From assembly GCA_001914695.1 (NCBI GenBank), contig MNCZ01000006.1:1-52292 (forward strand): a DNA stretch of 52,292 nucleotides, given 5' to 3'. Numbering within the stretch: position 1 is the stretch's first letter; each line of letters begins with the position of its first letter. Both the position numbers and the translations under genes were made by a program. This stretch comes from Gammaproteobacteria bacterium 13_2_20CM_66_19 (GTDB lineage Bacteria; Pseudomonadota; Gammaproteobacteria; Steroidobacterales; Steroidobacteraceae). Under the pieces are notes generated by a model. It searched no databases. It had not been told where the DNA came from and was given only the letters and a program-made list of their open reading frames with translations. Shown piece by piece: positions 1-52,292 of the stretch.

Positions 1-720
1 CTCGGCCGACTTGCGGCTGAAGCCTGCCTCACCGTTGAGAACCGGCGGGGTGAGGGGCTCGAGGACAAGGTCGACCTCGTAGCCGGGCTGCGCGGCGCGC
101 AGCGTCCAGGTGGCACCTGACACGGTCGCGCCTGAGGCGACAGCACCCGGCGCGTGCGCCGCCGGTTTGTCCGCCTTCACCGCCGCCGACGGCGCGGCTT
201 CGAGCGACCAGTCGTCGATCCATACCCGAAACGGCGCGGCCTGCGCTCCGGCGAGCGCCAGCGCCTCGCGGGAGAGTTTCCGCGCGAACCGAAATCGCCC
301 CGCGGCAACGTCCGTGAGCGCGAAGTGCGCCATGTAGATCTGCCGGGTGCGCCATGCCGAGGAAGGAGGCGGTGTGGCGACGCCGCTGACCGGGCGCTGC
401 GCCGCATCGGGCGCCGCGTCGGGCGCCGCATCGGGCGCCGCATCGGGCGCCGCTCCAGGCGCGAGCGCGAAGCGGAAGAACGTCAGCTCGAATCCGAAGC
501 GCTCCCCGGTAGCCCCTTCCAGGTTGCCGGTGACGTACCACCACTCCTGGCGAAACTCCCGATGCGGTCCATGATCGCGCGGAAACGCAAAGGCGCGCGG
601 CGACAGCGCCTGCGCAAAGCCGCCCGCCTGTGGCGTGGACCCCGCCCCACCGGCCATCGCACAGGCCACACCTGCCGCGAGCGCCGCTCCGATCGGGATC
701 CTGGCGTGGCGGCGACCCAT
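1..720 (-). CDS. AttH/CrtC-like lipocalin-fold hydrolase, 3' end outside the window
   Basis: The reading frame is open from an ATG at 720 to the window edge (240 codons seen). A signal-like N-terminus (Arg-rich, then a small hydrophobic stretch, residues 1-35) is followed by the hallmark DHGPHREFRQEWWYVTGNL at about residues 50-68, typical of the AttH / carotenoid 1,2-hydratase (CrtC) superfamily of secreted lipocalin-like proteins. Its ATG shares one base with the TGA of the upstream permease, so it is the third gene of an ATPase-permease-AttH operon. Such proteins recur beside YbbAP/LolCDE-like exporters; a role in handling a lipid or hydrophobic exported molecule is inference. A fourfold Ala-Pro-Asp-Ala repeat interrupts the domain. 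Confidence 0.85.
   Translation of the reverse strand, partial: MGRRHARIPIGAALAAGVACAMAGGAGSTPQAGGFAQALSPRAFAFPRDHGPHREFRQEWWYVTGNLEGATGERFGFELTFFRFALAPGAAPDAAPDAAPDAAPDAAQRPVSGVATPPPSSAWRTRQIYMAHFALTDVAAGRFRFARKLSREALALAGAQAAPFRVWIDDWSLEAAPSAAVKADKPAAHAPGAVASGATVSGATWTLRAAQPGYEVDLVLEPLTPPVLNGEAGFSRKSAE
404..451 (-). repeat. Four tandem 12-bp repeats inside the AttH-like gene
   Basis: Four consecutive 12-bp units (gcatcgggcgcc on the plus strand, one unit with a single change) encode repeated Ala-Pro-Asp-Ala on the minus strand. They lie in what should be a loop between strands of the lipocalin-like domain, and could vary in copy number by slippage. Confidence 0.85.
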
Positions 721-3262
721 CACTCTTCCCGCATCCCCGGCGCGAGCGGGGCGCGCGCGCTGCGCCAGGCGGGGTACGCGCCCGCCGCCAGCGACGCGCC
801 GAGCGCGAGCCACAGCGCGTCGAGGAACTGCGCGGGCGACAGGTGCAGATCGATCTGCCAGCCGAAGGCGCGGCGGTTGATGACCTCCGTCAGCACCATT
901 GCGGTCAGCAGCCCCGCCGGAATCGCGGCGGCGAGCGCCGCGATTCCCATGAAGACGGTCTGCGCCAGCACGAGGAGCGCCGTGCTCCGCGGCGTAAGCC
1001 CGAGCGAGCGGAGGACCGCGAGCTCCCGCGAGCGCTGCAGTTCCCAGGCGAGCAGCGCACTCACCAGCCCCACCGCGGCCACTCCCGCGGCCAGCCAGTA
1101 GAGCACCCGCGTGATGACGAAGGTGCGGTCGAAGATGCGCATCGAGAGCGCGCGAATGTCGGCGTTGGAGCGGATGAAGAGCGCCTGCCGGCCGCGCGCC
1201 GCCGCGCGCAGCACGCCGGCCGCCACCCGTGCCTCGACTCCCGGGGCGAGATAGATTCCGAGCCCGCTGATCGAGTCGTCGTCCCAGAGCCGCCGGTACT
1301 CGTCGAGCCCCATCAGCACCTCGCCGCGGTCGTTGCCGTACTCGCGGTACACACCGGCCACCGGGAAGGCGCGAGGTCCCGAGGCCGTGGTGAGAGTGAG
1401 CGTGTCATGCGGCGCGAGTTGGAGCCGCCAGGCGAGGGGTTCGGAGATGAGGATCGCGCCGCGCGCGAACTCTCGCCACGCGCTCGTCGCGCTCGCTTGC
1501 GTGAATCGCACGCCCGCGTAACTCTCGGGCGCGAGCCTGACCGCGTTCACATCCAGCGGGCCGTGCGGCGAGGGAACCACGACCCGGCGGCTCTCGCTGT
1601 GAGTGCGCACGGCGGGCACGGCGAGGAGGGAGCGCACGACCTCGGGGTCGAGCCTTCGCCCGGAGTCCTCCCCCGCGGCTGGAGCGCTGACGTAGACGTC
1701 CGCGCGCAGCGCCTGAATGAGCCACTCACGGAGCGATTCCCGGAAGCTCTGCACCATGATCGCGACACCGATCATCGCGGTGAGCGCCATGCCGAGCGCG
1801 GCGACGGCCACCCCCGTGCGGCTGAGCGAACCGGCGATGTCCCGGCAGGCGAGCCGCGCCACCGGACCGAGCCGCACCGAGAGCCTTGCCGCGGCCAGCG
1901 CCAGGGCTCTAAGCGCCGCCGGCGTCACCGCCGCGACGCCGAGGAGCAGCATGAAGAGCGTCGCGAAGCCGGCGAGAAGGCTGCGACCGGAGACCCAGAC
2001 CAGCAAGCCCGCCCCCGCGGCGAGCGAGGCGCCGACGACGAGCAGCGACCGCGCCAGGTGCAGCGCCCGCCTCTCGAGCACCGAGCGCGAGAGCCCGAGC
2101 TGCGGCGCGCTCGCCGCGACCTCGAGGGCCGGGAGCAGTGCCGCGGCGAGCGCAGTCAGCACCCCGCCGCCCGCGGCAGCGACCAGCGAGACAGCCGGAA
2201 CGCTCATCTCCCTCACCGCCACGACGAAATAGAGATCGTTGATGGTCTGCGACACGAGGCCGACGAGCCCTCGCCCCATCACGAGTCCGAGCAGCACGCC
2301 GCAGACCGCGCCGACGATGCCGAGCGCCGCGGCCTCCGCGAGCACGAGTCCGAGCACCTGGCCACGGGTGGCCCCGAGTGCGCGCAGCACGGCCATGATC
2401 GGGCGGCGCTGCAGCACGGCGAAGCTCACCGCGCCGTAGATCAGAAACGCGCCCACCAGGAGCGCCAGCAGGCTCATGGCCTTGAGATTGGTCGTGAACG
2501 CGTCCGTCATGGCGAGCGTCTCGCGAAGCTGCGCGCGCGTGGCGCGCAGCTCGAGACTGGGAAGCAGCTGCATGCGGAGTCGCGCGAGGAGCTCTTCGCC
2601 CGGCGCGCCCGCGGGCAGGCGCACATCGATCCGCGAGAGCCTTCCGGTGGCGCCCAGCCACTCCTGCGCCTGAGCGATGTCGGTCAGCAGCACCCCGTCG
2701 AGGCCCGGGCCGGCCCCGGCCGCTTGGGCGATGAGCGTGGCGGATCGCGGCACGCCGCCCACGCGAAGCTCGAGGCGGCGGCCCGTCGCGAGCCCGAGTT
2801 CGGAAGCGGCGGTCGCGCTCATGACCACGGCGCCCGGCTCGGTCAGCCAGTCCCGCAGCGTGTCGAGGCCGTCGGTCGCCGGATCCGGCACACCGGGTGC
2901 GCGCCCTTCGCCTGCGAGCTCGAGGGCCGCAAAAGGATCAACACCGACCAGCTGCATCGTTCGCTCGCCGATGGCGACATAGCCCGCGAGCACCGGCGCG
3001 AAAAGCGGCGGCGAGCGTCCGAATGACTGCGCGCGCAGCCGCACGTACAGCCGCTCATCGATACCGCGCGGACCGCCAGTGATCTGATGCGTAGCGGGGC
3101 CATTCACGGCCTCGAGCGAGAGCTCGAATGCGCGCCGCGAGCTCTCCGTCGCCACCTCCACCGCCACGATCGTGCCGACCCCGAGCGCGAGCCCGACCAG
3201 CGCGAGCGCCAGCTGCGCCGGGTGGCGCAGCAGATGCCGCACGCCCGCCTGGTGCAGCGCGT

Positions 3263-3266
<4 letters not shown>
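720..3266 (-). CDS. FtsX-like ABC transporter permease (YbbP type)
   Basis: 848 residues with the duplicated FtsX/MacB-PCD layout: one N-terminal membrane segment (about 15-40), a large periplasmic domain, a cluster of three segments around 245-380, further segments around 400-460, a second periplasmic domain, and a C-terminal three-helix FtsX block (about 715-840). The length and about ten predicted segments fit YbbP-like permeases of type VII ABC systems rather than the ~400-residue LolC/LolE. It overlaps the ATPase gene upstream by 4 bases (ATGA), showing translational coupling. By family, such permeases use ATP hydrolysis to move or extract envelope substrates without forming a classical channel; the substrate here is unknown. 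Confidence 0.9.
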
Positions 3267-3958
<692 letters not shown>

Positions 3959-4105
3959 GGCTGGCTAAAATTCGGAAACGGCTCGCAAATCCGGGGTTTC
4001 ACGGCAAAAAAGTGAGCGCGCGGGTCGTTAATGGGCCAAACTCCCCACCCGCTGCGGCTCCCAAGCCGTGCCGTGCACGGCCCGCATGCGCTCGAAGGGT
4101 AACCC

Positions 4106-4951
4106 ATGACACTGCCAGCGCCGCGCCGCGGCCGCACCCACCTCATCGTCAACACCGCTGCCATCGCCGTGCTCATTGGCGGCGCGACGCTCGCGGCTGC
4201 GGAGGAGCCCGCCGCGGGGGCCACCACGGCTGCGGCGCCCGCCGCTCCCGCGAAAAAGGCTCCGGCGAAGACCGGCGCCGCCAAGGAGGCATCCGCGAAG
4301 GCGGGCTCCGCCAGTTACAGCGTCGGCGTGTCGATGGGCGAGCAGCTGCGCGGCAGCGGCGTGACGCCTGCGCTGATCAACCCGCAGGAGCTCGCGCAGG
4401 GCGTGCGCGACGCGGTTGGCGGCAAGGCTTCGCTCACCGACAAGGATCGCGAGAACATCCGCAACCTGGTGAACGCGGTCGGCGAGTCCAATCATGCCGC
4501 AGCCGTCAAGTTCCTGGCCGAGAACGGCAAGAAGCCCAACGTGGTCACGACCGCGAGCGGCCTGCAGTACAAAGTGCTGAATGCCGGCAACGGGGAGTCG
4601 CCCAAGAAGACCGACGAGGTCACGGTGAACTACCGCGGGTCGCTGCTCAACGGCACCGAATTCGACAGCAGCTACCGGCGCGGTCAGCCGGCGACGTTCC
4701 CGGTGAGCGGCGTCATTCCCGGCTGGACCGAGGCGCTCGGCCTCATGAAGCCGGGAGCCAAGTGGGAGCTGTTCGTGCCGCCGCAGCTGGCCTATGACAT
4801 GCAGTCCCGGCCGCCGATTCCGCCGGGCTCGCTGCTGATCTTCGAGGTCGAGCTGCTGAGCGTGAAGGGGGCCGCCACGCCGGCGCCGCCCACCTCGTCC
4901 GCGTCTCCCGCTCCGGCGCAACCGGCAACTCCCTCGCAGCCCCCGAAGTGA
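4106..4951 (+). CDS. FKBP-type peptidyl-prolyl cis-trans isomerase, exported
   Basis: 281 residues. A twin-Arg-containing N-terminus and hydrophobic segment (about 11-32) form a signal peptide, followed by an Ala/Lys-rich linker. The FKBP N-terminal dimerisation region (about 70-140) precedes the catalytic FKBP domain (about 148-253) with VTVNYRGSLLNGTEFDSS, FPVSGVIPGWTEAL and the C-terminal IFEVELLSV. This is the FkpA/Mip layout: periplasmic proline isomerase and chaperone. The tail after 255 is a Pro/Ala-rich extension. A GGGTAA-type ribosome site (aagggtaaccc) precedes the ATG. Confidence 0.92.
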   Translation: MTLPAPRRGRTHLIVNTAAIAVLIGGATLAAAEEPAAGATTAAAPAAPAKKAPAKTGAAKEASAKAGSASYSVGVSMGEQLRGSGVTPALINPQELAQGVRDAVGGKASLTDKDRENIRNLVNAVGESNHAAAVKFLAENGKKPNVVTTASGLQYKVLNAGNGESPKKTDEVTVNYRGSLLNGTEFDSSYRRGQPATFPVSGVIPGWTEALGLMKPGAKWELFVPPQLAYDMQSRPPIPPGSLLIFEVELLSVKGAATPAPPTSSASPAPAQPATPSQPPK

Positions 4952-4971
4952 GGCCACAGCCCTCGATGCGG

Positions 4972-5003
4972 GGCGCGGGCCGATGACCGCCCGCGCCTTC
5001 TTC
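4972..5003 (+). terminator. Hairpin terminator between the convergent FKBP and HIT genes
   Basis: A perfect 9-bp stem (ggcgcgggc at 4972-4980, gcccgcgcc at 4989-4997) with an 8-base loop is followed by ttcttc. It ends the FKBP transcript and overlaps the stop region of the HIT gene coming from the other side. Confidence 0.7.
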
Positions 5004-5511
5004 AGCCCTCGGCGTTCGCGCCCGGTGTGTAGCGCATCGGCTTGGTTACGCCCATGCGCGTGAGCTCGCGGAGCAGTCCCTCGGCGAGCTGCTGGCAGGA
5101 GACGCGGTCGAAGCTCGGGGCGGCGGACCAGTTGTAGGCCCAGGGCTGCGCGCCGCGCATCTCCTCCGGCTCGTCGACGTAGCGGGGGATCACGTGAGCG
5201 TGCAGCGCCGCCTCCTGGTTGCCGAAGATCGCGTAGTTGATGCGCACGGCGCCCGCCACCTTCAGCAGCGCATCGCCGAGGCGCGACATGTCGGAGAGAA
5301 AGGCCATGCGCTCCTGGGCGCCGAGCGCATTCAGGTTGGGCACGACGGGGTCGGGCAGGAGCACCGAGTAGCCGCGCACGAACTGGCGCTCGCCGAAAAC
5401 CGCCCAGCCGGAGAACAGCCGCGCGATCACGCGCGGGTCGCGCCCCTCGCGGGCGGCGATCACCTGCGCATGGATGGCGGTCAAGGGTTCCGCTGCGGCT
5501 TCGTTCTTCAT
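5002..5511 (-). CDS. HIT-family (Ap4A hydrolase-like) protein
   Basis: 169 residues. The histidine-triad region reads NQEAALHAHVIPRY: the canonical H-x-H-x-H has Ala in place of the first His, while the middle (nucleophilic) and last His remain, so catalysis is plausible. The start at 5511 is chosen because this ATG overlaps the DUF486 stop by 4 bases; a longer upstream reading exists but runs inside that gene. HIT proteins hydrolyse or transfer nucleotides from dinucleotide or AMP-linked substrates; the substrate cannot be told from sequence. Confidence 0.85.
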   Translation of the reverse strand: MKNEAAAEPLTAIHAQVIAAREGRDPRVIARLFSGWAVFGERQFVRGYSVLLPDPVVPNLNALGAQERMAFLSDMSRLGDALLKVAGAVRINYAIFGNQEAALHAHVIPRYVDEPEEMRGAQPWAYNWSAAPSFDRVSCQQLAEGLLRELTRMGVTKPMRYTPGANAEG

Positions 5512-5861
5512 GGCACGCCCGGCGAACGGAATAGGAAATATACCGCACCGAGGATACACAGGGCCGCCCAGAGGTAATCGAGCCTGAGGGGCTTCCCCAT
5601 GTACAACACGGCGAAGGGCACGAACACCCCGAGCGTGATCACCTCCTGCAGGATCTTCAGCTGCGGGAGCGACAGCTGCGTGTAGCCGATGCGGTTGCCC
5701 GGGACCTGCAGCAGATACTCGAAGAACGCGATACCCCAGCTTGCCACCGCCGCCAGGTACCAGGGGCGGTCGGCAAGGTTCTTGAGGTGCGCATACCAGG
5801 CGAACGTCATGAAGACGTTAGAGCCTACCAGCAGCAGCGTGGCGGACAGGACCGGACTCAT
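5508..5861 (-). CDS. DUF486 family small membrane protein
   Basis: 117 residues with four predicted membrane helices and the conserved family features NVFMTFAWYAHL near the N-terminus and EYLLQVPGNRIGY in the middle. DUF486 proteins are drug/metabolite-transporter-like four-helix proteins of unknown substrate. It sits between the HAD gene (11 bases upstream) and the HIT gene (ATGA overlap) in one minus-strand operon. Confidence 0.9.
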   Translation of the reverse strand: MSPVLSATLLLVGSNVFMTFAWYAHLKNLADRPWYLAAVASWGIAFFEYLLQVPGNRIGYTQLSLPQLKILQEVITLGVFVPFAVLYMGKPLRLDYLWAALCILGAVYFLFRSPGVP

Positions 5862-5872
5862 ACTTTAAGCTC

Positions 5873-6508
5873 TCAGCGCACGATCTCGAGGGCCTTGAGG
5901 GCGCTCACCGTGCTCGGGTAGCCCTGGTGCACGATGCCCTGCCAGCCGCGCGCCCGGGCGCCCTCGATGTTGTCCGCCCGATCGTCGATGAACAGCGTCG
6001 CCGCGGGCTCGAGCGCAAAACGCCGCTCTGCCTCGGCGTAGATGCCGGCGTGCGGCTTCATGACCCCGGCGAGGTAGGATGGCAGCGCCCCTTCGCCGAT
6101 TGTCTGCAGGCGGTGCTCGCGCGACAGGTGCACCCAGTGCAGGTCGCCGATGTTGGAGAGCAGGAACACCCGGTAGCGCTCGCTGAGACGATGTGCGAGA
6201 TCGACCATGGCGGGCTCGAGCTCGAACACGCTTACCCACCAGGCGTGCATCTCCTCGAGCGACACCGGCTCCCGCGCGAGCGCTGCGAGCTGCTCGAGGA
6301 GGCCGCGACCGTGCAGCCGGCCGGTCTCGTGATCGTCGAGCGCGACGCGCGCCAGCATCGAACCCCGATCGCTCACCTCGGCGCCGCGCGCGCGCAGGAA
6401 CTCGACGATCGGACCGTAGTTGAGCCGGACGAACACCCAGCCGATGTCGAACACGATATGGCGGATCGGGCGCGGCGGCGGCGCGCCGCGGGCGGCTAAG
6501 GTGGCCAC
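5873..6508 (-). CDS. HAD-superfamily hydrolase (YihX-like)
   Basis: 211 residues, GTG start at 6508 overlapping the decarboxylase gene by 13 bases. HAD motif I is VFDIGWVFV (Asp then Gly in place of the second Asp, as in YihX-type members), motif II is FLLSN, the conserved Lys is in MKPHAGIY, and motif IV is FIDDRADNIEGA. The helical cap lies at about 35-95. The family are soluble sugar-phosphate or nucleotide phosphatases; the substrate is not determinable here. Confidence 0.88.
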   Translation of the reverse strand: MATLAARGAPPPRPIRHIVFDIGWVFVRLNYGPIVEFLRARGAEVSDRGSMLARVALDDHETGRLHGRGLLEQLAALAREPVSLEEMHAWWVSVFELEPAMVDLAHRLSERYRVFLLSNIGDLHWVHLSREHRLQTIGEGALPSYLAGVMKPHAGIYAEAERRFALEPAATLFIDDRADNIEGARARGWQGIVHQGYPSTVSALKALEIVR

Positions 6509-7671
6509 GGCGCGATGCTGCCGGTGTCGCCGGGGCGCAGATTGACGGCCACGACGGTCGCTTTGGGGAAGAAGTTGAACTCGGAAGCGCTCGCCCAGGT
6601 GTAGGCGCCCATGGCGCGGCCGACGATGAGATCGCCGGGCTTCAACGGCGGCAGCATCAGGTTCTCCGCGATCACGTCAATGCTGTCGCAGGTCGGGCCC
6701 GCGAGCACCGAGGGCAGCCGCTCTTCGCCGTCGCGCAGCGGCTCGACCGGATATCGCGCGTGATCGAACAGCTGGCCGCTGTAGGAGCCGTACAGCCCGT
6801 CATCGAGGTAGTACCACCAGTGCCCCTCGCGCCGCGCGCGTCCCATCACCGACGCCACGCCGATCGCAGACGGGCCCACGATGTAGCGCCCCGGCTCGGC
6901 GATCACGCGCACGCGTGTCGGGAGCTTCGCCACCGCCACGCGCAGCGGTGCACAGAAGCGGCCGATGTCCTGCACCGGCTGCGCATAGTCGATCGGGAAG
7001 CCGCCGCCGATGTCGAGCGTGTCGAGGACGCCGAGGCGCTCGCGACGCGCCGCGGCGATCAGCTTCGCACTGGCGGTGAGCGCCTCGACGTGCTTGGTGG
7101 CATCGGCAGTCTGGGAGCCCACGTGGAAGGTGAGTCCCCGCACCCCGATACCGAGACCGGCCGCGAGCCGCGCGAGCGGCAGCACATCCTCCGGGTCGCA
7201 GCCGAACTTGCGCGACAGATCGCACACCGCGCCCGGCGCGCGGAACGACACCCGCAGCAGCAGCTCCGCCTCGCCGCTCAGGCGCGCGAACTTGCGGACC
7301 TCGTCAGGATTGTCGGCGACGAAGAGCCGCACGCCGAATGCGAGCGCGTTGGCGATGTCCTGCTCGCGCTTGATCGGGTGGGTGTGGATGCAGCGATCGG
7401 GCACCACGCCGAGCCGCTGCGCCAGGTGCACCTCGCCGCTGGTGGCGAGATCGAGATAGCCGCCCTGCTCGATCACGGTCTGCACCACGGCCGGATGCGG
7501 CATCGGCTTCAGCGCGTAGTGCAGATCGACGCCCGGCAGCGCCTTGCGGAGCTTGCGGAACTGCACGCGCACCCGCTCGCAATCGAGGATCACCAGCGGC
7601 GAGCCGAACTCCCCGACGAGGCGGCGCACTTCCGCGGGCTGGAACGGATCGATGAATCGCGGGCGGCGCAC
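6496..7671 (-). CDS. PLP-dependent ornithine/lysine decarboxylase (alanine-racemase fold)
   Basis: 391 residues, GTG start. Fold-type III PLP enzyme: the Schiff-base Lys lies in HYALKPMPH (about residue 55), the phosphate-binding glycine-rich loop in LDIGGGFP (about 219) and the C-terminal catalytic Cys-Asp in GPTCDSIDVI (about 330). These motifs and the length (~390) match eukaryote-like bacterial ornithine decarboxylases, which make putrescine from ornithine; lysine or diaminopimelate decarboxylation is less likely given the short length. It lies 9 bases after sua5. Confidence 0.88.
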   Translation of the reverse strand: MRRPRFIDPFQPAEVRRLVGEFGSPLVILDCERVRVQFRKLRKALPGVDLHYALKPMPHPAVVQTVIEQGGYLDLATSGEVHLAQRLGVVPDRCIHTHPIKREQDIANALAFGVRLFVADNPDEVRKFARLSGEAELLLRVSFRAPGAVCDLSRKFGCDPEDVLPLARLAAGLGIGVRGLTFHVGSQTADATKHVEALTASAKLIAAARRERLGVLDTLDIGGGFPIDYAQPVQDIGRFCAPLRVAVAKLPTRVRVIAEPGRYIVGPSAIGVASVMGRARREGHWWYYLDDGLYGSYSGQLFDHARYPVEPLRDGEERLPSVLAGPTCDSIDVIAENLMLPPLKPGDLIVGRAMGAYTWASASEFNFFPKATVVAVNLRPGDTGSIAPWPP

Positions 7672-7680
7672 CGAGCGGTT

Positions 7681-8700
7681 CTAAGGCAGCACCGCCATGG
7701 CACCGCTCCCGTCGTCGCTCTCGGCGACGCTCGTCGCGGCATGCACCAGGCGATCGCGGATGGCATCCCAGCGCTCCCCGTCCGGCACCGCCTGCACGAG
7801 AATGCGCCGGCACCCGGCCTTGTCGAGCGTGCGCAGGTTGGCGTAGAGGTCGCGGCCGTAGTTTTCGGGCCGGCGTCCGGCATTGATCCAGGTGGCGTAC
7901 TTGTGCGCGCGCAGCGGCAGGCGCTGGGCGAGGACCGCGACCCGCCGTCCGCCGGAGGAGGCGGCGTCCGCCTGCGCGTCGATTTCACCGGCCGGCACGA
8001 TGGTCATGTGCGTCGTGGGCGCATAGTGGGTCGGCGGGCTCCCGGGCACACGCGGCACCGGCCGGCCGTCGTCGCTGAAGAGCTCCCCCACGACCGCGCT
8101 GATCTGCGTCGCCGTGACGCTCCCCGGCCGCAGCAGCCTCACCCCGTCCCCCTCGAACGACACGATGGTCGACTCGAGCCCGATCTGGCACTCCCCGCCG
8201 TCGAGGATAACGCGCACCGCATCGCCGAGCTCCTCGCGCACGTGCTCGGCGCGGGTCGGCGACAGCCGTCCGTAGCGGTTGGCGGAGGGCGCGGCGATGC
8301 CGCCGCCGAAAGCGGTCAGCAGCTGCTGCGCCATGGGGTGCGCCGGCACTCGGATCGCGATCGTGTCCTGCCCGCCGGTGATGACGTCGTGCACGTTGGC
8401 GGCCCGCGGCATCACCATGGTGAACGGTCCCGGCCAGAAGCGCTCAGCGAGCCGCATGGCGACCTCGGGAACCTCGCGCACCCAGCGGTGCAGGAAGCGC
8501 GGACTGTCGAGATGCACGATCACCGGATGATTCGGCGGGCGTCCCTTGGCCGCGAAGATCTTCGCCACCGCGGCCGGGTTCTGGGCATTGGCGCCGAGGC
8601 CATAGACCGTCTCGGTCGCAAAGGCCACGAGCTCGCCGTCGCGCAGGGCCTGCACGGCGGACTCGATCTCGACCTGGGTAGCTCGGACGATACGAACCAT
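7681..8700 (-). CDS. L-threonylcarbamoyladenylate synthase (Sua5 type)
   Basis: 339 residues from the ATG at 8700; an in-frame ATG at 8721 is possible. The YrdC domain (about 1-200) has TVYGLGANA, KGRPPNHPVIVHL and SANRYGRLSPT; the C-terminal Sua5 domain follows a linker with GSPPTHYAP, so this is the long Sua5 form, not the short TsaC/YrdC. It makes threonylcarbamoyl-AMP from Thr, bicarbonate and ATP for the t6A modification of ANN-decoding tRNAs. First gene of the operon running down to the HIT gene. A TAGAAT hexamer lies 11 bases before the ATG. Confidence 0.93.
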   Translation of the reverse strand: MVRIVRATQVEIESAVQALRDGELVAFATETVYGLGANAQNPAAVAKIFAAKGRPPNHPVIVHLDSPRFLHRWVREVPEVAMRLAERFWPGPFTMVMPRAANVHDVITGGQDTIAIRVPAHPMAQQLLTAFGGGIAAPSANRYGRLSPTRAEHVREELGDAVRVILDGGECQIGLESTIVSFEGDGVRLLRPGSVTATQISAVVGELFSDDGRPVPRVPGSPPTHYAPTTHMTIVPAGEIDAQADAASSGGRRVAVLAQRLPLRAHKYATWINAGRRPENYGRDLYANLRTLDKAGCRRILVQAVPDGERWDAIRDRLVHAATSVAESDDGSGAMAVLP

Positions 8701-8840
8701 AAGCGAGACGAATTCTAGCAAGCCGCAGGCGGCGCAACCGGGCGTCGTTCAAAAGCATCACGCGCGTCACAGGAGCGGCTCGCGCGATAAAAAACTGTCA
8801 AACGGAAACGCGGAATGTGTTGCGGCGCGCCGACGCGCCC

Positions 8841-11810
8841 TCACTCGAGCGAGCGGCGTACCCAGCCGCCCGGCGTCCGCGTCAGCTCATACGCGGGCCA
8901 GTAGTGCTGGTCGAGCTTCAATGTGATCACTTCCGGGGCGTTGTTCCAGGTGATGGTCTTCAGGCGCACCGAGGAGCGGTCGGGCCGCCCGGTGACGGCC
9001 TTGAGGAAAGAGTCGAGATCCGGCGTCGGCTCGCCGTCCACCTCCATGATGCGCCGGCCGGGGTAGAGACCGTAACGCGTCGCCGGCGATCCGTATGAGA
9101 AGTAGGCGACGTACACCCCCACGGGCGCGATGCCCCGCTGCACGCTCATGGCGCGATGCGGCGCCTGCAGCGTCGCGCCGGCCCACTCGACGAGCCGATC
9201 GATATCCGTGCCGGGAAGCTCCGCCGTGGGGACCTCGAGCGTCTGCTCGCCCTGGCCGCGCCACACGGTGACCTGCACGCTCTCCTTGTCGGCGGCGGCT
9301 TTCTCGACCTCGCGGAAGCGCGTCACGACGTGGCCGTCGATCGCGAGCAGCAGATCGCCCTGCTTGAGGCGTTGCGTGGCCGGCGACCCACCCACGATGC
9401 GCACCACCGTGAGCGCCTGACGCCGGGTCGGGGTGTGCTGCGCGAGGCGCTGCGCCCAGGGTTGCGCGAGGCCGATGTCGCGCGCACCCGCGAGCGGCAG
9501 CACGCCGAGCTCGACCTCGAGCGAGTGCAGCGGCCGATCGGTGCGCACCCGATCGAGCATGTCGGCCACCACGTCGATGGGCACCCCGCGGGTGTCCTGC
9601 GAGAGCTCACGGCCGCTCTCGTACGCGAAGCTCGACCAGGTGCCGAGCACGTTGCCGGCCTTGTCGGCGAGCACGCCGTCGAATTCGAGCGGCGGGTTGA
9701 CGAGCTGCACGGTCTCGAGGTTGCTGTCGCGGAAGCGCATGGTGCGCGACAGCGGCAGCTCGAGCGGATCGATGCCGGCAATCTCGGTCTTGCGCGCGTG
9801 CATCTGGCTGTCGGCGCCCAGCCCCACCACCCACACCGGCTCCCCGGCGGTGAGCTCGCGCGGCGTCAGGTGGGCGGATTTCACCGGCGTGGCGCCGATG
9901 AGCGCGGGATCGTAGGCGACGACCGCGAGGTTGTGCTGCGGGTGGATGTACACGACGCGCCCCGGAACCTGCACGGTGCCGCCGAAGGTGATGGTCACAT
10001 CGCCGATCGCGACCGGCACGGTGTTGCGATCGACCACCACGAGGCCGCGCTGCGCGTCCACCACGAGGCCCGTGCCGTGATAGTTGCGCTCGGTGATCCC
10101 CGACACCGAGTAGGGCATGTCGAAGGTCACGAGCGCGAGCGAGGAGGCGAGGGCGTTCAGCCGCGGATCCTTGAAGTGCGGGAAGGCCGTCGAGCTCACC
10201 GGCTCGGGCTTAGGCTGCGAGCCGGCCGGAAGCTGCTGGCAGTCCCAGAGCCCTTTGGCATCGTCCCGATCGCAGTGCCGCGCGGGGAACCAGAGCCGAT
10301 CCATGCGGAGCGCACGCAGGTCCGTGTTGTTCGGATCGTCGATGGTGATGTAGCGCACGGTGGCGTGCTCGCCGTTGGCAAGCTGCGCGATCCCGGCCTC
10401 GAAATCCTTCAGCGTGTCGGTTTTCTTGCCCTCGAGCTCGAGGATCAGCGCACCGCGGGGGATCCCCGCCGCGCCGAAGACGTAGCCGGGGTTGGCGATG
10501 TAGACCCCGCGCGTCGGAACGTTGAAGTGCCGCGCCTGCTGGTAGGACATGGTGTTGACGACCGCATCGCCGAACTCGGCATAGGCGCTCGGGGTGATGG
10601 CGTGCAGGTCGCCCACCGGCAGCTTCGCGGACAGCACCTTGCCACCGCGCTCGAGCTCGAGCTCTACCTCCTTGCCGACCGAGCCGTCGATCACGTCCTC
10701 GAGCGGCTCGAATTGCGTGACGTAGCGCCCGTTGAGGCGCATGAGGATGTCCCCGGGCTGCAGCACGCTGGCGCTCGGGGAGCCGGGCAGCACTTCCGTG
10801 ACCACGAGCATCCCGGTGTAGCGCGGGAAGCTCTTGCGCACCGCGGCCTCGGTGCTGGCATCGAGCCCGAGCCGCTCGAGCTCGTCGTAGGGCATGTAGT
10901 TGAAGACCGTATAGAGCGTGCCGCGCGGCACGGGCTTGCCCTGCTGGATCAGCTCGAGCGCGCGGCGCACGCGCCCGAGGGGCAGGTAGAAGCTCGAGGC
11001 GGCGCCATTCGCGCCGCCCGCATTGAGACCCACGACCCGGCCGCGGATGTCGATGACCGGCGAGCCGGAGGAGCCGCCCGAGGTCCCGGACGCAGCCTGC
11101 AGGTAAAAGGTGTTGAAGTCGTTGTATTTGGCGACCCCGTACGCGGGCGCGTCGCGGTCGAGCCGCGCCAGCGTTCCGGCCAGAATCGACAGTTGCTCGC
11201 CGGCGTTGTTGCCGACGACGCGGATCTCGCGCCCGATCTGCGCCCCTTCGGGATAGAGCTGCAGCGCCTTGGGCTTGATGAAGCGAAGTTTCTGAGGGTT
11301 GTAGCGGTAGATGCCGAAGTCGTGCACCGGATCGCGGTACACGGGATAGAGCTGAACTTCCTCGCGATTGAGGAAGGTCGCCTCCGCGGTCACGGGACCC
11401 GGGGTCACGACGTGGCGGTTGGTGAGGATCAGGCCGCGCTCGGCGTCGACCACGAAGCCGGTCGCCTGGGCGCTCGAGTTCCACTCCGTGTCGAAGGCGC
11501 GGGTCGAATCGACGTCGATCGAGACGACGCTGCCGGCGATGCGCTCGAGCGTGTCGGCCCAGTCGGGATTGCCCTCGACGGCCGCGGCCTGCTGCGCGGG
11601 CAGTGGCTGCCCGGGCGGCTGTTCGGGGGACCCTTGCGGAGGCTCCGGCCCCCCGGGAAGAGCCGGTTGCGGCGCCGTCGGGGTCGAGGGCGCGGCCGCT
11701 GCCGGCGACGCGGGCGCCGCGGTGGCGCCGCGCGGTCCACCCGCGGCGCACAGCGGCACACCGATCAGCCAGAGAGCCAGCGAGAGGCGCGGCAGTCGCA
11801 TCAGCTTCAT
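8841..11810 (-). CDS. Tandem trypsin-like serine protease with PDZ domains (Nma111-like HtrA)
   Basis: 989 residues with a signal peptide (about 1-23) and a Pro/Ala/Gln-rich linker to about 80. First HtrA protease domain (about 85-290): His133 (LTNRHVV), Asp164 (HDFGIY) and Ser248 in the GGSSGSP loop form an intact triad. PDZ-like repeats follow at about 320-400 and 415-500. A second protease-fold domain (about 555-760) is degenerate: the His position reads VVDRNTV and the Ser loop is absent. A further PDZ-like region (about 790-950) ends the protein. This doubled layout matches the Nma111/Pro1-type HtrA known from fungi and some bacteria. It is presumably a periplasmic quality-control protease or chaperone, placed after dgkA. 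Confidence 0.88.
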   Translation of the reverse strand: MKLMRLPRLSLALWLIGVPLCAAGGPRGATAAPASPAAAAPSTPTAPQPALPGGPEPPQGSPEQPPGQPLPAQQAAAVEGNPDWADTLERIAGSVVSIDVDSTRAFDTEWNSSAQATGFVVDAERGLILTNRHVVTPGPVTAEATFLNREEVQLYPVYRDPVHDFGIYRYNPQKLRFIKPKALQLYPEGAQIGREIRVVGNNAGEQLSILAGTLARLDRDAPAYGVAKYNDFNTFYLQAASGTSGGSSGSPVIDIRGRVVGLNAGGANGAASSFYLPLGRVRRALELIQQGKPVPRGTLYTVFNYMPYDELERLGLDASTEAAVRKSFPRYTGMLVVTEVLPGSPSASVLQPGDILMRLNGRYVTQFEPLEDVIDGSVGKEVELELERGGKVLSAKLPVGDLHAITPSAYAEFGDAVVNTMSYQQARHFNVPTRGVYIANPGYVFGAAGIPRGALILELEGKKTDTLKDFEAGIAQLANGEHATVRYITIDDPNNTDLRALRMDRLWFPARHCDRDDAKGLWDCQQLPAGSQPKPEPVSSTAFPHFKDPRLNALASSLALVTFDMPYSVSGITERNYHGTGLVVDAQRGLVVVDRNTVPVAIGDVTITFGGTVQVPGRVVYIHPQHNLAVVAYDPALIGATPVKSAHLTPRELTAGEPVWVVGLGADSQMHARKTEIAGIDPLELPLSRTMRFRDSNLETVQLVNPPLEFDGVLADKAGNVLGTWSSFAYESGRELSQDTRGVPIDVVADMLDRVRTDRPLHSLEVELGVLPLAGARDIGLAQPWAQRLAQHTPTRRQALTVVRIVGGSPATQRLKQGDLLLAIDGHVVTRFREVEKAAADKESVQVTVWRGQGEQTLEVPTAELPGTDIDRLVEWAGATLQAPHRAMSVQRGIAPVGVYVAYFSYGSPATRYGLYPGRRIMEVDGEPTPDLDSFLKAVTGRPDRSSVRLKTITWNNAPEVITLKLDQHYWPAYELTRTPGGWVRRSLE

Positions 11811-11813
11811 TAC

Positions 11814-12197
11814 CTATCGCCCGAGCAGCACCAGCAGCCACACGGCGCCGAGCAGCACGAACGACATGAGCACGGCGGCGGAGCCGATGTCCTTGGCCAG
11901 CCCGGCGAGCGCGTGCCGCTCGAATCCGATGCGGTCAACCGTCGCCTCGATCGCGCTGTTGACCAGCTCCACGATGAGGATCAGGAGCACGGGCCCGATG
12001 AGAAGCGCGCGCTCACTCCCCGTGTGTCCGAGCCACAGACCCAGTGGTATGACGACCCCCGCGAACGCGAGTTCCTGCCTGAAGGCCGCCTCCTCGCGGT
12101 AGGCCCCGGCCAGCCCGCGCAGGCTCGCGCCCACGGCGCGCAGCACCCGGGTGAGTCCCCGCGGCTTGTAACGATCTACGGCGGCGTCGGCTTCCAT
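11814..12197 (-). CDS. dgkA: Diacylglycerol kinase (integral membrane)
   Basis: 127 residues, three predicted membrane helices, with the catalytic signature [14 protein letters not shown] around residues 76-89. The enzyme phosphorylates diacylglycerol to phosphatidate in the inner membrane, recycling lipid from osmoregulated glucan or LPS modification. It overlaps the end of gcvPB by 22 bases and ends 3 bases before the protease ATG, so it is probably cotranscribed with the gcv operon. Confidence 0.96.
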
Positions 12198-13651
12198 GTG
12201 AGGTCCAGTTGGCGCGCCGCCCGCACATCATCGAGGCGGCGCACCGGCATGGTATGCGGAGCGGTGGTCACGCGCGCGGGTTCCTGCTCGGCCTCCTTCT
12301 GGATCTGTGACATGGCCGACACAAATGCGTCCAGCACGTCCTTGCTCTCGGTCTCGGTCGGCTCGATGAGCAGGCACTCGGGCACGAGCAGCGGGAAATA
12401 GGTGGTGGGGGCATGGAAGCCGTAGTCGAGCAGCCGCTTGGCGAAGTCCATGGCGGTGACGTTGAGCTCGCGCGCCTGGCGCTTGAGCGTCACGATGAAC
12501 TCGTGTCCCGCGCGGCGGCGCGGATACGGAACGTCGAAGCCCGCGGCCCTCAAGCGCGCCATGAGGTAGTTGGCATTGAGCGTCGCGTACTCGCCCACGC
12601 TCTGCATGCCTTCCCGTCCCAGGAGCCGCATGTAGATATAGGCGCGCAGCAGCACCCCGGTGTTTCCCATGAAGGCCGACAGCCGCCCGATCGATTGCGG
12701 CAGGTCCGCCTCCGTCAGCCAGCGGTAGCGCTCGCCCTCGCGGCCGACCAGCGGAACCGGCAGGAACGGCACGAGGCGCGCGCCCACCCCGACCGCGCCG
12801 GCACCGGGACCGCCGCCGCCGTGTGGGGTGGAGAAGGTCTTGTGCAGGTTCATGTGGATGACGTCGAAACCCATGTCCCCGGGACGGACTTTGCCGAGGA
12901 TGGCGTTGAGGTTCGCGCCGTCGTAATAGAGGAGCCCCCCCGCCTCGTGCACGATGCGCGCGACCTCCTCGATGCGCCGCTCGAACAACCCGAGCGTCGA
13001 GGGGTTGGTGAGCATGATGCCGGCGGTGTTGGGGCCGACCGCCGCCTCGAGCGCCGCGACGTCGACGTCGCCTTCGGGCTCGATCGGAATCTCCCGCACC
13101 ACGCAGCCGCACATGGTGGCGGTCGCGGGGTTAGTGCCGTGCGCCGCCTCCGGCACGATGATCTCGTTGCGCTTCAGGTCGCCGCGCGCGCGATGATAGG
13201 CGCGGATCATCGCGACACCGGCGAACTCGCCGTGGGCGCCGGCCATCGGGCTCAAGGCCACCCCCTCCATGCCGGACACCGCCTTCAGCATCTCCTGCAG
13301 CTCGTAGAGGCACGCGAGCAGGCCCTGGCCCGAGGACTCGGGCGCGAGCGGATGCCGCGCCAGGAACTCCGGCAGCATCGCGTACTGGTTACAGGCCTTG
13401 GGGTTGTACTTCATCGTGCACGAGCCGAGCGGATAGAAGTGCGTGTCGATGGAGAAGTTGAGCTGCGACAGCCGCGTGAAGTGTCGCACCGCCTCGAGCT
13501 CCCCGACTTCCGGCAGCTGCGGCGGCGCGGCGCGCCGGAGCGCGGCCGGCAGGTCCGCGAGCGCCGCCGGGTCCGCCTCGTGCGGCCACTGGTCGCTCGC
13601 GCCGCGCCCGGCACGCGAGTACTCGAAGATCAACTGTTCGCGTTGCGGCAT
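12176..13651 (-). CDS. gcvPB: Glycine dehydrogenase (decarboxylating) subunit 2
   Basis: 491 residues from the ATG at 13651; the longer upstream reading is non-homologous. The PLP-binding Lys is in [18 protein letters not shown] (about residue 275). This is the C-terminal half of P-protein, encoded separately from gcvPA as in Firmicutes, archaea and some proteobacteria, rather than the fused ~950-residue form of enterics. With gcvPA it decarboxylates glycine and passes the aminomethyl group to lipoylated GcvH. Confidence 0.96.
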
Positions 13652-13679
13652 GGGCTGGAGTCTCGCTCGTGTGCGTTCC

Positions 13680-15053
13680 TCAGGCGGCACGCGCCGCTTG
13701 CATCGCCTCGGTGAGCTGCGCACGGTAACGCTCGACGTCGGCCGCGGTCTTGGTCTCGGTCGCGCACACCAGCAGCGCGTTGCCGAGCTCGGGGAAGTAT
13801 CCCGAGAGGTCCAGCCCACCGAGGATGCCGCGGTTGCTCAGACTCTTGAGCACCGGCGCCACCGGGCGGTCGAGGGTGAGCACCGCCTCGTGAAAGTATG
13901 GACCGGGGAACGCCAGCCGCACGCCGGGCACCCGCGTGAGCGCGGCGATGAGCTCGCGGGTGCGCGCGTGCGCGGCGGCCGCGGTGCGGGTGAGGCCCTG
14001 TGGACCCATCAGCGACATGTAGATGGTGGCGGCGGTCACAGCCAAGCCCTGGTTGGTGCAGATGTTGGAAGTCGCCTTGGCGCGGCGGATGTGCTGCTCG
14101 CGCGCCTGCAGCGTGAGCGTGAAGCCCTCGCGGCCGGCCACATCTAGCGTGCGGCCGACGATGCGGCCGGGGAGCTGGCGCACGTGCTCCATGCGCGCCG
14201 TCATGAAGCCGAGGTAGGGTCCTCCGGATGACAGCGGCACGCCGAGCGGCTGGCCCTCGCCGACCGCAATGTCCGCGCCGCGCGCACCCCACTCCCCGGG
14301 CGGCTTGAGGAGCGCGAGGGATGTGGGGTTGACGATCGCGATCACGAGGATGGCGCGCGCGCGCGCCCAGTCGGTAAGCGCATCGACGTCCTCGAGGCGG
14401 CCGAAGAAGTTCGGCTGCTGCACCATGAGCGCCGTTATGTCCTGCCCCTCGTAGCGGGCGAGGGACGCGCTTGGGGTGATGCCCTCCGCGGTACAGTAAG
14501 GGAGCTCCTCGAACTTCAGTCCCTGGTTGGACGCGGTCGTGACCGCGACCCGCCGATAGTGCGGATGCACCGTCGCCGGCACCAGAATGCGCGCCGCCTT
14601 CGACTTGCGGTTGGCGCGCACGGCCATGAGTGCGGCCTCGGCGGTGGCGCTCGCGCCGTCGTACATCGAGGCGTTCGCGACCTCCATCCCGGTGAGCCGC
14701 GCAATCATGGTCTGGAACTCGTAGATCATCTGCAGCGTGCCCTGGCTGGCCTCGGCCTGATAGGGCGTGTAGGCGCTGTAGAACTCGCCGCGGGTGGTGA
14801 TGCCCCAGACGGCGGCGGGAATGTGGTGCTCATAGGCGCCGGCGCCGATGAAGCTGAGCGGCGCACCGTCGGCGCGCGCGCGCGCGCCCATCAGCCGTCC
14901 GATCTCCATCTCGTTGAGCGCCGTGGGGACGCCCGCGAGCGACTTGATGCGCAGCCCTTGCGGGATCTCGTCGAAGAGATCCTCGATGCGGGCGACGCCG
15001 ATCGCGTCGACCATCGCCGCGACATCGGCTTGCGTGTGGGGAATGAAGGCCAT
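13680..15053 (-). CDS. gcvPA: Glycine dehydrogenase (decarboxylating) subunit 1
   Basis: 457 residues from the ATG at 15053, which shares one base with the gcvH stop. The N-terminus ([14 protein letters not shown]) and the central [14 protein letters not shown] and [15 protein letters not shown] motifs are those of the N-terminal half of P-protein. It pairs with gcvPB 28 bases downstream to form the heterotetrameric P-protein. Confidence 0.96.
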
Positions 15054-15451
15054 CAGCCGCCCTCCGCTTCCAGCACGCGCTGGTACTCCGCGGCCGTGAG
15101 GAGTGCCGCGCCCGAGAGCGCCCCCGCCACGGGCTTCAGCCGCATCAGCCACCCCTCGCCGTAGGGGTCGGAGTTGACCACCTGCGGCTCGCCGCCGAGC
15201 CGGCCGTTGCCGCCGGTGACCTCGCCCGCGAGCGGCGCGTAGACGTCGGACGCCGCCTTCACGGACTCGACCACCGCGCAGGGCTCGCCCGCCTTCACGG
15301 CGCGTCCCGCCTCGGGCACCTCGACGAAGACCAGGTCCCCGAGAGCGTGCTGGGCGTGATCGGTGATGCCCACCTCGACCGTACCGTCGGCGAGCGCGCG
15401 CACCCATTCGTGCGACTTGGTGTACTTGAGATCCGCGGGAACCTTGCTCAT
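15053..15451 (-). CDS. gcvH: Glycine cleavage system H protein
   Basis: 132 residues. The lipoylation site is the Lys in [10 protein letters not shown] (about residue 64), set in the expected barrel-sandwich hybrid with SHEWV near the N-terminus and [12 protein letters not shown] near the C-terminus. It is the lipoyl shuttle between P-, T- and L-proteins. Lies 16 bases after gcvT and overlaps gcvPA by one base. Confidence 0.97.
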
Positions 15452-15467
15452 GGTGGGCCTCGACGTT

Positions 15468-16556
15468 TCAGCCGATCAGTGACTTGCCAAAGCGCACGAA
15501 CGGCGGCTTGACGACGCGCGCGGCGAGGAGCTTGCCGCGGATGTCGACCTGCACGGCATCGACGCCGCCGGCGGGGAGGCGCGCGAGCGCAATCGAGCGC
15601 TCGAGTGTCGGAGAGAACGTGCCGCTCGTGATCTCGCCCTCGCCGCCGCCGGGGAGGAGCACCCGCTGGTGGCTGCGCAGCACGCCGCGGCCTTCGAGCA
15701 CGAGGCCGACGAGCTGCCGCGCGAGGCCCGCGCGCACGATGGCCCCGAGCGCCTCGCGTCCGATAAAGGCGCGCTCGCGCGGCTCGAGCGCCACCGTCCA
15801 GGCGAGGCCCGACTCGAAGGGGTGCGTCGTCTCGTCCATGTCGTTGCCGTAGAGGTTCATGCCGGCCTCGAGCCGCAGCGTATCGCGGGCGCCGAGGCCA
15901 CAGGAGGCGACCCCGAGGGAATTGAGCCTGCGCCACGCGGGCACCGCATCCGCCGCCGGCATCATCATCTCGAACCCGTCCTCGCCCGTGTAGCCGGTCC
16001 GCGCCACGAACCAGCCGTCGAGCCCGCGCGCGGTGAAGGCGCCGAGCGCGAGCGCCGCGGCGGCACCCGGCCCCTCGAGCAGCTGCGCCGCCTTGGCGCG
16101 CGCCTCCGGGCCCTGGATCGCGAGCATGGCGAGATCGGTGCGCTCGGCCACTTCGACGCCGAGTGGCGCCGCGTGGCGTCGGATCCAGAGCAGGTCCTTG
16201 TCGCGCGTCGAGGCATTCACCACCGCGCGGAAGGAGCTCTCCGCGAGGTAATACACGATGAGGTCGTCGATGACGCCACCGCGCTCGTTCAGCATGCAGC
16301 TGTAGAGCGCCCCGCCGGGCGTTTTGAGCTTCGTCACGTCGTTGGCGAGCAGCTGCTCGAGGAGGGCCCGCACCTTCGCGCCCTTCAAGTCGACGATGCA
16401 CATGTGCGAGACGTCGAACACGCCCGCGGCGCGGCGCACGGCGTGGTGCTCGCCGATCTGCGAGCTGTACTGCACCGGCATGTCCCAGCCGCCGAAGTCG
16501 ACCATGCGGGCGCCGAGCTCCTGGTGCAGCTTGAATAACGCGGTCCGTCGTCCCAC
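15468..16556 (-). CDS. gcvT: Glycine cleavage system T protein (aminomethyltransferase)
   Basis: 362 residues from a GTG at 16556. This start is supported by GGAGG six bases upstream and by homology of the N-terminus ([20 protein letters not shown]), and gives the usual length (~364). An open frame continues far upstream but crosses the riboswitch. The tetrahydrofolate-binding region includes [11 protein letters not shown] and [21 protein letters not shown]. It transfers the methylene unit from GcvH to tetrahydrofolate. First gene of the operon and controlled by the glycine riboswitch upstream. Confidence 0.95.
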
Positions 16557-16570
16557 AGCTTGCCTCCGGC

Positions 16571-16624
16571 CAAAAACAACAAAGAGCGGCAGACGCCCCG
16601 GCCGTGTGGCACCGCGCCTGCCGC
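16571..16624 (-). terminator. Intrinsic terminator of the glycine riboswitch expression platform
   Basis: On the minus strand an 11-bp stem (gcggcaggcgc / gcgtctgccgc, one G-U pair; plus-strand arms 16614-16624 and 16586-16596) with a 17-base loop is followed by a T-rich run (TCTTTGTTGTTTTT, 16571-16585). It starts two bases after the P1 helix of the second glycine aptamer and ends just before the gcvT ribosome site, so it is placed to switch transcription of the operon. Confidence 0.75.
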
Positions 16625-16625
16625 C

Positions 16626-16824
16626 CTTCTGTCCTGTGACCTGAGAGATAAGGCGCGGTTGGCGCCGCTCCCCTTCGGTGGGTGGACCCGAGCGCGGGCC
16701 CACCGCTCTCCAGAAGCCCCGCGGAAGCTCAAGCGCTCCGCCGTCTGCCGTTCGTGTGCCTGAGCGTTTCCGGGCGGAATTGCGCCTTCGGCGTTCCGGC
16801 TCGCGCCGGACTCTCTCCGAACAG
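16626..16824 (-). ncRNA. Tandem glycine riboswitch upstream of gcvT
   Basis: Two glycine aptamers are recognisable on the minus strand. Aptamer I (16748-16824): P1 formed by ctgttcg and cgaacgg, with GGAGAG after P1, CGCCGAAGGCGCAA in the core and CTCAGGCACACGAACGG at the 3' side. Aptamer II (16626-16716): P1 of cttctg and cagaag, GGAGAG, CACCGAAGGGGAGCGG and CTCTCAGGTCACAGGACAGA. The linker is 31 bases. The placement before gcvT is the classical one; glycine binding would be expected to turn on the gcv operon, here probably by preventing the adjoining terminator. Confidence 0.93.
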
Positions 16825-16842
16825 ACCGATTCGGGCCCCGGC

Positions 16843-16872
16843 ATGATACCAGTCCCCGTCGGTGCCGCCCAA
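16843..16872 (-). promoter_or_regulatory. Predicted sigma-70 promoter of the riboswitch-gcv operon
   Basis: Minus-strand TTGGGC (16867-16872), an 18-base spacer and TATCAT (16843-16848) lie about 20 bases before aptamer I. The -35 box is weak, but the position fits transcription beginning just before the first P1 helix. Confidence 0.5.
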
Positions 16873-16899
16873 GCGCGGCAACGGTAGAATCCGCGCACC

Positions 16900-18132
16900 A
16901 TGAGCACCTCCGGAAACATCGCCCGCCGCGCTTCGGCGCGGGTCTCGGTGGGCCCCGTCCGCGTCGGCGGCGGCGCGCCGATCGTCGTACAGTCGATGAC
17001 CAATACCGACACCGCGGACATCGAGGGCACGGTCCGGCAGGTGCAGGCGCTCGCGCGCGCGGGGTCGGAGCTCGTGCGCCTCACGGTCAACACGAGCGAG
17101 GCTGCGGCGGCGGTGGCGCCGATTCGCGAGCGTCTCGATCGCGCCGGTGTCGGCGTGCCGCTGATCGGCGACTTCCACTTCAACGGCCATAAGCTCCTGC
17201 GCGAGCATCCGGATTGCGCCGCGGCGCTCGCCAAGTACCGCATCAACCCGGGTAACGTCGGGCGGGGAGCCAAGCGCGACCCGCAGTTCGCGGAGATGAT
17301 CGAGGTCGCGTGCCGTCATGACAAGCCGGTGCGGATCGGCGTGAACTGGGGAAGTCTCGACACGGATCTGCTCACGCGGCTGATGGACGAGAACTCAACG
17401 AGCGCCACGCCGCTCACGGCGCAGGAGGTGACCCGCAGCGCCGTGGTGCTGTCGGCGCTCGGCAGCGCGCAGCGCGCCGAGGAGCTGGGCTTGGCTCACG
17501 ACCGCATCATCCTCTCCGCCAAGGTGAGCGCCGTGCAGGACCTGATCGCCATCTACCGCGACCTGGCCGCGCGCTGCGATTATCCGCTGCACCTCGGCCT
17601 CACGGAGGCCGGTATGGGCTCGAAGGGCGTCGTCGCGTCCACCGCCGGCATGGCGGTGCTGCTGCAGGAGGGCATCGGCGACACCATCCGGGTCTCGCTG
17701 ACTCCTGAGCCCGGGGGGGACCGCACCCAGGAAGTCATCGTGGCGCAGGAGATCCTGCAGACCATGGGGCTGCGCGCCTTCACGCCGCTGGTGGTGGCGT
17801 GCCCCGGCTGCGGGCGCACCACCAGCAGCTACTTCCAGGAGCTCGCGCAGAGCATCCAGTCGCACATCCGCACGCGCATGCCGCAGTGGCGGCGTGAATA
17901 CGCCGGCGTCGAGGACATGACCGTCGCCGTCATGGGCTGCGTGGTGAACGGGCCGGGGGAGAGCCGCTTAGCCAACATCGGCATCAGCCTGCCCGGCACC
18001 GGCGAGCGCGCCGTCGCGCCGGTGTATGAGGACGGCGAGAAGACCGTCACCCTGAAGGGCGAGCGCATCGCCGAGGAGTTCCAGGAGCTCGTCGAACGCT
18101 ACGTGGCGCGCCGTTATGCGCGCCTCGGGTGA
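16900..18132 (+). CDS. ispG: 4-hydroxy-3-methylbut-2-en-1-yl diphosphate synthase (IspG/GcpE)
   Basis: 410 residues. TIM-barrel N-terminal part with [15 protein letters not shown] and [10 protein letters not shown]; the 4Fe-4S cluster Cys are C301 and C304 (ACPGCGRTT) and C347 ([10 protein letters not shown]), with the adjacent cluster-ligand Glu. It reduces methylerythritol cyclodiphosphate to HMBPP in the non-mevalonate isoprenoid pathway, which also feeds the ubiquinone side chain made with the ubi genes nearby. A TAGAAT box (16885-16890) lies only 9 bases before the ATG, suggesting a very short or absent leader. Confidence 0.97.
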
Positions 18133-18135
18133 GGC

Positions 18136-18474
18136 ATGAGCGAGCTCGCCGCGCGCAAGTGCAAGCCCTGTGAGGGCGGGGTCGCCCCACTCGCCCGCGC
18201 CGAGGCGGAGAGACTCCTCGCGCAGGTCTCGCGCGACTGGGCGCTGACCGAGGGCGCGCGCGCCATCCGCCGCGAGTTCGCCTTCCGCGACTTCTACCGC
18301 ACCATGAGCTTCGTGAACGCGCTCGCGCACATCGCCAACATCGAGGACCACCACCCGGACCTCGAGGTCGGCTACAACTACTGCCGCGTCACTTTCACCA
18401 CCCACGCGATCCGCGGGCTCTCGGAGAACGACTTCGTGTGCGCGGCCAAGGTGGACCTGATCCCGTTGAGCTGA
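18136..18474 (+). CDS. 4a-hydroxytetrahydrobiopterin dehydratase (PhhB/DCoH)
   Basis: 112 residues. The family signature is EDHHPDLEVGYNYCRVTFTTHA (given here as the key residues His-His-Pro then Tyr, later His and Asp) around residues 75-96. It dehydrates pterin-4a-carbinolamine to quinonoid dihydropterin, regenerating the cofactor of aromatic amino-acid hydroxylases. ATG 3 bases after the ispG stop, hence cotranscribed. No phenylalanine hydroxylase gene is in the window. Confidence 0.93.
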   Translation: MSELAARKCKPCEGGVAPLARAEAERLLAQVSRDWALTEGARAIRREFAFRDFYRTMSFVNALAHIANIEDHHPDLEVGYNYCRVTFTTHAIRGLSENDFVCAAKVDLIPLS

Positions 18475-18490
18475 CCCACGCGAGCCGGCT

Positions 18491-19702
18491 TCAGCGCGCC
18501 GCCTCCGGCAGCTCCCCGCTCGTGCCGAGCGCTCTGCGAATGAAGAAGCGCCGCAGCTCCTGACTCCGATTCACCCAGGCGAGCCCGTGCTGCGCCACGC
18601 GCGCCACGGGACCTGCGCCGTGGGCCAGCCAGCGGTCGAAGGCGTCGATGGCCGTGCTCATGAGCGCAACCTCGCTGCGTCGCCAGCGCTCGTAGGCGCG
18701 CAGGACTCCGCGGGCGCCGGGATCCTCGCGCGCGGCGCTTGCCGCCCGCACCAGCTGCGCCAGCGCCGCGGCGTCCGCCAGGCCGAGATTCACGCCCTGT
18801 CCGGCGAGCGGGTGCACCACATGCGCGGCATCTCCGACCAGCGCCACGCGCTGCACGACGTAGTGCTGCGCCTCGAGCCGCCGCAGCGGGAATGACGCGC
18901 GGGCACCGAGCAGCCGCGTGGCGCCGAGCGCGAGATCCGAGGCGCGGTCGAGCTCCGCGGTGAAGGCGCCCTCGCTCGCCGCCACGAGCCGCGCCGCCAC
19001 CTCATCGTCCGCCGACCAGACGATGGAGCTAGTGCCATCGGCGAGCGGCAGAAAGGCGAGCGTGCCGTCGCGCATGAAGCGCTGCCACGCCGTCGCCTCG
19101 TGAGGCCGGGAGGTAGCGACCGTCGCGATGATCGCCGTCTGGCGATAGCCGGCGATGTCGGCGGCGATGCCCGCCGCCTCGCGCACGCGCGACTCGGCGC
19201 CATCGGCCCCGACGACCAGGCGCGCCGCGAGCCGGCCGCGGCCGGTGAGGACGCCGACCCCCGCGTCGGTGATCTCGAGCGATTCGAGGGAGGCGGGCTC
19301 GAGATGCCCGCCGGCCTCCGCGAACGCCCCGAGCAGCGCCCACTGCAGGAGCTGGTTCTCGGCGATGTAGCCCAGGTTCGGCTCACCGACATCGGCCGCG
19401 TCGAACTCGAGCACCGCATCGCTGTCTGGCGCGACGCTCTCGTGCCACACCCGCATGCGCTCGTAAGCCGATACTCGCTCGGGCGGCATGCGCGACCACG
19501 CGCCGGCGGTCTTGAGAATCCGCTCGCTGGCCCGCGAGAGGGCGACCACGCGGGTCCTGAGCGGCGCCGCCGCGGGAAGCGGCGCGGGCGGGGCGGGCTC
19601 GAGCAGCGCCACGCGCAACGCGGCGCCGCCGGCGCCGCGCGCCAGCAACGCCGCCGCGCACGCTCCCACCGGGCCCCCGCCGACGACGACTACGTCAAAC
19701 AT
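18491..19702 (-). CDS. ubiI: FAD-dependent ubiquinone-biosynthesis hydroxylase (UbiI/VisC-like)
   Basis: 403 residues from the ATG at 19702, which overlaps ubiH by 8 bases. N-terminal dinucleotide motif VVVVGGGPVGACAAALLARG, and the FAD-binding GDAAHVVHPLAGQGVNLGLADA near 295 typical of the UbiH/UbiF/COQ6 family. Position after pepP and ubiH matches E. coli pepP-ubiH-ubiI, so C5-hydroxylation of the ubiquinone ring is the best assignment; regiospecificity cannot be proved from sequence. Confidence 0.85.
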   Translation of the reverse strand: MFDVVVVGGGPVGACAAALLARGAGGAALRVALLEPAPPAPLPAAAPLRTRVVALSRASERILKTAGAWSRMPPERVSAYERMRVWHESVAPDSDAVLEFDAADVGEPNLGYIAENQLLQWALLGAFAEAGGHLEPASLESLEITDAGVGVLTGRGRLAARLVVGADGAESRVREAAGIAADIAGYRQTAIIATVATSRPHEATAWQRFMRDGTLAFLPLADGTSSIVWSADDEVAARLVAASEGAFTAELDRASDLALGATRLLGARASFPLRRLEAQHYVVQRVALVGDAAHVVHPLAGQGVNLGLADAAALAQLVRAASAAREDPGARGVLRAYERWRRSEVALMSTAIDAFDRWLAHGAGPVARVAQHGLAWVNRSQELRRFFIRRALGTSGELPEAAR

Positions 19703-20939
19703 GCTTGAGCGGCAGACCGCGGGCGAGCCGTGGCGCCGGCCCGCCGAAGCCGGCGCTGACGCGCGCCAGCGCGCTCTTTGCCGGCGGAAGCAGATCGAAC
19801 ATGAGGAGTCCGAGGTTGCGCAGCAGGCCCGCGCCGGGCCGTGTGTCGGCAAACAGTCTCACCAGGCCGTCGGTGAAGCGCACCAGCGCACTGCGATCGC
19901 GCGAGCGCCACTGCTCGAAGCGGCGCAGCAGCTCCGTCGAGCCCGCATCGCCCGGGGCCCCGGTGACCGCCTCCGCGAGCATCGCGGCGTCGCGCAGGCC
20001 GAGATTGAATCCCTGGCCCGCGACCGGGTGCAGCGCCTGGGCGGCGTTGCCGATCAGCACCGCACGCGTCGCCACCGTGGTCGTGGCGCGAGTCAGCTTC
20101 AGCGGATAGGAGCCGCGCCGGCCGGCGCCCACGAATCGCCCGGCCCGCCAACCGAACTCGCGCTGCAGGCACGAGAGGTACGCGGCGTCATCCATCGCCA
20201 GCAGCTCCTGCGCCTCCCGGGGACGGCGCGCCCAGATCACCGCGAGGCTGCCGTCGTGCAGCGGCAGCACCGCGAGCGGCCCGCCGCGCGTGAAGCGCTC
20301 GTAGGCGATGTCCCGATGCGGGCGATCGGCTGCGACATTGGCGACGACGGCCACCTGATCGTAATCCTCGACGCGCGCCCCGATCCCGGCGAGCGCGCGG
20401 ACCTGCGAGTCCGCGCCGTCGGCGCCGACCAGGAGCCGTGCGGTGACCCGCTGGCGCTCTCCGCCCTCCCCGGCCACGGTCAGCTCCGCAGTGGCGGCGT
20501 TGATCGCGACCTCCTCCGCCCGTGCCGGCACGCGCAGTGTGAGATCCGGCGCGCCCCTCAGCCTCTCCCAGAGCGCCGCCCCGATTGCGCGGTTGGCGAC
20601 GACATAACCGAAGGCATCGATCCCCTGCTCGGCGGCGTCGAGCCGCGCGAACCCGAAGCGCCCCGCCTCCGAGACGTGGATGACCCGGATGGCGGCGGCC
20701 TCGGGAGCGAGCGCGCTCCAGCAGCCGAGGCTCTCGAAGATGCGGCGGCTCGCGTTGCCGAGCGCGGTGGTGCGCTCGTCGAAGCTCGGCTGGCCGCTGC
20801 GTCCGAAGGGTGCGCTCTCGACCAGGAGCAGCCGCACTCCCGTACCGGCGAGCGCGGCGGCGAGACTCGCGCCCACGAGTCCGCCGCCGATGATCGCGAC
20901 GTCGACATCGAGGGGCGGTGCGGCAGCTGGACGGGTCAT
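19695..20939 (-). CDS. ubiH: 2-octaprenyl-6-methoxyphenol hydroxylase
   Basis: 414 residues from the ATG at 20939, 16 bases after the pepP stop; an in-frame upstream ATG at 20993 lies inside pepP. Contains the Rossmann motif VAIIGGGLVGASLAAALAG and GNAAQALHPVAGQGFNLGLRDA near 300. Flavoprotein monooxygenase of aerobic ubiquinone synthesis; the assignment to UbiH rests on gene order (pepP-ubiH-ubiI). Confidence 0.88.
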   Translation of the reverse strand: MTRPAAAPPLDVDVAIIGGGLVGASLAAALAGTGVRLLLVESAPFGRSGQPSFDERTTALGNASRRIFESLGCWSALAPEAAAIRVIHVSEAGRFGFARLDAAEQGIDAFGYVVANRAIGAALWERLRGAPDLTLRVPARAEEVAINAATAELTVAGEGGERQRVTARLLVGADGADSQVRALAGIGARVEDYDQVAVVANVAADRPHRDIAYERFTRGGPLAVLPLHDGSLAVIWARRPREAQELLAMDDAAYLSCLQREFGWRAGRFVGAGRRGSYPLKLTRATTTVATRAVLIGNAAQALHPVAGQGFNLGLRDAAMLAEAVTGAPGDAGSTELLRRFEQWRSRDRSALVRFTDGLVRLFADTRPGAGLLRNLGLLMFDLLPPAKSALARVSAGFGGPAPRLARGLPLKHV

Positions 20940-20955
20940 GCGACTGGGCACGCGC

Positions 20956-22263
20956 TCAGCCGCGCGCCATGAGGGCCTCGATCTCATCGGCATCCTTCGG
21001 CGCGCGCGCGGTGAGCACCTCTGCGCCGCCGCGCGTCACCACGACGTCGTCCTCGATGCGGATGCCGATGTTGCGAAAGCGCCTGGGCACGCCCCGGGCT
21101 CCGGCGGGCAGGTAGATCCCCGGCTCGATGGTCATCGCCATGCCGGGCTCGAGCACCCGCCACTCATCGCCCACCTTGTAGTCGCCGACGTCGTGCACGT
21201 CGAGGCCGAGCCAGTGGCCGGTGCGGTGCATGAAGAAGCGCCGGTACGCGCCACTCTTGATGAGCGTGGCGACGCGGCCCTCGAGGAGGCGGAGCTTGAC
21301 CAGTCCCTGGGTGATAACCCGCACTGCCGCCTCGTGCGGATCGTTCCAGTGATTGCCGGGGCGCACGCGGGCGATCGCGGCGCGGTTCGCCTCCAGCACC
21401 ACCTCATAGACGGCGCGCTGCTCCGGCGTGAAGCGCCCGTTGACCGGAAAGGTGCGGGTGATGTCGGAGGCGTAGCACTCGAGCTCGCATCCGGCATCCA
21501 CCAGCAGCAGGTCGCCGTCGGCGAGCGGCTGGTTGTTGTCCCGGTAGTGCAGGATGCAGCTGTTGCGTCCGCCGCCCACGATCGGGTGATAGGCGGTATC
21601 GGCATTGTGGCCGCGGAACTCGTGCAGCAGCTCCGCCATCACCTGGTACTCGGTGGCGCCGGGCCTGCAGAAGCGCATCGCCCGCTGGTGCGCCTGGGCG
21701 GCGATGCGCGCCGAGGCGCGCAGCAGCTCGAGCTCGCCCCGCGACTTGTAGAGCCGCATGTCGTGCAACACGTGATCGAGCGCGACGAATTCCTGGGGCG
21801 GGTGGCGGCCGTTGCGCGCCTGGGTGCGCAGTCCATTCACCCACCCCACCACGCGCTGATCGAAATCGGCGTAGACCCCCATGGTGTAGAACACGCTGGT
21901 GCGGTTCTCGAGCAGCCCCGGCAGGATCTCGTCGATATCGCCGATCGGGAAGGCGTCGTCGGCGCCGTAGTCGCGCGCGGCGCCGGCAGGACCGGCGCGG
22001 CGCCCGTCCCAGGTCTCGCGCACCCGGTCGCGCTCGCGCACGAACAGGATGTACTCGGCCTGCGGCCGCCCGGGCACCAGCACGGCCACGGCTTGCGGCT
22101 CGCCGAAGCCGGTGAGGTAATGGAAGTCGCTGTCCTGGCGGTAGGGATACTCGACGTCGTTGTTCCGCTGCCGCACCGGGGCCGCCGGCAGAACGGCGAT
22201 CGAGTCGCGTCCCATCAGGCGCATGAGCTGGCGGCGCCGGCGCGCGAACTCCTCTCTCGTCAT
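20956..22263 (-). CDS. pepP: Xaa-Pro aminopeptidase
   Basis: 435 residues from the ATG at 22263. A creatinase-N domain (about 1-130) precedes the pita-bread peptidase M24B domain. The metal ligands are visible as Asp in LLLVDAGCE, Asp in DITRTFPVNG, His in HWLGLDVHD, Glu in TIEPGIY and Glu in GIRIEDDVVVT. It removes N-terminal residues ahead of proline using two Mn ions. Lies between ygfB and ubiH as in E. coli. Confidence 0.95.
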   Translation of the reverse strand: MTREEFARRRRQLMRLMGRDSIAVLPAAPVRQRNNDVEYPYRQDSDFHYLTGFGEPQAVAVLVPGRPQAEYILFVRERDRVRETWDGRRAGPAGAARDYGADDAFPIGDIDEILPGLLENRTSVFYTMGVYADFDQRVVGWVNGLRTQARNGRHPPQEFVALDHVLHDMRLYKSRGELELLRASARIAAQAHQRAMRFCRPGATEYQVMAELLHEFRGHNADTAYHPIVGGGRNSCILHYRDNNQPLADGDLLLVDAGCELECYASDITRTFPVNGRFTPEQRAVYEVVLEANRAAIARVRPGNHWNDPHEAAVRVITQGLVKLRLLEGRVATLIKSGAYRRFFMHRTGHWLGLDVHDVGDYKVGDEWRVLEPGMAMTIEPGIYLPAGARGVPRRFRNIGIRIEDDVVVTRGGAEVLTARAPKDADEIEALMARG

Positions 22264-22277
22264 CGCACCAGCGCCCC

Positions 22278-22850
22278 TCAGTGCAGCGGCGCCGCGGACG
22301 GCGCCGCCGGGCGACGGGCCGCCGCCAGCTCCTCGAACAAGAGCTGCACCCCCACCCGCACGAACTCGACCAGCTCTGCGTACGCGCTCTCGTTGGACTC
22401 CAGATCCTCGCCGGCGTCGACGCCGGCGCGCGTGATCTCGGCGAAGTCGCGCACGATCTCGCCGGCCTCGCCCGGCAACCCGGCGGCGTCCGGGATGCCG
22501 CCGGCGCCCAGTCCGTAGAGAAAACCCTGACACCATTCGGCGAGCGCCGCGGTGCGCGCATCGATCGATTCCTCGTCCCCGGGCAGCAGCAGCTCGAACT
22601 CCATGTCAGGCTCCAGCAGCGCCTGCACGGTGCCCGTGTACAGCTCGCGGAGCGAGCCCACCGCGCCCGCTTCCGCGCGTCCCTCGGGCAGGATCTCGCG
22701 CAGCCAGTCCTCGAAGCCGTAGCCCGCCGCGCCGCACAGACAACCGGCGAGCGTGCCGTGCGCCTCGGCGGCGTCGGCGAGCGAGCGCGCCCGGGCGAGG
22801 AGTTCCTTGATGCGGATGTAGTCGGGAAGATGCATGCGCGCAACGCTCAT
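22278..22850 (-). CDS. ygfB: YgfB/YecA family protein (UPF0149)
   Basis: 190 residues of the UPF0149 all-helical family with HGTLAGCLCG near 31 and EWCQGFLYGLGAGG near 105. Conserved first gene before pepP. Family members bind regulators or nucleic acid, and a direct enzymatic role is unlikely. The start is uncertain: an ATG at 22850 overlaps a TATAAT sequence, and the ATG at 22835 gives a homologous N-terminus too. Confidence 0.88.
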   Translation of the reverse strand: MSVARMHLPDYIRIKELLARARSLADAAEAHGTLAGCLCGAAGYGFEDWLREILPEGRAEAGAVGSLRELYTGTVQALLEPDMEFELLLPGDEESIDARTAALAEWCQGFLYGLGAGGIPDAAGLPGEAGEIVRDFAEITRAGVDAGEDLESNESAYAELVEFVRVGVQLLFEELAAARRPAAPSAAPLH

Positions 22851-22855
22851 TATAA

Positions 22856-22885
22856 TTGACCGTGAGAAGAGCGCGGCCCTATAGT
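22856..22885 (+). promoter_or_regulatory. Strong sigma-70 promoter of zapB-zapA (probably leaderless)
   Basis: TTGACC (22856-22861), an 18-base spacer and TATAGT (22880-22885). The expected start of transcription falls at or within a base or two of the ATG at 22892, so the message would have no ribosome-binding leader. On the opposite strand a TATAAT (22849-22854) overlaps the ygfB start. Confidence 0.75.
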
Positions 22886-22891
22886 GCTTTT

Positions 22892-23122
22892 ATGAGCGAC
22901 ACGACAAAAACACAACTCGATCTCGAGCTCACCCGCCTGACCAAACGCATCGAAGAGCTGATCACGACCCTCGAGCGCCTGAAGGAAGAGAATCGCGCAC
23001 TGCGCGCCCGGCACGAGTCGCTCGCCGGGGAGCGCGCCGCGCTCATGCACAAGAACGAGCAGGTGCGCACGCGCGTCGAGGCCATGATCGGCCGGCTGAA
23101 GACCCTGGAGCACGGGGCGTGA
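22892..23122 (+). CDS. ZapB-like coiled-coil cell-division protein (TIGR02449 family)
   Basis: 76 residues, almost entirely heptad-like coiled coil (LTRLTKRIEELITTL to the end), with MSDTTKTQ at the N-terminus. Located directly before zapA with a GTGA overlap, as TIGR02449 proteins usually are. Probable role in Z-ring organisation together with ZapA; inferred from position and coiled coil. The ATG at 22892 is chosen because a further upstream ATG lies inside the promoter. Confidence 0.85.
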   Translation: MSDTTKTQLDLELTRLTKRIEELITTLERLKEENRALRARHESLAGERAALMHKNEQVRTRVEAMIGRLKTLEHGA

Positions 23123-23436
23123 GCCATCAGGACCAGGCGCGGGTCAGCGTACGCATCATGGAGAGGGAGTACGTGGTCGCCTGTCCGTACGACGAGCGCT
23201 CGGCGCTCCTCGATGCGGCCGAATTCCTCAACAGCCGCATGCGCGAGATCCGCGACAGCGGCAAGGTGGTTGGCCTCGACCGCATCGCGGTGATGGCGGC
23301 GCTCAATCTGGCCCACGAGTTCCTGCGGATCAGGGACCGCGAGTCGCGCGTCGACAGCGGCGTCGGCGTGCGGGTGCGCGCGCTGCGCGAGCGCGTCGAG
23401 GGTGTGCTGGGCAAGGGCCAGCAGCTCGAGCTGTGA
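23119..23436 (+). CDS. zapA: Cell division protein ZapA
   Basis: 105 residues, GTG start overlapping the previous stop. The N-terminal globular domain has VRIMEREYVVACPYDE and LDAAEFLNSRMREIRDSGKVVGLDRIAVMAALNLAHEFL split over residues 10-75, followed by a C-terminal helix. ZapA bundles FtsZ filaments at the division site. Followed by the 6S RNA as in E. coli and relatives. Confidence 0.93.
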   Translation: MSHQDQARVSVRIMEREYVVACPYDERSALLDAAEFLNSRMREIRDSGKVVGLDRIAVMAALNLAHEFLRIRDRESRVDSGVGVRVRALRERVEGVLGKGQQLEL

Positions 23437-23487
23437 CGCAGGCCGCGACCCGCCGATCGGCCCCAGGCGCGCGAACGGTCCTTGGTG

Positions 23488-23493
23488 TAGAGT
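23488..23493 (+). promoter_or_regulatory. -10 element of the 6S RNA gene
   Basis: TAGAGT lies about 5 bases before the predicted 5' end of the 6S RNA closing stem. No convincing -35 hexamer is seen 16-18 bases upstream. Confidence 0.4.
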
Positions 23494-23497
23494 GCTC

Positions 23498-23695
23498 GTG
23501 GCGTCGCCTGCGGTGTTCGACAAGCGGGCCGGGTTACCTCGGACCCTAATTGAAACACCCTCGGGACTCGTGGCTTGCGCGCAGCGCTGTGCAGGTCCGC
23601 CTGTGAGCGGAAAGCCTTACCTGCCGCACCTCGTCCCACTTGTTGCTCCGGTTCGAGAGCAACGGTTCGCACCGGCACATGCGGGTGACGCTACC
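23498..23695 (+). ncRNA. ssrS: 6S RNA
   Basis: Located between zapA and fau, the classical ssrS site. The 5' part carries TGTTCGACAAGCGGGCC, closely matching the E. coli 6S segment TGTTCGCAAGCGGGCC, and the 3' part has GAAAGCCTTACCTGC, matching GAAGCCTTAAAACTGC. The ends form a 15-bp closing stem (23498-23512 with 23680-23694, mostly Watson-Crick with G-U pairs). 6S RNA mimics an open promoter and sequesters sigma-70 RNA polymerase in stationary phase. The 3' end overlaps the predicted fau start codon. Confidence 0.92.
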
Positions 23696-24296
23696 TGAAT
23701 CCATCCCGGGCAACGCCCGCAGGCAGCTGCGCACCGTGCTCGCCGCGCGGCGCAGGAGCGCGCCGGCTGCGGAGCGCGCCGAGGCCGCGCTCCGCGTAGC
23801 ACGCAACGTCGACCGCGAGGTGCACCTGCGCTCGCGCTGGCGCATCGCCGTCTATGCGGCGCTCCCCGAAGAGCTCGATACCGCGCCGCTCATCGCGCTG
23901 GCGCGCCGCCGCGGCTGCCGCATCTACCTGCCGCGCATCGACCGGCGGCGCGCCTCGCGCGCCATGCAGTTCGTCGAGATGCGCGGCCCGCTCAAGCGCA
24001 ATCGCCTGGGGATCGCCGAGCCGCAGACGGGGGAGAGCCTCGGCGCGCGCTGGCTGGACGTGGTGTTCCTGCCGCTGGTGGGCTTTGACGCCCAAGGCGT
24101 GCGCCTCGGGACCGGCGGCGGCTACTACGATCGCGCGTTCGCCTTTCGCCGCTGGCGCAGCGCCTGGCACGTGCCGCGCCTGGTGGGCCTCGCCTACGCC
24201 TTCCAGCAGGTCGAGCGGATCGCGCCCGCCGCGCACGATGTGCTGCTGGACGCGGTCGTGACCGATGAGGGGATCATCCGATGCAGCACTGGCTGA
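23679..24296 (+). CDS. fau: 5-formyltetrahydrofolate cyclo-ligase
   Basis: 205 residues from the ATG at 23679; a GTG two codons later is an alternative. ATP-binding start RRQLRTVLAARRRS, and the C-terminal signature FLPLVGFDAQGVRLGTGGGYYDRAF (key residues Gly-Thr-Gly-Gly-Gly-Tyr-Tyr-Asp) around 130-155. It converts 5-formyl-THF to methenyl-THF. The gene follows 6S RNA as in enterics, and in the same window the gcv operon supplies the methylene-THF pool. Confidence 0.92.
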   Translation: MRVTLPESIPGNARRQLRTVLAARRRSAPAAERAEAALRVARNVDREVHLRSRWRIAVYAALPEELDTAPLIALARRRGCRIYLPRIDRRRASRAMQFVEMRGPLKRNRLGIAEPQTGESLGARWLDVVFLPLVGFDAQGVRLGTGGGYYDRAFAFRRWRSAWHVPRLVGLAYAFQQVERIAPAAHDVLLDAVVTDEGIIRCSTG

Positions 24297-24745
24297 TGAA
24301 GACCGAGCCCAGCACCTTCGGCGTCGAGCATCTCGCCGCCGCCCCCCGCCGTACCACCGCCTGGGACGGGGTGCGCAATTTCCAGGCGCGCAACATGCTG
24401 CGCGACGAGATGCGCCGCGGTGACGAGGCCTTTCTCTACCATTCGAGCACCGAGGTGCCGGGCGTCGTCGCCATCATGCGCATCGTGAAGGAGGGTTACC
24501 CCGACCCCACCGCCTTCGATCGCAAGCACCACCACTACGACCCCGACAGCGACCGCGCCGATCCCCGCTGGTTCATGGTGGACGTGCAGTTGAAGCGCCG
24601 CCTCGCGCGCACCATCACGCTGGAAGAGCTGCGCGCGCATGCCCGCAAGGAGCTCGCGGGGATGCTGCTGTTGCGCCCGGGCAATCGTCTGTCGATCACG
24701 CCGGTGAGTGAGGCGCACTGGAAGTTCATTCTCTCGCTCGAGTGA
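24281..24745 (+). CDS. EVE domain-containing protein (thymocyte nuclear protein 1 family)
   Basis: 154 residues. EVE fold with MQHWLMKTEPSTFG at the N-terminus, WDGVRNFQARNML near 30 and DEAFLYHSS near 52, related to PUA/YTH-type domains that bind modified bases. Overlaps fau by 16 bases. The precise ligand is unknown; binding of modified DNA or RNA bases is inferred from the family. Confidence 0.92.
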   Translation: MQHWLMKTEPSTFGVEHLAAAPRRTTAWDGVRNFQARNMLRDEMRRGDEAFLYHSSTEVPGVVAIMRIVKEGYPDPTAFDRKHHHYDPDSDRADPRWFMVDVQLKRRLARTITLEELRAHARKELAGMLLLRPGNRLSITPVSEAHWKFILSLE

Positions 24746-24780
24746 CTCGCGAGGCGCGGCGCCGCGCGCGGCTCGCGAGT
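24745..24780. terminator. Long GC-rich hairpin after the EVE gene
   Basis: A perfect 9-bp outer stem (actcgcgag 24745-24753, ctcgcgagt 24772-24780) encloses a self-complementary GC-rich interior. It starts at the last base of the EVE stop codon. No T-run follows, so termination efficiency is uncertain; it separates this operon from the micropeptide unit. Confidence 0.5.
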
Positions 24781-24821
24781 CGTCGCGCGCTCTCGGCCTA
24801 TCACACTTCGCATGTGCTCGC

Positions 24822-24849
24822 TTGTAATTTCGATTCGCGTGTATATACT
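24822..24849 (+). promoter_or_regulatory. Predicted strong promoter of the Lys-rich micropeptide
   Basis: TTGTAA (24822-24827), a 16-base spacer and TATACT (24844-24849, within TGTATATACT) form a good sigma-70 promoter in an unusually AT-rich stretch. Predicted transcription start about 24856, giving a leader of about 30 bases with the ribosome site GGAGAG. Confidence 0.7.
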
Positions 24850-24885
24850 CGGACCTCGGACTAACCCGTTAATTGGAGAGCCAAC

Positions 24886-24936
24886 ATGGCGAAGGCAAAG
24901 AAGAAGGCCAAGAAGAAAGCTGCCAAGAAGAAATAG
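24886..24936 (+). CDS. 16-residue lysine/alanine micropeptide
   Basis: The frame encodes [16 protein letters not shown] followed by TAG: 10 Lys and 5 Ala, net charge about +10. It has a ribosome site (ggagag, 24875-24880) 5 bases before the ATG, its own promoter upstream, and two hairpins immediately downstream, so it is a complete small gene. The codons are A-rich (AAG/AAA), unlike the surrounding DNA. The composition is that of histone H1-like or HctB-type C-terminal tails; nucleic-acid binding is inference. It has no identified partner; the next gene (rpiA) starts 113 bases later. Confidence 0.65.
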
Positions 24937-24942
24937 GCCTTA

Positions 24943-24972
24943 ACTCGGCGGTCACGCGAGTGGCCGCCGAGT
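24943..24972 (+). terminator. 13-bp hairpin with GCGA tetraloop after the micropeptide
   Basis: Arms 24943-24955 and 24960-24972 pair over 13 bases (one G-U) around a GNRA-type GCGA loop, 6 bases after the micropeptide stop. No T-tract follows, so it may act as a 3' stabiliser or Rho-assisted terminator. Confidence 0.6.
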
Positions 24973-24985
24973 CGGATTCTCGAGA

Positions 24986-25014
24986 ACTGTGCCCGCTCAC
25001 GATGCGGGCACAGT
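24986..25014 (+). terminator. Second hairpin, terminator-like
   Basis: Perfect 11-bp stem (actgtgcccgc 24986-24996, gcgggcacagt 25004-25014) with a 7-base loop, followed by cgtttc. With the hairpin at 24943 it gives a double stop between the micropeptide and rpiA. Confidence 0.6.
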
Positions 25015-25049
25015 CGTTTCTGGAGCTGATGAGGTTTGTGGGGACGACG

Positions 25050-25709
25050 ATGGCGACTGATGCCGACGCCAAAAAGCGACGCACAGCACTGGCGGCGCTG
25101 GAACTGGCGCGGCGCGAGGTCACGATCGGCGTCGGCACCGGCAGCACCGTGAACCTCTTCATCGACGCCCTCGCGGCGCAGCCCGGGAGCGTGCGCCGCG
25201 CGATATCGAGCTCGGAGGCGACCAGCGCCCGGCTGCGCGCCGCGGGACTCGAGATAGCGGATCTGAACGAGCAGAGTGGAATCGGCCTGTACGTCGACGG
25301 CGCCGACGAGGCGACCCCCGCCCGGCAGCTCATCAAGGGCGGCGGCGGCGCCCTCACCCGCGAGAAGATCCTCGCCGCAGCCGCGCAGCGCTTCGTGTGC
25401 ATCCTCGACGACTCGAAGATGGTCGCGACGCTCGGGCGCTTTCCCCTCCCCATCGAGGTCATTCCCATGGCGCGCGCTCTGGTAGGCCGGGAGCTCGGCG
25501 CGCGCGGCGGCCGCCCCGTGTGGCGCAAGGGCTTCGTGACCGATAACGGCAACCACATCCTCGATGTCCACGATCTCGAGATCACGGATCCGGTCACGCT
25601 CGAGCGCGAGCTGAACCAAATCGCCGGCGTGGTCGCGGTCGGGCTGTTCGCCGTGCGCCCCGCCGACCTGCTGCTCATCGGCACCGCGGACGGCGTCGAG
25701 ACCCGCTAG
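25050..25709 (+). CDS. rpiA: Ribose-5-phosphate isomerase A
   Basis: 219 residues from the ATG at 25050, equal to the E. coli enzyme. Phosphate-binding [15 protein letters not shown] near 30, active-site [10 protein letters not shown] near 80 and [13 protein letters not shown] near 94. Interconverts ribose-5-P and ribulose-5-P. A frame open upstream to 24873 crosses the micropeptide and hairpins and is not coding. rpe, the companion epimerase, is at 28774. Confidence 0.95.
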
Positions 25710-25773
25710 CTCCTCGATCCAATCATCATCGTGGACCGGTGAGGCGCGCGACGAGCGCGGCGACGGCTAGTGG

Positions 25774-26022
25774 CTAGTCGTCAGGGGGCAGCTCCCTCAG
25801 GCGGCGTTCCAGCAGCCGTCGCTCCGGTTCGGGCGCCACGGCGGCGAGCGCTGCCTGATACGCCGCACGCGCCTCGCCGGTCCTGCCGAGCTGCTGCAGG
25901 AGTCTCGCGCGCACCGCGTGCAGCAGGTGGTACCCGCTGATCTCGGAGCGCGCCGCGAGCGAATCGATCAGATCGCTCCCGGCCGCGGCAAGTGCCGCAA
26001 CCGAAACGCACGCGGGACACAT
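25774..26022 (-). pseudogene. C-terminal remnant of an ECF (ECF42/DUF6596-type) sigma factor
   Basis: 82 codons. The segment ISGYHLLHAVRARLLQQLGR, then EARAAYQAAL and EPERRLLERRLREL, resembles the extreme C-terminal helical extension of ECF42-type sigma factors, which normally follows a sigma-2/sigma-4 core of about 170 residues and a DUF6596 domain. No core is present upstream (26023-26136), so this is probably a decayed relic, though a stand-alone TPR-like small protein is possible. Recognised from memory of the family, not by search. Confidence 0.5.
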
Positions 26023-26134
26023 CGTTATCTCCAGCCCGCCATGAGCACGCTAATGCGTGCACCTTAAGACGAACGGGAACGGGCGGACTGGACAGCCTGG
26101 CCGCAGGCCTGGCACGCCGTCCCTGCTCGCACCG

Positions 26135-26172
26135 GGCAAAACAAAGGGGCCTGCCGATCTGGACAGGCCCCC
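26135..26172 (-). terminator. Terminator of the tRNA-Gln transcript
   Basis: On the minus strand, 8-bp stem ggggcctg/caggcccc (26164-26171 and 26146-26153) followed by TTTGTTTTG (26137-26145), a canonical intrinsic terminator about 7 bases after the tRNA 3' end. Confidence 0.85.
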
Positions 26173-26178
26173 TTCAAT

Positions 26179-26252
26179 TGGCTGGGGGACTAGGATTCGA
26201 ACCTAGGTAAACGGAGTCAGAGTCCGTTGTCCTACCGCTAGACGATCCCCCA
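26179..26252 (-). tRNA. tRNA-Gln (anticodon CTG)
   Basis: Minus-strand cloverleaf: acceptor TGGGGGA/TCCCCCA, D-arm with the AGCGGTAGG loop, anticodon stem ACGGA/TCCGT with loop CTCTGAC (anticodon CTG), T-arm with GGTTCGAATCC, discriminator G and an encoded CCA at 26179-26181. It reads CAG codons. Confidence 0.97.
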
Positions 26253-26281
26253 AAGACGACCCACGAAACCGAGCCTCAATA

Positions 26282-26309
26282 ATCATGCTTAAACGGAATC
26301 CACCGTCAA
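26282..26309 (-). promoter_or_regulatory. Possible promoter of tRNA-Gln
   Basis: Minus-strand TTGACG (26304-26309), 16-base spacer and CATGAT (26282-26287) lie about 30 bases before the tRNA. The -35 is good, the -10 is four of six. Confidence 0.45.
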
Positions 26310-26325
26310 GCGAGGCCCGATCGAG

Positions 26326-26724
26326 CTAGCGCTTCGAGTACTGCGTCCCGCGGCGGGCCTTGCGGCGACCGACCTTCTTGCGCTCGACTTCCCGGGCGTC
26401 GCGTGTCACGAAGCCCGCATCCCGCAGCGGCTTGCGCAGGCTCTCGTCGAACTCGATGAGCGCGCGGGTGATGCCGTGGCGGATCGCTCCGGCCTGGCCC
26501 GTGGTGCCGCCGCCATCCACCTTGACGGCGATGTCGAAGCGACTCAAGAGCTTCACGGCCTCGAGCGGCTGGCGCACGATCATCCGGCCGGTCTCCCGGC
26601 CGAAGAACTCATCGAGCGAGCGATCGTTCACCGTGATGCGTCCACTCCCGGGTTTCAGGTACACGCGCGCGGTTGCGGTCTTGCGACGTCCGGTGCCGTA
26701 GTGAGTCTGCTGGGTCGTTGCCAT
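26326..26724 (-). CDS. rpsI: 30S ribosomal protein S9
   Basis: 132 residues; [18 protein letters not shown] at the N-terminus and the basic C-terminus ending [10 protein letters not shown], whose final Arg contacts P-site tRNA. Eight bases after rplM; the standard rplM-rpsI operon. Confidence 0.98.
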
Positions 26725-26732
26725 GCGCGGTC

Positions 26733-27164
26733 CTATCGAATCTCGAGGGGCTTCGGCTGCTGCGCCTTGTGGGGATGCTCGGCTCCCGCAAACACGTGCA
26801 GTTTTCTAAACATGCGCCGGCCCAGTGGGTTCTTCGGCAGCATGCCCTTGACCGCGAACTGGATCGCCCGCTCGGGGTGCTCGTCGAGAAGCTTCTCGAG
26901 CGCGATCGACTTGATGCCGCCGATGTGGCCGGTGTGGTGATAGTAGATCTTGTCGGAGAGCTTGCGTCCCGTGACACGGATCTTCTGCGCGTTCACCACC
27001 ACGATGTGGTCGCCCATGTCCACGTGCGGGCTGTAGTCAGCCTTGTGCTTGCCCTTCAGGCGATGCGCGATCTGCGAGGCCAACCGGCCGAGCGTCTTGT
27101 CGCTCGCGTCGACGACGAACCAGTCACCTCGGACGCTACCGGCCTTGGCAAAGACGGTCTTCAT
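26733..27164 (-). CDS. rplM: 50S ribosomal protein L13
   Basis: 143 residues with [31 protein letters not shown] and [19 protein letters not shown]. First gene of the operon with rpsI. GAGAG precedes the ATG. The 60-base leader contains a small GCCCCG/CGGGGC hairpin (27201-27216) that might take part in autogenous control. Confidence 0.98.
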
Positions 27165-27232
27165 AGCTCTCTCGTGGCGGTCGGCCCAATCTAAGGCGAT
27201 GCCCCGCGGTCGGGGCCAAAAAAAGGCGGGGA

Positions 27233-27261
27233 AGTGTACTCAAGCGGGTACGGCATTGCAA
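27233..27261 (-). promoter_or_regulatory. Promoter of rplM-rpsI
   Basis: Minus-strand TTGCAA (27256-27261), 17-base spacer and TACACT (27233-27238). Transcription would start near 27226 and produce a leader of about 62 bases. Confidence 0.7.
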
Positions 27262-27333
27262 AGCGGCCTGCTCAGGCGGTGCGTGGCGCGCCGCCGTCCC
27301 CGGGCTAAGGGCTTGGCGCAGCTTAAATGCCCC

Positions 27334-27339
27334 TATAAT
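27334..27339 (+). promoter_or_regulatory. -10 element of coq7
   Basis: A perfect TATAAT 15 bases before the coq7 ATG, with a weak TTGGCG about 15 bases further upstream. The leader would be about 8-10 bases, again very short. Confidence 0.5.
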
Positions 27340-27354
27340 AGAGGCCATACGTAT

Positions 27355-27993
27355 ATGGAGTCCGGTCGCCTTCTCGACTCTGCGATCGTCGCCCTCGACC
27401 GTGGACTGCGATCCGTCTTCGCACCCGCCCGGGCAAGGCGACCCCTCCCCGGCGGGCCGGAACGGTCACCCGATCCCCTGCCGGAGGCCGAGCGACGTGC
27501 CAGCGCCGCGCTGATGCGCGTCAACCACGCAGGCGAACTCGCGGCGCAGGCGCTCTATCACGGCCAGGCCTTTGCTGCGCGCTCGGCCGCCACGCGGGAG
27601 ATGCTGCTGGCGGCGGCGAGCTCCGAGTCCGATCATCTGGCGTGGTGCGAGACGCGCCTGAAGGAGCTCGCGGCGAGACCGAGTCTGCTCAATCCGCTCT
27701 GGTACGCCGGGTCCTTTGCCATCGGGGCCGCTACCGCGCTCCTGGGCGATCGGGCCAGCCTGGGGTTCGTTGCCGAGACCGAGCGTCAGGTCGAGGGGCA
27801 TCTCGACGATCACCTCGGCAGACTCCCGCCAGCCGACACGCGCAGCCGTGCGATACTGGAGGCTATGCGGGGGGAGGAGATCGCACACGGCGCGGCCGCC
27901 GCGGCGGCTGGCGGCACCCAGCTGCCCGCACCGGTGCGCGCGCTCATGCGGTACACCGCCCGTGTCATGACAGGCGCCGCCTACTGGGTTTAG
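27355..27993 (+). CDS. coq7: 2-polyprenyl-3-methyl-6-methoxy-1,4-benzoquinone monooxygenase
   Basis: 212 residues from the ATG at 27355. Di-iron carboxylate enzyme: Glu in DPLPEAERRA, the VNHAGELAAQALYHGQ block (E-x-x-H-like), SESDHLAW, Glu-rich AETERQVEGHLDDHL and GEEIAHG provide the ligands. Hydroxylates demethoxyubiquinone, replacing the flavoprotein UbiF. Together with ubiH and ubiI it completes the three ring hydroxylations. Adjacent to the crp-like gene, as in xanthomonads. Confidence 0.95.
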   Translation: MESGRLLDSAIVALDRGLRSVFAPARARRPLPGGPERSPDPLPEAERRASAALMRVNHAGELAAQALYHGQAFAARSAATREMLLAAASSESDHLAWCETRLKELAARPSLLNPLWYAGSFAIGAATALLGDRASLGFVAETERQVEGHLDDHLGRLPPADTRSRAILEAMRGEEIAHGAAAAAAGGTQLPAPVRALMRYTARVMTGAAYWV

Positions 27994-28012
27994 TGACCTC
28001 TGGGGAGCCGGT

Positions 28013-28765
28013 ATGGAAGAGAACATCAAGCCCTTGAGCGAGATTCCGGCGATCAACCGGTTCCTGAGCTATTGCCGCATCCGCGCGGTGCCGTCCAAGA
28101 CCGTGGTCATACACGCCGGCGACCTGCCCGACGTGCTCTACTACATCATCAGCGGCTCGGTGGAAGTGATGATCGAGGACGAGGAAGGCAACGAGATGGT
28201 GCTGGCCTACCTCAACCGCGGGCAGTTCTTCGGCGAGATGGGCCTGTTCTACGAGCAGCCGACGCGCAGCGCCTGGGTCCGCACGCGCAATCAGTGCGAG
28301 CTCGCCGAGATGACTTATCCGCGTTTCCGCCAGATCGCCGCCGAGAGCCCCGGGCTCGTGTTCGAGCTCGCCACGCAGCTCGCGACGCGCCTCGACCGCA
28401 CCAACCGCAAGCTGGGCGATCTCGCCTTCGTCGACGTCACCGGGCGCGTAGCCCACGCGATCATGGACCTGTGCGGCGAGCCGGACGCCATGACCCACCC
28501 GGAAGGCATGCAGATCAAGGTGAGCCGGCAGGAGCTCTCGCGCCTGGTCGGTTGCTCGCGCGAGATGGCGGGGCGTGTGCTCAAGGTCCTCGAAGAGCAG
28601 GGACTGCTGCGCGCCACCGGCAAGACCATCGTCGTCTTCAACGCGCGGCCGAAGATGAAGACGCGGCCGGTCATCGTGCCCGCGAAGCCGGCCGCCGCCA
28701 CGAAGGCCACGAGCTCCGTCGAGCCCGACGACGAGGACGATGACGACGAGGACGAGGACGAGTAG
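28013..28765 (+). CDS. Crp/Clp-family transcriptional regulator with acidic tail
   Basis: 250 residues. Cyclic-nucleotide-binding domain (about 15-130) with GEMGLFYEQPTRSAWVRT, keeping the Glu and Arg-Ser that bind cAMP in E. coli CRP; the interfacial Thr-Ser reads Thr-Asn. C helix, then a winged helix with SRQELSRLVGCSREMAGRVL (recognition helix). After residue 215 there is an extension of about 35 residues ending in a run of Asp/Glu, absent from typical Crp/Vfr (~210). Ligand could be cAMP or, as for Xanthomonas Clp, cyclic di-GMP. Confidence 0.93.
   Translation: MEENIKPLSEIPAINRFLSYCRIRAVPSKTVVIHAGDLPDVLYYIISGSVEVMIEDEEGNEMVLAYLNRGQFFGEMGLFYEQPTRSAWVRTRNQCELAEMTYPRFRQIAAESPGLVFELATQLATRLDRTNRKLGDLAFVDVTGRVAHAIMDLCGEPDAMTHPEGMQIKVSRQELSRLVGCSREMAGRVLKVLEEQGLLRATGKTIVVFNARPKMKTRPVIVPAKPAAATKATSSVEPDDEDDDDEDEDE
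28727..28762 (+). repeat. GAC/GAG triplet tract encoding the acidic tail
   Basis: Twelve consecutive GAC, GAT or GAG codons encode Asp/Glu at the C-terminus of the Crp-like protein. A simple triplet tract of this sort can change length by slippage. Confidence 0.85.
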
Positions 28766-28790
28766 CCGCGCCCTCAGGATCGGGCGCGGC
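28765..28790. terminator. Shared hairpin between the convergent crp-like and rpe genes
   Basis: Perfect 9-bp stem gccgcgccc/gggcgcggc with an 8-base loop. The first base belongs to the crp-like stop codon and the rpe stop lies in the loop, so the structure can serve both strands, though rpe coding sequence forms one arm. Confidence 0.55.
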
Positions 28791-29484
28791 GCGCGCGCGG
28801 GTTGACCGCGCTCGCCGGCCCGGTCGCAATCTGCCGGCGCATCTCCTGGATGGTCTTCGCGTAGTCGCGGCTGCCGAAGATCGCCGATCCCGCCACGAAG
28901 GTGTCCGCCCCGGCCTCCGCCGCGGCGCGGATGTTGTCGACCCTGATCCCGCCGTCGACCTCGAGACGCACCGCCCGCCCTGCCGCATCGATTCGGGCGC
29001 GCGCCTCGGTGAGCTTGCGCAGGCTGGTTGGAATGAACTGCTGGCCCCCGAAACCGGGGTTCACGGACATGATGAGCACCATGTCGAGGAGCTCGAGCGT
29101 GTAGTCGAGATAATCGAGCGGCGTCGCCGGATTGAACACGAGACCCGGCCGGCAACCGTGCTCGCGGATGAGTGCGATGGTGCGATCGACGTGCTCGGTC
29201 GCTTCCGGGTGGAAGGTGATGAAGGTGGCGCCGGCGGCGGCGAAGTCCGGCACGATCCGATCGACCGGACGGACCATGAGGTGCACGTCGATCGGCGCCT
29301 TGACGCCGTGCCTGCGCAGCGCCTCGCACGCCATCGGGCCGATGGTGAGGTTCGGCACGTAGTGGTTGTCCATCACGTCGAAGTGGATGAGATCGGCGCC
29401 GGCGCTGACGACCGCGTCGACCTCCGCCCCGAGCCGGGCGAAGTCGGCGGACAGAATCGAGGGCGCGATCCAGGCGGGCATCAT
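28774..29484 (-). CDS. rpe: Ribulose-phosphate 3-epimerase
   Basis: 236 residues. TIM barrel with [52 protein letters not shown] and EVDGGI, including the metal-binding His/Asp residues. Interconverts ribulose-5-P and xylulose-5-P. Short basic C-terminal extension. 12 bases after purC. Confidence 0.97.
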
Positions 29485-29496
29485 GGGAATGCTCCT

Positions 29497-30384
29497 TCAG
29501 CCGGTCAGCAGCGCAAGGGCTTCGCGGTACTTGTCGCTCGTGCGCGCGATGATCTCGGGCGGGAGCCTCGGCCCCGGGGCCTGCTTGTTCCAGTCGAGGC
29601 TCTCGAGATAGTCGCGCACGAACTGCTTGTCGAAGCTCGGCGGGCTGACGCCCTCGCGATAGCTATCCGCCGGCCAGAAGCGCGAGGAGTCCGGGGTCAG
29701 CACCTCATCGATGAGCGTGAGGCTGCCCTCTGCGTCGACCCCGAACTCGAACTTGGTGTCGGCGACGATGATGCCGCGGCTCCTCGCATGCTCGGAGGCG
29801 AACGCATAGAGCTCGAGCGCGGCGTCGCGCACTCGGGCCGCGAGCTCGGGCCCGATGAGCGCCGCCGCGGCCTCGAAGCTGATGTTCTCGTCGTGGGCGC
29901 CGGCTCGCGCCTTGGTGGCGGGCGTGAACAGCGGCTGCGGCAGCCGCCCCGCCAGCTCGAGTCCCGCAGGGAGCGCGATGCCGCACAGCCGCCCGCTCGC
30001 CTGATAGTCCCTCCAGCCCGAGCCGATGAGGTAACCGCGCACCACTGCTTCGATGGGGAGCGCCTTCAGGCGCCGCACGACCACGGCGCGCCCGGCGACG
30101 AGCGAGCGGTCGCGCTCGTCCTTCACCACCTCTACGGGCTCCCGCCCGGTCAGGTGATTCGGCACCAGGCGCCGGGTGCGCGCGAACCAGAAGTTGGAGA
30201 TGCCGTTCAGCACCCGCCCCTTGTCGGGGATCGGGTCGGGCAGCACGACGTCGAAAGCCGACAGCCTGTCGGTGGTCACGATGAGGAGCGTCTGCTCGTC
30301 GACGGCGTAGATGTCGCGCACCTTGCCCTCGTGGAGGCGCTCGAGTCCCTTCAGCTCGGTACGGTAGACGACGGGTGCCGGCAT
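29497..30384 (-). CDS. purC: Phosphoribosylaminoimidazole-succinocarboxamide synthase
   Basis: 295 residues from the ATG at 30384. HEGKVRDIYAVDE, TDRLSAFDVVLPDPIPDKG, VVRGYLIGSGWRDY and DTKFEFGVD are SAICAR synthetase motifs; the length fits the longer (eukaryote-like, ~295) bacterial class rather than the 237-residue E. coli form. A TATAGT box (30394-30399, minus strand) lies 9 bases before the ATG, suggesting an almost leaderless mRNA. Confidence 0.96.
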   Translation of the reverse strand: MPAPVVYRTELKGLERLHEGKVRDIYAVDEQTLLIVTTDRLSAFDVVLPDPIPDKGRVLNGISNFWFARTRRLVPNHLTGREPVEVVKDERDRSLVAGRAVVVRRLKALPIEAVVRGYLIGSGWRDYQASGRLCGIALPAGLELAGRLPQPLFTPATKARAGAHDENISFEAAAALIGPELAARVRDAALELYAFASEHARSRGIIVADTKFEFGVDAEGSLTLIDEVLTPDSSRFWPADSYREGVSPPSFDKQFVRDYLESLDWNKQAPGPRLPPEIIARTSDKYREALALLTG

Positions 30385-30445
30385 GCATTGGGTACTATAA
30401 CGAGGCTTTCGGATCCCCACACCCGTCGGCCCTCGAGCGCGCATC

Positions 30446-31252
30446 ATGAAATGGATCGGCAAACTCACCGGGGGCCTCCTGGGTGCGGTCGCTCTCGGCC
30501 CGATGGGAGCGGCGCTCGGGGTGCTGCTGGGTCACCAGTTCGACGAGCACGCCGAGGAGCTGCAGGCGCGCTGGTCGGGATCCGGGGACGCCGCCGCGAT
30601 CGGCGAGCGTTTCTTCCGCGCGACTTTCCGCGTCATGGGCTATCTCGCCAAGGCCGACGGGCGCGTGTCGGAGCAGGAGATCGGCGCCGCGCGTGCCGTC
30701 ATGGACGAGCTGCACCTCGATGGCGCACAGGTGCGCGAGGCGATCGCCTGCTTCACCGCGGGCAAGCAGCCGGATTTCGACCCCCGTGGCGAGCTCGCCG
30801 CACTCCGGGGCGCCTGCCGCGGGCGGCCGGATCTGCTGCGGGTGTTCCTCGAGATCCAGGTGCGCGCCGCGCTCGAGGGCAACAACCTGGAAGGCCCGGT
30901 GCGGCCGCTCATGGGGCGGGTCGCGACCTCCCTCGGCGTCTCGCCGCTGGAGCTCGTGCACGTCGAGGCGGTGGCGCGCATCCGGCGCGGCGCCTTTCGA
31001 GCGGATGAGGCGCCCGCCAGCCCGGCGGCGCGGAACCGGGCGCTCGAGGCGGCCTACCGCGTGCTCGGGACGGACGCCGGTGCGAGCGATGAGGCGCTCG
31101 CCAAGGCCTACCGCCGACAGCTCAGCCGCCACCATCCCGACAAGCTGAAAGCGAACGGCCTGCCGGAGTCGATGATGGCGCACGCCAAGCAGCGCACGCA
31201 GCAGATCATCGAAGCCTATGAGCTGATCCGCGAGCGGCGCGGCATGACCTGA
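30446..31252 (+). CDS. djlA: DnaJ-like membrane co-chaperone DjlA
   Basis: 268 residues. N-terminal Gly-rich membrane helix (LTGGLLGAVALGPMGAALGV), a TerB domain (about 50-175) with YLAKADGRVSEQEI, and a C-terminal J domain (about 203-266) with the HPD motif in RHHPDKLKANG. It stimulates DnaK ATPase at the inner membrane. Divergent from purC. Confidence 0.95.
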   Translation: MKWIGKLTGGLLGAVALGPMGAALGVLLGHQFDEHAEELQARWSGSGDAAAIGERFFRATFRVMGYLAKADGRVSEQEIGAARAVMDELHLDGAQVREAIACFTAGKQPDFDPRGELAALRGACRGRPDLLRVFLEIQVRAALEGNNLEGPVRPLMGRVATSLGVSPLELVHVEAVARIRRGAFRADEAPASPAARNRALEAAYRVLGTDAGASDEALAKAYRRQLSRHHPDKLKANGLPESMMAHAKQRTQQIIEAYELIRERRGMT

Positions 31253-31256
31253 TGCA

Positions 31257-31325
31257 CCCCACGAAATCAAGCATTACACGAACCGCAGGTGACGGCCGTC
31301 CATCAAGACGCTTGATTTCGCGGGG
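31257..31325. repeat. 16-base inverted repeat between djlA and the binding-protein gene
   Basis: Arms 31257-31272 and 31310-31325 match 15 of 16 bases as inverted repeats, separated by 37 bases that include the perfect palindrome gacggccgtc (31291-31300). It lies between convergent genes. The arms contain AT-rich gaaatcaagc, so the element stands out; it may form a hairpin that ends both transcripts, but no T-tract is evident. Confidence 0.75.
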
Positions 31326-31331
31326 ACCCCG

Positions 31332-32138
31332 CTAGGGCGACGCGGCCCACTCCTCGATGACACCCTGGATCGCGCGCACCCCGTCGGTGAGCGCCGCGGG
31401 TCCCGGCTGCAGGATGAGCGACGACTTGATCTCGCGGACGTAACCCCCGCGCACCGCGGGGATCGCGTCCCACCCCGGGCGCGCGGCGACGCGCTGCGGC
31501 TGGAACTTCTTGCCGCACCAGGAGCCGAGCACGATGTCGGGCGCGCGCCGGGGCACTTCGCCCGGATCGGCGATGATGCGATTGCGCCCCAGCGCCTGGT
31601 GCGCGAGCTCGGGAAAGCAGTCCTCGCCGCCGGCGAGGCCAATGAGCTCCGACACCCAGCGGATGCCGCTGATCAGGGGATCGTCCCATTCCTCGAAATA
31701 CACGCGCGGACGGCGGGCGAGCCGCGCGGCGCGCATCAGCACCTGCTCGAGGCCCGCCTCGAGCTCATCGACCAGTGCCTGCGCCTTCACCTGACAGCCG
31801 ATCATGCCGCCGAGCGTGCGGATCATGCGCAGAATGTCCTCGACGCTGCGGTGGTTGAAGACGTGCACCTCGATTCCGGCGCGCACCAGCTCGGCGGCGA
31901 TGTCGGCCTGCAGGTCCGAGAAGCCGAGCACCAGATCCGGCGCGAGCGCCACGATGCGCTCGATGCGGGCGCTGGTGAACGCCGACACCCGCGGCTTCTC
32001 GCGCCGCGCGCGGGGCGGGCGCACGGTGAAGCCGGAGATGCCGACGATGCGCCAGTCCTCGCCAAGCCGATAGAGCGTCTCGGTCGTCTCCTCGGTCAGG
32101 CATACGATCCGTTGTGGGAATCCTGGAGCTGCCGTCAT
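31332..32138 (-). CDS. Cobalamin/iron-type ABC substrate-binding-domain protein without a signal peptide
   Basis: 268 residues from the ATG at 32138. Periplasmic-binding-protein (BtuF/FecB-like) fold: RIVCLTEETTETLYRLGE, ISGFTVRPP, LVLGFSDLQADIAAEL, FNHRSVEDIL, PRVYFEEWDDPL, WVSELIGLAGGED. No signal sequence or lipobox precedes the domain in any in-frame start, and no transporter genes adjoin, so it may act in the cytoplasm or be a stand-alone binding protein. Confidence 0.82.
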   Translation of the reverse strand: MTAAPGFPQRIVCLTEETTETLYRLGEDWRIVGISGFTVRPPRARREKPRVSAFTSARIERIVALAPDLVLGFSDLQADIAAELVRAGIEVHVFNHRSVEDILRMIRTLGGMIGCQVKAQALVDELEAGLEQVLMRAARLARRPRVYFEEWDDPLISGIRWVSELIGLAGGEDCFPELAHQALGRNRIIADPGEVPRRAPDIVLGSWCGKKFQPQRVAARPGWDAIPAVRGGYVREIKSSLILQPGPAALTDGVRAIQGVIEEWAASP

Positions 32139-32179
32139 GGGTACCGCACCGCAAGCGCCGGGCACTGTATCCTTAAGGC

Positions 32180-33535
32180 ATGTGGACGCGCATCTGGGCA
32201 CTGCTGGACAGGTGGCTCTTCGGGCCGGCCTCGGGTCGCGCCGGCCTGCTGGGGCAGTGCCGGCGCCTCCTGCGCTATCCGTACGCGGTGGTGCGCGACC
32301 TGGCGCGCGGGGAGATCAACCTGCGCGCCATGAGTCTCGTGTACACGACGCTCCTGTCGCTCATTCCGCTCCTCGCCTTCAGCTTCGCGATACTCAAGGC
32401 ATTCGGCGGCCACCACGACCTCGAGTCGATCGTCTACGAGTTCTTCAGCCCGGTGGGGGGCGCTGCGGCCACCGAGCTCACCAACCGCGTGGTGCAGTTC
32501 GCGAGCCACGTGAGCAGCGGCCTGGTCGGCTCCGTGGGACTCGCTCTCCTCGCCTGGACACTGGTCGGGACCATCAAGAAAGTCGAGGACAGCTTCAACT
32601 TCCTCTGGCACGTCGAGCAGCCGCGCGGCTTCGCGCGGCGCCTCGCCGAATACACGAGCCTTCTCATCGCCGGCCCGGTGCTGCTGGTGGGCTTCATCGG
32701 GCTCTCGCACGCGGCGCTCTCCAGCGCGCCGCTGCAGGAGATGGCGCGCCTGCCGCTGCTGCACCGCCTGCGCGGCACGGGCATCGCTCTCGCGCCCTAC
32801 GTGATGGTGACGGCGTTCTTCACGGCCGCCTATCTGATGATCCCCAACACGCGCGTGCAGTGGCGCGCGGCGCTCACCGGGGCGCTGGTCGGCGGCGTGC
32901 TGTGGGCCGCGGTCGGCAAGACGTTCACGGCGTTCGTCGTCTACTCGACGCGCCTCACGCTGGTGTACGCCGGATTCGCGGTGGTGGTGGCGGCGCTGCT
33001 GTGGACCTATTTCGGCTGGCTGATCCTGCTCGCGGGCGCGCAGCTGTCGTTCTACGTGCAGAACCCCGCGTATCTGCGGCTCGGGCTGCAGCCGCTGCGG
33101 CTCTCGGCCGCGGAGCTCGAGGAGCTCTCGCTCCGGCTCATGTACTTCGTGGGCCGTGCGCACGCCGCCGGCTCCCGGCTCTGGAGTGTCAGTCGACTCG
33201 CGGCCGAGCTCGGGCTGCCGGGCATCGCGGTCGCGCAGATGGCCACATCCCTCGAGCGCGCCGGGCTCCTGGTCGTCACGGAGCGGGGGGAGCTGCTGCC
33301 GGCGCGCGATATCCGCAACATCCGCGTGCAGGAGATCCTCGACATCGCGCGCCGTCAGGGGAGCGGGCACGTCGCCCCGCGCCAGCTGCCGATCCCCGCG
33401 GTCGACCGCCTGCTCGCCGGGCTCGATGAGGCGCGCCGTCACCGCTGCGGCGAGCTGACGCTCGGCGAGCTGGTCGATGAGGCCACGCGTCCGGCGCTGC
33501 AGCTCGCGGCGCGGCAATCGGGCGTATCGAAGTAG
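32180..33535 (+). CDS. YihY/BrkB family inner-membrane protein (UPF0761)
   Basis: 451 residues. Six predicted membrane helices (about 50-285), with SLVYTTLLSLIPLLAFSFAI near the start, YVMVTAFFTAAYLMIPN, and WRAALTGALVGGVLWAAVGK. The C-terminal 150 residues are soluble and resemble a winged helix (LPGIAVAQMATSLERAGLLV). Formerly called ribonuclease BN; its true function is unknown. Divergent from the binding-protein gene by 41 bases. Confidence 0.92.
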   Translation: MWTRIWALLDRWLFGPASGRAGLLGQCRRLLRYPYAVVRDLARGEINLRAMSLVYTTLLSLIPLLAFSFAILKAFGGHHDLESIVYEFFSPVGGAAATELTNRVVQFASHVSSGLVGSVGLALLAWTLVGTIKKVEDSFNFLWHVEQPRGFARRLAEYTSLLIAGPVLLVGFIGLSHAALSSAPLQEMARLPLLHRLRGTGIALAPYVMVTAFFTAAYLMIPNTRVQWRAALTGALVGGVLWAAVGKTFTAFVVYSTRLTLVYAGFAVVVAALLWTYFGWLILLAGAQLSFYVQNPAYLRLGLQPLRLSAAELEELSLRLMYFVGRAHAAGSRLWSVSRLAAELGLPGIAVAQMATSLERAGLLVVTERGELLPARDIRNIRVQEILDIARRQGSGHVAPRQLPIPAVDRLLAGLDEARRHRCGELTLGELVDEATRPALQLAARQSGVSK

Positions 33536-33568
33536 GCGGACGGGGCGGCGATGGCGCGTCGCTGTCGG

Positions 33569-34915
33569 TCACTCGCCGGCGACTGTCATCTCGTCGAGGA
33601 GCAACGAGCCCGTGAGGATGCCACCGCGCACGTCGACGTCATCGCCGAGCGCCACGATGTGCCGGTACATGGGCTTCAGGTTTCCGGCGATGGTGATCTC
33701 GTGCACCGGGTAGGCGATCGCACCCTGCTCCACCCAGAAGCCGCTCGCGCCGCGCGAGTAATCGCCGGTGACGCCGTTCACCCCGTGGCCCATGAGCTCC
33801 GTCACCAGGAGCCCGGTGCCGAGGCGCCCGAGGAAGGCCTTCGGATCGAGCGCTCCCTCCTGACTTCTGACGAGGAGGTTGTGTACGCCGCCCGCGTTGC
33901 CCGTCGTCTTGAGCCCGAGGCGCCGCGCGGAGTAACTCCCGAGCACGTAGCCGCCGAGCACGCCGTTGCGCACCAGCTCGCGATCGCGCGTGGCCGCGCC
34001 CTCCTGGTCGAAGGGGCTGCTGGCGAGGCCCTTGGGGATGTGCGGCCGCTCGAGCATCTCGAGGAACGCGGGAAAGATCTGCTCGCCGGCGGAGTTGAGG
34101 AGGAACGACGACTTGCGGTACTGGCTGGTGCCGCTGATCGCGCCGATGAAGTGCCGGAAGAGGCCCCGCGACATGTCGGGGTTGAAGGCGACCGGCACCT
34201 TGCGCGTCGTGAGCCGGCGTGCGCCGAGGCGGGCGAGCGCCCGCTCACCGGCGGCGCGGCCGACGCCGGCGACAGCCTCGAGGTCGGCCGGGTCGCGCGC
34301 GACGGTGAACCAGTAATCGCGCTGCATGTCCTCACCCGCCTCGGCGATCAGCGTGCAGCTCACCGAGTGGCTGGTGGCGGAGTAACCGGCGAGGAAGCCG
34401 AGCGAGTTGCCGTAGACCCCGGTCTGGCGCTGGCTGTTGACGGCGGCGCCCTCGGAGTTGGCGAGGCGCGGATCCACCGCGAGTCCGGCGGCCTCGCATT
34501 CGCGCGCCAGCTCGATCGCGCGCTCGGGCGTGACGTCCCAGGGATGATCGAGATCGAGATCGGGAATCTCGCGCGCCAGCGCCTCGGGCTCCACGAGTCC
34601 CGCGTACGGATCCTCGGCCGTGTAGCGGGCGATGGCGCAGGCCTTGTCCACGGTCTCGCGCACCGCGCTCGTCGAGAGATCCGCGGTGCTCGCCGAGCCC
34701 TTGCGCTTGCCGAAATACACCGTCACCGCGAGTCCGCGGTCGCGCTGGTACTCGAGGGTGTCGACCTCGCGCAGGCGCACGCTCACCGACAGCCCCCGGC
34801 CGAGCGAGGCGTCGGCCTCGCACTCGGACGCGCCCTGGCGGCGCGCCTCCTCGAGCGCGAGGCTCGCCACGTCGGCGAGCGGCTGGATTTCACGGGATAC
34901 GGACTGCGTTTGCAT
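33569..34915 (-). CDS. pmbA: Metalloprotease-like PmbA/TldE
   Basis: 448 residues. U62/TldE family, with RGLSVSVRLREVDTLEYQRDRGLAVTVYF spread over 45-75, and TGNAGGVHNLLV and LMGHGVNGVTGDYSRGASGFW near the C-terminus. It lacks HExxH and works as the partner of TldD (encoded at 39295 in this window); the pair trims peptides and unfolded chains. Divergent from darP, as in E. coli. Confidence 0.96.
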   Translation of the reverse strand: MQTQSVSREIQPLADVASLALEEARRQGASECEADASLGRGLSVSVRLREVDTLEYQRDRGLAVTVYFGKRKGSASTADLSTSAVRETVDKACAIARYTAEDPYAGLVEPEALAREIPDLDLDHPWDVTPERAIELARECEAAGLAVDPRLANSEGAAVNSQRQTGVYGNSLGFLAGYSATSHSVSCTLIAEAGEDMQRDYWFTVARDPADLEAVAGVGRAAGERALARLGARRLTTRKVPVAFNPDMSRGLFRHFIGAISGTSQYRKSSFLLNSAGEQIFPAFLEMLERPHIPKGLASSPFDQEGAATRDRELVRNGVLGGYVLGSYSARRLGLKTTGNAGGVHNLLVRSQEGALDPKAFLGRLGTGLLVTELMGHGVNGVTGDYSRGASGFWVEQGAIAYPVHEITIAGNLKPMYRHIVALGDDVDVRGGILTGSLLLDEMTVAGE

Positions 34916-34946
34916 CGTGGGTGATTGATGGGGGCGTTGGGCTTAA

Positions 34947-34973
34947 ATTGTAGCTCACGCCCGAGCTGTGCAA
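34947..34973 (-). promoter_or_regulatory. Possible pmbA promoter
   Basis: Minus-strand TTGCAC (34968-34973), 15-base spacer and TACAAT (34947-34952), giving a leader of about 25 bases with no ribosome-site match. Confidence 0.4.
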
Positions 34974-34980
34974 GCCTGTG

Positions 34981-35508
34981 ATGCCGCACGACGACCGCAA
35001 GGCCCATGAGGCCGGGGCAGAGCCTCCGAGCAAGAGCGCGCGCAAGCGCGCCGCGCACGCCGCCCAGGATCTGGGCGAGGCGCTCACGGCGCTCCGCGAT
35101 GCCGAGCTCGAAGCGCTCGAACTCCCGGAAGCGCTCCTTGATGCGATTCGCGCGGCGCGGCGCATCACCAGCCGCGCCGCCGCCGTGCGCCAGCGTCAGT
35201 ATATCGGCAGGCTCATGCGCGAGGTCGACCTCGAATCGATCCGCGCCGCGCTCGCTACCCGCGATGCGCGCACCCGCCGTGACGCCGAGCGCTTCAGGCA
35301 GATCAGCGCCTGGCGCGAGCGACTGATCGCGGAAGGGCCGCCCGCGCTCACCGAGCTCTCGCGCCGGCACCCGCAGATCGACCGGGACGAATGGGCGCGG
35401 CGCATCGAGGCCGCCCGCGCCGAGCACGTGCGCCCCGGCAGCCGCGCCGGTGCGGCGCGGGAGCTGTTTCGCGCTTTGCGCGCATTGTTCGATACAATGC
35501 CGCGATGA
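34981..35508 (+). CDS. darP: Ribosome biogenesis factor DarP (YjgA, DUF615)
   Basis: 175 residues from the ATG at 34981 (a GTG directly precedes it). Entirely helical and charged, with [39 protein letters not shown] and [12 protein letters not shown], the DUF615 pattern. DarP assists 50S subunit maturation. Overlaps purE by 4 bases. Confidence 0.93.
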
Positions 35509-36005
35509 CACCGCTGGTCGGCATCATCATGGGCTCATCGTCCGACTGGGAGACGATGCAGTCCGCCGCCGAGCTGTTGGATACGCTCGCAGTGCCCTAC
35601 GAGGTGCGCGTCGTGTCCGCCCACCGCACGCCCGACCTGCTGTTCGAATACGCCTCCGGAGCGCGCGCGCGGGGCCTCGAAGTGCTGATCGCCGGCGCGG
35701 GCGGTGCGGCGCATCTGCCGGGCATGACGGCCGCCAAGACCCTCCTGCCGGTGCTCGGGGTGCCGGTGCAGTCGAAATCGCTCGGGGGACTCGACTCGCT
35801 GCTGTCGATCGTGCAGATGCCGGCGGGAGTTCCGGTCGCGACGTTCGCGATCGGAGCGGCCGGCGCCGCCAACGCAGCGCTCTGCGCCGCGGCCATCCTC
35901 GCCAACCGCCACCCCGAGATCGCCACCGCGCTCGAGGCCTATCGCGAGCGGCAGACCCTTGGGGTGCTCCGCAATCCCGACCCGCGCGCGACCCCGCGCT
36001 CATGA
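35505..36005 (+). CDS. purE: N5-carboxyaminoimidazole ribonucleotide mutase
   Basis: 166 residues from the ATG at 35505, overlapping darP by ATGA. Class I PurE with [23 protein letters not shown] and [12 protein letters not shown], containing the active-site His. Converts N5-CAIR (from PurK) to CAIR. Overlaps purK by 4 bases, so the two are translationally coupled. Confidence 0.97.
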
Positions 36006-37108
36006 CCGTCGGCATCGTGGGCGCCGGCCAGCTCGGCCGCATGCTCGCTTTGGCCGGCTATCCGCTCGGCCTCGACTTCCTGTGTCTGGATCCCTCGCGC
36101 GAGGCGCCCGCGGGCGCCGTGGCGCCGCTTCTCACCGGTGCCTTCACCGACTTGAGGCTCCTGCGCGTGCTCGCGCGCCGCTGCGAGGTGCTGACTTTCG
36201 ACTGGGAGAACGTGCCGGCGGCGAGCCTGCGCGAGGTGGCGCGGCTGCACGGGGCGCGCATCTGTCCACCGATCGCGGCACTCGCGGCCGGCCAGGACCG
36301 GGTGGCGGAGAAACGACTGTTCGAGCGGCTGAAGATTCCGACCACGCGCTGGCGAGCGGTGAGCTCGCGCGCGGAGCTCGCGCGCGCGATCGCCAGGATC
36401 GGCGTGCCCGGCATGCTCAAGACGCGCCGCCTCGGCTACGACGGCAAGGGTCAGGCGGTGATCCGCACGGGCGCCGACGCGGAGCGCGCCTGGGACCGGC
36501 TCGGCAGGGCGCCGCTGCTCTACGAGGAGTGGGTGCCGTTCGATTGTGAGGCCTCGATCATCGGCGCGCGCAGCCGCGGCGGCGAGCTCGGCATCTACCC
36601 GCTGTGCGGCAACGTTCACGGCGGGGGCATCCTGCGGCTCACCTGCGCGCCCTTCGGGCCGCGCCGCTGGCAGCGCGCGGCGGCGGCGTACCTGACGCGC
36701 GTGCTCGAGCATTTCCGCTACACCGGGATCCTGACGCTCGAGTTCTTCGTGCGGCGCGGGCGGCTGATCGCCAACGAGATGGCCCCGCGCGTGCACAACT
36801 CCGGTCACTGGACCATCGAGGGCGCGGCGACGAGTCAATTTGAGAATCATCTGCGCGCCATTCTCGGCCTGCCGCTTGGCGCCACGCACGCGCTCGGCCA
36901 CAGCGCCATGATCAACCTCATCGGCCTGATGCCGCCGCGCGCGGCGCTCCTGGCCCATCCGGGTGTGCACCTGCACGACTACGGCAAGCGGCCGCGCCCG
37001 GACCGCAAGGTGGGCCATTGCACGCTGGTCGAGCCGAGCGCCGCGCGGCGCGACGCGCGCACCGCGCGGCTGCTCGAGGATTTGGCCGTCGGCGTTCGCA
37101 TCCCGTAA
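36002..37108 (+). CDS. purK: N5-carboxyaminoimidazole ribonucleotide synthase
   Basis: 368 residues. ATP-grasp enzyme: [20 protein letters not shown] at the N-terminus, [14 protein letters not shown] (ATP binding), [14 protein letters not shown], and [18 protein letters not shown], which holds the metal ligands. Uses ATP and bicarbonate to carboxylate AIR. Coupled to purE. Confidence 0.96.
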
Positions 37109-37128
37109 CATCGGTTGCGAGCCAGTGC

Positions 37129-38556
37129 ATGTACCTAGAACCCTTCAAGCTCAAGGAGTTGCCGTTCCGGCTGAGCCCGGACCCCCAGTTCCTGTACCTC
37201 TCGAAGCAGCACGCCCGCGCCAAGGCGTACATGGAGTCGACCCTCTGGTTCACCGACGGCTTCGTGGTGATCACCGGGGAGATCGGCTCGGGCAAGACCA
37301 CGCTGATCGAGTCGTTCCTGAAGGAAGTGCCGGCGGATGTGGTGGTGGCGCAGATCAATCAGACCCAGGTCTCGGCCATCGATTTCCTGCAGGCGGTGCT
37401 CCTGCAGTTCGGCTTCTCGCCCTTCAAGATGCGCAAGGCCGAGCTCATCAGCACGATCAATAATTTCCTCGTCGAGCAGTACGCCGCCGGGCGCAAGGTG
37501 CTGCTGATCGTCGACGAGGCGCAAAACCTCACTATGCGCGTGCTGGAGGAGATCCGCCTGCTGTCGGGTGTCGAGACCACCAAGGACAAGGTGCTGCGGA
37601 TCATTCTCGCCGGGCAACCCGAGCTCAACGACAAGCTCGACGCGCCCGAGCTCGCACAGCTCATGCAGCGCGTGCGGCTGCGCTTTCACCTGCAGACGCT
37701 TTCGGAGGCGGAGACCAAGAGCTACATCCAGCACCGCCTCGACGTCGCCGGGGCCGGCGACCGCGAGATCTTCGCGCCCGATACATACACGGAGGTGTAC
37801 CGTTACTGCGGCGGCGTGCCGCGCCTCATCAACACGCTGTGCGACACGGCCATGATGGCGGCCTACACCGCCGACCGCGGCGCCGTCACGCGCGCCGACA
37901 TCATCAGTGCCGTGCGGGAGCTCCAGTGGGTCGAGTACAGCGCTCGCCCCCGGCCGCCGACGACGCCGCCGCAGCAGCAGCAGCCGCCGCCGCAGCCGCC
38001 GCAGTCCGAGCCCGAGACCGCACTCGCCGCCGCCGCCTCCGGCGCCGAGCCCGGCACCACGGTTGCACGGCTGCTGGTGGCGACCGAGGGACGCACCGTG
38101 CAGGAGATCCCGCTACGGATCGGGCGGGTCATCATCGGCCGCACGCCCGACAACGACGTGCAGATCGACAGCCGCTTCATCAGCCGTCATCACTGCCAGG
38201 TGATCACCACGGCCCATTCGTGCCACATCGAGGACCTGAACAGCACCAACGGGATCTACGTGAAGGCCGCTCGCGTGCGCCGCCATCACCTGAACGACGG
38301 CGATGTCGTCCTGGTCGGCAAGCATGAATTGATCTACGTGGACGAGCGTGCGGCGCGCGGCCGTGGCGCCTTCGCCGATCCGGCATCGGGCGGCGTCTCG
38401 TTCAGCGACACGGCACCCGGGCGGCACACCCCCGCCGGAGCCCCCGCGGCGGCCGCGGGCGCGGATCGCAAGCGTGCGGAGCGGCCGCCGTCCGCGGACC
38501 GGACCGCCGTCACCGAGCGTACGGCGCCTGCGGACGAGCCGGCGCCCCTCAAGTAG
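37129..38556 (+). CDS. ExeA/GspA-type AAA ATPase fused to an FHA domain
   Basis: 475 residues. N-terminal ExeA-like AAA domain (about 1-265): YLEPFKLKELPFRLSPDP, Walker A GEIGSGKTTL near 50, Walker B VLLIVDEAQNL near 125, and CGGVPRLINTLCD near 228. A Pro/Gln-rich linker (about 278-315) leads to an FHA domain (about 318-405) with IGRTPDNDVQIDSRFISRHHCQ (key residues Gly-Arg, Ser-Arg-His) and LNSTNGIYV. Disordered Pro/Ala tail. No peptidoglycan-binding domain follows, unlike classical ExeA. FHA implies docking on phosphothreonine; the partner is unknown and no kinase is nearby. Confidence 0.9.
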   Translation: MYLEPFKLKELPFRLSPDPQFLYLSKQHARAKAYMESTLWFTDGFVVITGEIGSGKTTLIESFLKEVPADVVVAQINQTQVSAIDFLQAVLLQFGFSPFKMRKAELISTINNFLVEQYAAGRKVLLIVDEAQNLTMRVLEEIRLLSGVETTKDKVLRIILAGQPELNDKLDAPELAQLMQRVRLRFHLQTLSEAETKSYIQHRLDVAGAGDREIFAPDTYTEVYRYCGGVPRLINTLCDTAMMAAYTADRGAVTRADIISAVRELQWVEYSARPRPPTTPPQQQQPPPQPPQSEPETALAAAASGAEPGTTVARLLVATEGRTVQEIPLRIGRVIIGRTPDNDVQIDSRFISRHHCQVITTAHSCHIEDLNSTNGIYVKAARVRRHHLNDGDVVLVGKHELIYVDERAARGRGAFADPASGGVSFSDTAPGRHTPAGAPAAAAGADRKRAERPPSADRTAVTERTAPADEPAPLK

Positions 38557-38559
38557 CTC

Positions 38560-38808
38560 TCAGGGCGGATCGTTCCCGCTCAGATAATCGGGATTCGCGT
38601 ACTCGGATCGCAGCTGTCGGTAGTCGCGTCGCCGCAGCAGCACGACGATCCCGCCGAGCAGCGTCAGAAATCCCAGCAGGCCGACCGTGAGACTCAGCGC
38701 GCCGCGCGCGGCGAGCAGATAGCTCGCGATGAGCGCTACGATGCCGAAGCTTATGTAAAACCACGGCAATCCTTCGTAAACGGGCCGTGAGAAGTGGCGG
38801 CGAGCCAT
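38560..38808 (-). CDS. Small two-helix membrane protein, unknown
   Basis: 82 residues with two hydrophobic segments (about 16-36 and 39-59, WFYISFGIVALIASYLLAA and LTVGLLGFLTLLGGIVVLL), then a basic/polar cytoplasmic tail (RRRDYRQLRSEY). Convergent with the AAA-FHA gene, 3 bases between stops. Codon use and topology look real; not recognised. Confidence 0.7.
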   Translation of the reverse strand: MARRHFSRPVYEGLPWFYISFGIVALIASYLLAARGALSLTVGLLGFLTLLGGIVVLLRRRDYRQLRSEYANPDYLSGNDPP

Positions 38809-38867
38809 CCTCCCAGTGTATCGCGCCCGGCCCCCATGTTGGAATGGCCGAGCTCACGAACGTGCGG

Positions 38868-39038
38868 TCAGACCAGACCGAAGAGCCTCGCGATGCGCTC
38901 GAGCAGGGTCGGCTTCCAGCCTTCGACGCGAAAGTCAGTCTTTTGCGCGGCGTTGCGACGGCTGACTTCGGCGAGAAGCTCCGCAGGGAGCTTCAGCTGC
39001 GGGGACTCGAGAGTGGCGTCGTCGGCGGTCATCATCAT
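38868..39038 (-). CDS. 56-residue hypothetical protein
   Basis: Starts at the first of three consecutive ATG codons (39038) with AAGGA (39045-39049 on the plus strand as tcctt) 6 bases upstream, a good ribosome site. The product contains LKLPAELLAEVSRRNA and ends in an amphipathic WKPTLLERIARLFGLV. No family recognised; it could be a regulator or a peripheral membrane peptide. It lies 256 bases from the tldD stop. Confidence 0.6.
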   Translation of the reverse strand: MMMTADDATLESPQLKLPAELLAEVSRRNAAQKTDFRVEGWKPTLLERIARLFGLV

Positions 39039-39146
39039 CAGAATTCCTTGTGTGGGCGACTCACGATGCACGTTACGGACTCGCGACCCTCGCGGGTGTG
39101 TGGAGATTCACAGCTTCGATCGTGAATCGATTATGTAGCCGCGAGT

Positions 39147-39169
39147 GCGGAGTCTGTACATGACTCCGC
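39147..39169. terminator. Hairpin after tldD
   Basis: 8-bp stem gcggagtc/gactccgc around tgtacat, about 125 bases after the tldD stop. The 39039-39294 interval otherwise holds only the upstream region of the small ORF at 38868; I see no further gene in it. Confidence 0.4.
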
Positions 39170-39294
39170 GCCGCGACAGTGTGGATGTTGCGACAACGAT
39201 GTGACGCGAGCCGCGCCGCGACCATGCGCCGAACAGCGCACGAGAGCAGTGCTCCGCGGTGGTAGCGCCGCAGTGGTGCGAGCGATGCTGCGGC

Positions 39295-40749
39295 TCAGGC
39301 GGTGCCGCCGACCGTGAGTCCCTCGATCTTGAGCGTCGGCTGCCCGACGCCGACCGGCACGCTCTGTCCGTCCTTGCCGCAGGTTCCGACTCCGTCGTCG
39401 AGCTTCAGGTCGTTGCCGACCATGGACACCCGCGTCAGCACGTCCGGACCGTTGCCGATGAGGGTTGCGCCCTTCAACGGAGCGCCCACGCGGCCGTTCT
39501 CGATGGCGTAGGCCTCGCTCGCCGAGAACACGAACTTGCCGGAGGTGATGTCCACCTGCCCGCCGCCGAAGTTGACCGCGTAGATGCCGCGCCGCACCGA
39601 GCGGATGATCTCCTCGGGTGCATGGGGGCCTGGACGCATGTAGGTGTTGGTCATGCGCGGCAGCGTCATGTGCGCGAACGATTCGCGCCGGCCGTTGCCG
39701 GTCGGCGGCACGCCCATCAGGCGGGCGTTGAGGCGATCCTGCATGTAGCCGCGCAGCACGCCGTTCTCGATGAGCGTCGTACACTGGGTCGGCGTGCCCT
39801 CGTCGTCGATGTTGAGCGAGCCGCGCCGGCGCGAGAGCGTGCCGTCGTCGACCACGGTGCACTCGGGCGCCGCGACGCGCTCGCCGATGCGGCCGGCGAA
39901 TGCCGAGGTGCCCTTGCGGTTGAAGTCGCCTTCCAACCCGTGGCCGATCGCCTCGTGCAGCAGGATCCCCGGCCAGCCGGGGCCGAGCACCACGGTCGTG
40001 GTGCCGGCGGGCGCCGGGCGCGCGTCGAGATTGACGAGCGCCTGGCGCGCGGCCTCGCGGGCGAGCGCGAGCGGCCGGTCGTCCGCCACGAGCTCCGCGA
40101 GCGAGTAGCGACCGCCGGCGCCGGCGTAACCCTGCTCGCGGCGGCCGCCCTGCTCGACCAGCACCGAGACGTTGAAGCGCACGAGCGGCCGCACGTCCGC
40201 GGCGAGCTTGCCTTCGCTCGTGGCGACGAGCACCACCTCGTGCACCGCGACCACGCTCGCCGTGACGTGCACGACGCGCGGATCGATGCGTCGCGCCTCG
40301 CGATCGACGCGTTCGAGCCAGGCGACCTTGTCGTGCGTGGCGAGCGCGGCCGCGGGGTCCGCGGGCAGATACAGCCGGTGCCCGGTCTGCGGGTGCCAGG
40401 GGCTGACGCGCCGCGGCCCCCCGAACACCGCGATGGCGCGCGCGGCCCGCGAGGCCTCCTCGAGCGCGGGCAGCACGATCTCGTCCGAGTAGGCGAATCC
40501 GGTCTTCTCCCCGGCGAGCGCCCGCACGCCCACGCCCTGCTCGATGCTCGCGGTGCCGTCCTTCACCATGCCGTCCTCGAGCGACCAGGACTCCTGGTGC
40601 GTGAGCTGGAAGTACAGGTCGGCGAAGTCCACCGAGTGCGTGAGCACTTCGCCGAACACCCGATCGAGGCGCCCGTCGTCCAGGCCGCTCGGCCGGAGGA
40701 TCAGCTCGCGGGCGAGGTGCAGCGGATCGGCAAGCGGCGAATCACTCAT
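39295..40749 (-). CDS. tldD: Metalloprotease TldD
   Basis: 484 residues from the ATG at 40749, overlapping the nit gene by 8 bases. The zinc motif [11 protein letters not shown] (about residue 264) supplies HExxH, with further ligand Cys in VGTCGKDGQ near the C-terminus. Partner of PmbA (33569). Part of the conserved rng-yhdP-nit-tldD operon. Confidence 0.97.
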
Positions 40750-41569
40750 CCGCGGAACCCTCAGTGAAGGCGCGGTGCAGCAGCGCCGGGAAACTCTCGC
40801 GCACGCCCATCTGACGCTCCAGCTCCACCTCCGCCACGGCACAGCCGCGACCGCGCGGCACGCGCTGCAAGACCCGTCCCCAGTAGTCCACGATCATGGT
40901 GTCGCCGTAGGTCTCGCGTCCACTCGGATGGAAGCCGGACTGGGCCGGCGCCACAACATAACAGAGATTCTCGATCGCCCGGGCCCGCAGCAGCGGCTCC
41001 CAGTGCGCCCGCCCGGTGGGGCTGGTGAAGGCGGAAGGCACCGCGAGCAGCTGCGCGCCGGCGGCGCTCAGGTGGCGGTAGAGCTCCGGGAATCGCACGT
41101 CGTAGCACACCGAGAGCCCGAGCCTTCCGACCGGGGTATCGACCACGGTGGCCGCGGAGCCGGGAGCGACGTGTGCCGACTCGCGGTAGCTCTCCTCACG
41201 CCCGGGAATGTCGACGTCGAACAGGTGAATCTTGTCGTAGCGCGCGACGCGCCGTCCGTCGCCGTCGTAGACCAGCGAGGCGGCGGCCACCCGCCCGTCG
41301 CCGCCGGCGCGCAGCGGCACCGTGCCGCCGACGATCCACAGGCGCAGCCCTCGCGCGGTCGCGGCGAGGAATTCCTGCACGGGACCCGAGCCGTCGGTCT
41401 CCGCCACGGCGCGCTTGTCGGAGTCCTTCAGTCCCATGAAGGAGAAGTTCTCAGGGAGTGCGGCGAGGCGCGCGCCGCGCGCCGACGCGTCCTCGAGCAA
41501 CGCGCGAGCCTGCTCGAGGTTCGCCGTCACGTCGGGTCCGGAGGTCATCTGTATGGCGGCAACCTTCAT
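40742..41569 (-). CDS. Nitrilase-superfamily amidase (Nit1-like)
   Basis: 275 residues. Catalytic triad residues are seen as Glu in LPENFSFMG, Lys in [10 protein letters not shown] and Cys in [14 protein letters not shown]. This is the branch that includes deaminated-glutathione amidase, a metabolite-repair enzyme. Lies between yhdP and tldD with tight spacing. Confidence 0.92.
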
Positions 41570-41577
41570 CCGTCACC

Positions 41578-44500
41578 TCAATCCGCGCTCGTCACCATGG
41601 GCTCTTCCCAGGTGCCCCGCAGGCGCAGCGCCGCCCGCGTGCGGTCCGCCGACCCGGCAAAGAGCTCGCGCAGCGACAGCCACACCGCCGCCACCTTCGG
41701 GGTGGGCCCCAGGCGACGTACGGCAGCGGGCAGGCGCTGCTCGCCGCGCAGGATCCACGCCTGCTCGTCGTAATCGTGCGCCAGCAGTCCCGTGCGCCCG
41801 CGCACCAGGATCTCGGCGTCCCCGTCGAAGTGCAGGTCCACCATCGCCTGCCCGTCGCGCAGCTCGAAGTCCGCCGTGAGGCGCGAGAAGCCCAGGGCCG
41901 GCAGCACCCCGTCGCGATTCTCCGCGCGCATCCCGGCGGTCAGGGCCGGGACGGTGAGGAGCGCCAGTGGGACCCCGCCCTCGGCCGCCGCGGCCGTACG
42001 GGTGACGCCTCGCTCGAGCCGCATATGGAGGCTCCCGGCGAGCGTTGCAAGGGACGGGCTCGCGGCTTGCGGCCATTCGAGCTCGCCCGTGAGGCGCGCA
42101 CGGTTCGCGGCCAGCTCGGGCCGGAAGCCGAAGGCGGCGAGCGTTGAGGCGGCGTCGCGACTGTCGAGGCTGAACTCGGCCCGGCAACCGCCCCCGTCCT
42201 GGCAGTGGAGGCTCCCGCGCGAGTCCTCGTTCTCGCCGGCGAGCCGCGCCTCGCCGACATCGAAGCCGTCCGAGCGGAAAGTGAGCTGGGCGGCGAGGCT
42301 GCCGAGTGAGCGGCCCTGCCACTCGAGATCGTCGATCGAGAGCCGGGCGGCGGGACCCAAGGCCGCGGCGAGTCCCCCACTCCGCGCTCCGTCACCGAGC
42401 TGCGGCACGTCGAGCCTCGAGAGGTGCACGAGCGCGGGATGCGAATCGTCCACCGTCGCCGGCCAGCTCGCACTGCCGGCGAGACCCTCGGATTCGAGCT
42501 CGAGCGTTCCTCCTCCGGGTGCCGCCTCAGCGGTCACGCTCACCTCGTCATAGGTGCGGGCGCCGACCGCGAGCTGCGCCGCGCTCAGGCGGGCGCGCAG
42601 CGCGGGGAGTGCGGCATCCCGCGCGGCCTGCCGCCACAGCGCGAGCAAGGCCGGAAGATCGAGGCGGCTGATGCGGCCCTCGAGCGTGAGGACCGGCTCC
42701 TCGGGCAGCGACGGCGCGGTGGACGCGAGATGCACGGCGCCGCGCTCGATGCGCCACAGCTCCCCGCTCCGATGGAGCGCCACCGTGGCGCGCAGCCGCT
42801 CACCGAGGGCGAGGCGCAGCTGGCCGGTATCGGCGCCGGCCTGCAGCTCGACCCGCAGCGGAAGCGGGACGCTCTCGCTCTTGGCGAAGGGCTCCGGCAG
42901 GCGACTGGCGACACCGATCAGGTTCGAATCGGCACGTACCCGCCAGCGCAGGCCCGAGCCCTCGGAGCCCGGCAACAGCGTGAGGAGCGCGGTCCACTCC
43001 GCGTGGCCCTCGAGCATCGCATCGTCGCTCGCCCCGGCCGCGAGCAGCGCCTGACGTGTCTCCGCGAGGCCCCGCCCGGCAATCGTGAGTGCCGTGGCGC
43101 CGGAGTCGCGCCGCTCGGCGACACTCAAGGCGACCGGGCCGCCGAGCCACTGCCCGGAAAGCTGCGAGGGCTGCAGGTGCCCGTCCGCAAAGCCGAGCGT
43201 GCCGTGCAGTGCATCGATCGGCGGCAGGCCGGCGACCGCGCGCAGCCGCACGCCGTCGAGCACGGCGTTGATGCGGGTGCGCGGGCGCGGCGCGTGATTC
43301 GCGCGGGTGGAGGATCCGCCGGCGGCGGGCACGAGCACGTCCACATCGAGCCGCGTGTCCCCGCGCAGATCCAGGTCCTCGATCCCCGGTGCGTAGGCGG
43401 CGAGCTCTCGGTGTGCGCGCAACCACGCGAGCGCCGGCTGCGCGCTCGCGGTGAGCCGCGCCGCGAGGTGCGTGGGGCGCTCACCGAGCGCGTCCCATTC
43501 GGCGCTCGCGCCGGCGAGTGTGAACGTGCCCGCCTGTCCCGCCGCGATGGCCGCGTGAACGCGCGGGCCGCGCCACTCGAGGTGCGCATCGAGATGCTCG
43601 AGTTGGGGCCAGGGGTCGAGTCCGCCGAGTGACGCGTCGCGCAGCTCGAAGGCGCCCCGGAATACGCTCCCCGCGGCGCTCCAGGGCGCCCGTGCGGGAT
43701 CGACCGTACCGCGCCACTCGAGATCGGCGTTCTCGATTCGGCCGGTGGAGAGCTGCGCGGCGGAGGCCGCGCCGAGCGCGGCGAGCGCGCCGGGACCCAG
43801 CAGCTTCGCGATGAGGACCGCATCCGCCTGCTTGAGAGCGACGTGTGCGGCGACCCGGGGCTTGCCGCCGGTGCCATCCGCCGCGAGCGTGCCGCTCGCC
43901 GCGAGGGCGAGGTCCGGGCGGGAGATCGCGAGCTCATCGGTGCGCAGCTGCCAGCCGCCGTGCTCCGCGGCGAGGGCGAAGCGCGCGGCGACCACGAGAC
44001 CCTCGAGCGAGACCGGCTCGGCACGCACCGCGTGCAGCTGCGCGCGCTCACCGTGCAGGTCCAGGGTGAGTCGCGCGTCGACTCCGGAGAGCTGAGCGGT
44101 GAGCCCGGTCAGGGTGAGCTCGTGCGAGAGGCTCGCGATCGAAAGCTCCTCGAGCCGTGCGGAGGTCCGGAGGCGCTCGCCCGCCGGGCGGCGCGCATTC
44201 CAGTCGAAGCTGAGCTCGTGCGCCACTCCCTCGAGCGACAGCTGCCCGAGCGGCAGCTGCGGCGCAAAGGAGCGCGCGACGGCAGCGAGCAGCGGCAGCG
44301 GCACCGATTCGACGCGCCCCTGCGCACTCTCCGCGTCGGATGCCACATCGACGCTCGCGCTGACGGCGGCCGGCGCTCGCTCGCCCGACTCGAGCGCGTG
44401 CGCTTCGAGGCGCCACGCCTCGCCGCGACGCGCGAGCTGCCAGTCGCCACGCAGCCGCCCGATGCCGAGCGACTCGGCGGCGACGGCCGGCCCCCGCCAC

Positions 44501-45420
44501 GCGAGTCCCTCGGCGAGCACCTTGCCGTCGGCACGCAGGAGCCGACCGTCCGCGAACTCCGCGTGCAGCTCGAGGTTGCCGAGCCCGCCCCCGGGCAGAT
44601 AGCGCTCGGCCCCCGGGTCGCGGATCACTTCACGCCAGCCGCCGAACTCGAGCCTGCGCCCATCGAAGCCGAGGCTCCCGCTCATGGCATGGGGCTCCGC
44701 GGGATCGCCGCGCATCTGCGCGCTCAAGTGCAGGCTCTCGCCGAGACTCGCCGGCAGCAGGAGCTGCACGTCCGCGTCCCAGAGTTCAGCGAGGCGGCGC
44801 AATTGCGCGTGCTGCACACCCACCGTGAGGGGCAGCGCGCCCGGCATCGGCCAATGGAGCGTCCCGCCCTCGAGCTCGATCCGGCCGCCCCGCCAGCGCG
44901 ACAAGAGCCGCGCACCGGCGGCGAGCACCGAGTCGTGACCGGCCTGCGGGCGATGCGCGCCCGGGCGGAGCGCGGCGCCGGTGCCGAGATCGATGTCGGG
45001 CTCGACGAGCGTGATGCGCGCCACCGCGAGCTCGCCGCTGCGGAGCATCCGCCAGGTGTCGAGCCCCACGACGAGTCTCGGGGCCCGCAGCAGCACACCG
45101 CCCCCCCGCGGCTCGCCGAGCACGACGCGGTGGAACACGGCTTCAGGACCGTACCAGCCCCAGCGGACGGTGAGCTCTCTGAAGCCGACGTCGAGTCCGG
45201 TGTGCTCGCGGATCAGCGCCTCGAGTGCGGCGCGGTGCTGCGGCACGCGCGCCGCGGCCAGCTCCCACGCGGTGAGCGCCACCGCGCCGAGGATGGCGAC
45301 AGCGCCCGCCGCCCACGCCACCAGGCGCAGCCGCCGTCCGCGCGGGCGCTCCTCGGCGTCTCCGGCGCCAGGGGCGACCGGCCCGGCATCAGCCGTGAGC
45401 GGCGCAACATCCAAACCCAA
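41578..45420 (-). CDS. yhdP: YhdP-family AsmA-like transport protein
   Basis: 1280 residues. One N-terminal membrane helix (LVAWAAGAVAILGAVALTAW, about 33-52), then a long beta-rich repeated body with DUF3971/AsmA_2 features such as HTGLDVGFRELTVRWGWYGP. YhdP-like proteins are long hydrophobic-groove proteins spanning the periplasm and moving phospholipid to the outer membrane. The start is a TTG at 45420 or, with better ribosome-site spacing, a TTG two codons later. Four bases after rng. Confidence 0.93.
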   Translation of the reverse strand: MGLDVAPLTADAGPVAPGAGDAEERPRGRRLRLVAWAAGAVAILGAVALTAWELAAARVPQHRAALEALIREHTGLDVGFRELTVRWGWYGPEAVFHRVVLGEPRGGGVLLRAPRLVVGLDTWRMLRSGELAVARITLVEPDIDLGTGAALRPGAHRPQAGHDSVLAAGARLLSRWRGGRIELEGGTLHWPMPGALPLTVGVQHAQLRRLAELWDADVQLLLPASLGESLHLSAQMRGDPAEPHAMSGSLGFDGRRLEFGGWREVIRDPGAERYLPGGGLGNLELHAEFADGRLLRADGKVLAEGLAWRGPAVAAESLGIGRLRGDWQLARRGEAWRLEAHALESGERAPAAVSASVDVASDAESAQGRVESVPLPLLAAVARSFAPQLPLGQLSLEGVAHELSFDWNARRPAGERLRTSARLEELSIASLSHELTLTGLTAQLSGVDARLTLDLHGERAQLHAVRAEPVSLEGLVVAARFALAAEHGGWQLRTDELAISRPDLALAASGTLAADGTGGKPRVAAHVALKQADAVLIAKLLGPGALAALGAASAAQLSTGRIENADLEWRGTVDPARAPWSAAGSVFRGAFELRDASLGGLDPWPQLEHLDAHLEWRGPRVHAAIAAGQAGTFTLAGASAEWDALGERPTHLAARLTASAQPALAWLRAHRELAAYAPGIEDLDLRGDTRLDVDVLVPAAGGSSTRANHAPRPRTRINAVLDGVRLRAVAGLPPIDALHGTLGFADGHLQPSQLSGQWLGGPVALSVAERRDSGATALTIAGRGLAETRQALLAAGASDDAMLEGHAEWTALLTLLPGSEGSGLRWRVRADSNLIGVASRLPEPFAKSESVPLPLRVELQAGADTGQLRLALGERLRATVALHRSGELWRIERGAVHLASTAPSLPEEPVLTLEGRISRLDLPALLALWRQAARDAALPALRARLSAAQLAVGARTYDEVSVTAEAAPGGGTLELESEGLAGSASWPATVDDSHPALVHLSRLDVPQLGDGARSGGLAAALGPAARLSIDDLEWQGRSLGSLAAQLTFRSDGFDVGEARLAGENEDSRGSLHCQDGGGCRAEFSLDSRDAASTLAAFGFRPELAANRARLTGELEWPQAASPSLATLAGSLHMRLERGVTRTAAAAEGGVPLALLTVPALTAGMRAENRDGVLPALGFSRLTADFELRDGQAMVDLHFDGDAEILVRGRTGLLAHDYDEQAWILRGEQRLPAAVRRLGPTPKVAAVWLSLRELFAGSADRTRAALRLRGTWEEPMVTSAD

Positions 45421-45424
45421 TTCC

Positions 45425-46909
45425 TCAAACGAGTACTACGTCGTAGTGATCGACGCCGTAGAGGGCCTCGACCTGCAGGCGGATCGGACGTCCGACCTGT
45501 GCCTCGAGCTCGCCGAGGGTGGCGGACTCCTCGTCCAGGAGGCGATCCACGACGTCCTGGTGGGCCAGTATCAGCAGCTCGCGACTGGCAAACTGTCGGC
45601 TCTGTCGCACAATCTCCCGAAAAATCTCGTTGCACACGGTTTCGGGCGTGCGGATGAAGCCGCGCCCTTCACAGCTTGGACACGGCTGACACATCACATG
45701 TTCCAGGCTCTCGCGGGTGCGCTTACGGGTCATCTCCACCAGCCCGAGGGGCGAGAGGCTCACGATGTGGGTCTGGGCGCGATCGCCGGCGAGGGCGCGC
45801 TCGAGGGCGGCGAGCACCGCGCGCCGGTGCGGCTCGTCGCGCATGTCGATGAAGTCGATGATGATGATGCCGCCGAGATTGCGCAGCCGCAGCTGCCGGG
45901 CGATGCCGACCGCGGCCTCGAGGTTGGTGCGGAAGATCGTCTCCTCGAGGTTGCGGTGACCCACGTAGGCGCCGGTGTTCACGTCGATGGTGGTCATGGC
46001 CTCGGTCTGGTCGATCACCAGGTGGCCTCCCGACTTCAGCGGCACCTTGCGATCGAGCGCCTTGGCGATCTCCTCCTCGACGCCGTTCAGGTCGAACAGC
46101 GGGCGGGGACCCGTGTAGAGCTCGATCACCGGCGCAGTCCCCGTCATGAAGGTGGCGGCGAACTCCTGCATGCGCTCGTGCTCGTGCGGCGAATCGACGA
46201 GCACCCGGCTCACGCCGCGGGCGAGCTCATCGCGCAGCACGCGCAGGCTCAGCGGCAGGTCCTCGTGCACCACCGTGCCGGGAGGGGCGCCGACGGCCCG
46301 CCCGCGCACGTGCTCCCAGAGCTTGGCGAGGTAGGCCATGTCCTCGCGCAGGCTCTCGGCCGTGGCGCCCTGCGCCGCGGTGCGCACGATGTAGCCACCG
46401 CCCGCGCCGGGGGCGACGAGCTCCGCCACCGCCGTCTTCAACCGCGTGCGCTCGGCCTCGTCCTCGATGCGCGAGGACACGCCGATCGATTCGCCGCGGG
46501 GCAGGTACACCATATAGCGCGACGGCAGGGCGATGAAGGTGCTGAGCCGCGCTCCCTTGGTGCCGATCGGGTCCTTGATGACCTGCACGAGGATGTCGTC
46601 GCCAGCGCTCACGAGGCGGCGGATGTCATCGACCGGCGGCGCGCTCGCGAGCGGCGCGCCCACCACGGTGTCGTCGGCGGCGCTCCCGGCGATGTCCGCG
46701 GCGTGCAGGAACGCGGTGCGCTCGAGACCGATCTCGACGAACGCCGCCTGCATGCCGGGCAGCACGCGCGATACGCGCCCCTTGTACAGGTTGCTCACGA
46801 GCCCGCGGCGGCTCAAGCGCTCGATGTGGATCTCCTGCACCACGCCGTTCTCGAGGATGGCGGCGCGGGACTCGCGCGGCGCGATGTTGACCAGGATCTC
46901 GATGCTCAA
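45425..46909 (-). CDS. rng: Ribonuclease G
   Basis: 494 residues from a TTG at 46909, with GGAG 9 bases upstream and homology beginning at SIEILVNIAPRESR. S1 domain (about 35-125), RNase H-like and DNase I-like catalytic regions with GGYIVRTAAQ, IDVNTGAYVG and IIIIDFIDM (catalytic Asp), and the Zn-link CxxC in CQPCPSCEGRG. Processes 16S rRNA 5' ends and mRNAs. Four bases after maf. Confidence 0.95.
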   Translation of the reverse strand: MSIEILVNIAPRESRAAILENGVVQEIHIERLSRRGLVSNLYKGRVSRVLPGMQAAFVEIGLERTAFLHAADIAGSAADDTVVGAPLASAPPVDDIRRLVSAGDDILVQVIKDPIGTKGARLSTFIALPSRYMVYLPRGESIGVSSRIEDEAERTRLKTAVAELVAPGAGGGYIVRTAAQGATAESLREDMAYLAKLWEHVRGRAVGAPPGTVVHEDLPLSLRVLRDELARGVSRVLVDSPHEHERMQEFAATFMTGTAPVIELYTGPRPLFDLNGVEEEIAKALDRKVPLKSGGHLVIDQTEAMTTIDVNTGAYVGHRNLEETIFRTNLEAAVGIARQLRLRNLGGIIIIDFIDMRDEPHRRAVLAALERALAGDRAQTHIVSLSPLGLVEMTRKRTRESLEHVMCQPCPSCEGRGFIRTPETVCNEIFREIVRQSRQFASRELLILAHQDVVDRLLDEESATLGELEAQVGRPIRLQVEALYGVDHYDVVLV

Positions 46910-46913
46910 CGCT

Positions 46914-47531
46914 TCAGGCTCCGGAATGCGGCTCGTCCGGCCAGTACGGAATGCCCGCTTCCGCGAGCAGCTCCGCCGTCTCGAAGAGCGGCAGGCCCAT
47001 GACGCCGGAGTAACTCCCGGAGAGGTGTTCGAGGAACACCGCGCCGCGCCCCTGGATCGCGTAGCCCCCGGCCTTGTCGCGCCCCTCGCCGGTGCGCCAG
47101 TAGGCCAGGCATTCCGCGCGGGTGAGGGTGCGGAAGCGCACCGCACTCTCGCTGAGGCGCACACCCGGCGCGCCGTGTGCGCGGGCGAGCGCCACCGCGG
47201 TCAGCACCCGATGGGTCCGGCCCGAGAGTCGCTCGAGCATGGCGACACCCGCGTCTTCGTCGGCGGGCTTGCCGAGGAGCTCGCCGTCGACCACCACGAC
47301 GGTATCGGCGGCCAGCACCGGGAGCGCCACGCCGAGCGCGCGCACGGCGAGCGACTTGCCGAGCGCCAGGCGCCGCACGTAGTCGGCCGGGCTCTCCCCG
47401 GGCAGCGCCGTCTCGTCGATGTCCGCAGCCCTCACCACGTGCGGCACGCCGATCTGCTCGAGCAGCGCGCGGCGCCGGGGGGAGCCCGAGGCGAGGCATA
47501 GGAGCGGCGTCGGGTCGTCCTCGGCTGGCAT
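46914..47531 (-). CDS. maf: Maf-type nucleoside triphosphate pyrophosphatase (YhdE)
   Basis: 205 residues. [33 protein letters not shown] and [12 protein letters not shown] are Maf motifs, with the ITPA-like fold; the YhdE branch prefers dTTP/UTP and related non-canonical nucleotides. Overlaps rlmH by one base (TGATG). Confidence 0.94.
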
Positions 47532-48001
47532 CAGTCGCGGTGGTAAGGGTGATGGGTGAGGAGGCTGTGCGCGCGGTAGAGCTGCTCAGTGAGCAGCACG
47601 CGCGCCAGCGCATGCGGGAGCGTCAGGCGCGAGAGCGACAGGGTGAAATCGCTCCGTGTCAGCACCTCGGACGCAAGTCCGTCGGGCCCGCCGATGAGGA
47701 ACGCGAGATCCTCCCCCTCGCGCATGCGTCCCTCGAGCCAGGCGGCGAGCTCGCGCGTCGAGAGCTCCCTGCCGCGCTCGTCGAGAGCGGCCACGTGATC
47801 TCGAGGTCCCAGCGCCCGCAGGAGCCGCTCGCCCTCGGCGGCGACGGCCTTGACTGCGCTGCCGCCGGCCGTGCGCAGGCCGGGCTCGATCTCGACCAGC
47901 GAGACGGCGAGACGCGAGGCGAGCCGCGTGAGGTAATCGTCGCAGGCGCTGCGCACCCAGGCCGGCAGGCGCGTGCCCACGGCGATCACCCGCACGCGCA
48001 C
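47531..48001 (-). CDS. rlmH: 23S rRNA (pseudouridine1915-N3)-methyltransferase
   Basis: 156 residues from a GTG at 48001. SPOUT fold: [13 protein letters not shown] start, [26 protein letters not shown] (SAM-binding knot) and C-terminal [21 protein letters not shown]. Follows rsfS by 10 bases. Confidence 0.97.
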
Positions 48002-48011
48002 GAGCGGGCCT

Positions 48012-48431
48012 CTACCGCGAGGTTCGCCGCCGGCGCGTGCCCGAGACGGCCGAAACGGCCACGGCGGAGAGGGCCGGCCCGCCTTCCCACAGGCGCTCGA
48101 GCCCGTAGAACTCGCGCACCCTCGGGAGCATCACGTGCACGAGGATGTCCTGCAGATCGACCAGCACCCACTCGCCGTCGCGCGCGCCTTCGGTGCCGAG
48201 CGGGCGGAAGCCTGCCGCCTTGGCCTTCTCCACCACGCGCTCGGCGAGCGAGCGCACGTGGCGGTCGGAGTTGCCGCTGGCGATCACCATGGTGTCGAAG
48301 ACATCGGTCAGCTCCCGCACGTCCAGCACCCTGACATTCACGGCCTTCATGTCATCGAGCGCGGTCGTCACGGCAAGCTGAAGCGGCGAGACGCGCTCCT
48401 CGGGGGGGCGCAGGCGTGTGCGGGTGGTCAT
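48012..48431 (-). CDS. rsfS: Ribosomal silencing factor
   Basis: 139 residues from the ATG at 48431. Motifs DDMKAVNVRVLDVRELT, FDTMVIASGNSDRHVRSLAE and WVLVDLQDILVHVMLP are typical; it binds uL14 and blocks subunit joining under starvation. Slightly long basic C-terminus (SGTRRRRTSR). Gene order nadD-rsfS-rlmH is conserved. Confidence 0.96.
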   Translation of the reverse strand: MTTRTRLRPPEERVSPLQLAVTTALDDMKAVNVRVLDVRELTDVFDTMVIASGNSDRHVRSLAERVVEKAKAAGFRPLGTEGARDGEWVLVDLQDILVHVMLPRVREFYGLERLWEGGPALSAVAVSAVSGTRRRRTSR

Positions 48432-48462
48432 GTGCTTAAGCGAGTTCTCCTGGAGTCGCGCC

Positions 48463-49119
48463 TCAAGGGGCGGTACGGTCCTGCTGCGCAGCATAGCACC
48501 TCGTCTCGAGGATGATCCGCCTCACCTCGTCGGGGACCAGGTAGCGCGGGTCGCGGCCGGCGATGATGAGGGAACGAAGCTCGGTCGATGAGATCTCGAG
48601 CTGCGTCACGGCGTGCACGTACAGGTGTCCGGCCGGCTTCTCGTGCAGCAGCCGGATCGTGCCGGTGCCGTGATCCACCATAACCTCGCCCAGCGGACCC
48701 GTGCTCGGCGCCCGCCACCCCGGGCGGCGGGCCACGACGATGTGGGCGAGACTCAGAAGCTCCCGCCAGCGGTGCCAGTTGGGGAGGCCGAGGAAGGCAT
48801 CCATCCCGAGCAGCAGGCACAGCGAGCGGTTCGGGAACTCGCGGCGCAGCTCCGTGAGCGTGTCCACCGAGTACGACACGCCGCTGCGGCGCACTTCGCG
48901 GTCGTCGACCACGAAGCTTGGCTGGTCGGCCACGGCCGCCCTCACCATCTCGAGCCGCCGCTCGGGGCTCGCATAAAGCCGCGGCCGATGGGGCGGGCTG
49001 CCCGTCGGCACGAAACGCACTTCGGCGAGCTCGAGCTCCTGCCACAGCTCATAGGCGGTGCGGAGGTGCCCGCAGTGAATCGGATCGAAGGTGCCGCCGA
49101 AGACGCCGATCGGTTGCAT
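48463..49119 (-). CDS. nadD: Nicotinate-nucleotide adenylyltransferase
   Basis: 218 residues from the ATG at 49119. GVFGGTFDPIHCGHLRTA holds the (H/T)xGH nucleotide-transferase motif, and ISSTELRSLI the C-terminal ISxTxxR motif. Makes deamido-NAD from nicotinate mononucleotide. Four bases after holA. Confidence 0.96.
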   Translation of the reverse strand: MQPIGVFGGTFDPIHCGHLRTAYELWQELELAEVRFVPTGSPPHRPRLYASPERRLEMVRAAVADQPSFVVDDREVRRSGVSYSVDTLTELRREFPNRSLCLLLGMDAFLGLPNWHRWRELLSLAHIVVARRPGWRAPSTGPLGEVMVDHGTGTIRLLHEKPAGHLYVHAVTQLEISSTELRSLIIAGRDPRYLVPDEVRRIILETRCYAAQQDRTAP

Positions 49120-49123
49120 GGCT

Positions 49124-50140
49124 TCAGACCGCCGGCGCACGCGCGAGCGTGAGCGTGCGCCCGTCGGTCGGCGCCGCGAGCGCGAGCGTGAGCAGCATCA
49201 GCTCGTCCCACGCCTCCCCCGGCACGCGGCCCTTGATCACGCGATCGGTGCGCGCCGCGCGCTGCGCGAGCGCCGTGAACGGCAGGGACGATGATGCGCG
49301 CCGCAGCGCCTTGCCGAGCGCCGCGCCGCGGCGCTGCCAGGGAGGCGCCGCGCCGCCCCCGCGGGCGCTCCACACCTCGCGCAGCGCCCGGGTCAGCGCC
49401 CACAGCACGAGCGTCGGCTCCGTGCCTTCGGCTCGCAGCCCGCTGAGCACGCGCAGCGCGCGCGCGGTCTCGCCCGCGAGCACCGCCTCGCCGAGGCGCG
49501 AGACATCGAAACGCGCGCTGTCGGCCACGCTCCCGAGCACGGTGTCGGGCGTCAGCCTCGCCCCGCCGGCGAGGAGGGCGAGCTGGCTGAGCTCCTGGTG
49601 GGCTGCGAGCAGATTTCCCTCGGTGCGGGAAGCGATGAGCTCGAGTGCCTCATCGCTGGCCTCGAGCGCGAGCTTGCGGCAGCGGCTGCGGAGCCACGCC
49701 ACCAGGCGCTCCGGGTCCACGGGCCAGACCGGCACCCAGGCGCCGTGCGCCTCGACCGCGCGCACCCAGTCCGCGCCCTGGGCGTCCCGATCGAGTCGGG
49801 GCGCGAGCAGGAGGAACAACGTGTCGGGATCGTGCGCCTCGGTGAGCGCCACGAGCGTCGCGTTGCCAGCGGTTCCGGGCCTCGCGCTCGCAAGGCGGAT
49901 CTCGAGCACGCGGCGCGCGCCGAAGAGCGAGCGGGCGGCGGCGGCGGCGCGTACCTCATCCCAGTCGCCGGCGCGCTCGATGAAGTACACCTCGCGCTCG
50001 CTGAAGCCGGCGCTGCGGGCCGCGGTGCGCACCGCATCAGCCGCCTCACCCGCGAGCAGCGGCTCGTCGCCCGAGATCAGATAGACCGGCAGCAGCCTCT
50101 CAGCGAGGTGGCCCCGGAGCGACTCGGGCGTGAGCTTCAA
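49124..50140 (-). CDS. holA: DNA polymerase III delta subunit
   Basis: 338 residues from a TTG at 50140, with GGAG 7 bases upstream. VYLISGDEPLLAGEAADAVR near 18 and clamp-loader-like AAA domain II and III regions follow (VWPVDPERLVAWLRSRCRKL, RTEGNLLAAHQELSQLALL). The expected upstream neighbours lptE and leuS are absent; the chromosome switches strand here. Confidence 0.94.
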   Translation of the reverse strand: MKLTPESLRGHLAERLLPVYLISGDEPLLAGEAADAVRTAARSAGFSEREVYFIERAGDWDEVRAAAAARSLFGARRVLEIRLASARPGTAGNATLVALTEAHDPDTLFLLLAPRLDRDAQGADWVRAVEAHGAWVPVWPVDPERLVAWLRSRCRKLALEASDEALELIASRTEGNLLAAHQELSQLALLAGGARLTPDTVLGSVADSARFDVSRLGEAVLAGETARALRVLSGLRAEGTEPTLVLWALTRALREVWSARGGGAAPPWQRRGAALGKALRRASSSLPFTALAQRAARTDRVIKGRVPGEAWDELMLLTLALAAPTDGRTLTLARAPAV

Positions 50141-50434
50141 GCGTGCTCTCCGCGACGCGCGCGAAGGCCTGGCAGTGCGTCAGCGTCCCAGATGACTACC
50201 GATCCCGACATAGATCCCGTGTGGCATGACGCTCAGAACGAACGGATGCGGTGCGGCGGCCGGCGCCGCGCGGGCGCGGCGCGCTGCGGAGCGGACAGTC
50301 GTTCCTGTATGCACTCGGATGACGATGATGGCGTGGGGCGAGTGGGACGGGTGAGAATGACAGCATCATGCCTCGAGCCACTTTAAGCAAGGGTCGCGCC
50401 GCTGCGTAGGCCGCAGACGCCCGGGTACCGCGGA

Positions 50435-51190
50435 GTGCCACCGTGCGCAGCTCTGCTCGTCTGCCTGCTCTCGTGGGCGCCCGTGGCGCATGCACAGACT
50501 GACGAGATTCAGGTCTACGACGCCGAGATCACCGCCCCCGGCCGGATCAACCTCACCTGGCACAACAACTTCACCCCTGCGGGCCGCGCCCGGGCGGTTA
50601 TCCCGGGAGGCGTCGTGCCGGAGCACGCGCTGAACGGAGTGCCCGAATTCGCCTACGGCGTGACCGAATGGTTCGAGGCGGGGACCTATCTCCCGATCTA
50701 CACGCTCACCCGCGATGGCCGGCTGCTGTTCGACGGCGTGAAGCTCCGGGCGCTCTTCGTCAGCCCGCACGCTCACGAGCGCCGGCTCTTCTTCGGCGTC
50801 AACTTCGAGCTCGGCTACAACACGCCGCACTGGGCGACGAGCCGCTTTGCGGGCGAGATCCGGCCGATCGTCGGCGTGCACCTCGGCCGCGTCGACCTGA
50901 TTGCGAACCCGATCCTCGAAACCGACTTCAACGGCTTCGGCAAGCTCGACTTCGCTCCCGCGGCGCGCGCCGCGTACGCACTCAGCGAGCGCTTCGCCGT
51001 GGCGCTCGAGCACTACGCCGATTTCGGACTCCTCGAGCGCTTCCTCCCTCACTCCGAGCGCTCGCAGACGCTCTTCGCCGTGCTCGACTACGGCGAACGC
51101 GGCGACGGGATCGAATTCGGGGTCGGTCGGGGAATCACCCGCGCTACGGACTCGCTCGTCGTCAAGCTGATGCTGATGCACGACTTCTGA
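50435..51190 (+). CDS. Outer-membrane beta-barrel protein of unknown role
   Basis: 251 residues from a GTG at 50435, with a signal peptide (about 1-20, cleavage after AHA). The rest is made of alternating amphipathic strands with aromatic girdles (INLTWHNNF, RLFFGVNFELGYNTPHWA, FAVALEHYADFGLL) and ends in a terminal Phe (LMLMHDF), as barrel proteins do. Substrate unknown. The interval 50141-50434 between this gene and holA holds no gene I can support. Confidence 0.75.
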   Translation: MPPCAALLVCLLSWAPVAHAQTDEIQVYDAEITAPGRINLTWHNNFTPAGRARAVIPGGVVPEHALNGVPEFAYGVTEWFEAGTYLPIYTLTRDGRLLFDGVKLRALFVSPHAHERRLFFGVNFELGYNTPHWATSRFAGEIRPIVGVHLGRVDLIANPILETDFNGFGKLDFAPAARAAYALSERFAVALEHYADFGLLERFLPHSERSQTLFAVLDYGERGDGIEFGVGRGITRATDSLVVKLMLMHDF

Positions 51191-51327
51191 CGGACGAGCG
51201 GTACGTCCAGCGAGCACCCCCTCCCGGTCCCGGGAGCGTCCCTGAGTGTTGCGCATACGCGCCGCAGTTGCCGACCTGCTCCGCGACGGCTACCCTGTAG
51301 CGCCTCGTTTCGCCGAGATTCAACGAC

Positions 51328-51627
51328 TTGCGCACGGGTTTGCGTCGCAATCGCCGGCTGGCCCTCCTGGCCGCCTGCGCGCTGATCGTGTGCACTGCCG
51401 CGTATTCGGTGCACGGATTCACCGACCGCTCGCACGAGCACTCGCATTGCGACCTGTGCGTGCACTTCTCAGGCAGCACGGGGTCCCCGGCGCAGCCCAA
51501 GGTCGTCGGCAAGCCCGTGCTCGTCGTCCGCGTTGCTCCGTCGCGACGCGAGATCGTCCTGCCCACGCGCTCCCCCGTGGGCATTCACCTGCCCCGCGGC
51601 CCTCCCTTAGCTTCCAGCATGAGCTGA
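51328..51627 (+). CDS. His/Cys-rich DUF2946-like protein
   Basis: 99 residues from a TTG at 51328, the only start after an in-frame stop at 51298. A short hydrophobic segment (LALLAACALIVCTAAYSV) is followed by HEHSHCDLCVHFSGS, a likely metal-binding patch, then a polar tail. This pattern resembles DUF2946 proteins, which are found near outer-membrane or copper/zinc-related genes. Function unknown. Confidence 0.65.
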   Translation: MRTGLRRNRRLALLAACALIVCTAAYSVHGFTDRSHEHSHCDLCVHFSGSTGSPAQPKVVGKPVLVVRVAPSRREIVLPTRSPVGIHLPRGPPLASSMS

Positions 51628-51679
51628 CGGTCCGGCGCACTCCCTGCGCAGGCCGCGCGGAGCGCGCCTTCGGACCGTC
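51626..51679 (+). other. Predicted compact three-way-junction RNA element
   Basis: A 9-bp outer stem (gacggtccg 51626-51634, cggaccgtc 51671-51679) encloses two hairpins: gcgca/tgcgc (51635-51639, 51645-51649) with a 5-base loop, and a 7-bp hairpin with one bulge (51651-51668). It begins in the stop codon of the DUF2946-like gene and is followed by a further ggtttc/gaaacc helix around ggcgcg/cgcgcc (51681-51723). It could end the upstream transcript or act as a leader element for the porin gene. Confidence 0.45.
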
Positions 51680-51763
51680 GGGTTTCCAACTTGGGATCAC
51701 GGCGCGTGAACCGCGCCGAAACCGGCGTTGCCGGCCGTCGTGGATTTCTTGAGGAGCCGATTG

Positions 51764-52292
51764 ATGTTCACGTTTCATTTCCCCGCTGTGCGCGTCGCTC
51801 CTGACGCCGGGCGGCGCTGCGGACCTGCGGCTCCGCACCTCACGCCCGTTGCCGGGGCATTGCTGTTGTTCTGCTGGGGGTGGCCCGATACCGGACAGGC
51901 CGCCCCCAATGACGTCGCGGCGCTGCGAACCGAGCTCGAGGCGCTGAAGGCGGATTACTCGGCGCGCGTGCAGGCGCTCGAGGCGCGCATTCGGGAGCTG
52001 GAGAGTAACCTGGCGGCCCGCAACGCCCCTGCCGCGGGCGCCTCCGCCGCTTCGCTCGCTGCCCCCACGCCCGCGCCGGCGCCGCCCTATGCGGCGGCTC
52101 CGGCACGCAGCAGCAATCTCACGGCCTTCAACCCCGCGGTTTCGGTGATCCTGACGGGCAACTATGCGAGTCTCACGCAGGATCCGGCGAGCTACCGCAT
52201 CGCCGGCTTCATTCCGCCGCCCACGGGCGAAGGGCCGGGCAATCGCAGCTTCAATCTCGACGAGTCGGAGCTGACGTTCACGTCCAACGTCG
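51764..52292 (+). CDS. Porin-like outer-membrane protein, 3' end outside the window
   Basis: 176 codons seen. ATG at 51764 with GAGGAG 7 bases upstream. After a signal-like segment (about 28-46, ending in GQAAP), a coiled-coil (about 50-85: LRTELEALKADYSARVQALE) and a Pro/Ala linker, then the start of a barrel (VSVILTGNYASL, FNLDESELTFTSNV). The coiled coil before a barrel is typical of OprP/OprO-like and related porins. It may belong to a locus with the DUF2946-like gene. Confidence 0.75.
   Translation, partial: MFTFHFPAVRVAPDAGRRCGPAAPHLTPVAGALLLFCWGWPDTGQAAPNDVAALRTELEALKADYSARVQALEARIRELESNLAARNAPAAGASAASLAAPTPAPAPPYAAAPARSSNLTAFNPAVSVILTGNYASLTQDPASYRIAGFIPPPTGEGPGNRSFNLDESELTFTSNV

Follow-up and report, generated by a model that had tools for sequence, protein, structure and literature searches.

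A 16-residue Lys/Ala peptide gene between the EVE-domain gene and rpiA in Steroidobacteraceae, probably a shortened form of an H1-like protein

The stretch between an EVE-domain gene and rpiA in the genome of Gammaproteobacteria bacterium 13_2_20CM_66_19 carries a real gene, one that is selected and protein-coding, for a peptide of 16 residues, 10 of them Lys and 5 Ala. Judging from its sequence and relatives, we think it reasonably probable that this is a gene for a free, disordered polycation and the orthologue of an H1-like protein of 75 to 201 residues, cut to 15 to 27 residues and kept by selection. As far as we have seen, a family-wide version of 15 to 27 residues that replaces a long form at one fixed locus is new, H1-like polycations themselves being known. 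A Lys/Ala protein of this size lies below the ordinary size of annotation and close to the smallest size at which one would still speak of a protein. The window referred to below is the whole stretch of DNA analyzed, 52,292 nucleotides in length, and the features named lie on its + strand unless noted otherwise.

A compact putative transcription unit

The first-pass annotation had described a promoter, a ribosome site, a 17-codon frame, and two hairpins, with a further hairpin upstream, all between the EVE-domain gene and rpiA; each of these elements was found where it had been placed, as was the unit as a whole. The sigma-70-type promoter (TTGTAA-16-TATACT, 24822..24849) was picked up by a promoter scan, which in the 3 kb around the unit returned 2 sites against a shuffle mean of 0.3. 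Its boxes, TTGTAA (24822-24827) and TATACT (24844-24849), are enclosed by a conserved block, CTTGTA...TATATACTC, of which TATATACTC (24842-24850) is invariant across 42 aligned loci. A GC-rich discriminator and leader follow (24850..24885), in which the element GGACTAACC (24858-24866), directly after the promoter, is likewise invariant across the 42 loci. The transcript is predicted to start probably near 24856-24859. GGACTAACC is conserved beyond the needs of a promoter, and it may be a regulator site or a signal at the 5' end of the transcript. GC-rich discriminators are a trait of growth-controlled promoters, and the one that follows the -10 box here suggests growth-rate control. The leader also holds the ribosome site GGAGAG (24875-24880; GGAGA at 24875-24879), and the frame for the Lys/Ala peptide (24886..24936) runs over 17 codons from the ATG at 24886 to the TAG at 24936.

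Beyond the frame stand hairpin 1 (24943..24972; 13-bp stem, GCGA loop) and hairpin 2 (24986..25014; 11-bp stem, ACTGTGCCCGC / GCGGGCACAGT), the latter a presumed intrinsic terminator. Both fold better than dinucleotide shuffles (z of -5.3 and -5.8). A strict terminator scan found no terminator around the unit; the T-run after hairpin 2, CGTTTCTG, is poor, and it is because of this weak run in the window genome that the scan misses the hairpin. The upstream hairpin (24745..24780; z of -2.6) comes directly after the EVE gene, has similar counterparts in near relatives only, and is probably the 3' end of that gene; it was left out of the unit.

A published neighborhood with an unremarked partner

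Upstream of the unit lie the gene that we take to be fau (ygfA), for 5-formyltetrahydrofolate cyclo-ligase (23640..24296), and the EVE-domain gene (24281..24745), whose product name comes from the first reading of the sequence. Downstream, 35 nt past hairpin 2, lies rpiA (25050..25709). The rpiA frame had been noted as open across the peptide gene, which is so in the window but is an accident, since stops fall inside that stretch in several relatives; the conserved part of RpiA begins near 25050. Because Rfam places a 6S RNA at 23502-23691 (+), between zapA and fau, the peptide gene belongs to the 6S RNA neighborhood, just past fau and EVE. At the peptide unit, Rfam finds no family. The same window also contains tandem glycine riboswitch aptamers (16619-16830, - strand), and frames resembling those of ribosomal proteins stand about 1 kb past rpiA on the opposite strand.

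The naming of fau agrees with the locus described in PMC7641849, where the zapB-zapA-ssrS-FAU1-EVE neighborhood, often with rpiA, was already published; the zapA-6S RNA-ygfA arrangement appears likewise in PMC9788540. In its available text, PMC7641849 gives the same gene order as the window, 6S RNA included, proposes that the zapA-6S RNA-fau-EVE-rpiA neighborhood is tied to growth state, and does not mention a Lys-rich or histone-like gene at the locus. No paper on the peptide gene was among the literature matches listed, and one may be in print elsewhere. The gene adds an unremarked partner to this neighborhood. In a subgroup of relatives (L032, L037, L039, L051, L058, and others) there is no EVE match, and fau lies directly ahead of the retained peptide gene.

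Selection acts on the frame

To describe conservation within the genus, we anchored loci on the neighboring RpiA and not on the peptide. RpiA was matched in 52 of the 60 relatives searched, and 30 loci were obtained; one from another family (L030) and one at a contig end (L031) were dropped, which left 28 genus loci, own genome included. The frame is kept in all 28, and no locus in the genus retains the hairpins while losing the frame. The 28 loci comprise 19 nucleotide versions that encode just three peptides (17, 16, and 16 residues, in 13, 10, and 5 loci, respectively). The first-pass annotation had proposed that synonymous and nonsynonymous changes be compared, and the comparison speaks for a coding frame: apart from a length change of one Ala, 18 of the minimal codon changes are synonymous and 1 is nonsynonymous, when 25 of 135 random single changes in the window frame are expected to be synonymous. 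With kinship among loci ignored, the synonymous excess has p = 1e-12 against random single changes and 3e-8 with transitions only. Codon statistics from the 84 loci found by residue pattern (see below) were not taken as evidence of selection, given that the pattern itself fixes the residues.

Mean pairwise identity in 25 of the 28 loci rises from 0.37 upstream to 0.88 in the promoter, 0.91 in the leader, and 0.94 in the frame (the last slightly flattered, as three loci are left out of the alignment, L008 and L009 because the residue pattern did not pick them up and L026 because it is cut by its contig), and it falls to 0.81 from the stop through hairpin 1, 0.77 over hairpin 2, and 0.42 beyond. 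In a small RNA, one would look for conservation of the RNA in places that lack a conserved frame; this we did not find, and the frame is more identical than the hairpins.

These observations bear on a choice that had been left between a polycation resembling an H1 tail and a small RNA in which the reading frame is secondary. We favor the polycation because the frame is the best-conserved part, because its changes are almost all synonymous, and because sister families have long H1-like proteins at the same place. That the unit would be a small regulatory RNA, or a dual RNA, with the frame secondary, strikes us as very improbable. Its shortness, the strong hairpins kept across the family, and the invariant 5' element GGACTAACC are what one might expect of such an RNA. 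An RNA that carries an idle frame nonetheless fits poorly, since the frame is constrained codon by codon and is better kept than the hairpins (0.94 versus 0.77 to 0.81); the long protein forms with a probably related promoter in relatives and the lack of an Rfam family at the unit argue in the same direction.

The short form across the family

A model of the promoter, leader, and frame built from 42 sequences (R1) matches the own genome once and, at E <= 0.01, 328 of 396 genomes of the order. Within the own family it matches 160 of 171 genomes at the same threshold, including 37 of 41 in the genus, by a hand count of rows that assumes the listed misses to be sorted by kinship. All but three of the 160 family matches are below 1e-9 (157/160), those in G395, G324, and G402 being weak. 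In the class, R1 matches 103 of 369 genomes (E <= 0.01), a count that we do not use because many of the listed matches cover the frame part only, at low scores. In the own family outside the genus, all 22 loci fetched (L146, L147, and L194-L213, a biased sample in that it was chosen by R1 match) have a frame of 15 to 27 residues; in L202 and L211 a later ATG was taken, as the first sits in the -10 box. The presence of the gene throughout the family makes its function testable in cultured strains.

A pattern for the exact peptide, run over the named-genome collection, gave 84 stretches, and in 83 of them fau, EVE, or rpiA is matched on the side where it would be expected; the exception, L046, is the beginning of a longer frame, rich in Lys, that lacks these neighbors. 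Seven of the 84 carry the label Steroidobacteraceae (L038, L049, L061, L085, L098, L107, and L111), and most others are labelled just Proteobacteria or Gammaproteobacteria, with L070 assigned to Pseudomonadales. One stretch, L068, is labelled Klebsiella pneumoniae yet groups with short-form loci in the EVE-protein tree, and the label looks wrong. In five cases, two contigs of the same assembly end near the peptide gene (L035/L089, L060/L081, L064/L092, L097/L113, and L063/L115); these ends probably mark points where the assembly broke on DNA that is near-identical in several species. A DNA search of the plasmid collection returned 16 records, all at 60 to 80% identity, and the ten listed match only the rpiA part.

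Hairpins in the family and a leader-peptide reading

Past the frame, within 110 nt, a TGCCCGC..GCGGGCA stem, which occurs once in the window, is present in 70 of 71 distinct short-form loci, and a GCCCGC/GCGGGC stem 3' of the frame is present in all 71. The stretch ahead of this stem folds with at least 8 pairs in every one of the 71 loci (z < -2 in 63, with single-base shuffles as the folding controls), and in other genera of the family the sequence at hairpin 1 is different and also folds. Based on this foldable stretch, the two hairpins are a feature of the family even though the sequence of hairpin 1 varies. Since the tandem hairpins are kept as well as the frame, an added role at the level of RNA is possible.

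Attenuator leader peptides (his, thr, phe) are encoded by a short frame rich in one amino acid that is followed by hairpins, and the peptide unit shares this layout. Could stalling at the ten Lys codons let the ribosome gauge charged tRNA-Lys and so control read-through into rpiA? The ten Lys codons in so short a frame, the unit's own promoter, the position of rpiA 35 nt past hairpin 2, and the foldable stretch and GCCCGC stem between frame and rpiA in 71/71 loci would all suit such a device, as would the AAGGCC/GGCCTT helix that may form over the frame in close relatives; that helix is absent in L043, L065, and L101, however, and the sequence of hairpin 1 varies. Unlike the known attenuator leaders, the peptide has no matching pathway downstream, and relatives carry long proteins at the same place. 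The Ala residues and the length are conserved too, not the Lys residues only. A Lys attenuator fits poorly because rpiA is, to our knowledge, not a lysine gene and because the same place can hold 75 to 201 codons, as it does in sister families; we regard this reading as quite improbable. The pairing of codons with a GGCCTT after the stop, present in close relatives and absent in others, was dropped as a candidate.

Long H1-like forms at the same locus

The DNA upstream of RpiA places was collected from 19 genomes of the order that lie outside the own family, of which L178 and L184 were too short and were dropped. Between fau/EVE and rpiA, 14 of the 17 testable loci have an H1-like frame of 75 to 201 residues rich in Lys, Ala, and Arg (one example begins MATKKRASKKKVASKKKAVVKK...), and the other three (L180, L190, and L192) have no long Lys-rich frame there. 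Two further long forms, L155 and L156, came from the class search. The window peptide has the traits that mark this group, namely, a Lys/Ala-rich frame with an MA start and KKK clusters, in a position between fau/EVE and rpiA. Upstream of 16 long forms, TATACT is found in 14 and the leader motif GGAC in 8; downstream, TGCCCGC..GCGGGCA is found in 8, followed by TTTT in 7. TATACT by itself is a frequent -10 box, and GGAC or the terminator motif is missing from one half of these long forms.

In the class, an EVE protein is present in 211 of 369 genomes. We sampled every other place among the matches listed, minus G000, G060, and G061, and fetched 74 stretches, of which five shorter than 600 bases were dropped. 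Of the remaining 69, a Lys-rich frame of at least 60 residues lies within 1.5 kb downstream of EVE on the same strand in 16 and on the opposite strand in none; the other 53 EVE-anchored loci have no such frame, so the long form is a minority in the class. The rpiA gene falls within the 1.5-kb stretch in just 5 of the 69, and 3 of these have the frame. For comparison, the 84 named stretches (1.24 Mb, counted over both strands) contain 2 other Lys-rich frames of at least 12 residues, one of them L046.

In an EVE-protein tree of 83 rows, the short forms cluster, and the g20 pair adjoins the long forms; L157, a long-form row on a long branch, falls among the short forms. The short label needs 3 changes on this tree and the long label 2, of which the starred branches force 1 and 2, respectively; L070, labelled as having neither form, is merely cut by the contig. 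Because low-complexity proteins cannot be proved homologous by sequence alone, orthology rests on the locus, the promoter, and the terminator. We infer that the change ran from long to short, and shortening near the base of the family is the simplest reading given that long forms occur in sister families and outside the order. Might the short form, then, be a decaying and functionless remnant of the long H1-like gene? The long forms in sister families would fit, but a remnant would not be expected to be present family-wide, to show almost no amino acid change in the genus, and to keep a conserved promoter, ribosome site, and terminator, and we give this idea next to no credence. The frames at this one locus, from 201 residues down to 15, amount to a natural series of deletions and pose the question of how long an H1-like tail must be to serve a cell.

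Two side observations concern individual loci. The long form of L187 (G058) looks frame-shifted near its end, where it loses the Lys-rich pattern that L186, from the same family, retains. In L160 and L167 (f97) and in L148 and L159 (f148), Lys-rich frames of about 16 to 30 residues occur without fau, EVE, or rpiA in the fetched flanks (the frame beside that of L148 is presumably adenylate-kinase-like), and these are possibly independent short forms.

A proposed polycation in the manner of an H1 tail

Among the closest described parallels is AlgP of Pseudomonas aeruginosa, which, like the peptide, has a Lys/Ala-rich, H1-like tail (PMC9239181). According to the available text of that source, a fragment of the tail and KPAA peptides bind DNA, and AlgP has been linked to the spacing of polyphosphate granules. 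AlgP differs in having about 350 residues, a helical N-terminal domain, and KPAA repeats, whereas the peptide has neither the domain nor proline.

We propose the following mechanism. The peptide would be abundant, made from its own promoter, the strength of expression being judged from the promoter only; hairpin 2 would end most transcripts, and part of the rpiA transcript would arise by read-through. Removal of Met would leave a peptide of 15 residues with a net charge of about +10 (over 15 to 16 residues) and no hydrophobic face, the Lys clusters of which would bind polyanions (DNA, RNA, or polyphosphate) without choice of sequence and neutralize or bridge them in the fashion of an H1 tail. 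We speculate further, and with slightly less than even confidence, that the peptide is a free-standing H1 tail reduced to some three AKKK units, which would place it with the smallest dedicated binders of polyanions or chromatin, and that it was cut down at the base of the family and then frozen with little further change in sequence. This proposal takes in a peptide of two kinds of residue besides Met, an ancestor of 75 to 201 residues, and an invariant promoter and transcript-start element; the family in question is, by contig titles, Steroidobacteraceae.

A peptide that is made but serves mainly rRNA or ribosome assembly, like a mobile tail of a ribosomal protein, is an unlikely alternative. 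Its composition resembles such tails, the GC-rich discriminator is like that of growth-controlled promoters, and DNA binding and RNA binding look the same in a sequence of this kind. Against this, the direct neighbors (fau, EVE, and rpiA) include nothing ribosomal, and 2 of 7 long forms resemble HC2. The HC2/histone H1-like nucleoprotein family (PF07382; NF038052, NF038053) shares with the H1-like polycation that we favor a Lys-rich, repetitive composition. It matches two of the seven long forms scanned over most of their length, below the curated cutoffs (25 to 33 bits of the 40 needed in Pfam and 20 to 27 of the 80 or 135 needed in NCBIfam), and in the other five there is no HC2 hit at E <= 1. 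A doubled copy of the peptide has no HC2 hit, a single copy being too short for the scan, and Pfam and NCBIfam have no family above cutoff. In the own genome, which is 82.6% complete, HC2 gives nothing at E <= 1. A search of 11 genomes for a longer H1-like protein elsewhere (one long-form query, E <= 0.001) likewise found none in the own genome and matched in G061 and G084 only. In these two members of the own family (L289 and L288, respectively), a Lys-rich region lies elsewhere, and in G084 it has an open frame of 184 residues.
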